Shown in pieces: positions 1-37,375 of a stretch of 37,375 nt of DNA. The stretch lies in contig JACQDF010000029.1 in assembly GCA_016201205.1 (NCBI GenBank), positions 1 to 37,375 on the forward strand. Reading direction: 5' to 3'. The stretch comes from Acidobacteriota bacterium (GTDB lineage: Bacteria; Acidobacteriota; Terriglobia; Bryobacterales; Bryobacteraceae). The position numbers were made by a program, and so were the translations under genes. The notes under the pieces are model-generated. The model was not told where the DNA came from. It was given only the letters and a program-made list of their open reading frames with translations, and searched no databases. Every line of letters begins with the position of its first letter. Position 1 is the first letter of the stretch.

Positions 1-105
1 GGCGCAGGAAACGTGCGACAGCGTAACGCGCCTGTGCCCTACTCTACCGCAGCCCTTGGTTATGTTTAGGAAACCTGTACCTTCTCCCGTTAGATGACAG
101 ACCCA
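1..105 (-). pseudogene. Degenerate tRNA-like sequence at the left edge of the array
   Basis: On the minus strand the right end reads like the 5' part of a tRNA: a GGGTCTG acceptor strand (98-104), a D-arm-like ATCTAACGGGAG, then a loop TTCCTAA that would give anticodon CCU. The anticodon stem pairs badly and no T arm or matching 3' acceptor follows. Further left are a second D-loop-like GGTAGAG and a GCGTTACGC loop, suggesting a second fragment. I read this as one or two truncated or fused tRNA genes. They could continue outside the window. No isotype is assigned. Confidence 0.3.
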
Positions 106-181
106 TGGTGGGAGCGGACAGAATTGAACTGTCGTCTTCCGACTTAAAAGGACGGCGCTCTCCCGTCTGAGCTACGCTCCC
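106..181 (-). tRNA. tRNA-Lys(UUU), array member
   Basis: The cloverleaf is complete: 7-bp acceptor GGGAGCG/CGCTCCC, D arm GCTC/GAGC, T arm GACAG-TTCAATT-CTGTC, discriminator A and encoded CCA (106-108). The anticodon loop CTTTTAA gives UUU with the normal U33. The anticodon stem CCGTC/GTCGG has one T-T mismatch. A73 is usual for Lys. Confidence 0.85.
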
Positions 182-185
182 GAAG

Positions 186-229
186 TGGTACCGGGGCTGA
201 GAATCGAACATCTCACGGCCTGACTCGGC
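186..229 (-). pseudogene. tRNA 3' half (T arm, acceptor strand and CCA only)
   Basis: The minus strand shows a TTCGATT T loop, a four-pair TGAG/CTCA T stem with about three extra loop bases, a possible 3' acceptor strand CCCCGGT, discriminator A and encoded CCA (186-188). Fewer than 45 bases separate it from the next tRNA, so there is no room for D and anticodon arms. The 5' acceptor strand at 98-104 is not complementary to it, so the two do not form a split tRNA. Confidence 0.5.
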
Positions 230-301
230 TGTAGGGGTGGGACTCGAACCCACATCCTCTCGATTAACAGTCGAGCGCTGGACCAGTTCAGCTACCCTAC
301 A
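229..301 (-). tRNA. tRNA-Asn(GUU), array member
   Basis: Acceptor TGTAGGG/CCCTACA is perfectly paired. The anticodon arm CTCGA-CTGTTAA-TCGAG gives GUU with U33, and the T arm is GTGGG-TTCGAGT-CCCAC. The discriminator is G, as usual for Asn. The 3' end reads CCG instead of CCA, the only member with a clear body and an altered CCA. Confidence 0.85.
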
Positions 302-307
302 AAAAAT

Positions 308-425
308 TGGTTGGCCTGGCGAGAATCGAATTAGCTGCCTGACGGTCCGGCGCACAGGACGCTCGTCTCCGTTGTGCGCCGTAAGGAATGGCGCCGCCTG
401 CTCATCACTCATGAGCTTCAGGCCA
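308..425 (-). tRNA. Oversized tRNA-like element (about 115 nt plus CCA), isotype unclear
   Basis: The ends are tRNA-like: perfect 7-bp acceptor TGGCCTG/CAGGCCA, perfect D arm GCTC/GAGC with a 9-nt loop, a T loop TTCGATT on a poor stem (GCTAA/CTCGC), discriminator A and encoded CCA (308-310). Between D and T arms there are about 63 nt, where a class I tRNA has 22 and a class II tRNA up to about 40. That segment contains a strong hairpin, GGCGCACA pairing with TGTGCGCC, and a possible anticodon stem GCGCC/GGCGC closing a 9-nt loop with TTCCTTA. It could be a class II tRNA with a giant variable arm, a tRNA with an insertion, or a fusion of two genes. No anticodon can be assigned with confidence. 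Confidence 0.45.
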
Positions 426-431
426 ATGGCA

Positions 432-508
432 TGGTAGCGATGGCGGGATTCGAACCCGCGATAACCCGCTTGAAGGGCGGGTGACTTAGCCAACTTGTCC
501 ACATCGCC
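432..508 (-). tRNA. tRNA-Glu(UUC), array member with C33
   Basis: Acceptor GGCGATG/CATCGCT closes with a G-U pair. The D arm is GAC/GTC, the T arm GCGGG-TTCGAAT-CCCGC, and CCA is encoded. The anticodon stem CCCGC/GCGGG is perfect, and its loop CCTTCAA places UUC at 34-36 with C at 33. The discriminator is A, where bacterial Glu usually has G. Confidence 0.8.
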
Positions 509-516
509 AAAAAGTT

Positions 517-591
517 TGGCGGAGCGTACGAGAATCGAACTCGCCTAAACCCGGTAGACAGCCGGGCACCTCGCCAGTCGGTCTACGCTCC
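517..591 (-). tRNA. tRNA-Asp(GUC), array member
   Basis: Acceptor GGAGCGT/ACGCTCC, anticodon arm CCCGG-CTGTCTA-CCGGG (GUC, U33) and T arm GCGAG-TTCGATT-CTCGT with one G-U pair. Discriminator G (normal for Asp) and CCA are encoded. Position 37 is U, where a purine is expected. Confidence 0.85.
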
Positions 592-622
592 GCAATACCC
601 TGGTCGGACGACGAGCCGGAAA

Positions 623-700
623 TGGTACGGGCGGGAGGATTTGAACCTCCAAGTCTCCCGGTTCGTAGCCGGGTATCCTCATCCGTTGAACGACGCCCGC
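623..700 (-). tRNA. tRNA-Arg(ACG), array member
   Basis: Acceptor GCGGGCG/CGCCCGT, anticodon arm CCCGG-CTACGAA-CCGGG (ACG, read as ICG if edited by TadA) with U33. The T arm is GGAGG-TTCAAAT-CCTCC, with discriminator A and encoded CCA. The D arm pairs poorly. Confidence 0.85.
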
Positions 701-719
701 GTGAAAACTTCCCAGTGAA

Positions 720-794
720 TGGGGTGACCGGAGAGAATCGAACTCTCGTGGAGCGATCCACAGTCGCACGCCTAAGCCACTCGGCCACGGTCAC
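720..794 (-). tRNA. tRNA-His(GUG)-like, array member
   Basis: Acceptor GTGACCG/CGGTCAC, T arm GAGAG-TTCGATT-CTCTC and encoded CCA. The anticodon loop CTGTGGA gives GUG with U33, and the discriminator is C, the His signature. The D arm (GCCGAGTGGCTTAGGC) resembles that of class II tRNAs, but the variable loop is short. The genomic base before position 1 is T, so the usual encoded G-1 of bacterial tRNA-His is absent. One anticodon-stem pair is mismatched. Confidence 0.7.
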
Positions 795-797
795 AGT

Positions 798-873
798 TGG
801 TGCCAGGAGCACGAGTCGAACGTGCTTGTCCAGCTTTTCAGACTGGCGCCTTGACCGCAACGGCCTCCCTGGC
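798..873 (-). tRNA. tRNA-Phe(GAA), array member
   Basis: Acceptor GCCAGGG/TCCTGGC, anticodon arm CCAGT-CTGAAAA-GCTGG (GAA, U33, closing U-G pair) and T arm GCACG-TTCGACT-CGTGC. Discriminator A and CCA are encoded. Confidence 0.85.
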
Positions 874-878
874 GAATT

Positions 879-952
879 TGGTGGAAGAGGAGGGAATCGA
901 ACCCTCATTTGCTGGTTGCAGGCCAGCGGTCCTCCCGTTGAACGACTCCCCC
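879..952 (-). tRNA. tRNA-Ala(UGC), array member with C33 and G3:U70
   Basis: Acceptor GGGGGAG/CTCTTCC contains the G3:U70 wobble that identifies tRNA-Ala to alanyl-tRNA synthetase, with discriminator A and encoded CCA. The anticodon stem GCTGG/CCAGC is perfect, and its loop CCTGCAA places UGC at 34-36 with C at 33. The T arm is GAGGG-TTCGATT-CCCTC. Reading the anticodon as GCA (Cys) would break the 7-nt loop, so Ala is preferred. Confidence 0.8.
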
Positions 953-960
953 AATAGAAT

Positions 961-1035
961 TGGTTGCGGGCTGGCGAGTTGAACGCCACTCGCATGGCTT
1001 ATGAGGCCAGCATGACACCGGTTCACTTGCCCGCA
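961..1035 (-). tRNA. tRNA-Met(CAU), array member
   Basis: Acceptor TGCGGGC/GCCCGCA is fully paired, so it lacks the 1:72 mismatch of bacterial initiators. The anticodon loop CTCATAA gives CAU with U33, and the stem CTGGC/GCCAT has one mismatch. The T arm is TGGCG-TTCAACT-CGCCA, with discriminator A and encoded CCA. It could be elongator Met or a lysidine-modified Ile; these cannot be separated here. Confidence 0.8.
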
Positions 1036-1044
1036 TTGAAAATC

Positions 1045-1122
1045 TGGTCCGGGAAGCTGGGGTCGAACCAGCGGCCTCTCGATTATCGATCGAGTGCTCA
1101 AACCGCGCTGAGCTTTTCCCGG
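1045..1122 (-). tRNA. tRNA-Ile(GAU), array member with C33
   Basis: Acceptor CCGGGAA/TTCCCGG, D arm GCTC/GAGC and T arm GCTGG-TTCGACC-CCAGC. Discriminator A and CCA are encoded. The anticodon stem CTCGA/TCGAG is perfect, and the loop TCGATAA gives GAU with bases 32-33 as TC instead of the usual CT. Confidence 0.8.
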
Positions 1123-1142
1123 ATGCCGAATGTACGAAAACG

Positions 1143-1217
1143 TGGAGCCCTGTGTTATATTTGAACTGACTTTTCCGGATTACAGGTCCGGCGCATCGCC
1201 ATCTATGCTTACAGGGC
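1143..1217 (-). tRNA. tRNA-Thr(UGU), array member with C33
   Basis: Acceptor GCCCTGT/ACAGGGC and D arm GCAT/ATGC. The anticodon stem CCGGA/TCCGG is perfect, with loop CCTGTAA (UGU, C33). Discriminator T and CCA are encoded; the canonical tRNA-Thr at 2765 also has T73. The T stem GTCAG/ATAAC has two mismatches. Confidence 0.7.
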
Positions 1218-1226
1218 TCGTGATTC

Positions 1227-1302
1227 TGGAGCCAGAGGGGGTATTCGAAACCCCGACCTCAGCGTTACGAGTGCGGTGCTCTTCCACTTGAGCTACTCCG
1301 AT
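1227..1302 (-). tRNA. tRNA-Thr(CGU)-like, divergent array copy
   Basis: D arm GCTC/GAGC, T arm GGGGT-TTCGAAT-ACCCC, loop CTCGTAA (CGU, U33), discriminator T and encoded CCA. The acceptor ATCGGAG/CTCTGGC has an A1:C72 mismatch, and the anticodon stem CCGCA/CGCTG has two mismatches. It has the same anticodon as the canonical gene at 2765 but a different body. Confidence 0.65.
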
Positions 1303-1375
1303 GGAGCGAGTGCGGAGAATCGAACTCCGTTGATCGGACTGGCGATCCGATGCCCAACCAATAGGCCACACCCGC
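1302..1375 (-). tRNA. tRNA-Gly(GCC), array member with C33
   Basis: Acceptor GCGGGTG/CACTCGC, T arm CGGAG-TTCGATT-CTCCG, discriminator T (normal for Gly) and encoded CCA. The anticodon stem TCGGA/TCCGA is perfect, with loop TCGCCAG (GCC, C33). Its last CCA base overlaps the first base of the next array gene, so the two genes abut with no spacer. Confidence 0.8.
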
Positions 1376-1404
1376 TCGTTTGCACCTCTGTGATGCTATT
1401 CAAT

Positions 1405-1415
1405 TGTCAAAGATC
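1405..1415 (-). promoter_or_regulatory. boxA-like antitermination motif in the leader of array block 1
   Basis: The minus strand reads GATCTTTGACA about 30 nt before the first tRNA of the block. It resembles boxA (TGCTCTTTAACA), the NusB/S10 site found in leaders of rRNA and other stable-RNA operons. It contains TTGACA, but no -10 box is seen at the right distance, so a regulatory RNA site fits better than a -35 box. Confidence 0.3.
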
Positions 1416-1495
1416 TGCTCTGAGGTACACTTCTAATGCCTCGCTTGCAACCGAAAGCAAGTTAGACAAAATGTCCCAGAATACCGATAAACAAG

Positions 1496-1531
1496 AAAAA
1501 GAGGGCGGCCATTTTTGGTGGCCGCCCTCTT
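1496..1531 (-). terminator. Rho-independent terminator of array block 2
   Basis: The 10-bp GC-rich stem 1501-1510/1520-1529 (extendable by two A-T pairs) has a 9-nt loop and is followed on the minus strand by TTTTTCTTG. It lies about 225 nt beyond tRNA-Ser(CGA), so it would end a transcript coming from block 2 and make the two blocks separate transcription units. Confidence 0.8.
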
Positions 1532-1753
1532 CTTGAAACCGGTATGCTATTCCAAGACGGTTAGGTCACCGCGCGCGCATCATGATTCATGCGCCTCTGC
1601 GTACCTTTGACTTCGGTCCCGAATTGGAATACGTGTGTCACGCAGTTACATGTTAAACTACTTTTCTTAAGAGTTCAAGAGTCTTAATGAACTCTTCACA
1701 TTCTTCACATTCGGTTCTCCGGATTCGGCGCATCCCACAGCTCTACATCAGAT

Positions 1754-1846
1754 TGGCGGAGGAGGAGGGAATTCAACCCTCGGTGGCCCTTGCGGACTCA
1801 CGCCAGTTTTCGGGACTGGTGACTTTAGCAGCTCGTCCACTCCTCC
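1754..1846 (-). tRNA. tRNA-Ser(CGA), array member with C33
   Basis: Class II tRNA: acceptor GGAGGAG/CTCCTCC, long variable arm, T arm GAGGG-TTGAATT-CCCTC, discriminator G (Ser) and encoded CCA. The anticodon stem CCAGT/ACTGG is perfect, with loop CCCGAAA (CGA, C33). The T loop has TTGAA, not TTCGA or TTCAA, so C56 is replaced. Confidence 0.8.
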
Positions 1847-1859
1847 GTGCGAAAAAACT

Positions 1860-1934
1860 TGGAGCGCCGCCGCGGATTTGAACCGCGCACACCGAGTTTG
1901 CAGCTCGGCCGCTCACCACTTGCTGTTGCGGCGC
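1860..1934 (-). tRNA. tRNA-Cys(GCA), array member
   Basis: Acceptor GCGCCGC/GCGGCGC, anticodon arm CCGAG-CTGCAAA-CTCGG (GCA, U33) and T arm CGCGG-TTCAAAT-CCGCG. Discriminator T, the Cys identity base, and CCA are encoded. Confidence 0.85.
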
Positions 1935-1935
1935 A

Positions 1936-2009
1936 TGGCGCCCCGGGGGTGATTCGAACACCCAATGGCGGGTTTGGAATCCGCTGGCCTCACCATCGGC
2001 AACCGGGGC
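1936..2009 (-). tRNA. tRNA-Trp(CCA), array member
   Basis: Acceptor GCCCCGG/CCGGGGC, loop TTCCAAA (CCA, U33), T arm GGGTG-TTCGAAT-CACCC, discriminator G (normal for Trp) and encoded CCA. The loop-closing pair of the anticodon stem is A-C. Confidence 0.85.
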
Positions 2010-2042
2010 GTGTGGTGCCCAAACGCGAATTTTCAAAGATCT

Positions 2043-2127
2043 GGCGGAAGGCAGGCGACTCGAACGCCTATGTCCCGAGGGACCCTGGCTTAGCAGACCG
2101 GTGGGATACCAATTACCCGAGCCTTCC
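2043..2127 (-). tRNA. tRNA-Ser(GCU), array member
   Basis: Class II tRNA: acceptor GGAAGGC/GCCTTCC, variable arm with a GTCCC/GGGAC stem, T arm AGGCG-TTCGAGT-CGCCT, loop CTGCTAA (GCU, U33), discriminator G and encoded CCA. One anticodon-stem pair is mismatched. It is the promoter-proximal gene of block 2. Confidence 0.85.
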
Positions 2128-2249
2128 GGGTACAAGCCACAATTGGGTTTTACAGGGAAATTACAGACTTAACGCCAGACACCAACAGTGTCCGGCTGAG
2201 AGTCGGTAGGATAGGAGGCCGCGACTGAAAAAAGGCCGCATCTGTAACC

Positions 2250-2278
2250 ACTTTACAGCGAAAGTCGGCACTAGTCAA
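2250..2278 (-). promoter_or_regulatory. Candidate promoter of tRNA array block 2
   Basis: On the minus strand TTGACT (2273-2278) and TAAAGT (2250-2255) are separated by exactly 17 bp, close to the sigma-70 consensus. A start site near 2243 would give a leader of about 115 nt before tRNA-Ser(GCU), containing a small hairpin (GACAC/GTGTC, about 2181-2197). Confidence 0.5.
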
Positions 2279-2390
2279 GACTATCGCGATCATTAGTTTC
2301 ACCTTCTGATTCAGTCTGCTTCCCCACTGTGCTCAACCCCGCGGATTCCATAGTTCCATGCCCGGATGAAGTTGTGGCCAAGCGCCGGTC

Positions 2391-2740
2391 ATGAGATCGG
2401 CCCCAAAGCCCGAATTCGAAATCGAGAAGCTCCCTCGCGAGCACGACCTCAGCCAGTTCGACAGTGGCAATGCAACACTCAATGCCTGGCTCCAATCCAA
2501 GAACACGCGTGGACGAATCAACAGGCCGACTCGGTTAAAACATACGTCGCGCTGGCGGGGAATCCTGTCGTCGGGTACTACGCGCTGACGACCGGGTCCG
2601 TTCACAAGCACGAAAGCCCGGAGCGCATTGCCAAGGGTCTGGCCAACCACCCAATCGGCATCGTACTTCTAGCTCGATTGGCAGTGGACATGACCCAACA
2701 GGGCAAGGTTGTACGGAGCGACCGGCTGGATCTGCCCTGA
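2391..2740 (+). pseudogene. Frameshifted remnant of a GNAT-family toxin (TacT/AtaT-like)
   Basis: Two overlapping frames together read like a GNAT toxin of the DUF1778-GNAT toxin-antitoxin family. Frame 1 from 2391 gives FEIEKLPREHDLSQF..NATLNAWLQ. A frameshift near 2500-2520 moves to another frame with NQQADSVKTYVAL..VVGYYALTTGSV and VLLARLAVD. The protein stops soon after the truncated acetyl-CoA loop (QQGKV), so the C-terminal third is missing. Family knowledge: these enzymes acetylate aminoacyl-tRNA. No antitoxin gene is seen upstream. It is inactive as read. Confidence 0.7.
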
Positions 2741-2764
2741 ATCGGACCTGAGTTATTGATCTTG

Positions 2765-2840
2765 TGGAGCCACCCGCAGGGATCGAACCGGCGACCTGCT
2801 GATTACGAATCAGCCGCTCTACCAACTGAGCTAGGGTGGC
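2765..2840 (-). tRNA. tRNA-Thr(CGU), canonical
   Basis: All arms pair well: acceptor GCCACCC/GGGTGGC (with G-U closure where needed), D arm GCTC/GAGC, anticodon loop TTCGTAA (CGU, U33) on a GCTGA/TCAGC stem, a T loop TTCGATC, discriminator T and encoded CCA. It differs clearly in quality from the array genes. It stands alone with its own promoter and lies with its 3' end facing the array. Confidence 0.95.
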
Positions 2841-2850
2841 CTTGCCTTCA

Positions 2851-2880
2851 ATCATAACAACTTGCAGTCAACTGCGGCAA
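2851..2880 (-). promoter_or_regulatory. Candidate promoter of tRNA-Thr(CGU)
   Basis: On the minus strand TTGCCG (2875-2880), an 18-bp spacer and TATGAT (2851-2856) place a start site a few bases before the tRNA 5' end. Confidence 0.5.
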
Positions 2881-3097
2881 ATGAAATTGATCAGCCGCTC
2901 AAGTCTGCGCGATGGACGCTAAGTATTGGTAGCTAAAGAACTTGCACGATCGCGACAATTCTGAGGATTCTGAATCCACCTTGAACTATGGTCCCAGCCC
3001 CCACTTTCTCTCGATTGGTGAAGGCCTCTGCCGCCATCCCCAGCTCAACCTGATCTTGCGCAGGGCGAAATCGGAGCCTGCCTCAATACAAGCGCCC

Positions 3098-3120
3098 AGT
3101 ATACTCCAATGGAGTATACT
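3098..3120. promoter_or_regulatory. Perfect 23-bp operator of the HigBA-like module
   Basis: AGTATACTCC, spacer AAT, then GGAGTATACT: both arms are perfectly complementary. The left arm contains TATACT, a good -10 box, and the site overlaps the ATG at 3109. In type II toxin-antitoxin loci such palindromes bind the antitoxin for autorepression. The position suggests the toxin may really begin at GTG 3127, downstream of the operator. Confidence 0.75.
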
Positions 3121-3299
3121 GAACTCGTGCAGACCGTCGTGGAGACCCCAGCGTTCCTCGCCGATGCACGCTCCTTGGGACTGTCAGAAGCGGAGCGCCT
3201 TGCTATCGTGACGTGGATTGCTGGCAACCCGGCGGCTGGTGACGTAATCGAAGGAACGGGCGGTGGTCAAGACTTACAGGTCTGGAAGGGAATCGAGAT
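3109..3299 (+). pseudogene. Truncated RelE/HigB-like toxin (internal deletion)
   Basis: The first part (TVVETPAFLADAR..LGLSEAER..IAGNPAAGDVIEGTGG, about 53 residues) matches the N-terminal half of RelE/HigB-type (Gp49-like) toxins, normally about 110-120 residues. The following bases make sense in another frame as a toxin C-terminus (KTYRSGRESR, then TGA overlapping the antitoxin ATG). A deletion of about half the gene therefore joined the two ends out of frame, leaving one open frame that runs into the antitoxin. The catalytic C-terminal strands are missing, so toxicity is unlikely. Confidence 0.7.
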
Positions 3300-3600
3300 G
3301 AAGAAGAGGAAACCAACGGCGGGCGAACGAATGATCGAGAGCGCCAGACAAGCGCTCGCTTTCGCCAAGGGCAAGGAAAACCACGGGTGTGAGGTACACG
3401 TCCCGGAGGATATCGACGTCAAGGCGATCAGGGAGAAGATCGCTCTTTCTCAAAGCGAGTTTGCCAAGTTGTTCGGTTTGAGCAAACGGACTTTGGAACA
3501 TTGGGAGCACGGGCGGCGAGTCCCCAGCGGCCCCGCGCGAGCGTTCCTGACAGTAATCGCGCGTGAACCGGAGGCTGTTCGGCGTGCATTGCTGGCCTGA
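3298..3600 (+). CDS. HigA-like antitoxin, XRE/Cro helix-turn-helix protein
   Basis: A 100-residue protein starts at the ATG that overlaps the old toxin stop (ATGA), with GGAAGGG upstream as a possible ribosome site. Residues about 38-95 form a helix-turn-helix of the HigA/XRE type (IREKIALSQSEFAKLFGLS, then TLEHWEHGRRVPSGPARAFL), the DNA-binding part of antitoxins that repress their own operon. The N-terminal part would bind the toxin. The same frame is open upstream to 3109 because of the toxin deletion, so a 163-residue toxin-antitoxin fusion could also be made. The antitoxin has no frameshift and its operator is intact, so it may survive as a stand-alone repressor. Confidence 0.8.
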   Translation: MKKRKPTAGERMIESARQALAFAKGKENHGCEVHVPEDIDVKAIREKIALSQSEFAKLFGLSKRTLEHWEHGRRVPSGPARAFLTVIAREPEAVRRALLA

Positions 3601-3675
3601 AGTCGGCACAAACGGGAAACCGAAAGTTGGATTCAAATTCTGCCACAATCGCCCCTTCGCTGCACTTGCCCATGA

Positions 3676-3681
3676 TATACT
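3676..3681 (+). promoter_or_regulatory. Possible -10 box upstream of the TonB-dependent receptor
   Basis: TATACT lies 33 bp before the receptor start codon. No convincing -35 box is seen 16-18 bp upstream, so this is a weak call. Confidence 0.25.
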
Positions 3682-3714
3682 GACGCAAAACTTGGGCCCA
3701 GGGGGTATCCTGCC

Positions 3715-6700
3715 ATGAAGTCTCTTCTCACCTCGATCCTGGCGGCAATCATCTCCGCCGCGTCGCTGTCCGCGCAAATCCTCACCGGCACCATCTCCGG
3801 CACGGTCGTGGACACGTCCGACAACATCATCGTCGGAGCCAAGGTCACGCTGGCGAGCGAGCGCACGGGAGATTCCCGCACCGCGGCCACCAATGACTCC
3901 GGCGGTTTTTCGTTTCCTGCCGTGCAGCCCGGCAGCTACACCGTGAAGGTCGAGCATCCGGGGTTCCGGCCGTTTCAGAAGACAGGCAACATCCTCACGG
4001 CCAATGAGCGTCTCTCGGTGGGCACGCTTCAACTGCAACTCGGCTCGCTCGCCGAGACCGTCACCGTAACCGCCGTCGGCGCCCAGGTGCAGACCACCAG
4101 CTCGGAGCGCTCCGCGCTGCTGGCGCCCAAGCAGCTCGAGATGATCGCCATCCGCGGCCGCGACGTCGTTTCCATGCTGCGCATCCTGCCCGGAGTCTCC
4201 CAGCAGGTGGACACCGAGAACCTCGGAGGCAGCTTTGGCACCACCACGCCCAACATCCAGGGCGCCCGCGCCAACTGGAATTCGCTGGCCGTGGACGGCC
4301 TCACCGGAAACGACCTCGGCAGCCCGAGCGTGTTCTCCAGCCCCATCAACCTGGACGCCATCGGCGAGGTGAAGGTGCTGCTCAACAACTACCAGGCCGA
4401 GGTCGGCCGCAACGGCGGCTCGTTCGTGAATATCGTAACCAAGTCCGGCACCCGGGAATATCACGGCTCGGCGTACTGGTTCAAGCGGCACGAGCAGTAC
4501 AACGCCAACAACTTCTTCAATAACCGCACCGGCGTCCCCAAGCCGCGTTACCGCTACGCCACCATCGGCGCCACCTTCGGCGGCCCTCTTTATATCCCCA
4601 AGCTGGTTCCCCGCGGCCAGGAAAAGCTGTTCTTCTTTTATTCCTACGAGCAGGCCTGGACTCAGAATCCGCAAGCGTTGCGCCAGGTGACCACGCCCAC
4701 CGATCTCGAGCGCCGGGGCGATTTCTCGCAGTCCCTGGATCAGAACGGCCGCCTCATTCCAATCACCGATCCCGACACCCGCGCTCCCTTCCCCAACAAT
4801 CAGGTTCCCCTTTCCCGCGTCAACCGCAACGGCCAGGCCATCCTCAACATTTTTCCGCTGCCCAACCTGCTGGACCGCAACATCACCAGGGGCAACTACA
4901 ATTTCCAGTTCCAGGAGTCACTCCAGGCGCCCCGCTGGCAACACCTGTTCCGAACCGATTGGAAGCCCACCAACCAGGACTCGTTCGCCTTCCGCGGCTC
5001 GCTCTGGTACGCCGATCAGCTCGGCTATGCCGTTGCCGCCGGCGGCGCCAACTGGGGGCTCACACGCCAGCACTACACGTACACCGACAATGGCGTGGTC
5101 ATGAACTACGCACGCATCCTCAGCCCCACCCTGGTGAACGAGTTCATGGGCGGCGTGAGACACGGAGTTGAAAAAGGACCGCCGGAAAGCGACACCGAGC
5201 TGGCGCGCGTCCAGCGCAACGCCCGCGGCCTTGCCACGCTGGGCCAGTATTATCCGGCCAATAACCCGCTCGGGATCATTCCGCAGGCCAACTTCGGCGG
5301 CGTCCCCAGCGCGGCCGCCGTCAGCTATGACGGCCGCTACCCGCTGCGCGGGGCCGACACCATTTTCAACTTCAGCGACAGCGTAACCTGGAACAAGGGT
5401 TCTCATACCCTCAAGGCCGGCTTTGCGTTCGAGCGCGTCCGCAACTATGAGGGCGAACAGGGCAACTACGGCGGCACGTTCAATTTCAATCGCGACGTCA
5501 ACAACCCGTTCGACACCAACTACGCCTATTCCAACGCACTGCTCGGCCTGTTCCAGTCGTACTCGGAATCCGATACGCGTCCGTCGAACGAAGGGCGCAA
5601 GACGGTGCTCGGCTGGTACATCCAGGACACCTGGAAGATCAACCGCAAGCTGACTCTGGACTACGGATTCCGCTTCACCTGGTACTCACAGTGGGTACAG
5701 GATTCCGGCAAGGCGGCCGCCTTTGTGCTCGATCGCTACAATCCCGCCAGGACACCGCAGCTTTACCGGCCGGTGAACGCCCAGGGCGGACGCCGCTCGC
5801 AGAACCCGATCACCGGCGAGATCCTGCCCGCCGTTTACATCGGAGCCATCGTTCCCAATTCGGGCGATCCGTTCAACGTCGCCATCCTGGCGACCGACCA
5901 ATCGTATCCCGCCGGCTTCCGCGAGCAGGAACCGGTTCTGCCCGAGCCGCGGTTTGGCTTTGCCTACGACGTTTTCGGCAATGGCAAGACTGCCATCCGC
6001 AGCAGCTTCGGCCTCTTCCACAACACCGTTTCGCCCGGGGTGCGGGCGTTCGCCCAGAATCCGCCCAATCAAATCACTCCGAATGTGTTCTATGGAAACC
6101 TGGCCACCTACCTCACCACCTCCGGCGTCCTGTTTCCAAACAACAACACCGGCTTCACCCGCCGGATGATTACGCCCAGCCTCTACAATTACACCTTCGG
6201 CATTCAGCAGGATGTCGGGTTTGCCACCATTGTCGATGCCGCCTTCGTCGGCTCGGTGGGCCGCCACCTCCAGCATTCGCGCAACATCAACACCGTGCCC
6301 TACGGCGCGCGCTTTCTGCCGCAGAACGCCGATCCGACGAACCCGTCCACGCCATTGTCTGACAACTTCTTCCGCCCCTACCCCGGCTGGGGCAATCTCA
6401 CTCTCAATGAGAATGTGAGCACCTCCAATTACAACGCCCTGCAATTGGCTGCCAACCGGCGCTTTGTGCGCGGGCTCCAGTTCGGAGTCGCCTACACGTG
6501 GTCCAAGGCGATGAACTACGTCAACTCGGACGGCGACGGCGTGGCCCAGTACCGCCCGCTGCGCATCTGGAACTACGGCAAAGCGGGCTATGACCAGACG
6601 CACATCTTCATCGTGAACTATACGTGGGATCTGCCCAAGGGGAGCAGGCTGTGGAACACGCGCCCCGGACGCGTGCTTCTGGATGGCTGGCTGCTGTCGG

Positions 6701-7158
6701 GCATCACCAGTTTTTACAGCGGCTTCCCTTCCGGCGCCGGCTTCTCGACCGTGGACGGCGCCGACATCAGCGGCGGCGGCGATGGCGCCCGCATCAACGT
6801 CACCGGCAAGGCCCAGCTTGCTTCCGGGGACCGCTCTTTCTCACGCTTTTTCGATCCGGCCGTCTTCCGGCGTCCCGGGCGTGGAGACGCCGGCAATTCT
6901 CCCAAGGACGTCTTTCGCGGCCCCGGAGCCAATAACTGGGATCTCTCGCTGTTCAAGAATTTTCCCATCGGCAGTGAAAGCCGTTATCTGCAATTGCGCG
7001 TCGAGACGTACAACACGTTCAACCACTCGCAGTGGTCCGGCGTCGACTCGACGGCGCGCTTTGACGCCCAGGGCAACCAGGTCAACGCCCGCTTCGGGGA
7101 GGTGACCTCGGCCAGCACGGCAAGGCTGATGCAGTTGTCTTTGAGGTTTAATTTCTGA
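3715..7158 (+). CDS. TonB-dependent receptor, Oar-like, with carboxypeptidase-regulatory-like domain
   Basis: A 1147-residue outer-membrane protein. Residues 1-21 are a signal peptide ending at an AQ cut site. About 24-105 form an Ig-like carboxypeptidase-regulatory domain (GTISGTVVDTSDNIIVGA, then DSGGFSFPAVQPGSYTV). A plug domain follows (about 110-240, with NIQGARANWNSLAVDG and KSGTREYHGS), then a long beta-barrel ending in the aromatic terminal residue typical of outer-membrane proteins (LSLRFNF). This architecture is strongly expanded in Acidobacteriota and is usually linked to uptake of large substrates such as glycans or peptides; no ligand can be inferred here. ATG 3715 is chosen because it begins the signal peptide. 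No ExbB/ExbD/TonB genes or SusD partner are nearby, so energy must come from elsewhere. Confidence 0.9.
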   Translation: MKSLLTSILAAIISAASLSAQILTGTISGTVVDTSDNIIVGAKVTLASERTGDSRTAATNDSGGFSFPAVQPGSYTVKVEHPGFRPFQKTGNILTANERLSVGTLQLQLGSLAETVTVTAVGAQVQTTSSERSALLAPKQLEMIAIRGRDVVSMLRILPGVSQQVDTENLGGSFGTTTPNIQGARANWNSLAVDGLTGNDLGSPSVFSSPINLDAIGEVKVLLNNYQAEVGRNGGSFVNIVTKSGTREYHGSAYWFKRHEQYNANNFFNNRTGVPKPRYRYATIGATFGGPLYIPKLVPRGQEKLFFFYSYEQAWTQNPQALRQVTTPTDLERRGDFSQSLDQNGRLIPITDPDTRAPFPNNQVPLSRVNRNGQAILNIFPLPNLLDRNITRGNYNFQFQESLQAPRWQHLFRTDWKPTNQDSFAFRGSLWYADQLGYAVAAGGANWGLTRQHYTYTDNGVVMNYARILSPTLVNEFMGGVRHGVEKGPPESDTELARVQRNARGLATLGQYYPANNPLGIIPQANFGGVPSAAAVSYDGRYPLRGADTIFNFSDSVTWNKGSHTLKAGFAFERVRNYEGEQGNYGGTFNFNRDVNNPFDTNYAYSNALLGLFQSYSESDTRPSNEGRKTVLGWYIQDTWKINRKLTLDYGFRFTWYSQWVQDSGKAAAFVLDRYNPARTPQLYRPVNAQGGRRSQNPITGEILPAVYIGAIVPNSGDPFNVAILATDQSYPAGFREQEPVLPEPRFGFAYDVFGNGKTAIRSSFGLFHNTVSPGVRAFAQNPPNQITPNVFYGNLATYLTTSGVLFPNNNTGFTRRMITPSLYNYTFGIQQDVGFATIVDAAFVGSVGRHLQHSRNINTVPYGARFLPQNADPTNPSTPLSDNFFRPYPGWGNLTLNENVSTSNYNALQLAANRRFVRGLQFGVAYTWSKAMNYVNSDGDGVAQYRPLRIWNYGKAGYDQTHIFIVNYTWDLPKGSRLWNTRPGRVLLDGWLLSGITSFYSGFPSGAGFSTVDGADISGGGDGARINVTGKAQLASGDRSFSRFFDPAVFRRPGRGDAGNSPKDVFRGPGANNWDLSLFKNFPIGSESRYLQLRVETYNTFNHSQWSGVDSTARFDAQGNQVNARFGEVTSASTARLMQLSLRFNF

Positions 7159-7185
7159 GTCGCTGCTGTGGTAAGGTTGCTGGGT

Positions 7186-7851
7186 ATGGCGGCAATCCGC
7201 GTGTTCCTCGCGTTCGTTTTTTTCCTGACCGCTTCTTTGGCGCAGACCAGGTCCTATCCAATGGATTCGCTGGACGGCCTCAAGCTCCACCGCGTCAAAG
7301 CGGAGCCCGTCACCTATAAGAGTAAGAAAGGCATACGCGTCACCGAAGCCGCCAGCGACCGCAGCGAAGACCGGCTGGTGATCGTCAGCGGGGCTGAATT
7401 GCAGGACGGAGTCATCGAGGCGGAAATCTCCGGAGCGCCTGGCGAGGGCGCCGCCGAGGCCGCCCGAGGATTCGTCGGTGTCGCGTTCCGGCTCGCTCCC
7501 GACGCGTCCAGGTTCGAGTGCTTCTATCTGCGACCCACCAACGGCCGCGCCGGGGATCAGGTGCGCCGCAACCACTCGGCCCAGTACATCTCATTCCCGG
7601 ACTTCCCCTGGCAGAAGCTCCGCAAGGAATCTCCGGAAAATTATGAATCCTACACCGACCTCGTCCCGGGAGAATGGACCAGAGTGAAAGTGGAAGTCCG
7701 CGGCCTCGAGGCGCGGCTGTTTGTGCACGGCGCCGGGCAGCCCACGCTGATCGTCAGCGACCTCAAGCTGGGCGAGACGAAAGGCGGGGTGGCCTTCTGG
7801 ATTGGCCCGGGCACTGTTGCCCATTTGACCAACCTGCGCATTTCCAGGTAG
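7186..7851 (+). CDS. Small secreted protein, possibly a concanavalin-like (DUF1080-type) fold
   Basis: A 221-residue protein from ATG 7186, where AAGG lies about 10 bp upstream; GTG 7168 would add six residues before the same signal peptide (MAAIRVFLAFVFFLTASLAQ). The mature part is a single beta-rich domain. It has GVIEAEISGAP, GFVGVAFRLAP, FECFYLRPTNGR, EWTRVKVEVRGLEARLFV and a closing VAHLTNLRIS. This pattern resembles the jelly-roll lectin/glucanase-like domains found in DUF1080 and LamG proteins. No catalytic residues can be named. It follows the TonB receptor by about 30 bp on the same strand, so the two may be co-transcribed. A carbohydrate-binding role is only a guess. Confidence 0.7.
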   Translation: MAAIRVFLAFVFFLTASLAQTRSYPMDSLDGLKLHRVKAEPVTYKSKKGIRVTEAASDRSEDRLVIVSGAELQDGVIEAEISGAPGEGAAEAARGFVGVAFRLAPDASRFECFYLRPTNGRAGDQVRRNHSAQYISFPDFPWQKLRKESPENYESYTDLVPGEWTRVKVEVRGLEARLFVHGAGQPTLIVSDLKLGETKGGVAFWIGPGTVAHLTNLRISR

Positions 7852-7889
7852 ATCCGCGCCGGGTCAGGACAGGGTCAGGACCCCTCCCA

Positions 7890-7919
7890 TTGCCAGATCC
7901 GGTCTTCCAAGGTGATAAT
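7890..7919 (+). promoter_or_regulatory. Candidate promoter of clpX
   Basis: TTGCCA (7890-7895), an 18-bp spacer and GATAAT (7914-7919) would start transcription near 7926, about 50 nt before clpX. A short direct repeat (GGGTCAGGAC) lies just upstream at 7861-7880. Confidence 0.4.
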
Positions 7920-7978
7920 GGAAGCGTTGGGATCCAAATACTGGTCAGGCCGGTTCACGGCCGGCGGGAGCCTCTAGC

Positions 7979-9250
7979 GTGAAACGCTCCACTTCGGACG
8001 ATACGCTTCGCTGTTCTTTTTGTCACAAGAGCCAGGACGTTGTCGGCAAGCTCATATCCTCCCCCAGCGATTACCCCAGAGCTTACATTTGCGACGAATG
8101 CATCGCCGTATGCAATTCCATCCTCGAGGATGATCGCCAGGATCACTCCTACGGAACGCCCCACAAGCTGCCGAAACCTCTCGAGCTTCGGGAATACCTG
8201 GATCAATACGTGATCGGCCAGGATTCGACCAAGAAGAAACTGGCGGTCGCTGTCTACAACCACTATAAGCGCATCCAGATGAACAAGGCCCGCAGCCCGG
8301 AGGTGGAGGTGCACAAGTCCAACATCCTCCTCATCGGGCCGACCGGAACAGGCAAGACGCTGCTGGCGCAGACGCTGGCGCGGATTCTGGATGTGCCCTT
8401 TGCGATCGTGGACGCCACCACGCTTACCGAGGCAGGTTATGTCGGCGAGGATGTCGAGAATATCATCCTGCGGCTGCTCCAGAACTCCGACTGGGATGTG
8501 CAGCGCTGCCAGCAGGGCATCATCTATATCGACGAAATCGACAAGATCGGCCGCAAGGATGAGAACCCGTCCATCACCCGGGACGTTTCCGGCGAGGGAG
8601 TGCAGCAGGCGCTGCTGAAGATCCTGGAAGGCACCATCGCCAACGTGCCTCCGCAGGGAGGGCGCAAGCATCCGCACCAGGAATTCACGCCGGTCGATAC
8701 CGGAAACATCCTTTTTGTGTGCGGCGGCGCCTTTGTGGGGCTGGAGAAGATCATCGCCCGCCGCGTGGGACGCAAGACCATGGGTTTCCTGAGCGGCGAA
8801 GAAGAACACAACCGGCGGACAGCCGGCTTCGGCAGCCGCCGCGACATCAACCTGCTCGAGCAGATCCAGCCGATCGACCTGATCCGGTTCGGTTTCATTC
8901 CGGAGTTCATTGGCCGGCTGGCGGTGGTGGGAGTCCTCGAGGATCTGAGCAAGGAAGCGCTGATGCAGATCCTGACGAAGCCCAAGAACGCGATTACCAG
9001 GCAGTACCAGAAGCTGTTCGAGTTCGAAAATGTTAGACTGAAGTTTACCGACGACGCGCTGGAAGCGGTCGCCAGCCTGGCGCTGGAGAGGAAAGTCGGC
9101 GCACGAGGGTTGCGAATGATTCTGGAGGACCTGATGCTGGACTTGATGTACTACCTGCCCTCCTACAAGAAAGTCCGCGAGTTTGTGGTGACCAAAGAGA
9201 TGGTGTTGTCGCAAAAAATCAGTCTGGCTCTGCTCGAGAAGGCGGGCTAG
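7979..9250 (+). CDS. clpX: ATP-dependent Clp protease ATP-binding subunit ClpX
   Basis: 423 residues, the usual ClpX length. The N-terminal zinc-binding domain has four cysteines at 12, 15, 38 and 41 (CSFC, CDEC). The AAA+ module has Walker A GPTGTGKT near 120-127, Walker B IIYIDEID near 180-187, and a pore loop motif GYVGED (about 150-155). The IGF-type loop that docks ClpP appears changed to MGFLSG. It unfolds tagged proteins and feeds them to ClpP; clpP is not in the window. The start is GTG with GGGAG about 10 bp upstream. Gene order clpX-lon-engB resembles that of Bacillus subtilis. Confidence 0.97.
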
Positions 9251-9383
9251 CCGCGGCTCTGGGTCATTGGCCGCTTCCGCCACGCCCGAAAACCGGTCAC
9301 AATAGGGTAAGGTAGTGTTTTAGTCGGAGGATCAACAGGAGGGTCGCCGGGAACGGCTTCTGAGCCCGGTTCCTATCAATCCC

Positions 9384-11801
<2,418 letters not shown>

Positions 11802-11879
11802 TTTTGAGGACTGGGTGCGCCGCGCGGCTTGTTTGGGCAGCGCGCGACGGCGTGCTTACCGCCCGAGCGAGGCAATACC

Positions 11880-12458
11880 GTGTTCTCGGGAGAGTTTATA
11901 ATAGGGGCAGTTCAGGCCGAGCAATTTCCGCCGGAGTCTCTGCCGGAAATTGCCTTTCTGGGCCGAAGTAACGTCGGCAAGTCCAGCTTGATCAACTGCC
12001 TGGTGGACGACAGCGGACTGGCGCGAACAAGCGCGACACCGGGCTGCACACGGTGGATCGGTTTCTACCGGGTGGGCCAGCGGTGGCACTTCGTCGATCT
12101 GCCGGGCTATGGCTATGCAAAGGTTCCGCAAGACAAGACTCGGTGGAAACACCTGATCGAATGCTATCTGACCCGGCGCAAGACCTTGTCGCTCTGTCTC
12201 CTGCTGGTCGATGCCCGGCGAGGCTGGATGGAGAAAGATCTCGAGTTGAAGCAGTGGCTGGAGTGCCAGCAAAAGCCGTTTATGGTCGTTGTAACCAAGA
12301 TCGATAAGCTGAGAACGCAGCGCGAAAAAGCAGATGTGATGGCGGCGCTTCGGGAAAAACATCCGAACCAGGCGCCGCTGACTTTCTCGGCCTCGACGGG
12401 CCAGGGAGTGAGGGAAATTTGGCAAGCAATCTCGAAAACCAAGAACAGCAACCGCTAG
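11880..12458 (+). CDS. engB: Ribosome biogenesis GTPase EngB/YsxC
   Basis: 192 residues from GTG 11880, chosen because it has GAGG 8 bp upstream and gives the usual family N-terminus ([22 protein letters not shown]); a TTG at 11829 would add an unlikely 17 residues. GTPase motifs: G1 GRSNVGKS, a Thr-containing G2 region (SATPGCTR), G3 [11 protein letters not shown]4 TKID, and a G5-like SAST. It takes part in assembly of the large ribosomal subunit. It ends inside the start region of rho, which begins 40 bp before the engB stop, so the two are translationally linked. Confidence 0.93.
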
Positions 12459-13918
12459 AGGCCGCCGAGAAGACCGAAGCGGTTGGCGATGAAACCACGC
12501 CTGACGCCAAGCCGGCGGAGGCGAAACCTGAAGCGAAGGCGCCCGGGGACGGGGTCCCGAAGAAGAAGCCCGCCGAGCCCAAACCGGCACAGGCGGGGGC
12601 TGACAGGCCGGGTCCGGCACATGAGAGGCCGGAACGGCCGCCCAGGGAGACCAAGAACGGCGCTCCGACTCTCGATCTGGTCGAGCTCAAGGACATGTCC
12701 ATCCAGAAGCTCAACCAGATCGCCAAGGATCTCGGGGTGATGGGCGCGGCCGGCATGCGAAAGCAGGATCTGATCTTCAAGATTCTGCAAACGCAGGCGG
12801 AAAAGTCCGGCTTGATCTTCTCCGAGGGGGTGCTGGAATGCCTCCCGGACGGGTTCGGCTTTCTCCGCGCACCGGAATACAACTACCTGCCCGGTCCGGA
12901 CGATGTCTACGTGTCCCCGTCTCAGATCCGCCGCTTCGATCTGCGCACCGGCGACACGATTTCCGGCCAGATCCGGCCGCCAAAAGAAGGGGAGCGGTAT
13001 TTCGCGCTCATCAAGGTGGATGCGATCAACTTCGAGCCTCCCGAGGAAGCGCGCAACAAGATTTTCTTCGACAACCTGACGCCGCTCTATCCCCATTTGC
13101 GGCTGAAGCTGGAGACAGTCAAGGAAAACAACTCCGGCCGCGTGATGGATCTGCTCACGCCGATCGGCAGGGGGCAGCGCGGGCTGATTGTGGCGCCCCC
13201 GCGCACGGGCAAGACGATGCTGCTTCAAAGCATCGCCAACTCGATCACGGCGAATCATCCGGAGGTGGTTCTGATCGTTCTGTTGATCGACGAGCGGCCC
13301 GAAGAAGTCACCGACATGCAGCGCTCGGTAAAAGGCGAAGTCATCAGCTCGACGTTCGACGAGCCGGCGGCCCGCCATGTTCAGGTCGCCGAGATGGTGA
13401 TCGAAAAGGCCAAGCGACTGGTGGAGCATAAGCGCGACGTGGTCATCGTGCTCGATTCGATCACCCGTCTGGCGCGCGCCTACAACACAGTGGTGCCGCC
13501 GTCGGGCAAGGTTCTTTCCGGCGGTGTTGACTCCAATGCGCTGCAACGTCCCAAGCGTTTCTTCGGAGCGGCCCGCAACATCGAGGAAGGCGGCTCGCTG
13601 ACGATCGTCGCAACCGCGCTGATCGACACCGGCAGCCGCATGGACGACGTCATCTTCGAGGAATTCAAAGGCACCGGCAACCTGGAAATCCATCTCGACC
13701 GCAAGCTGGTGGACAAGCGCGTCTTCCCGGCCATCGACATCAACAAGAGCGGTACCCGCAAGGAGGAACTGCTGATGCCGAAGGAGGAATTGAACCGCGT
13801 CTGGGTCTTGCGCAAGGTCCTGAGCCCGCTGTCGCCGACCGAATCCATGGAGCTGCTGCTCGAGAAGCTCAACAAGACGCGGAGCAACATGGAGTTTCTG
13901 GCCTCCATGAGCGGATAA
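12419..13918 (+). CDS. rho: Transcription termination factor Rho with acidic N-terminal extension
   Basis: 499 residues from TTG 12419, which has AGGGAAAT directly upstream; E. coli Rho has 419. Residues 1 to about 85 are a low-complexity extension rich in Glu, Ala, Pro and Lys. The Rho N-terminal helical domain follows ([26 protein letters not shown]). Next come the cold-shock-like RNA-binding domain ([15 protein letters not shown]) and the ATPase core, with Walker A APPRTGKT near 258-265, [14 protein letters not shown] and the Q/R-loop region. It is a hexameric RNA translocase that ends transcription. The start overlaps engB by 40 bp. No later in-frame ATG precedes the conserved domain except the one at MSIQK, so a shorter form starting there remains possible. 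Confidence 0.93.
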
Positions 13919-14075
13919 CAGCACGTATCTTGTTGCAAAAGAATAACTTGTAAGCAGACTCCGCCAGAATAACCTTTTCTTGCTCCCCATCGTCTTTGCT
14001 GTTGGGATAAAGTAGAGCAAAGGCCCTGAGGTGATCCGTGTCTGAAGCGGCCCCAGGCGGCTTTAAGGTTAAGCA

Positions 14076-15962
14076 ATGCAACCCATTAGCATACCCAAAC
14101 ACAGTCCTGTTCCAGTGCGGCCGGAACCGCAGCTTGTTCCGGTGGCGCCAAAGCGCGGACGCCCTCGTCACCGGCGTTGGCTGACGCTGCTTGCTGTCCT
14201 CACGGTGATCGCCTCCGGCGCGTGGCTCTGGCAAAGAACTCTGGCCGAGGAAGCGCTTGCGAAACGGCAAACCTCGACGGCGTCGATTCGCACAGCGACG
14301 ATTGCCGGCGGGAGCCTCATGAGGACGATGCGCCTCACGGGGCTGACCGGCCCGGAGAAATTCGTGACCATCCTGGGGCCCCAGCTCCGTGGCAGCCGCA
14401 GCTTCAGTGGCGGCGGCGGCTCGTTCATGGGCCGGATGGGCGGACGCAAGAGTGGTGACAGTGGCGGCGGCGGCAGCTCGACGGCGTCGATGGGCGGTTC
14501 CTCGGGCGGAGGTGAGTCTTCTTCATCCTCGCGTAGCTCCAGTTCAGCCAGCAGCTCGTCGGGCGGTTCCATCACCAGCAGCGCTTCGGCCTCAACCTCG
14601 GGCGCCGCAGGGGGATCCTCGAGCGCCGGCTTGTCCGGCAGTTCCGGCGCCGGCGGGTCCGGGAGTGGCGCATCGGTCGGAGGTGTCCGCAGCGCCTCGA
14701 CCGCTTTCCGCTCCGCCACCAGCCGCCAGTCGTCTGGTTCGCGGTCCAGCGGGGGATCGGGCAGCCGTTCTTCTTCCTCGGCCGCCAGTGCCTCGATGGG
14801 CTCGGAAGGGCTCGGCTCAACTTCCGGCTCCCTTTATGGCAGCAGCGGCGGCCCCGGTGGCGGGAGCATGTCCAGCATGATGGGCGGGTCTTCCATGGGT
14901 GATTTCGGCAGCATTATTCAAGACCTGATCAAGCCGGGTTCCATCGTGAAGAAGGGGGACAAGCTGGCCGAATTCGACCGGCAGTACATGCTGCAACGTG
15001 TGGACGACTACAAAACGGGGGTGGAGCAGCAGCGGCTCAGCAAGAAGCGACTGGTCGCGGATCTCGAGGTGACGCGCAAGGCGCACGGGCAATCGATCCT
15101 CATCGCGAAGTCCGACATGGAAAAGGCGAAGCTGGATCTGAAGACCATCCCCGTGCGCTCGGAAATCGAAACGGAGCGGTTCAAGCTCGCCCTCGAGGAA
15201 GCCGATGCCAAGCACGCTCAGTTGCTCAAGGAAGTTCCTTATGTGCAGACCGGGGAAGAAACGCAACTCCGCATTTCGGACCTCGATCTGCACCAGTCGG
15301 AGCTGGAGCTGAAGCGCAACGAGGCGAATGCCGAGCGGATGGTGGTGCGGTCTCCGATGGACGGCCTGGTGGTGATGCTCCCCATGTTCCGTGGCGGTGA
15401 ATTCGGGCAGATCCAGCAAGGGGACCCCGTGCAGCCTGGCTTTCCCTACATGCGGGTGGTCGATCCGGGCTCGATGATTATCAACGCGGCCATCAACCAG
15501 ACCGATGTCGAGCATATCCGCGTCGGGGCCAAGGCATTCATCCGCTTTGACGCTTTTCCCGACCTGGAGTTGCCGGGACATGTCTACTCCGTCGCCGCCA
15601 TGCCGCGCAGCAACATGAGCAGCGCGCGGGCCAGCTACGTCAAGGAGATTCCGGTGCGCATCAAGCTCGACAGGATGGACCCGCGGGTCATTCCGGACCT
15701 CTCGGTTTCCGTCGACGTGCTGTTGGAACAGGAGCAGGCGTCCGCCATTGCTCCGCTCGCTTCCATCTTCCGCGACGAGAATGCAAAACCTTATGTGATG
15801 GTGAAATCCATCGACGGCTGGCAAAAGCGCGCCGTCGAGCTGGGCCTGGCCAGCAACTCGCATGTTGCCGTCCGCTCCGGCCTGAGGCCGGGCGAGGTGG
15901 TCGCCGAGGACAAGCCCTCGCTGGCTGTCTCCAAGAGACCTTCCTCCCCGGGCTCTACCTAG
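14076..15962 (+). CDS. HlyD-family efflux adaptor with long Ser/Gly-rich insert (first of three)
   Basis: 628 residues. A cytoplasmic Pro/Arg-rich stretch precedes one membrane anchor at about 34-52 (WLTLLAVLTVIASGAWLW). The first beta-barrel strands (about 70-105) are interrupted by roughly 175 residues of nearly pure Ser, Gly and Ala (about 108-283). The biotinyl-lipoyl-like half (IKPGSIVKKGDKLAEFD), a helical hairpin (about 310-410), the second lipoyl half (VVRSPMDGLVVML) and the MacA/RND-type beta-barrel and membrane-proximal domains follow. Such adaptors bridge an inner-membrane transporter and a TolC channel. It opens a five-gene same-strand locus. The start is supported by AAGG 7 bp upstream. 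The insert is the odd part: most family members have none. Confidence 0.85.
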   Translation: MQPISIPKHSPVPVRPEPQLVPVAPKRGRPRHRRWLTLLAVLTVIASGAWLWQRTLAEEALAKRQTSTASIRTATIAGGSLMRTMRLTGLTGPEKFVTILGPQLRGSRSFSGGGGSFMGRMGGRKSGDSGGGGSSTASMGGSSGGGESSSSSRSSSSASSSSGGSITSSASASTSGAAGGSSSAGLSGSSGAGGSGSGASVGGVRSASTAFRSATSRQSSGSRSSGGSGSRSSSSAASASMGSEGLGSTSGSLYGSSGGPGGGSMSSMMGGSSMGDFGSIIQDLIKPGSIVKKGDKLAEFDRQYMLQRVDDYKTGVEQQRLSKKRLVADLEVTRKAHGQSILIAKSDMEKAKLDLKTIPVRSEIETERFKLALEEADAKHAQLLKEVPYVQTGEETQLRISDLDLHQSELELKRNEANAERMVVRSPMDGLVVMLPMFRGGEFGQIQQGDPVQPGFPYMRVVDPGSMIINAAINQTDVEHIRVGAKAFIRFDAFPDLELPGHVYSVAAMPRSNMSSARASYVKEIPVRIKLDRMDPRVIPDLSVSVDVLLEQEQASAIAPLASIFRDENAKPYVMVKSIDGWQKRAVELGLASNSHVAVRSGLRPGEVVAEDKPSLAVSKRPSSPGST

Positions 15963-16006
15963 CGGATCGGTCTGACAACCACGGATGGATGAGGTGTTGA
16001 ACAGTT

Positions 16007-17314
16007 ATGTCAGTTGACGTGAAGCCCAAACAGAGGCTGGGGCAAGTCGGCTCGCGCCGCAAGCGGATCATTGTGTGGACCATTTTTGCCGCCGTGAGCG
16101 CCGGCGGTGGCTACGCCGGCTATTCCAAGTACAACGAAAGCTCCACCAAGATCGAAGTGCCGGTTCAAAAGGTCCGCAAAGCGGAATTCGTGATCAGCGT
16201 CAAAACACGAGGAGAGATCCGCAGCACGCGTTCCGAGATTTTGTCCGCGCCCCAGGTTCCCGAAGTCCGCATCGTGAAGCTGGCCGAATCCGGCAAGCCG
16301 ATCCGCAAAGGGGAGGTAGTGGTCGAGTTTGACGCCGCCAGCCAGGAGCAGCAGATGCTCGAGCGCACGACCAGCGTGCGGACCGTGGACAGCGAGATCG
16401 TGCAGACCAAGGCCTCCCACCGCATGACCGACGAGATGGACGGCATGAATCTGATGACCGCGGAGTACAATCTCGAACGCGCCAAGCTCGAGGCCAGCAA
16501 GGCGGAGGTGGTGAGCGAGATCGAAGGGGCCAAGAACCGCATCGACGTGACCATCTCCGATGGCGAGCTGACCCAGGTGAAGACGACGCTCAAGGCGCAC
16601 GATGTTTCCCAGGAGGCGGACCTCGAGCGGTTGCAGCAGAAGAAGGACAAAGCTGCCCGCGACTTTGAGAGAACGCGGGGGTATCTCTCCAAGATGGTGA
16701 TCCACGCTCCCATCGAAGGGATTGTCAATGTGCTTCCCAACCAGCGCAGCCAGGGCTCGTTCGGCTCCGCTCCGCCGCCGTTCAAGGAAGGCGACCGCGC
16801 CTGGACCGGCGCCGCCATCGCCGAGATTCCGGATCTGTCGGAAATGCGTGTCGAGCTGAAGCTGGATGAGGTGGATCGCGGCCGTCTGAAGCTGGGCCAG
16901 GAGCTGCGCCTCAGCGTCGACGCCATTCCGGATAAGGACTTCGAGGCGGTTCTGGACTGGATCAGCCCGATCGCGACGGTGATTGAGCGCGGATTCGGCA
17001 CCCGCGAGAAGTTTTTTGCCGCCCGCGCGACCCTCAAGAGCCTCGACAAACGCTTGCGTCCGGGAATGAGTTCCTCGGCGGAGGTGGTCATCGAGAGTGT
17101 GACGAACAGCCTGCTGATCCCCATCCAGGCCAGCGTCATGTACAACGGAAAACCGGCTGTCTATGTGCAGCGCGGAACGCAGTTCGAGATCCGCCCGATT
17201 GAGGTGGGCAAGCGCAATGACAAGGAGATCGTCGTTCTGCGCGGTCTCAAGGAAGGCGAGGCGGTCGCCCTCGAGAATCCTGTCGAAGCCGCCAAGCGGG
17301 CCAAGAAATTGTAG
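16007..17314 (+). CDS. HlyD-family efflux adaptor (second of three)
   Basis: 435 residues with one N-terminal membrane anchor (about 22-42, IIVWTIFAAVSAGGGYAGY), lipoyl halves (ESGKPIRKGEVVVEFD and MVIHAPIEGIVNVLP), a helical hairpin of about 110 residues between them, then the beta-barrel (DLSEMRVELKLDEVDRGRLKLGQ) and membrane-proximal domain (LLIPIQASVMYNGKPAVYV). This is the plainest of the three adaptors, with no low-complexity insert. It begins 44 bp after the first adaptor and is followed after 26 bp by the third, so an operon is likely. Substrate unknown. Confidence 0.88.
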   Translation: MSVDVKPKQRLGQVGSRRKRIIVWTIFAAVSAGGGYAGYSKYNESSTKIEVPVQKVRKAEFVISVKTRGEIRSTRSEILSAPQVPEVRIVKLAESGKPIRKGEVVVEFDAASQEQQMLERTTSVRTVDSEIVQTKASHRMTDEMDGMNLMTAEYNLERAKLEASKAEVVSEIEGAKNRIDVTISDGELTQVKTTLKAHDVSQEADLERLQQKKDKAARDFERTRGYLSKMVIHAPIEGIVNVLPNQRSQGSFGSAPPPFKEGDRAWTGAAIAEIPDLSEMRVELKLDEVDRGRLKLGQELRLSVDAIPDKDFEAVLDWISPIATVIERGFGTREKFFAARATLKSLDKRLRPGMSSSAEVVIESVTNSLLIPIQASVMYNGKPAVYVQRGTQFEIRPIEVGKRNDKEIVVLRGLKEGEAVALENPVEAAKRAKKL

Positions 17315-17340
17315 TTGGGAACTCCACGGGATTTGATTCG

Positions 17341-19332
17341 ATGAAAAAGCTTCTCTTTCGCCTGATTCTGGCGGGCCTGGTCGCCGGCGCGGCCTGGTAC
17401 GGCTACCGCTACTTTCAGTCTCTGCCTCAGCGGCAGCAGCAGGTGGCCACGACGCGCGTGCGCCGCGGCGAGGTGACCGTGCGCTCGTTCTCGCGCGGCG
17501 AGCTGCGCGCCGTTCGCTCAGTGACTCTGGCCGCCCCGAATCTGTTCGGCACCGTCCAGGTGACGCAACTGGCGCCCCTGGGCGCCATGGCGCGCGAGAA
17601 GGACCTGGTAGTCGAGTTCGATGACTCCGAGCTGCTGTCGCGGCTGGAGGAGAGCCAGCTCGAGTTGGATCAGGTTGAGGAGCAGATTAAGAAAGCCCGC
17701 GCGGATCAGGCCATTCGCGATAACCAGGACGAGGTCGAATTGCTGCGCACGCGCTATTCGGTGCGCCGCTCCGAGCTGGAAGTGAAGCGCAACGAGCTGC
17801 TTTCGGCCATCGACGCCAAGAAGAATCTGCTGAACCTGGAAGAGTCCCGGCGCCGCCTGAAACAACTGGAAAGCGACATCAAGTCGCGCCGCGAGCAGTC
17901 CGAAGCCGAGCTGGCCGTTCTGAACGAGCGCAAGAACAAAGCGGTTCTCGAGTTGAACCGCTGGAGACAGCGCCTGCAACAGGTGAAACTGCTTTCGCCG
18001 ATTACCGGACTGGTGGCGATCCGGCAAAACCGCTCCTCTTCGTTCTTCGTGCCAGGCATGCAGATTCCCGACGTCCGCGAAGGCGATCAGGTGCAGCCTG
18101 GGATTCCCGTGGCCGACGTTCTGGACCTGTCGGAGCTCGAAGTGGTGAGCCGCGTGGGCGAGCTGGACCGGGCCAATCTCCAGGAAGGCCAGGATGTGCT
18201 CATGAGACTGGACGCCATTCCCGGCGCCAGGCTCACCGGCACGATCAAATCGATGAGCGGCACGGCGAGCTCGAATGTGTTCTCCAACGATCCGGCGAAA
18301 AAATTCGATGTCGTGTTCTCAGTCGACATGCGTCAGCTCCTGTCGGCGCTGGGCGCTTCGCCTGCGCAGATCGAGAAAATCCTGGCAACGGCGGAGGCCA
18401 ACCGCAAGAAGCCGGTCGCGATGAGTTCCTTCACCTTCGGGGGCGGTGGTACGGCCGGAGGACCGGGCGGACCTGGGGGCATGAGTATGACAAGTGGTCC
18501 GGGCGGCATGGGGCAGGGCGAAGGCGGTCCTCGCATGCTGACCTTCGGCGGCGGGCCCGGCGGTGCGGGCGGCGCCGGCGGCCCCGGCGGCATGGGCGGC
18601 ATGTCGGAGGAACAGCGCAACAAGATGCGCGAGGTGTTCCGCAAACTCTCCAGCGGCAAGAGCCCGCAAGACATGACTCCGGAAGAGCGCACCGAATTCC
18701 AGAAGAAGTTGCAGGCCGAACTGGCAAAGGCAGGGATCAACTTGCCGGCCGGCATGGTGATGGGAATGGGCGGCGGCGGCGGCCGCCGTCAGGGCGGTGA
18801 AGGCCGCGGCGGCGGGGAAGCCTTTGCCGGCGGTGGCGCAGGTGGCCGGGAACGCGGCGAACGTGGCGGCGGCGGGCGTGGCGGCGGTGGCGGCGACACG
18901 GCGCAGAACATGGGCTTCCCGGCCGGATTCGGTATGGGCGCCGCCCAGCAATTCAGCCAGAAGGAGCTCGACAGCGCCAAACTTCCTCCGCCTCCGGAAG
19001 AAGATTCTCAGTTGGATGTGCTTCTGCGTCCCGGGATGCTCGCCGACGTGGAGATCATCGTGGAAAAGATCTCCAATGCCATTCACGTGCCCAACCAGGC
19101 CATCTTTGAACAAGACAACAAGTGGTTCGTCTACCTGAAGGCGGGCCAGAAATTCGAACAGCGCTTCGTCACCATCTCCAGGCGCACCGAGTCCACGGTT
19201 GTGCTGGGCTCCGGTGTTCAGCCGGGTGATATCGTCGCGATGGCGGATCCGTACGCCAAGCCGGGCGACAGGAAGAAACAGGAATCCAAAGGGAGCGCCA
19301 GCAGCGCTCTGCCAGTGGGAGGGACGAAGTAA
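17341..19332 (+). CDS. HlyD-family efflux adaptor with Gly-rich insert (third of three)
   Basis: 663 residues. An N-terminal anchor (about 4-24) is followed by lipoyl halves (MAREKDLVVEFDDSEL and LLSPITGLVAIRQ) and a helical hairpin of about 120 residues. The beta-barrel (DLSELEVVSRVGELDRANLQEGQ) is broken near residue 360 by about 170 residues rich in Gly, Met and Pro. Within this insert lies a charged helical island (about 421-470, MSEEQRNKMREVFRKLS, TPEERTEFQKKLQAEL). The fold resumes with LRPGMLADVEIIVEKI and VPNQAIFEQDNKWFVYL. The stop is 1 bp before the permease start. The insert sits at a different place from that of the first adaptor, so the two inserts arose separately. Confidence 0.87.
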   Translation: MKKLLFRLILAGLVAGAAWYGYRYFQSLPQRQQQVATTRVRRGEVTVRSFSRGELRAVRSVTLAAPNLFGTVQVTQLAPLGAMAREKDLVVEFDDSELLSRLEESQLELDQVEEQIKKARADQAIRDNQDEVELLRTRYSVRRSELEVKRNELLSAIDAKKNLLNLEESRRRLKQLESDIKSRREQSEAELAVLNERKNKAVLELNRWRQRLQQVKLLSPITGLVAIRQNRSSSFFVPGMQIPDVREGDQVQPGIPVADVLDLSELEVVSRVGELDRANLQEGQDVLMRLDAIPGARLTGTIKSMSGTASSNVFSNDPAKKFDVVFSVDMRQLLSALGASPAQIEKILATAEANRKKPVAMSSFTFGGGGTAGGPGGPGGMSMTSGPGGMGQGEGGPRMLTFGGGPGGAGGAGGPGGMGGMSEEQRNKMREVFRKLSSGKSPQDMTPEERTEFQKKLQAELAKAGINLPAGMVMGMGGGGGRRQGGEGRGGGEAFAGGGAGGRERGERGGGGRGGGGGDTAQNMGFPAGFGMGAAQQFSQKELDSAKLPPPPEEDSQLDVLLRPGMLADVEIIVEKISNAIHVPNQAIFEQDNKWFVYLKAGQKFEQRFVTISRRTESTVVLGSGVQPGDIVAMADPYAKPGDRKKQESKGSASSALPVGGTK

Positions 19333-19333
19333 G

Positions 19334-20584
19334 ATGCTGACCGGTTACCTTCCCGAAATCTACATGGGGCTGTCCAGCCTGCTGGTGCACAAACTTCGCA
19401 GCCTGCTCACCATGCTGGGCATGATTTTCGGCGTCGGCGCCGTGGTCGCGATGCTGGCCATTACCGCCGGCGTCGAGAAGGAGATGATCAGCTATATCGA
19501 CCTGCTGGGCGTCAACAACATCATCATCGAGGCGAAGGAGGCCGTGGACCGCAACGAGCTTCAAGCGCGCCGTCAAATATCGCCCGGACTCACCTTCCGC
19601 GACTTTCGCGCCATCGCGGAGAATGTTCAAGGGATCGAAGCGCTCACCCCCCGCAAGCGCTTCAAGCCGGGCAAGGTGCTGCCCAAGACGGCGCAGGAGC
19701 CGCCGCTGCTGATCGGCGTCGAGCCCAACTACATCGGCATCAACGCGCTGAAGGTGGTCGAAGGCCGCTTCTTCAGCGAGGAGGATAACGGCCGTTCCGC
19801 TCCGGTGTGCGTGCTTGGCGAATCCGCGAAAGTCAACCTGCTTGGTTACGATAATGCCGTCGGCAAATATGTCAAGGTGAACGACATCTGGCTCCAGGTG
19901 ATCGGCGTGCTCGCCCAGCAGGCGACGGCTGATTCCGATGTCGAGGGTCTTGAGGTCGTCAATCGCAACAACCTCATCATCGCGCCTTTGAACACGGTGA
20001 TGCGGCGGTTTGAGGACAACAACAGCTATCTGAAGGATGAAATCGACGGTATTTACATCAAGGTCAAGAGCGACACGGATTCGGTGGAAACCGCCAGCGT
20101 CGTCAGCGCCATTCTGGCGGCCACCCACAAGGATGCCGGCGATTTCACCGTCACCGTCCCCGCCGGGTTGCTCGAGCAGCGCAAGCGCACCCAGGCGATC
20201 TTCTCCATCGTCATGATTTGCATTGCCGGCATTTCGCTTCTGGTCGGCGGCATCGGCATCATGAACATCATGCTGGCCACGGTGCTCGAGCGAACGCGCG
20301 AAATCGGCATCCGCCGGGCCATCGGGGCGCGGCAGTCCGATATTGTGCGCCAATTCCTGACCGAGGCCGTCATGATCTCGATCGTCGGCGGCTTGATCGG
20401 CATCGCGTTCGGCTTTTCGCTGTCGCGCATTATCGCCGCGGCCGCGGGCTGGTCCACCGTCGTCACCACCGGTTCCATCGCCGTCGCCTTTGGAGTGTCC
20501 GTCGGCATCGGGCTGTTGTTTGGCATTTATCCGGCCGTCCAGGCGGCCAAGCTGGATCCCATCGAGGCGATCCGCTACGAATAG
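19334..20584 (+). CDS. MacB/FtsX-type ABC transporter permease without ATPase domain
   Basis: 416 residues from ATG 19334, which has GGAGGG about 10 bp upstream; the frame is open further left but inside the third adaptor. One membrane helix at about 20-43 is followed by a MacB-like periplasmic core (about 45-245) and three C-terminal helices (about 285-310, 340-365, 375-400), the FtsX fold, with the conserved ERTREIGIRRAIGA motif after the second helix. MacB itself carries an N-terminal ATPase in the same chain; here that is absent and no ABC ATPase gene lies in the cluster. This matches permeases that pair with a separate LolD/MacB-like ATPase. With the adaptors and TolC-like protein it would form a tripartite exporter or envelope machine. 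Confidence 0.9.
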   Translation: MLTGYLPEIYMGLSSLLVHKLRSLLTMLGMIFGVGAVVAMLAITAGVEKEMISYIDLLGVNNIIIEAKEAVDRNELQARRQISPGLTFRDFRAIAENVQGIEALTPRKRFKPGKVLPKTAQEPPLLIGVEPNYIGINALKVVEGRFFSEEDNGRSAPVCVLGESAKVNLLGYDNAVGKYVKVNDIWLQVIGVLAQQATADSDVEGLEVVNRNNLIIAPLNTVMRRFEDNNSYLKDEIDGIYIKVKSDTDSVETASVVSAILAATHKDAGDFTVTVPAGLLEQRKRTQAIFSIVMICIAGISLLVGGIGIMNIMLATVLERTREIGIRRAIGARQSDIVRQFLTEAVMISIVGGLIGIAFGFSLSRIIAAAAGWSTVVTTGSIAVAFGVSVGIGLLFGIYPAVQAAKLDPIEAIRYE

Positions 20585-20590
20585 TTTCCT

Positions 20591-22321
20591 ATGAGGTCCT
20601 CACCGGAAATGAGAACGCTGTTACTGTGTGTCCTGCCGGCAGGCGTGTTCCCTTGGCTGGCGCAGCAATCCGCCGCCCAGGAGCCGCCGGCCCGGCCTGT
20701 CGCTGCCAGATACGAAGAGCCGTCCGTCCTCCATCCGGAGGCGCCAACCTTCCCCAAAGGCGCCTGGTTCCGGCATCACTTCGAACCGCACATCCCGCGT
20801 GTGCAGCTTCGCCCGCCGGTGCGGCTGGCGGATTTCGTCGTTGACAACAAGCTCGAGCTATCGCTCAAGAACTTCATGGATCTCGTGCTGGCCAACAACA
20901 CGGATATCGAGATCCAGCGGCTGTCCGTCGAGCTGCCCAGAAACGCCATCACCCGGGCATTCGGCATCTTTGACCCGACGCTGTTCACGCGGTTTTCGGC
21001 CACCCGGACCAGTGCGCCCACCACCGATGTGCTGGCCGGCGCTCTTGTCCTCAGCCAGCTCAATCAGCCGTTCGCGTCCACTTACAACCAGTTGCTTTCC
21101 ACCGGGACCCAGTTGTCGGCGGGATTGAACGGCCAGAAATTCTCGACCAACAGCCAGTTCCAGACCTTCAATCCTTCCTTTACGACGAACCTTGCTTTCT
21201 CCTTTACGCAGCCGCTGCTGCGCGGCCGCGGCCGCGAGATCACACGCCTGCCCATCAGTATCGCCCGAAGCCGCCTGCGCCAAAGCGAATACAACCTGCA
21301 GGATAATCTTCTGCGCATCGTCTCGCTGGCGGAGGCAACGTATTGGAACCTGATCGAATCCCGCGAGAACCTGCGTGTGCAGGAGCAATCCCTGCAACTG
21401 AACGATGCCGCCTTGAAGCGAGCCCAGCGGGAGTTGGAGCTGGGCGCCACTTCGCCGCTGGAGATCTTCCAGCCCCAGGCGCAATACGCGAACGCGGAGA
21501 TCTTCGTTACGCAGGCGCGCTACCGGCTGGCCCAGGTCGAGGACCAGCTTCGCCGCCAGATGGGCGCCGACCTGGACCCCGATATCCGCAAACTCCCCAT
21601 TGTCCTCACCGAGCCTGTGACGATTCCCACGGACGCGGCGGAGATTGACAAGGAAGCGACGATCGCCAGAGCCATGGAGGTGCGGCCCGACCTGAAATCC
21701 TCGTACCAGAGCCTCGATATTGACGATTTGAACCTCAAGAGCGTCCGGAACGCGCTTCTTCCCAACCTGAGTCTGGGAGGCGGCTACACCACCACCGGCC
21801 GCGGCGGCACTTTCTACCCTCGAACCGGCCTCACCTCCGTGAGCACTGCCCTCCGCCCCATCCCCGGCGGCATCTCGGACGCGTTCACTCAAATGTTCGG
21901 CTTTGATTTTCCGATCTACAACTTTACGCTGACCCTGAATCTCCCGATCCGGGACCGGCGCGCGGCGGCGGACCTGGCCGACGTTAGCGTGCAGCGCAAG
22001 CGCGACATGCTCACCATCCGCAACGCCGAGCAGCAGATCCGGCTCGAGGTGCTGAATGCGATCAACCAGGTCGAGAACAGCCGGGCCAGCGTGAAGCTCG
22101 CCCAAATCGCGCGTGATCTGGCGCAGAAGAGAGTCGACGCCGAGCAAAAGAAGTATGAGCTTGGCACGACAACGATTTTTTTCGTGCTCGCCGCCCAGAA
22201 CGATCTGACCCAGGCCGAATCATCTCTGGTGACGCAGACCGTAGGTTATCGCCGCGCCCTGCTGACGCTTCAGCAGCGCACGGGCGAGTTGCTGGCGGAC
22301 CGCGGCGTGGTGGTTCCCTGA
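20591..22321 (+). CDS. TolC-family outer-membrane channel protein
   Basis: 576 residues, with a signal peptide ending near QQSAAQ; ATG 20591 is used, and ATG 20609 would remove six residues and leave a cleaner signal peptide. The body has two outer-membrane efflux protein repeats. The first begins near residue 95 (NFMDLVLANNTDIEIQRLSVE), with long helices (LAEATYWNLIESRENLRVQEQSL). The second has RPDLKSSYQSLDIDDLNLKSVRNALLPNLSLGGGY, then DVSVQRKRDMLTIRNAEQQI and KKYELGTTTIFFVLAAQNDL. It would form the trimeric exit duct for the exporter encoded just upstream (6 bp gap). It ends the locus; the next gene is convergent. Confidence 0.9.
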   Translation: MRSSPEMRTLLLCVLPAGVFPWLAQQSAAQEPPARPVAARYEEPSVLHPEAPTFPKGAWFRHHFEPHIPRVQLRPPVRLADFVVDNKLELSLKNFMDLVLANNTDIEIQRLSVELPRNAITRAFGIFDPTLFTRFSATRTSAPTTDVLAGALVLSQLNQPFASTYNQLLSTGTQLSAGLNGQKFSTNSQFQTFNPSFTTNLAFSFTQPLLRGRGREITRLPISIARSRLRQSEYNLQDNLLRIVSLAEATYWNLIESRENLRVQEQSLQLNDAALKRAQRELELGATSPLEIFQPQAQYANAEIFVTQARYRLAQVEDQLRRQMGADLDPDIRKLPIVLTEPVTIPTDAAEIDKEATIARAMEVRPDLKSSYQSLDIDDLNLKSVRNALLPNLSLGGGYTTTGRGGTFYPRTGLTSVSTALRPIPGGISDAFTQMFGFDFPIYNFTLTLNLPIRDRRAAADLADVSVQRKRDMLTIRNAEQQIRLEVLNAINQVENSRASVKLAQIARDLAQKRVDAEQKKYELGTTTIFFVLAAQNDLTQAESSLVTQTVGYRRALLTLQQRTGELLADRGVVVP

Positions 22322-22342
22322 TCCTGGCGCAGCGGAATCCTA

Positions 22343-25300
22343 CTACTTCGTCCGAACCGGATCCGGCGGCCGTTGCGGCAGCTTCTTCGGATTCTGCTGA
22401 ATGCGTCGCATCACTTCCTCGACGCCCCGCTCCAGTTGCGGATCACGGCCTTCGATCAGCGATTTCGGATCGTTCTCGACCACGATGTCCGGCCTTACGC
22501 CCTCACCCTCGATCACCCAGCTCCCGTCGGGAGCGTTCGTTCCGAACTCCGGAACGTTCACGACACCGCCATCGACGAGCGTTCCGCGGTTGGTAATGCC
22601 GACCACGCCGCCCCACGATCGTTTCCCAATCAGCGGACCCAGGCCGGCCTGGCGGAACATGTGCGGGAAGATGTCCCCGTCCGACGCGGACGTCTCGCTC
22701 AGCAGACAGACCATGTGTCCCTGGAAAGTCTGCTGCGGGTACGTCGTCGGGTAATCATTGGTCCGGCTGAAGCGCGTGCCGAGCAGGACGCGCCGCAGCC
22801 GCTCGATCAGCATCGGCGACACATTGCCGCCGCCGTTGCCCCGCACGTCGATGATCAGCCCTTCCTTGCGGATCTGGCCGTAGTACCACTTGATGAATTC
22901 GCGGATGCCCTCGGCCCCCATGTTCGGAATGTGCAGATAGCCAACGCGGCCGTTGGTCATGAGCCCGACTTTGCGCCGGTTGCTCTCCACCATTTCGAGA
23001 TAGATCAGATTGCTCTCGTTCGGAACAGGATTGAACACCGCCTCCCGCGCGCCTTCTTTCACCGGCTTGTCGTTCAGCAACAGCCGCACCGGCTGGTTCG
23101 CCTTGCCGCGAAGCAGCCTGTACGGATTGGCGGGCGTCGCCAGCTCCTCGCCCTCGATCTCGAGAACATAATCGCCCACTCTTGCATCCACGCCGATCTC
23201 GGTGAGCGGTGCGCGGTAGACGGATTCTTCGTTTTGGCCGCGGAAGATCTTTGCGATCCTGTACCGTCCGCTCGCTTCGTCCAGTTCGAAGCGGCAGCCC
23301 GGCAAGGCGACCTGCGGGCGCGGGGGAACCTCGAAATCGCCCCCATCGATGTAAGCGTGGCTCACATTCAGCTCGGAAATCATCTCGCCAATGACATAGT
23401 TGAGATCCGCGCGGTGGCCCGCGTACTCGAGTTGCGGCTGGTACTGCCGCCGCAGCCCTTCCCAGTCGTAGCCATGCATGTTCCGGACATAGAAGAAATC
23501 GCGGAACCGGCGCCATACTTCGTTGAAGATCTGGTTCCACTCCTGCGAGGGCACGCGGTCCACCACCAGGTTCGCCGTCGAGAGCGTCTTGCGCGTGTCA
23601 CGGCCGCGCGGAGTGGCGTCATACAGGTTCAACGTCTGCGCCGGGCCCTGTCCTTGCCGCACCAGCACTTTGTTCCCCGACGGCGACAGCGCCACGCTTG
23701 TTGCATTCTCGGCCAGCACTGTTTCTTTGCGGTCGCCCAGCGAATAAATCACCAGCTCCGGCTGCACATCCGGGTCGCGCCCGTAGAAGAAGTTGCCGCC
23801 GCGCACGTAGAGCAGATGTCCCTTGATCGCGGCCAATCCATGGTAGTTGTGCGCGGGCAGGGGGGCGCGGGCGACGCGTGTTTCGATGCCATCGAAATCA
23901 ATGCGAAACTCCGCCTTCTTCTCGTCCGCCTTCTTCTCCTCCGCCTTTGTCTCGGGCGTCACTTCATCACTCTTGGGGGGAAACGGATGCCTGGCGTCCT
24001 TGCGCAGCGCAAGTGCGAAGATGCCGCGGTTCCGGCTGGTGGCGTAATTCCACTCATTGTTGCTGATCAACGGCGCATAATCGCGCTCGCTGATGAAGTA
24101 AAGGTAATTGCCCTCCGGATCCCAGGCCGGCTGGCGCGACTCGAACAGCTCATCGGTCACCCTTTGAAGCCTGTTCTCCTTTTCGCTCCAGATGTAGATG
24201 GCGTTGTTCTCGTTCGAGCCCGTCATGCTGAAGGCGAGGTGCGCGCTGTCGGGCGCCCATTCGTAATCGAGCAGTTGATCCCGCGGCTCATCGGCCACCT
24301 CTTTCACCGACTTATCCGCCAGCGTCAGCACGTACAACTTGCCGTCCTTGTCCGAGAAGGCGATCTTCTTGCCGTCCGGAGACCACTGCGGCTGGTACCG
24401 CATCGCCTTTCCGTCCCTGGTCAATTGCTCCGCTTGTCCGGAGCCGTCCTGGTTGATCAGATACAGCTCTTCCTCGCCGCTGCGGTCGGAAAGAAAGACG
24501 ATCTTGCTTCCATCCGGAGACCATGCCGGCGCTTTGTCGTGGGCGCCGGAAGATTTCGTCAGGTTGCGGACGGGCCCGCTTTCGATCGGGACGGTGAACA
24601 CATCGCCGCGCGCCTCGAGCAGGGCGCGCTCTCCTTTTGGACTCAGGGCGATCGAAGCAACCTGATGGCCCACGTTCTTTGGCGCGGGCCGGCTGGCTAC
24701 GCCGTCATTGGGCACTTGAATCGCGATCCTGCGCGGCCTGCTTCCCGGTTTCACGTCGATCACGTGCAGTTCGCCGTTCAGCTCAAACACGATCCGCCCG
24801 TCGTTGGCTTTGCTGGCCCAGCGCACGTCCCAATCTTTGTAGTCGGTGAGCGCCCGCGTTCTTTTCGTTTCAGGGTCGAACTCGTAGAGATTCATGGTGC
24901 CGGTGCGGTCGCTCGAAAAGCAGATCCTGCTCCCGATCCACATGGGATCGCGTTCGGTGCGCGGGCTGTGCGACACGGGTTCGAGTTGATGCGTCTTCAG
25001 GTCGAAGACGTAAAGATCCTGCGCCCAACCGCCCTGATAGCGCTTCCAGGTGCGAAAGTCGCGCGCCAGCGGCGAATACACGATCCTGGTTCCGTCTGGC
25101 GACAGATCGCCGGCTCCCGAGTAGGGCATCGGCAGGGCCTTCGGCAGCCCGCCCTCGGGCGCAACCACGTACAGCCGTCCGTCGCCCACCGAGAAGTGGT
25201 CCCTCAAGGAACGGAATACGACGCCTTTGCCATCCGGCGTCCACCCCATCACGATGTTGTCCCAGCCCCACCGCGGCGGCAGCGGGCCGCGGGCCGGGTA

Positions 25301-25600
25301 ATAGGTCAACTGCTTGGGTACGCCGCCCATGGATGGAATCACGTAGACCTGCTCGTCTCCGTCGTATTGCCCGGTGAACGCGATCCATTTGCCGTCGGGA
25401 GAGAACTTGGCGAAGATCTCGAGTCCAGGATGCGCCGTCAGCCGCGATGCCAGGCCGCCGGCGGCGGACGCTTTCCACAAGTCGCCGGCGTAGGTGAAGA
25501 CGACATCGTTCCCATGAAGATCCGGGAAGCGCAGGAGCTTGGTCTGCGCACCCGCCGCGAGGCTCAGCGCAATGGTGGCCAGCAGGATTCGCGAAGTCAT
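22343..25600 (-). CDS. Tricorn-type protease (S41 family) with beta-propeller domains
   Basis: 1085 residues with a signal peptide (1-19, ending AAGAQ), so it probably works in the periplasm. About 25-640 hold repeated TolB/PD40-type propeller blades (FSPDGKWIAFTGQYDGDEQ, WSPDGSKIVFLSDRSGEEE, WSPDGKKIAFSDKDGK). A core domain (about 680-760), a PDZ domain (about 770-860) and the S41 peptidase domain follow. Likely catalytic residues by comparison with Thermoplasma tricorn: Ser-His in VSHAY (His near 748), nucleophile Ser near 973 in SASDGD, and a Glu near 1030 (IEGEGV). The family forms large peptide-degrading assemblies. A Glu/Lys-rich linker (about 550-565) lies between propellers. It is divergent from mutL across 83 bp. 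Confidence 0.9.
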   Translation of the reverse strand: MTSRILLATIALSLAAGAQTKLLRFPDLHGNDVVFTYAGDLWKASAAGGLASRLTAHPGLEIFAKFSPDGKWIAFTGQYDGDEQVYVIPSMGGVPKQLTYYPARGPLPPRWGWDNIVMGWTPDGKGVVFRSLRDHFSVGDGRLYVVAPEGGLPKALPMPYSGAGDLSPDGTRIVYSPLARDFRTWKRYQGGWAQDLYVFDLKTHQLEPVSHSPRTERDPMWIGSRICFSSDRTGTMNLYEFDPETKRTRALTDYKDWDVRWASKANDGRIVFELNGELHVIDVKPGSRPRRIAIQVPNDGVASRPAPKNVGHQVASIALSPKGERALLEARGDVFTVPIESGPVRNLTKSSGAHDKAPAWSPDGSKIVFLSDRSGEEELYLINQDGSGQAEQLTRDGKAMRYQPQWSPDGKKIAFSDKDGKLYVLTLADKSVKEVADEPRDQLLDYEWAPDSAHLAFSMTGSNENNAIYIWSEKENRLQRVTDELFESRQPAWDPEGNYLYFISERDYAPLISNNEWNYATSRNRGIFALALRKDARHPFPPKSDEVTPETKAEEKKADEKKAEFRIDFDGIETRVARAPLPAHNYHGLAAIKGHLLYVRGGNFFYGRDPDVQPELVIYSLGDRKETVLAENATSVALSPSGNKVLVRQGQGPAQTLNLYDATPRGRDTRKTLSTANLVVDRVPSQEWNQIFNEVWRRFRDFFYVRNMHGYDWEGLRRQYQPQLEYAGHRADLNYVIGEMISELNVSHAYIDGGDFEVPPRPQVALPGCRFELDEASGRYRIAKIFRGQNEESVYRAPLTEIGVDARVGDYVLEIEGEELATPANPYRLLRGKANQPVRLLLNDKPVKEGAREAVFNPVPNESNLIYLEMVESNRRKVGLMTNGRVGYLHIPNMGAEGIREFIKWYYGQIRKEGLIIDVRGNGGGNVSPMLIERLRRVLLGTRFSRTNDYPTTYPQQTFQGHMVCLLSETSASDGDIFPHMFRQAGLGPLIGKRSWGGVVGITNRGTLVDGGVVNVPEFGTNAPDGSWVIEGEGVRPDIVVENDPKSLIEGRDPQLERGVEEVMRRIQQNPKKLPQRPPDPVRTK

Positions 25601-25683
25601 GGCGGCGATTTCCGTAGCGTAGCACGCTGTGCCGATCCTCCTTCGATCCGGCGCGGCTCAAGGATCCGGCTGAACTCGATACA

Positions 25684-27636
25684 ATGTCCCCCATGGGCCG
25701 CATCCAGATCCTCTCCGACGATTTGGCCAACAAGATCGCCGCCGGAGAAGTTGTCGAGCGGCCGGCTTCCGTCGTCAAGGAGTTGCTCGAGAACTCGCTC
25801 GATGCCGGCGCCACCGACCTGCGGGTCGATGTGGAAGCCGGCGGCCGCCGCCTGATCCGCCTCGTGGATAACGGCGGCGGCATGCTCCGCGACGACGCCC
25901 TGCTTGCCTTCGAGCGCCATTCCACCAGCAAGATCCGCGCCGCCGGCGACCTGTTCTCGATCGCCACCCTCGGCTTCCGCGGGGAAGCATTGCCGTCCAT
26001 CTCCTCTGTCTCCCGGCTGATTCTCGAGACACGCGCCTCCGAGGAGTCCACCGGCTCGATGGTCGAGATCGCCGGCAGCAAGATCCACAAGTATGAAGAG
26101 ATTGCCCGAACACCGGGCACGACGATCACCGTTCGCGATCTTTTCTTTAATGTGCCCGCGCGGAGGAAGTTTCTCCGCTCCGAGCAGACTGAGCTGGCGC
26201 ACATCGCGTCGCTGGTCACCCACTACTCGCTGGCGCATCCCGACAAGAGCTTTGAACTGCGTCACAACAGCTCGCAGCTCCTGCTGGCCACGCCCGTCGA
26301 GACTCTTCGCGAGCGACTCTACCAGGTGTTCGGGAGCCGGACGCTCGAGGATCTGGTCGAGCTGGGCGAAATCGCGAAGCAAGTGCCCGGTGAAATTGCC
26401 GAGGACGGCGAAGAAGGCGCACCGGTCGTGTTCCGGCTGAGCGGGTTCATCTCGCGCCCGCAGGTGCAGAAGAGCAATCGCAACTCGATTTTCCTTTTCG
26501 TCAACCGCCGCCTGATTCGAGACCGCCTGCTGCTGCACGCGCTGCAATCCGCCTATCACAATGTGATCCCGCCCCACGCGTTCCCCTTTGCCCTCCTGTT
26601 CGTCGGGTGCCCGCCGGAGGAAGTGGACGTCAATGTGCACCCGTCCAAGACCGAAGTCCGCTTCAAGCGTGGCTCGTTCCTCCACGACTTCGTGCGTGAT
26701 GCGATCCTCGAGACGCTCACCCGCCAGCGCCCGGTTTCGAGCGTTCCCGCCCGGGAGACTCCGCAGCCGGCGGCCGAGCTTCCTTACTCCGAGTTCACAC
26801 AGCGTGTCGAGAACGAGCGGTTCGATCCCCCTGTCTCCGATTTTCTACAGCCCTTGACAGCCGTCGAGCAGGCGCAGTTGCCTGAATTCGTTCTGCGGCC
26901 GCAACCGGCGGCGGCGCCTCGTTTCGATTTCGAGGATGCTGCCATCGCCGTGGAAACCGCACCCATCGCGGCTACGCCCGTTAAGCTCCGGATTCCGGAG
27001 ACGCACGGCGCCTTTCCTGAGGACGCCATTCTCGACGCGCCGCCCTCGATGGAGGCTCTTGGAGATCTGCGGCCGCTGGGCCAGTTGCAGGAATCCTTCA
27101 TCGTGGCGGCCGGCCGGGACGGCCTCTGGATCATTGACCAGCACGTGGCGCACGAGCGTATTCTGTTTGAAAAAGTGCTTCGCCAGCGCGCGGCCGGCAA
27201 AGTGGAAATGCAAAACCTCCTCATGCCGCTCATCCTCGATCTGACGCCCGCCCAAGGGATCGAATACAACCGCATCCGCGAGGAACTGCAAGCCGTCGGC
27301 TTCGACACCGAGCCCTTCGGCAACCGTACCATCGCGGTGAAATCGGCGCCCGCGGCGGCCGGCGTCGCCGATGCGGAAAAGCTCATTTTCGAGATCCTCG
27401 AGATCGCCGAAAACGAGCTCCGCAGCGTCTCGCTCGATGATCTGCGGAGGGCCATGTGCGCCTCGATCGCCTGCCGCGCCGCCATCAAGATTAATACGCG
27501 CCTCGATTCCGCCAAAATCGAATGGCTTCTGCGGGAGCTGGCGGCCACCGAGTATCCGATGAGCTGCCCGCACGGCCGGCCGGTGGCCCTGCGCTACGCA
27601 ACCCGCGATATCCTGAAGGGATTCCACAGGATCTGA
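25684..27636 (+). CDS. mutL: DNA mismatch repair protein MutL
   Basis: 650 residues from ATG 25684; ATG 25693 (MGRIQILSD) is equally possible and gives the usual family start. The GHKL ATPase domain has ENSLDAGA, DNGGGM and TLGFRGEALPS. The transducer domain ends in VDVNVHPSKTEVRF near 320. A variable linker (about 350-460) precedes the C-terminal dimerisation domain. That domain carries DQHVAHERILFEK, a variant of the metal-binding endonuclease motif DQHA(X)2E(X)4E with Val for Ala, plus ACRAAIK and CPHGRP. It is therefore probably an endonuclease-type MutL, as in bacteria without MutH. No mutS is in the window. Confidence 0.95.
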   Translation: MSPMGRIQILSDDLANKIAAGEVVERPASVVKELLENSLDAGATDLRVDVEAGGRRLIRLVDNGGGMLRDDALLAFERHSTSKIRAAGDLFSIATLGFRGEALPSISSVSRLILETRASEESTGSMVEIAGSKIHKYEEIARTPGTTITVRDLFFNVPARRKFLRSEQTELAHIASLVTHYSLAHPDKSFELRHNSSQLLLATPVETLRERLYQVFGSRTLEDLVELGEIAKQVPGEIAEDGEEGAPVVFRLSGFISRPQVQKSNRNSIFLFVNRRLIRDRLLLHALQSAYHNVIPPHAFPFALLFVGCPPEEVDVNVHPSKTEVRFKRGSFLHDFVRDAILETLTRQRPVSSVPARETPQPAAELPYSEFTQRVENERFDPPVSDFLQPLTAVEQAQLPEFVLRPQPAAAPRFDFEDAAIAVETAPIAATPVKLRIPETHGAFPEDAILDAPPSMEALGDLRPLGQLQESFIVAAGRDGLWIIDQHVAHERILFEKVLRQRAAGKVEMQNLLMPLILDLTPAQGIEYNRIREELQAVGFDTEPFGNRTIAVKSAPAAAGVADAEKLIFEILEIAENELRSVSLDDLRRAMCASIACRAAIKINTRLDSAKIEWLLRELAATEYPMSCPHGRPVALRYATRDILKGFHRI

Positions 27637-27640
27637 ACCC

Positions 27641-29593
27641 ATGCGGATCGTGATTGCCTTTGCTCTCCTGCTGTCCCTCAAAGCCGCCGAGCGGCCGGTG
27701 CCGCCGCCGGGCGTCGCTGTTTCGGCTGTTGATCGCAAGGAACTTGAAGAAAGTCTCGTCCGCCTTTCCGACGCCATCGGGAAGATCAAGGATCATCCGC
27801 TCGCGCCCGATGTGCTGATTTTCCGCGAGGCCGTGCGGTTCGCACTCACCTACGACGAATTCTTTAAACCGGAAGAAATCGGACGCGCCAGGGACCTGCT
27901 CAAACAGGGCCTGGAACGGGCCGCGCAGCTTGCCCGCGGAGAAGCGCCCTGGAGCAGGACGGGCGGACTGGTGGTCCGCGGCTACCGCTCCCACATCGAC
28001 GACTCGATCCAGCCCTACGGGCTCGTGATCCCGCCCAACTGGTCTTCTTCCCCGGCGCGCCGGTGGCGTCTGGACGCATGGTTTCACGGGCGCAATGAGA
28101 CGCTGAGCGAAGTGAATTTCCTCATCGACCGCCAGACGCGCCCCGGCGAGTTCACTCCGCCGGACACCATCGTGCTCCACCTTTACGGCCGCTACTCGAA
28201 CGCCAACAAGTTCGCTGGCGAGACGGATCTTTTTGAGGCTCTGGCGTCCGTCCAGCGCCACTACCTGATCGATGAGAACCGCATCTCGGTGCGCGGTTTT
28301 TCCATGGGCGGGGCCGCCGCCTGGCATCTGGCGGCTCACCATGCCGGGCTCTGGGCCGCCGCCGCGCCCGGCGCCGGATTCAGCGAATCCGCCGAGTTCC
28401 TGAACATCGCCCGCGACCCTGTCCAGCCAAACTGGTGGGAGAAAAAGCTGTGGCGCCTTTACGATGCGACTGAATACGCGCTCAACTTCTTCAATCTTCC
28501 GCTGGTCGCCTACTCCGGCGAAATCGACCGCCAGAAACAGGCCGCCGACATCATAGCCCGTTTCCTCGAAAAGGAGGGCATGCAGCTCACTCACATCATC
28601 GGGCCGCAGACGCCGCACAGATATCACCCGGACTCGAAAATCGAGATCGATCGCCGTATCAGCGCCATCGCCGGGCGCGGCCGTGATCCGTATCCCCGAA
28701 CGATCAAGTTCACCACCTACACGCTCGCCTACAACCGCATGAAATGGATCCTCGTCGATTCACTGGTGCGGCATTGGGAGCGCGCCACGGTTCTCGCCGA
28801 GGTCGTGGATGAACGCAGCATCAAAACGGCCACCGCCAATGTCGATGCACTCACCGTGGACTTCGGTCCCGGCGGCTGCCCGCTCGCGCCGGATGCCCGG
28901 CCGGTCTTCCTCATCGACGGCCAGCGTGTGGAATCCCTGGCGCCGCCTGCCACCGACCGCTCTTTCCGTGCGCACCTCCGCAAGACCGGAGCGCAATGGC
29001 AGGCTGTCTCCTCGCCTCGAGAGGCTGGTCTCCACAAGCGCCACCAACTCCAGGGCCCCATCGACGACGCCTTCCTGCGACGCTTCATTTTCGTTCTGCC
29101 CACCGGCGAGCCCATGCTCGACGGCCCTGTCACCGAGCGCATCGCCGCCGAACAGGAGCGATCCATCCGCGAATGGCGGCGTCATTTCCGCGGTGACGCC
29201 ATTGTTCGCAAGGACAGCGAAGTGACAGACGCCGACATCGCATCCGCCAACCTCGTGCTCTGGGGAGATCCGTCAAGCAACCGCCTGCTCACGCGCATCG
29301 CGGATCGCCTTCCAGTGCACTGGAACAAGGAATCCGTCACCCTTGGGGCGCGCCAGTTCGCGTCGGGCCGGCACTACCCTGTGCTCATCTACCCCAATCC
29401 GCTCAATCCAACGCGCTACGTGGTCCTCAATTCGGGATTCACCTTCCGCGAGTTCGATTACCTCAACAACGCCCGCCAGGTCCCCAAGCTGCCGGATTGG
29501 GCGATGGTCGATGTTTCCACGCTGGCGGATGGCCGCTTCCCGGGCCGCATCGCCGAGGCAGGATTCTTCGATGAGCGCTGGCAGCCGCAGTAG
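27641..29593 (+). CDS. Secreted alpha/beta hydrolase, prolyl-oligopeptidase/esterase-like
   Basis: 650 residues with a short signal peptide (about 1-16, ending LKAAE). An N-terminal helical region is followed by a small beta domain (RTGGLVVRGYRSHIDDSIQPYGLVIP) and an alpha/beta hydrolase domain. The nucleophile elbow is GFSMGG with Ser221; YSGEID (about 291) may carry the catalytic Asp, and the His is likely in TPHRYH near 328-333. About 345-650 form a further domain of uncertain fold. It starts 4 bp after mutL but is unlikely to be functionally linked to repair. Natural substrate unknown; esterase and peptidase are both possible. Confidence 0.78.
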   Translation: MRIVIAFALLLSLKAAERPVPPPGVAVSAVDRKELEESLVRLSDAIGKIKDHPLAPDVLIFREAVRFALTYDEFFKPEEIGRARDLLKQGLERAAQLARGEAPWSRTGGLVVRGYRSHIDDSIQPYGLVIPPNWSSSPARRWRLDAWFHGRNETLSEVNFLIDRQTRPGEFTPPDTIVLHLYGRYSNANKFAGETDLFEALASVQRHYLIDENRISVRGFSMGGAAAWHLAAHHAGLWAAAAPGAGFSESAEFLNIARDPVQPNWWEKKLWRLYDATEYALNFFNLPLVAYSGEIDRQKQAADIIARFLEKEGMQLTHIIGPQTPHRYHPDSKIEIDRRISAIAGRGRDPYPRTIKFTTYTLAYNRMKWILVDSLVRHWERATVLAEVVDERSIKTATANVDALTVDFGPGGCPLAPDARPVFLIDGQRVESLAPPATDRSFRAHLRKTGAQWQAVSSPREAGLHKRHQLQGPIDDAFLRRFIFVLPTGEPMLDGPVTERIAAEQERSIREWRRHFRGDAIVRKDSEVTDADIASANLVLWGDPSSNRLLTRIADRLPVHWNKESVTLGARQFASGRHYPVLIYPNPLNPTRYVVLNSGFTFREFDYLNNARQVPKLPDWAMVDVSTLADGRFPGRIAEAGFFDERWQPQ

Positions 29594-29596
29594 CAC

Positions 29597-30655
29597 ATGC
29601 GACACGCACTTTTGTTCCTCACCGCCCTTTTGAGCGCCTCCGCACAGACGCGCCCATCGGCTACGCTCGAAACCGCCTCCGCCCGCGCAGTCATCGACCG
29701 GCTGGGCGGCTCCATCGTCCGCTTCGAACTGCGTGATCTGCCGCTGAACCCGCTTGTCTGGAACGATCGCTCGCCGGGCCTGGAAGCGCGTCCCATGGGC
29801 CACTTCCTCTGCCTGGACCGCTGGGGCCAGCCCTCGGAAGCCGAAGCCAGCAACGGCATGCCCTTCCACGGCGAAGCCACTCGAGTGGAATGGAAAGCGG
29901 AGAGCCGCTCGAAAGCCGAGGTGCGCATGACCGCGCACCTCCCGATGGCCGGGCTGGACGTCACCCGCACGGCTCGCCTCCACGAATGGACGCCTGTGCT
30001 GATCGTCACCGAAACCGTCGCCAATCGCAACAAGCTCGGACGCCCATACAACATGGTGCAGCATCCCACCATCGGCCCGCCCTTCCTCGACACCGGCACT
30101 GTCGTCGATTCCAATGCGCGCCGCGGTCTCATGCAGTCCTCGCCGCTCCCCAACCCTGAAGAACCTTCCGTCTGGTGGCCCCAGGCGCTCAAGGACGGCC
30201 AGCCGGTGAACCTCCGCCATCTCACCACCGACCCGGACCCCAATGTCGTTTCTTTCGTCATCGACGAGCAATACGGCTGGGTCACCGCCGCGACGGCTTC
30301 CAAAGAGCTGCTGATCGGCTACATCTGGGCCACACGGGACTATCCCTGGCTCAACATCTGGCGCCACGTCGAGAACGGGCGTCCGCAGGCGCGCGGCCTC
30401 GAGTTCGGCACCACTGGTCTCCACCAGCCTTTCCCCGTCCTGGTGAAGAAAAACCGCATCTTCGGCCGCGGCATCTTCGAGTGGATCGAGCCCGGCCAGA
30501 CCCACGACCGCTCTTACGCCGCGTTTCTGTTGCGCATTCCGAAGGACTACCAGGGGGTTTCGCGAGTCGCCTACAAGGACGGCAGGATCACCGTCGAGGA
30601 GCGCGGCGGCAACCGGAGCCGCGATCTCACGTTGTCGGTGGGAGAGCTTCCTTAG
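29597..30655 (+). CDS. Secreted galactose-mutarotase-fold protein
   Basis: 352 residues with a signal peptide (1-17, LTALLSASAQT). The chain is beta-rich with features of the galactose mutarotase/aldose-1-epimerase superfamily: ATLETASARAVIDRLGGSIVRFELRDL near the start, mid-protein NMVQHPTIGPPFL, and a C-terminal barrel edge. The catalytic Glu and His pairs of true aldose 1-epimerases cannot be assigned with confidence, so activity is uncertain. It follows the hydrolase by 3 bp (stop, three bases, ATG), suggesting co-translation and perhaps a joint role in breaking down an extracellular carbohydrate ester. Its last 29 bp overlap the convergent nitrilase-family gene. Confidence 0.68.
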   Translation: MRHALLFLTALLSASAQTRPSATLETASARAVIDRLGGSIVRFELRDLPLNPLVWNDRSPGLEARPMGHFLCLDRWGQPSEAEASNGMPFHGEATRVEWKAESRSKAEVRMTAHLPMAGLDVTRTARLHEWTPVLIVTETVANRNKLGRPYNMVQHPTIGPPFLDTGTVVDSNARRGLMQSSPLPNPEEPSVWWPQALKDGQPVNLRHLTTDPDPNVVSFVIDEQYGWVTAATASKELLIGYIWATRDYPWLNIWRHVENGRPQARGLEFGTTGLHQPFPVLVKKNRIFGRGIFEWIEPGQTHDRSYAAFLLRIPKDYQGVSRVAYKDGRITVEERGGNRSRDLTLSVGELP

Positions 30656-31532
30656 CCTCGAGCGCCACCGCCCGCGCCGGCGCTTCATTCACCCGAATCT
30701 GAAAAATATCCGGCCGCGCATAGTGGCCCGTCACATCGAGATCGTACTTGCCCTCGGCGATCTCGTCGAGGTCCAGCTCCGCCATCAGGATTTCTTCTTC
30801 TCCATACACCGGCCCGGCCAGCGGGACGCCCTGCGGATTCACGATGATGCTGCCGCCGCGGATCTTGTCCGTGTGCTGGACAGCGCTCAGGACGAAGCAG
30901 CGCCCCTCGAAGGCGATGTGCCGCATGGACAGCGCCCATGTGTCCCGGTCGTCCACGGTGGGCGCGCAGTAGAGTTCGATTCCCTTGGCGTACATCGCCA
31001 TGCGCATCGCCGGCATGTAGTTCTCCCAGCAGATCACGGCGCCGAGTCTGCCCAGCGGCGTCTCGATCACCGCCAGCGTCGAGCCGTCGCCGTAGCCCCA
31101 CACCAGCCGCTCCATCGCCGTGGGCATCACCTTGCGATGCTTGCCCTCGAGCACGCCGTGCGGCGAAAAGAACAGGACCGTGCAATAGAGCGTCCCGCCG
31201 TCACGCTCGATCACCCCGGCCACCAGCCATACCCCGTGCCGCCTGGCCGCTTCGCCCATCCGTTCCGTCCCGGCGCCGGGCACGGCAATCGCCGATTGGA
31301 AATAGCGCCCGAACTCCTTGCGTCCTTCCACCGTCCGGTGTCCCACGACGGCCCCGAAGTTCATTCCTTTCGGATAACCGCCGATGAACGCTTCGGGGAA
31401 CACCACCAGTTGCGCGCCCTGCGACCCCGCCTCTTCAGTGAAGCGCTCGAGTTTGTCGAGCGTCGCCGGCGTGTCGAACAACACCGATCCGGCCTGAACC
31501 ACCGCCGCCCTAGTAACTCTTCTTGTGCCCAT
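30627..31532 (-). CDS. Nitrilase-superfamily carbon-nitrogen hydrolase
   Basis: 301 residues. The Glu-Lys-Cys catalytic triad is complete: Glu47 in VVFPEAFIGGYP, Lys134 in KHRKVMPT and Cys168 in VICWENYMP. The sequence around these (GGYPKGMNFG, WGYGDGSTL) is of the nitrilase/cyanide hydratase branch, not the amidase branch; the actual substrate nitrile is unknown. ATG 31532 is used; it overlaps the end of the upstream MBL-fold gene by 23 bp, and a GTG about ten codons later is an alternative. It is the last gene of a minus-strand operon with two acyl-CoA dehydrogenases. The 3' end overlaps the convergent mutarotase gene by 29 bp. Confidence 0.88.
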   Translation of the reverse strand: MGTRRVTRAAVVQAGSVLFDTPATLDKLERFTEEAGSQGAQLVVFPEAFIGGYPKGMNFGAVVGHRTVEGRKEFGRYFQSAIAVPGAGTERMGEAARRHGVWLVAGVIERDGGTLYCTVLFFSPHGVLEGKHRKVMPTAMERLVWGYGDGSTLAVIETPLGRLGAVICWENYMPAMRMAMYAKGIELYCAPTVDDRDTWALSMRHIAFEGRCFVLSAVQHTDKIRGGSIIVNPQGVPLAGPVYGEEEILMAELDLDEIAEGKYDLDVTGHYARPDIFQIRVNEAPARAVALEAKEALPPTT

Positions 31533-32490
31533 TGCGCGAGTTGACGACCGTGAACTTGCCGTTCGATTGCGCCTCGACCATGATGGAATGTCCCTGCTCC
31601 TGACCCAGCAGATTCGCGATCTTCTGCTCTTCCACGTTGTTCCCGTTTCCGCCGGCCGCGGAAAAATGAAGCTGCCACATGTCCAGCAGCCCGGGAGATT
31701 GCTTCACAACCTGCCACGCCGGCGGGGTTCCGCCCTTTTTCTCGCCGTTGTTCATGATCGCCACCCGCGGCGCGACCGCATGCACCAGCGCCGCCGGGCC
31801 GCTCGAGTCTGCGCCATGATGCGTCGTCAGGTACACATCCACTTTGCCGATGCGGTTCTCCGGACACGCCAGATCGAGTTCTTTGTTCCAGGTCAGATCG
31901 CCCAAATCAAGAAAACGGAACTTGCCGTAAGTGACGACCACGCCGACGCTGCGCGCGTTCTCGCTCTTGTCCTCGTCTTTTTTCGCGACACCCGCGCACA
32001 GAGGATTCGGCTTGCCCGGCCGCCGCGCGACATCGCCGTCGGCCGACAGCACGTCCACTTGCAGGCTCTTTACAGGCAAGCGGTCCCCTGGCTTTACCGT
32101 GTGCCGTTTGGCCTTGCCGGCCACCTCTTCATAGACCTTGTACAGTTGCTCGGGGCTCTTTCCGCTCTCGACGGTTGGCCCATGATCGACAACATTCAGA
32201 ATCGGCATCCTGGCGGCGAGCTGCCCGATTCCGCCCACGTGATCGGTGTGGAAATGCGTGATGATCAGCCAGTCGATCCTGGCAACGCCGGCTTTCTTCG
32301 CCGCCTCCGCGATCCGGCCGGCGTCGCGCCCTTCAAACCCTGGCCAGCCGGTGTCCACCAGCAGCGATTCGCCCGCCGGCGACACCAGCAGCGTCGCCTG
32401 GCCGCCTTCCACGTCGACAAAGTAGATGCTCAGGTTTTTCGCCGCCAGGCACGGCAGCGCGAGCAGCAGCGTAAGCATGAAGCGTTTCAT
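31510..32490 (-). CDS. Secreted metallo-beta-lactamase-fold hydrolase (ComEC/Rec2-like MBL domain)
   Basis: 326 residues from ATG 32490, which has GGAGG 5 bp upstream; the frame stays open further upstream but that part lies inside the acyl-CoA dehydrogenase gene. A signal peptide (about 1-18, LLLALPCLAAK) is followed by the fold: strand YFVDVEGGQATLLVSP, LLVDTGWPG, metal motif THFHTDH (78-84), DHGPTVESG, DLGDLTW and TTHHGADSSG. These motifs resemble the MBL domain of ComEC and related stand-alone proteins. It likely binds two zinc ions in the periplasm. Substrate unknown. It sits 11 bp after the acyl-CoA dehydrogenase gene. Confidence 0.87.
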   Translation of the reverse strand: MKRFMLTLLLALPCLAAKNLSIYFVDVEGGQATLLVSPAGESLLVDTGWPGFEGRDAGRIAEAAKKAGVARIDWLIITHFHTDHVGGIGQLAARMPILNVVDHGPTVESGKSPEQLYKVYEEVAGKAKRHTVKPGDRLPVKSLQVDVLSADGDVARRPGKPNPLCAGVAKKDEDKSENARSVGVVVTYGKFRFLDLGDLTWNKELDLACPENRIGKVDVYLTTHHGADSSGPAALVHAVAPRVAIMNNGEKKGGTPPAWQVVKQSPGLLDMWQLHFSAAGGNGNNVEEQKIANLLGQEQGHSIMVEAQSNGKFTVVNSRNGHKKSY

Positions 32491-32501
32491 TCGAGCCTCC
32501 T

Positions 32502-33611
32502 TTATCCAACTACCTGCCGGGCAATCCGTTCCCGATGATCCCCCGTCTCCCCAAATGCGTTCTCGGACGCTTTGGCTCGCCGGTAATAGAGATGCACGTC
32601 GTTCTCCCACGTGAAGCCCATGCCGCCATGCACCTGAATTCCCCGATTGCCCACTTCGCGATAGGCCTCGCCGGCATAGACCTTGGCCACCGAGACCGCG
32701 GTGGCCGCCTCCGGCAGCCTCTTGTCCAGGGCATAGGCGGCGTAATAGACCGCCGAGCGCGAGCTTTCCGTCCACAGGAACATGTCCGCGCACATGTGCT
32801 GCACTGCCTGGAACTTTCCGATCACCTGATCGAACTGTTTGCGCGTTTTCGCGTAAGCGACGGTCAACTCGAGCACCTTTGACATGCCTCCCGTCATTTC
32901 CGCCGCCAACGCCACCGTGGCCACGGCGAGCGCGTGGGACAGAGCGTTTTCGGCCGCCGCCCCTTTCATCAGCAGCTCAGCCGGCGTCCCTTCGAATTTC
33001 ATCTCGTACACCGGACGCGTCCGGTCCATGCCTTTCAGACGGCAGATCCCGGAGCCGGCGGAATCCTTGCTGACGGCGAACAGCGCCATCTCCCCGCTGA
33101 GCCTGGCGGCAACGACGACAAACGAGGAGGCGCAGGCGTCGGTCACGAACATCTTTCGCCCATGCAGCTTGTAACCGTTGCCGTCTGCCTCCGCCCGGGT
33201 TCGCCATCCTGCCGGGTCCCATTCCGCGCTGTCCTCAATCAGCGCGGCGGTGGCGCATGCTTTGCCTTCGATCATCGGAGTCAGGTATCTCCTTTTCGCC
33301 TCGCTTCCAGCGGCCGCCACCAGCGGCCCCGCCAGCGCCACTGACGACAGGAACGGGCCCGGCAGCAGCGCGCGGCCCATCTGCTCGAACACAGCCGCCA
33401 TTTCCACCATCCCCAGCCCCATGCCGCCGTCCTCTTCATCACAGATCATGCCAGTCCAGCCCTGGTCCGCCATTTTCTTCCACAAGCCCGCGTCGTGCGC
33501 GGTCTCGGTTTCCATCAGACGGCGCACTTCCGCCATCGGGCATTCGTTGGCCAGGAATTCACGCGCCGATTTCTGCAACAACAGTTGTGTTTCGTTCAAT
33601 TCGAATCTCAT
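32502..33611 (-). CDS. Acyl-CoA dehydrogenase, subunit B of a pair
   Basis: 369 residues from ATG 33611, with GGAGA 4 bp upstream. The acyl-CoA dehydrogenase fold is visible: an N-terminal helical domain (MRFELNETQLLLQKSAREFL), a beta domain (LHGRKMFVTDACAS) and the C-terminal helical domain with IQVHGGMGFTWENDVHLYYRRAK. It starts 11 bp after the partner gene. Two adjacent, distinct acyl-CoA dehydrogenase genes of this size are typical of heterotetrameric enzymes such as the FadE/ChsE pairs of actinobacteria, in which the FAD site is shared between subunits. That pairing is an inference here. Confidence 0.88.
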   Translation of the reverse strand: MRFELNETQLLLQKSAREFLANECPMAEVRRLMETETAHDAGLWKKMADQGWTGMICDEEDGGMGLGMVEMAAVFEQMGRALLPGPFLSSVALAGPLVAAAGSEAKRRYLTPMIEGKACATAALIEDSAEWDPAGWRTRAEADGNGYKLHGRKMFVTDACASSFVVVAARLSGEMALFAVSKDSAGSGICRLKGMDRTRPVYEMKFEGTPAELLMKGAAAENALSHALAVATVALAAEMTGGMSKVLELTVAYAKTRKQFDQVIGKFQAVQHMCADMFLWTESSRSAVYYAAYALDKRLPEAATAVSVAKVYAGEAYREVGNRGIQVHGGMGFTWENDVHLYYRRAKASENAFGETGDHRERIARQVVG

Positions 33612-33622
33612 CGCGTCTCCTG

Positions 33623-34810
33623 TTAATAGCTCTTGGGCAGCCCCAGGACAAAATGCCCGATAATGTTGCGCTGGATCTCGCTGGTTCCCGCCTCGATCGT
33701 GTTGCCGCGCGTGCGCAGGAATCCGTAAGCCCACTCTCCGCCATCCACCGCGTGCGGAGATCCTTCCTCCAGCATCCCGTAAGGCCCCAGAATCTCCTGC
33801 GCCGTTTGCTGGAACCGCTGGTTGTACTCGCTCCAGAAGATCTTCAGAATCGAGCCCTCGGGCCCCGGGATGCCCGCGCCGCTCAACCGCGAGATCGAGC
33901 GCATCTGGTTCAGCCGGAACACCTCGAGCTCCGTATAGGCCTGCGCCAGCTTCTGCCGCACGACCGCATCCTCGCTGAGCGGCCGGCCATTTTTCCTGAT
34001 CTGCCTGGTCAGCTCGACCAGCCGGTCAAACGACCGCCGGTACACGATGGTGATGCTCGCCCCGAGAGTCGCCCGCTCGTGCATCAGGGTTCCCAGCGCC
34101 ACCTCCCAGCCCTGATTCACCTTGCCCAGAACATTCGCCGCCGGCGTCCTCACGTTGTTGAAGAACAACTCCGCGAATTCCGATTCGCCCGACATTTGCC
34201 GGATCGGCCGCACCTCGATGCCCGGGCTCTTCATGTCCACCAGAATGTAGGTCAGGCCTTTGTGCTTGGGGGCCGACGGATCGGTGCGAACCACCAGCGC
34301 GCACCAGTCCGCCACCCATCCGTAGCTGTTCCACACTTTTTGTCCGTCGATGACGAAGTGGTCGCCGTCCAGTCGCGCCGTGCTGCGCAATCCGGCGACG
34401 TCCGAGCCCGCGTTGGGCTCGCTGAAGCCCTGGCACCAGATCTCCTCCGCGCTGAGGATCTTCGGCAGAAAACGCCGCTTCTGCTCCTCGGTTCCGAAAT
34501 GAATGATCGTCGGCCCGATCAGCCCGACGCCCAGCGTGTTGGCGATCGGCGGCGCCTGCGCCCGCGCCATCTCTTCCAGAAAGATCACCTGCTCCATCAG
34601 CGAGGCGCCCCGCCCGCCATACTCCTTCGGCCACGCCACCCCGGCCCAGCCGCCCTCGTACAGCCTGCGCTGCCAGGCCCGCAGGTGCTCGAAGCGCTCC
34701 CGCATCGTTTCTTCGGCTCCTCGCGCGACCGGCTTCGGAGCGTTGGCCTTCAGCCATGCCCGTAACTCATCGCGAAACCGTTCCTGTTCCGGTGTCGGTG
34801 TCAAGTCCAT
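33623..34810 (-). CDS. Acyl-CoA dehydrogenase, subunit A of a pair
   Basis: 395 residues from ATG 34810 (MDLTPTPEQERFRDELRAWL), preceded by GAGAG; the frame is open 14 codons further up but without a good start. FAD-binding features: the QGFSEPNAGSDVAGLRSTA beta-domain segment, KVWNSYGWVADWCALVVRT, and a C-terminal RGNTIEAGTSEIQRNIIGHF typical of the family. It is the first gene of a minus-strand operon and is divergent from the zinc-ribbon membrane protein, with a 101-bp intergenic region. It likely oxidises an acyl-CoA in beta-oxidation; chain or ring specificity is unknown. Confidence 0.9.
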   Translation of the reverse strand: MDLTPTPEQERFRDELRAWLKANAPKPVARGAEETMRERFEHLRAWQRRLYEGGWAGVAWPKEYGGRGASLMEQVIFLEEMARAQAPPIANTLGVGLIGPTIIHFGTEEQKRRFLPKILSAEEIWCQGFSEPNAGSDVAGLRSTARLDGDHFVIDGQKVWNSYGWVADWCALVVRTDPSAPKHKGLTYILVDMKSPGIEVRPIRQMSGESEFAELFFNNVRTPAANVLGKVNQGWEVALGTLMHERATLGASITIVYRRSFDRLVELTRQIRKNGRPLSEDAVVRQKLAQAYTELEVFRLNQMRSISRLSGAGIPGPEGSILKIFWSEYNQRFQQTAQEILGPYGMLEEGSPHAVDGGEWAYGFLRTRGNTIEAGTSEIQRNIIGHFVLGLPKSY

Positions 34811-34911
34811 ATTTCTCTCGCTTTGCCTCGCGGCAGTCTCCAATCTTAACATCCGCCTGACTGGCGGGAACTCGCCACCCTCGTGTAACGTAGTTCTAGA
34901 CGGAGCCTGTT

Positions 34912-35379
34912 GTGCCTTTCTGTACCCAGTGCGGCAAATCTGCCGGTGAGCGCGACTTGTATTGTGGCGTTTGCGGCGCCCCTCAGCCGGCCTCCTCCGG
35001 CCCCCGCCGCTCCACCTCGGACTGGCTCGACAACCTCAACCCTCGCACCGCCGCCCTGCTTTGCTACATCCCCATCGTTGGCTGGATCCCGGCGATTGTT
35101 GTGCTCGCATCCGGCCGTTTCCACGCCGATCGAGAAACCCGCTTCCACGCTTTTCAAGGGCTTTATCTGTTCGTAGCCTGGCTGCTGGTGGATTGGGTCG
35201 TGAAACCCGTGGTCCGTGTCTCCGGTTTCGCCTTTACCTTCTTCCCTTTGGTTGGCGTGTTGAAGGCCGCCCTGTTCGCCGCCTGGATTTGGATGATCGT
35301 GAAGGTTTCCCAAAACGAGTCCTGCAAGCTCCCGTTCCTGGGTGACCTGGCTGAAAAATCCGTCGCTGAGCAGAGGTAG
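34912..35379 (+). CDS. Zinc-ribbon membrane protein (DUF4870-like)
   Basis: 155 residues from GTG 34912 (CGGAG upstream). Four cysteines at 4, 7, 18 and 21 form an N-terminal zinc ribbon (CTQCGKSAG, YCGVCG). A short Pro/Arg linker leads to a membrane domain with about three helices: AALLCYIPIVGWIPAIVVLA (47-66), LYLFVAWLLVDWVV (about 85-98) and the segment around VGVLKAALFAAWIWMIVKV (115-133). The spacing and the AFQGLYLFVAW motif resemble DUF4870 proteins. Function unknown. Confidence 0.78.
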   Translation: MPFCTQCGKSAGERDLYCGVCGAPQPASSGPRRSTSDWLDNLNPRTAALLCYIPIVGWIPAIVVLASGRFHADRETRFHAFQGLYLFVAWLLVDWVVKPVVRVSGFAFTFFPLVGVLKAALFAAWIWMIVKVSQNESCKLPFLGDLAEKSVAEQR

Positions 35380-35382
35380 CGT

Positions 35383-35396
35383 GCCCCCGTCGGGGC
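35383..35396. other. GC-rich hairpin after the zinc-ribbon gene
   Basis: GCCCC (35383-35387) pairs with GGGGC (35392-35396), with outer AGCG/CGCT pairs, directly after the stop codon. There is no T-run on either side, so it is at most a weak or Rho-assisted terminator. Confidence 0.35.
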
Positions 35397-35480
35397 TCCG
35401 CTAACGTTGTGGTAGCGGTCGGCACACTGAGCGTGGACGAAGATGGCGCGCCCTGTGGAAGCGCATCAAAGGAGAGCACG

Positions 35481-35660
35481 ATGCCTAAGAAAAAGCTAGC
35501 CGAGATGAAGACCGAAGCAGAAGAGGCCCGCTGGTTCGAAGAAAACCAAGGCCGGCTGCTGAAGCTGTTCGAACAGGCCGAGAAGGAAGGCGCTTTGCGC
35601 GTCGGCGGGAAGAGCGTCGGCATCACGCTTTCGAAGAAGAAAGTGAGGCGGCGGGCGTGA
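35481..35660 (+). CDS. Small basic protein, 59 residues, possibly antitoxin-like
   Basis: The start ATG 35481 is chosen because GGAGA lies 5 bp upstream; the frame is open 24 codons further left without a good start. The protein has a Lys-rich start (MPKKKLAEM), an acidic helix with TEAEEARWFEENQGRLLKLFEQAE, and ends in SKKKVRRRA. The TEAEEARWFEEN segment resembles short CopG/BrnA-type antitoxins and related orphan proteins. No toxin-like partner is adjacent, so a DNA-binding or antitoxin role is only a suggestion. Confidence 0.6.
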   Translation: MPKKKLAEMKTEAEEARWFEENQGRLLKLFEQAEKEGALRVGGKSVGITLSKKKVRRRA

Positions 35661-35672
35661 CTCGCACTATGG

Positions 35673-35700
35673 TATAATTATTCATTGGCGTGAATAATTA
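35673..35700 (+). promoter_or_regulatory. -10 box and perfect palindromic operator in front of argC
   Basis: TATAAT (35673-35678) overlaps the left arm of a perfect inverted repeat: TAATTATTCA (35675-35684), spacer TTGGCG, TGAATAATTA (35691-35700). The arms hold the ATTCA and TGAAT elements of ArgR boxes, though in the opposite order to the E. coli consensus. The palindrome covers the likely start site, so a repressor there would block argCB transcription. No -35 box is clear. Confidence 0.6.
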
Positions 35701-35705
35701 ACCAG

Positions 35706-36713
35706 ATGCCCGTCCGCCTTGGTATTGTCGGCTTCCGCGGATACTCCGGTGAGGAGCTCGTTCGCTTGCTCGAATCGCATCCAGCGGCCCAGTTTTTCCT
35801 CCTCGATCATCGCGCGGACTCCCAGGACAGGGCGGGGCCGCGCCGTTTCCAGGGCCCGCCGCGGATTCCATGCACCCCGGAAGCGGTCAAGGACGCCGCT
35901 CTGGAACTTATATTCCTGGCGACTCCTCCGGAAGTCTCGATGGATCTGGCTCGCTGGATGCTTGAAGCAGGCGTCAAAGTCATCGACTTGAGCGGAGCAT
36001 TCCGCCTGCGGAACATCGAGAACTACCGCCGCTGGTACAAAGAGGAGCATTCGCAGCCGTCCTTGCTGGCAGAGGCGGTCTATGGGTTGCCGGAGTTCTG
36101 CCGGGACCGCATCCGTAACGCCCGCCTCATCGCGAACCCTGGATGTTATCCTACAGCGGCCAATTTGGCGATCCGTCCTCTGCTCGAGGCAGGCGTCGTA
36201 GACCGGCGTGCGGGGATTATCTGTGATGCAAAATCCGGCGTCAGTGGGGCCGGACGCAAGCCTTCCCTGAAAACCAGCTTTTGCGAGGTAACGGAGAACT
36301 TTTCGGCGTACTCGATCCTGGACCACCGCCATGTGCCCGAGGTGCTGCTGACCAGCGGCCTGGAAGAGGGTGAATTCAGCTTCACGGCCCATTTGTTGCC
36401 GTTGGATCGAGGCATCCTGGAAACGATCTACTTTCGTACGCAACACATCGAGATAGCGAATCAAATCCTCGATATTTATGAAAAGCAGTATGCCAGTTCA
36501 CCTTTTGTGCGTCTTTATGAGAACCCTCAGGTTCCGGATCTTCATGCGGTCCAGCGGACGAACTTTTGCGATCTCGGAGTCAAGTGGGACCCGGCCACAG
36601 GCCGCACGGTGGTTGTGGCAGCCATCGATAACCTGGGCAAAGGGGCAGCCGGGCAAGCGATCCAGAACATGAACCTGGTTCTGGGCCTTCCAGAGACGGA
36701 GGGCCTGCTTTGA
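35706..36713 (+). CDS. argC: N-acetyl-gamma-glutamyl-phosphate reductase
   Basis: 335 residues. The N-terminal NAD(P)-binding motif is GIVGFRGYSGEELVRLLESHP. The catalytic Cys near 147 lies in NPGCYPTAANL, with GVSGAGRKPS and the C-terminal NLGKGAAGQAIQNMNL typical of the family. It reduces N-acetylglutamyl-phosphate to the semialdehyde in arginine synthesis. It starts only 5 bp after the palindromic operator and has no clear ribosome-binding site, suggesting a very short leader. The stop TGA overlaps the argB start. Confidence 0.95.
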   Translation: MPVRLGIVGFRGYSGEELVRLLESHPAAQFFLLDHRADSQDRAGPRRFQGPPRIPCTPEAVKDAALELIFLATPPEVSMDLARWMLEAGVKVIDLSGAFRLRNIENYRRWYKEEHSQPSLLAEAVYGLPEFCRDRIRNARLIANPGCYPTAANLAIRPLLEAGVVDRRAGIICDAKSGVSGAGRKPSLKTSFCEVTENFSAYSILDHRHVPEVLLTSGLEEGEFSFTAHLLPLDRGILETIYFRTQHIEIANQILDIYEKQYASSPFVRLYENPQVPDLHAVQRTNFCDLGVKWDPATGRTVVVAAIDNLGKGAAGQAIQNMNLVLGLPETEGLL

Positions 36714-37375
36714 GAATTCTGGTGAAGATCGGCGGGACTCTGCTGGAATCGCCTGAGCAGCGCCGCCGTCTGGCGCACGAATTGACCGCCATCTCCGGCC
36801 GGCATGAGTTGGCGATTGTGCATGGCGGCGGCAAACAGATGACGAAGTTCCTCGCCGAGCGCGGTGTCGAGAGCCGGTTTGTCGATGGTCTGCGCGTCAC
36901 CACACCGGAGGTCGTGGATGCCGTCTTGAAAGTCTTCGCCGGCTCGGTGAACCATGAGCTGGTGGCGAGCTTTGTGGAAGCCGGCGCCAGGGCTGTCGGG
37001 CTGACCGGCATCGACGCTTGCCTCGCGGAAGCCGAGCAGCTTCGTTCAGACCTCGGCGCTGTCGGCAAAGTGGTCCGCGCCAATGGCGAATTGCTGATGC
37101 TTTTGGTCAGCCACGGCTACCTGCCGGTGGTGGCCTGTGTTGCCGGAGACCGGGCGGGCCGCATTTACAATGTCAATGCCGACCAGATGACGGTCGCCTG
37201 CGCAGCCGGATTCCGAGCTGAACGTCTTTTTTTTCTGACGGATGTCGAGGGTGTGAAGGCGAACAATGGCGTCCTGGCCAGGCTGACGCCCGGCGACTGT
37301 GATCTGCTGATCCGAGAGGGCGTTGCCAGCGGAGGCATGCAGGCCAAGCTCAACGCCGCTTGTGAAGGCCTGGCA
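36710..37375 (+). CDS. argB: Acetylglutamate kinase, N-terminal part (runs off the window)
   Basis: The reading frame from TTG 36710 stays open for 222 codons to the right edge; the TTG overlaps the argC stop (TTGA). Amino acid kinase features: KIGGTLL near the start, VHGGGKQMTKFL, LTGIDA, VNADQMTVACA, FFLTDVEGVKAN and GGMQAKLNAA. It phosphorylates N-acetylglutamate, the step just before ArgC. The overlapping start implies translational coupling. Only the last few dozen residues should be missing. Confidence 0.92.
   Translation, partial: MRILVKIGGTLLESPEQRRRLAHELTAISGRHELAIVHGGGKQMTKFLAERGVESRFVDGLRVTTPEVVDAVLKVFAGSVNHELVASFVEAGARAVGLTGIDACLAEAEQLRSDLGAVGKVVRANGELLMLLVSHGYLPVVACVAGDRAGRIYNVNADQMTVACAAGFRAERLFFLTDVEGVKANNGVLARLTPGDCDLLIREGVASGGMQAKLNAACEGLA

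Follow-up and report, generated by a model that had tools for sequence, protein, structure and literature searches.

C33 in tRNAs of an auxiliary Acidobacteriota tRNA array and its occurrence in related arrays, phages and other genomes

Described tRNA arrays and the question of position 33

U33 of the tRNA anticodon loop is taught as a near-universal residue. It has been termed critical for cognate decoding (PMC12202706), and U33C mutants in yeast work badly (PMC11096365, PMC3664417), the change abolishing ochre suppression by a yeast tRNA (PMC11096365). A literature search for C33 in bacterial tRNAs turned up, in the portions of text available, the eukaryotic initiator tRNA and engineered mutants.

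Dense extra sets of tRNA genes for many amino acids have been described as array units in Mycobacterium, where they lie on plasmids, phages or chromosomes (PMC5966550, PMC12803027). The D, anticodon and variable arms of their tRNAs differ structurally from those of chromosomal tRNAs (PMC12803027); a statement on position 33 was found neither in the available text of that paper nor by term search of PMC5966550. The Anabaena trn operon, a silent 26-tRNA array on a plasmid, is activated by translational stress and shares the repressor of rtcB (PMC10272220). Further, jumbo phage modules combine phage tRNAs with ligases (RtcB or others) and, in certain cases, also with TROVE proteins (PMC7824862), and nuclease-evading phage tRNAs are likewise extra tRNAs with altered anticodon loops (PMC10264068), the searched text of the latter source making no mention of U33 or position 33. 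No title among those listed in the literature searches mentions Acidobacteriota tRNA arrays, which does not prove their absence from print.

The window array and its C33 tRNAs

The window, i.e., the whole stretch of 37,375 nucleotides analyzed here, holds one end of an extra, auxiliary tRNA array of an Acidobacteriota soil bacterium. Packing is dense, with 17 tRNAs in 2.0 kb (ARAGORN and Rfam), and the array is additional to 35 other tRNAs of the genome, which its DNA resembles weakly. The features are as follows:

106..2127, minus strand: tRNA array, 16 ARAGORN-called tRNA genes and Thr(UGU); the contig starts within the array, which is hence incomplete
106..301, minus strand: Lys(UUU) (106-181) and Asn(GUU) (227-301), array tRNAs with U33 (ARAGORN)
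432..508, minus strand: tRNA-Glu(UUC), loop CCUUCAA (CCTTCAA in DNA), C33 (ARAGORN; Rfam 63.2 bits)
517..873, minus strand: Asp(GUC), Arg(ACG), His(GUG) and Phe(GAA), array tRNAs with U33 (ARAGORN)
879..952, minus strand: tRNA-Ala(UGC), loop CCUGCAA (CCTGCAA), C33 (ARAGORN; Rfam 53.2 bits)
961..1035, minus strand: tRNA-Met(CAU), array tRNA with U33 (ARAGORN)
1045..1122, minus strand: tRNA-Ile(GAU), loop UCGAUAA (TCGATAA), C33 (ARAGORN; Rfam 57.3 bits)
1143..1217, minus strand: tRNA-Thr(UGU), loop CCUGUAA (CCTGTAA), C33, T stem 3/5 (Rfam 37.4 bits)
1227..1302, minus strand: tRNA-Thr(CGU), array tRNA with U33, anticodon stem just 3/5 (ARAGORN)
1302..1375, minus strand: tRNA-Gly(GCC), loop UCGCCAG (TCGCCAG), C33 (ARAGORN; Rfam 50.4 bits)
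1376..1753, minus strand: spacer within the array, the majority of which aligns at about 72-80% to other arrays
1402-1415, in this spacer: a motif that we take to be boxA-like
about 1490-1540, in this spacer: GC-rich inverted repeat followed by T's, read by eye
1754..1846, minus strand: tRNA-Ser(CGA), loop CCCGAAA (the same in DNA), C33 (ARAGORN; Rfam 44.1 bits)
1860..2127, minus strand: Cys(GCA), Trp(CCA) and Ser(GCU), array tRNAs with U33 (ARAGORN)
2765..2840, minus strand: canonical-looking tRNA-Thr(CGU) with U33, adjoining the array (ARAGORN)

The last of these genes is a possible integration point of the array. As to signs of mobile DNA, the array lies at a contig edge, and the two nearest window proteins scanned include no integrase; a tyrosine integrase adjoins one related array (L156). 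A BLAST search of the whole array against plasmids and phages gave short matches only, covering at most 5% of the query among the matches listed.

The first-pass annotation had reported C33, a five-pair anticodon stem and a seven-nucleotide loop in six tRNAs of the array, namely Glu-UUC, Ala-UGC, Ile-GAU, Thr-UGU, Gly-GCC and Ser-CGA, and all six are borne out, by ARAGORN and, for the Thr(UGU) that ARAGORN missed, by an Rfam score over the cut-off of 29. The remaining 11 array tRNAs carry U33. Elsewhere in the host genome, C33 occurs in none of the 35 ARAGORN-called tRNAs (Thr(CGU) at 2765-2840 included), as against 6 of 17 in the array (one-sided p = 6e-4; here as throughout, p-values are optimistic, since the sequences share kinship). 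Canonical Ala(UGC) and Ile(GAU) are absent among these 35, so two of the six C33 isotypes lack a canonical counterpart here. A further apparent C33, in the Trp tRNA of the array (L032), came from one ARAGORN run that misplaced the loop by one base; other readings of this gene give U33.

Certain features of the array would fit a decaying relic in which C33 is simple decay. It contains the 3' half of a tRNA (about 185-225) and, at about 302-431, a broken gene, and its tRNAs tend to score below the remaining tRNAs of the genome. Additionally, Thr(UGU) has a damaged T stem, albeit with a complete acceptor stem (7/7); both stems are complete in the other five C33 genes. However, the anticodon stem retains 5/5 pairs in all six C33 genes of the window, compared with 5 of the 11 U33 array genes, and the two groups of array tRNAs, C33 and U33, have overlapping CM scores.

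C33 in related arrays, phages and other genomes

The same C33 isotypes recur in other assemblies: Ala, Thr and Gly(GCC) in G014, Glu in G019, Ile in G019, G097 and G299, and Ser(CGA) in G088 and G102. Identical C33 isotypes in separate assemblies rule out sequencing error as the source, and this recurrence by isotype, with anticodon stems intact, upholds the earlier contention that C33 is not random. The companion claim of six independent changes is not supported: C33 is common to orthologous tRNAs of related arrays and hence does not reflect six recent events in the host genome. On the proposed check of C33 conservation in homologous arrays, C33 recurs by isotype, but position 33 varies between U and C among related arrays; that variation, which together with broken stems had been named as telling against the claim, occurs mostly with intact anticodon stems.

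Across 14 Acidobacteriota arrays, position 33 is U in 202, C in 40, G in one and A in none of 243 tRNAs; 11 of the 14 arrays were fetched via C33-containing patterns, so that the 16.5% with C33 is inflated and the 5/5 for Val circular, with an opposite bias arising from some pattern-matched C33 Val genes missed by ARAGORN (L154, L155, L156). These counts exclude ARAGORN ??? calls, two artefacts (L155:9173 and L156:8868), the window Thr at 2765 and, in L161, a flanking Pro gene. Position 33 is lost in 41 of the 243, above the T-arm invariants (5 to 13 of 231), and goes almost solely to C, whereas the replacements at other invariant sites are of several kinds; of the same tRNAs, 58 lack U8 (mostly having A instead), 38 lack A14 and 87 lack A21, counts that are upper bounds on account of fixed offsets. 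Over ten other invariant sites C33 tRNAs lose a mean of 1.38, against 1.00 in U33 tRNAs (p = 0.08), which leans toward decay. On the other side stand the presence of U or C at position 33 in 242/243 array tRNAs and a comparison of the window with G014, in which 12 orthologous tRNA pairs are 87-100% identical while two long aligned array stretches are 72-78% identical; orthologous tRNAs being better conserved than array stretches, the tRNAs are under selection. Simple decay of the C33 genes is thus unlikely, and we consider it quite improbable that the array as a whole is such a relic.

Phages and plasmids also have tRNAs with C33, chiefly Ile(GAU) and Val. Phage contigs picked blind to C33 yielded 1,304 tRNAs after removal of ascertained Asn(GUU) and Lys(UUU), repeated sequences and stems of fewer than 4 pairs, of which 36 have C33, one A33 and two G33; C33 is found in 11/48 Ile(GAU) and 4/9 Val(GAC) of this unbiased set. 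Ascertained Val(UAC) and stems of fewer than 4 pairs were dropped from a further isotype table and from the purine-35 comparison. In the isotype tables, Lys, Asn, Asp, His, Phe, Gln and Arg have C33 seldom or not at all. Six cyanobacterial plasmid arrays have C33 in 4 of 101 tRNAs, two of these being doubtful calls, and position 33 varies among related cyanobacterial arrays; Nostoc arrays related to the Anabaena trn operon, which were fetched for C33, bear it in Val(UAC). A 183-kb viral contig carries 20 tRNAs around a Ro60 relative, including a C33 Val(GAC).

The frequency of C33 in phage contigs follows GC, with 3/131, 11/800, 12/272 and 10/100 along rising GC (trend p = 8e-6). The same holds for Ile(GAU) and Val(GAC, UAC) pooled (1/7, 6/63, 7/21, 5/8; trend p = 3e-4), the GC difference within single isotypes not being significant (Ile(GAU) p = 0.2, Val p = 0.051). 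Between Acidobacteriota arrays (40/242) and phage contigs of similar GC (10/100) there is no difference (p = 0.13). Canonical clostridial Val(UAC) carries C33 at moderate GC (0.30-0.58 in 20 loci), and drift alone is therefore insufficient there.

These clostridial genes also bear on decoding. By pattern, C33 Val(UAC) is present and U33 Val(UAC) absent in 17 of 25 mostly clostridial genomes, a 100% complete relative (G100) has C33 Gly(UCC) and no U33 Gly(UCC), and the sole Glu(UUC) of some genomes is likewise C33, sole-copy status in each case being a matter of exact-pattern matching in draft genomes. The C33 patterns also match U33 Phe, Cys and Ser genes and non-tRNA DNA, loci L091-L149 only having been sorted by ARAGORN, and the pattern-search counts include samples, several sets being those among the matches listed. 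Since C33 sits on the only Val(UAC) or Gly(UCC) by pattern, C33 tRNAs, as judged from sequence, probably still decode. This goes against a purely non-translational role, such as the first-pass annotation had offered as its alternative.

In that alternative, C33 tRNAs would be charged but decode poorly, and serve off the ribosome as decoys or in the aminoacylation of cell wall, lipids or peptides. The importance of U33 for cognate decoding and for ochre suppression in yeast speaks in its favor. However, in addition to the sole Val(UAC), Gly(UCC) and Glu(UUC) tRNAs, no aminoacyl-transfer family appears among the 20 proteins scanned, and Val, Ile, Ala, Gly, Thr, Ser and Glu together fit no single non-translational pathway known to us; such a role is very improbable. 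Post-transcriptional editing of C33 to U, which would leave the mature tRNA ordinary, would fit the occurrence of C yet almost never A or G at position 33, and editing of this kind is known from tRNAs in other systems. No deaminase family occurs among the 20 proteins scanned, however, not all of which are array neighbors, and editing leaves unexplained both the isotype bias and the spread over unrelated phyla and phages, so that it can be given hardly any credence.

A possible basis of the isotype bias is the bond between the 2'-OH of residue 33 and N7 of purine 35 (PMC5372741). Purine 35 accompanies C33 overall in three data sets. However, in the arrays the association is weak (OR 1.9, p 0.10), in the unbiased phage set it is gone once Ile and Val are removed (8/576 vs 9/626), and the C33 tRNAs Glu-UUC and Gly-GCC have a pyrimidine at 35; as a reason for the bias, purine 35 is a weak candidate.

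RNA-repair neighbors and comparison with known systems

In relatives the array locus often includes the RtcB ligase and Ro60/Rsr, joined in some cases by an HNH nuclease or a YrlA Y RNA; RtcB or Ro60 lies in or adjoining tRNAs in 10 of the 15 genomes checked. RtcB adjoins the Ro60 set in G002, G101, G153 and G405, and Ro60, YrlA and RtcB form one block in G002:C230, as they do in the rsr-yrlBA-rtcBA operon, whose inducers are tRNAs cleaved within the anticodon loop (PMC7790460). YrlA is present at two of the Ro60 loci checked and was not found at the gathering score in L151, L154 and L163. In the host, Ro60 lies at the end of another contig (C104:6695-8116) and shares 86% identity with the array-linked Ro60 of G153. 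A YrlA adjoins it (L657:6374-6493; 70.6 bits, barely above the gathering score of 69), and the RtcB matches are on C287, not beside Ro60/YrlA. The host array, which is on a separate contig from Ro60 in the assembly, may be joined to this Ro60-YrlA pair.

This setting bears on the suggestion, made in the first-pass annotation, of a defense against nucleases. Under it, C33 would be selected for shielding array tRNAs from toxins or defense nucleases that recognize the loop on its U33 side, with the array replacing cut tRNAs and RtcB and Ro60 repairing or clearing the fragments. The RNA-repair genes in or adjoining related arrays favor it, as do the precedent of phage tRNAs with anticodon-loop changes (PMC10264068), the response of the rsr-yrlBA-rtcBA operon to cleaved tRNAs (PMC7790460) and 38 PIN-domain (VapC-like) matches above cut-off in the host genome. 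Against it, a search of the host genome gave no AAA_13 match (PrrC/RloC-type). C33 tracks GC, differs in occurrence between related cyanobacterial arrays, is found on the canonical Val(UAC) of clostridia and goes with, if anything, slightly more degeneracy at other sites. Lys, Tyr, Asn, His, Asp and Arg, which are targets of known anticodon nucleases, mostly retain U33. For another phage, a shield of this type was deemed unlikely by the authors (PMC12482277). Hence, the part of the suggestion that stands is the anti-damage setting, as marked by RtcB and Ro60 at related arrays and YrlA at two Ro60 loci, while the isotype bias and GC trend would count against C33 itself conferring resistance; selection of C33 as a shield is, on the whole, doubtful. 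A broader version would see a chromosomal tRNA-insurance locus in Acidobacteriota, in which silent spare tRNAs are fused with an RtcB-Ro60-YrlA kit against tRNA-cutting toxins and selection favors C33 for concealing particular tRNAs from nucleases or for making them compete less with the normal set, decoding being kept. This we regard as rather unlikely.

The explanation we favor, with some but not strong confidence, is that the array holds backup tRNAs of an RNA-repair island and that C33, a variant these tRNAs tolerate, reflects GC pressure together with weak selection. Going by its known relatives, the array would most likely be expressed to give replacement tRNAs upon cleavage of host tRNAs or translation stress. 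C33 would be a tolerated pyrimidine-for-pyrimidine exchange of low fitness cost; because the tRNA would still decode, U33 could drift to C where array tRNAs of GC-rich elements are under weak selection, mainly in isotypes with a tolerant anticodon loop (Val, Ile-GAU, Ala and some Gly, Glu, Thr and Ser).

Set against the described systems, the Acidobacteriota arrays differ from the Mycobacterium array units in being joined to RtcB and Ro60, and from Anabaena, where rtcB is a separate chromosomal gene (PMC10272220). In contrast to the rsr-yrlBA-rtcBA operon, the Acidobacteriota version is attached to tRNA genes, and unlike the jumbo phage modules the locus lies in bacterial genome assemblies and has tight arrays. 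The loop changes of the nuclease-evading phage tRNAs were matched to ones with a known effect on cleavage by VapC (PMC10264068), whereas no nuclease has been matched to the window array. The natural C33 variants across bacterial arrays and phages make the real role of U33 testable, particularly as C33 stands by pattern on the sole Val(UAC) of many clostridial genomes despite the near-universal status of U33. With Ro60, RtcB and in places YrlA at their side, the Acidobacteriota arrays would join known pieces, namely spare tRNAs, Y RNA and RNA ligase, in one proposed answer to tRNA damage.

The window array and its C33 tRNAs

The window corresponds to contig C28 of a 7.0-Mb genome in 392 contigs and carries a tRNA array with two broken members:

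106-2127, minus strand: tRNA array of 17 genes (ARAGORN and Rfam); the contig begins inside the array
182-226: 3' half of a Val-like tRNA
302-431: broken tRNA gene; the relative G014 has Lys(CUU) at the corresponding place

Six of the 17 array tRNAs, Glu(UUC), Ala(UGC), Ile(GAU), Thr(UGU), Gly(GCC) and Ser(CGA), contain C33 within a fully paired (5/5) anticodon stem and a 7-nt loop, which bears out the first-pass annotation for all six. Thr(UGU), recovered by Rfam (37.4 bits) and not called by ARAGORN, has a T stem with 3/5 pairs. The other tRNAs found in this genome carry U33 in 35/35 cases, and the difference in C33 between the array (6/17) and the remainder (0/35) has a one-sided p = 6e-4. 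Neither Ala(UGC) nor Ile(GAU) occurs among these 35 non-array tRNAs, perhaps on account of rRNA operons missing from the draft assembly.

Two minus-strand copies of a boxA-like motif, gatctttganaatt, lie at 1402-1415 and 2028-2041, each ahead of a run of array tRNAs. Near 1490-1540, an inverted repeat spotted by eye forms a GC-rich hairpin followed by T's, and these elements are possible antitermination and terminator signals. Positions 1-60 have copies of 88-95% identity on three contigs of genome G006, in two cases close to the contig end, and may represent a repeat at which the assembly broke. A helix-turn-helix protein adjoining the array (3109-3600) shows a weak likeness to the MqsA antitoxin, below that family's cut-off.

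Position 33 in related arrays, plasmids and viruses

The window array has matches in 28 of 61 genomes, mostly of single-tRNA size; the match in G014 (contig C559) extends over long stretches, at 78% and 72%. The C33 tRNAs of the G014 array are Ala, Thr(UGU), Gly(GCC) and Gly(UCC); those of the array in the relative G019 are Glu(UUC), Val(UAC), Ile(GAU) and, doubtfully, one Ala. Further arrays were fetched from 200 family genomes and 297 phylum genomes with a C33-containing pattern, and the sample is hence biased toward C33; across 14 arrays and 243 tRNAs, counting one Thr added by hand, 202 have U at position 33, 40 have C and one has G. Arrays L155, L156, L161 and L162 have a count of zero, the highest count being six (window and L151), and C33 Val genes in L154, L155 and L156 were caught by the pattern and missed by ARAGORN.

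C33 by isotype in the 14 arrays (C33 tRNAs/all tRNAs of the isotype)
Val(UAC): 5/5
Ile(GAU): 5/6
Ala: 8/11
Ser(CGA): 2/2
Gly(GCC): 4/10
Gly(UCC): 2/7
Glu(UUC): 3/8
Thr(UGU): 3/8
Several further isotypes: one each

In the same 14 arrays C33 is absent from Lys (0/20), Asn (0/13), Phe (0/10), Met (0/10) and Gln (0/15). An array from another family, in genome G357, has C33 in 6/31 tRNAs, one of them a Lys(UUU), and therefore no isotype is absolutely exempt. A purine at position 35 is a weak candidate for the cause of the isotype bias.

Ten plasmid or phage loci picked by similarity to the window array have C33 in 6/192 tRNAs, i.e., Val(GAC) three times, Ile(GAU), Leu(GAG) and Pro(GGG). Six cyanobacterial plasmid loci have it in 4/101, two of these calls being doubtful; their Val(UAC) has C33 at one locus and U33 at three. 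A pattern for U33 Asn or Lys was also used to pick viral contigs irrespective of C33, and the ascertained isotypes were then dropped; among the matches listed, the 1,304 tRNAs of these contigs have U in 1,265, C in 36, G in two and A in one, with C33 in Ile(GAU) 11/48, Val(GAC) 4/9 and Val(UAC) 4/42. Among these listed matches, C33 counts in order of rising contig GC are 3/131, 11/800, 12/272 and 10/100 (trend p = 8e-6); the GC difference is not significant inside Ile(GAU) alone (p = 0.2) or Val alone (p = 0.051). At GC 0.55-0.65 the C33 share in phage contigs, 10/100, is statistically indistinguishable from the 40/242 of the Acidobacteriota arrays (p = 0.13). Where viral contigs were picked for C33 Val(UAC), 102/1,470 of their remaining tRNAs carry C33 among the matches listed.

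Decay, tolerance and nuclease evasion as possible explanations of C33

C33 is probably not mere decay, as the first-pass annotation had held: position 33 changes almost solely to C in the 14 arrays, whereas U8 (lost in 58/243 tRNAs), A14 (38/243) and A21 (87/243) are replaced by several bases, these losses being read at fixed offsets and thus including some misalignments. T-arm invariants, with 5 to 13 losses of 231, change more rarely than position 33. C33 tRNAs average 1.38 losses at ten other invariant sites versus 1.00 in the rest (p = 0.08) and are worse at 7/10 of them, a slightly higher degeneracy that fits weaker selection.

Conservation of C33 in homologous arrays, which had also been proposed as a check, is seen between orthologous genes of the window and G014; the count per array ranges from 0 to 6. 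Identity across the 12 orthologous window-G014 pairs is 87-100%, above that of the long array stretches, and 11/12 agree at position 33; the differing pair is Glu, UUC with C33 in the window and CUC with U33 in G014. Thr(CGU) lacks a true partner in this comparison.

Among 84,980 species genomes, a scan for C33 Val(UAC) returned at least 118 stretches, and many of those listed are short clusters, e.g., Val-Asp-Phe-Gly-Cys, in genomes labelled Clostridia. The pattern matched in 25/25 genomes chosen among the matches listed (doubtfully in G525), and 17/25, of unstated completeness, lack a U33 Val(UAC) by pattern. G100 (same family, 100% complete) has C33 Gly(UCC) and no U33 Gly(UCC) by pattern, and G485 (96% complete) likewise for Glu(UUC); these sole-copy patterns match only genes that encode CCA and have a standard T arm. 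Judged by these patterns, C33 tRNAs likely, though not certainly, decode. Chromosomal-looking C33 Val(UAC) genes are also seen in L181-L183, L217, L225 and similar loci labelled Clostridia, Tenericutes or Bacillales, and in L290; L217 and L290 have a C33 Ala(UGC) as well.

C33 is probably a tolerated variant in GC-rich, weakly selected backup tRNAs. PMC5311481 describes a U-turn as possible in loops starting with C if that C is protonated; in yeast, U33C mutants reportedly function poorly (PMC11096365, PMC3664417), which counts against easy tolerance. The main rival explanation is that C33 lets array tRNAs evade nucleases. The suggested search of the window's genome for an anticodon nuclease gave 38 PIN-domain hits over the cut-off, but no AAA_13 hit.

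RNA-repair neighbours of the arrays

Among proteins encoded within or next to related arrays are matches to RtcB, an RNA ligase (L150, L076, L163), to Ro60, i.e., Rsr/TROVE (L076, L154, L163, L151), and to HNH nucleases (L076, L157, L163); a tyrosine integrase match lies beside L156. In 15 genomes, chosen since most had arrays, Ro60 is matched in 8/15 and RtcB in 12/15, and one or both lie in or beside tRNAs in 10/15. G002, G101, G153 and G405 show the order tRNA(s)-Ro60-RtcB on a single contig; in G299 and G019 both genes accompany the array. RtcB lies with tRNAs in G357, G373 and G088, and Ro60 does so in G102. The array contigs of G014, G097, G141, G142 and the window's own genome yielded neither gene.

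That genome encodes its RtcB matches on contig C287, and an open Ro60 gene followed by a Y RNA of the YrlA family at the end of contig C104 (L657:6374-8272). This Ro60 is 86% identical to that of G153 and orthologous to the Ro60 genes flanking relatives' arrays. The order in G153 is Lys, Arg, Ro60, and on that model the C104 end could be a continuation of the window array, but a search of C104 for the opening 20-60 bases of the window gave no match. YrlA beside Ro60 exceeds the gathering score of 69 in G002 (70.9 bits) and the window's genome (70.6 bits), and does not reach it in L151, L154, L163 or five viral Ro60 loci. In G002, of the same genus, a C33 Asp tRNA, Ro60, YrlA and RtcB stand in a row close to the contig start (L658:237-4980). 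One of the five viral loci, L664 (IMG/VR, 183 kb), carries a Ro60 relative surrounded by 20 tRNAs, among them a C33 Val(GAC).

According to PMC10272220, the tRNA array of Anabaena stays silent until translational stress lifts its repression jointly with that of rtcB, and PMC7790460 describes a response of the rsr-yrlBA-rtcBA operon to tRNA cleavage within the anticodon loop. By analogy, these parallels suggest that arrays of the window type may be part of a damage or stress response. In the literature searched, with subscription papers mostly outside its scope, neither C33 by isotype nor Acidobacteriota tRNA arrays with Ro60 and RtcB were found, and a term search of the accessible text of PMC5966550 gave no match. 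Known systems already include tRNA arrays, phages that combine tRNAs with RNA repair, and Rsr-YrlA-RtcB operons.
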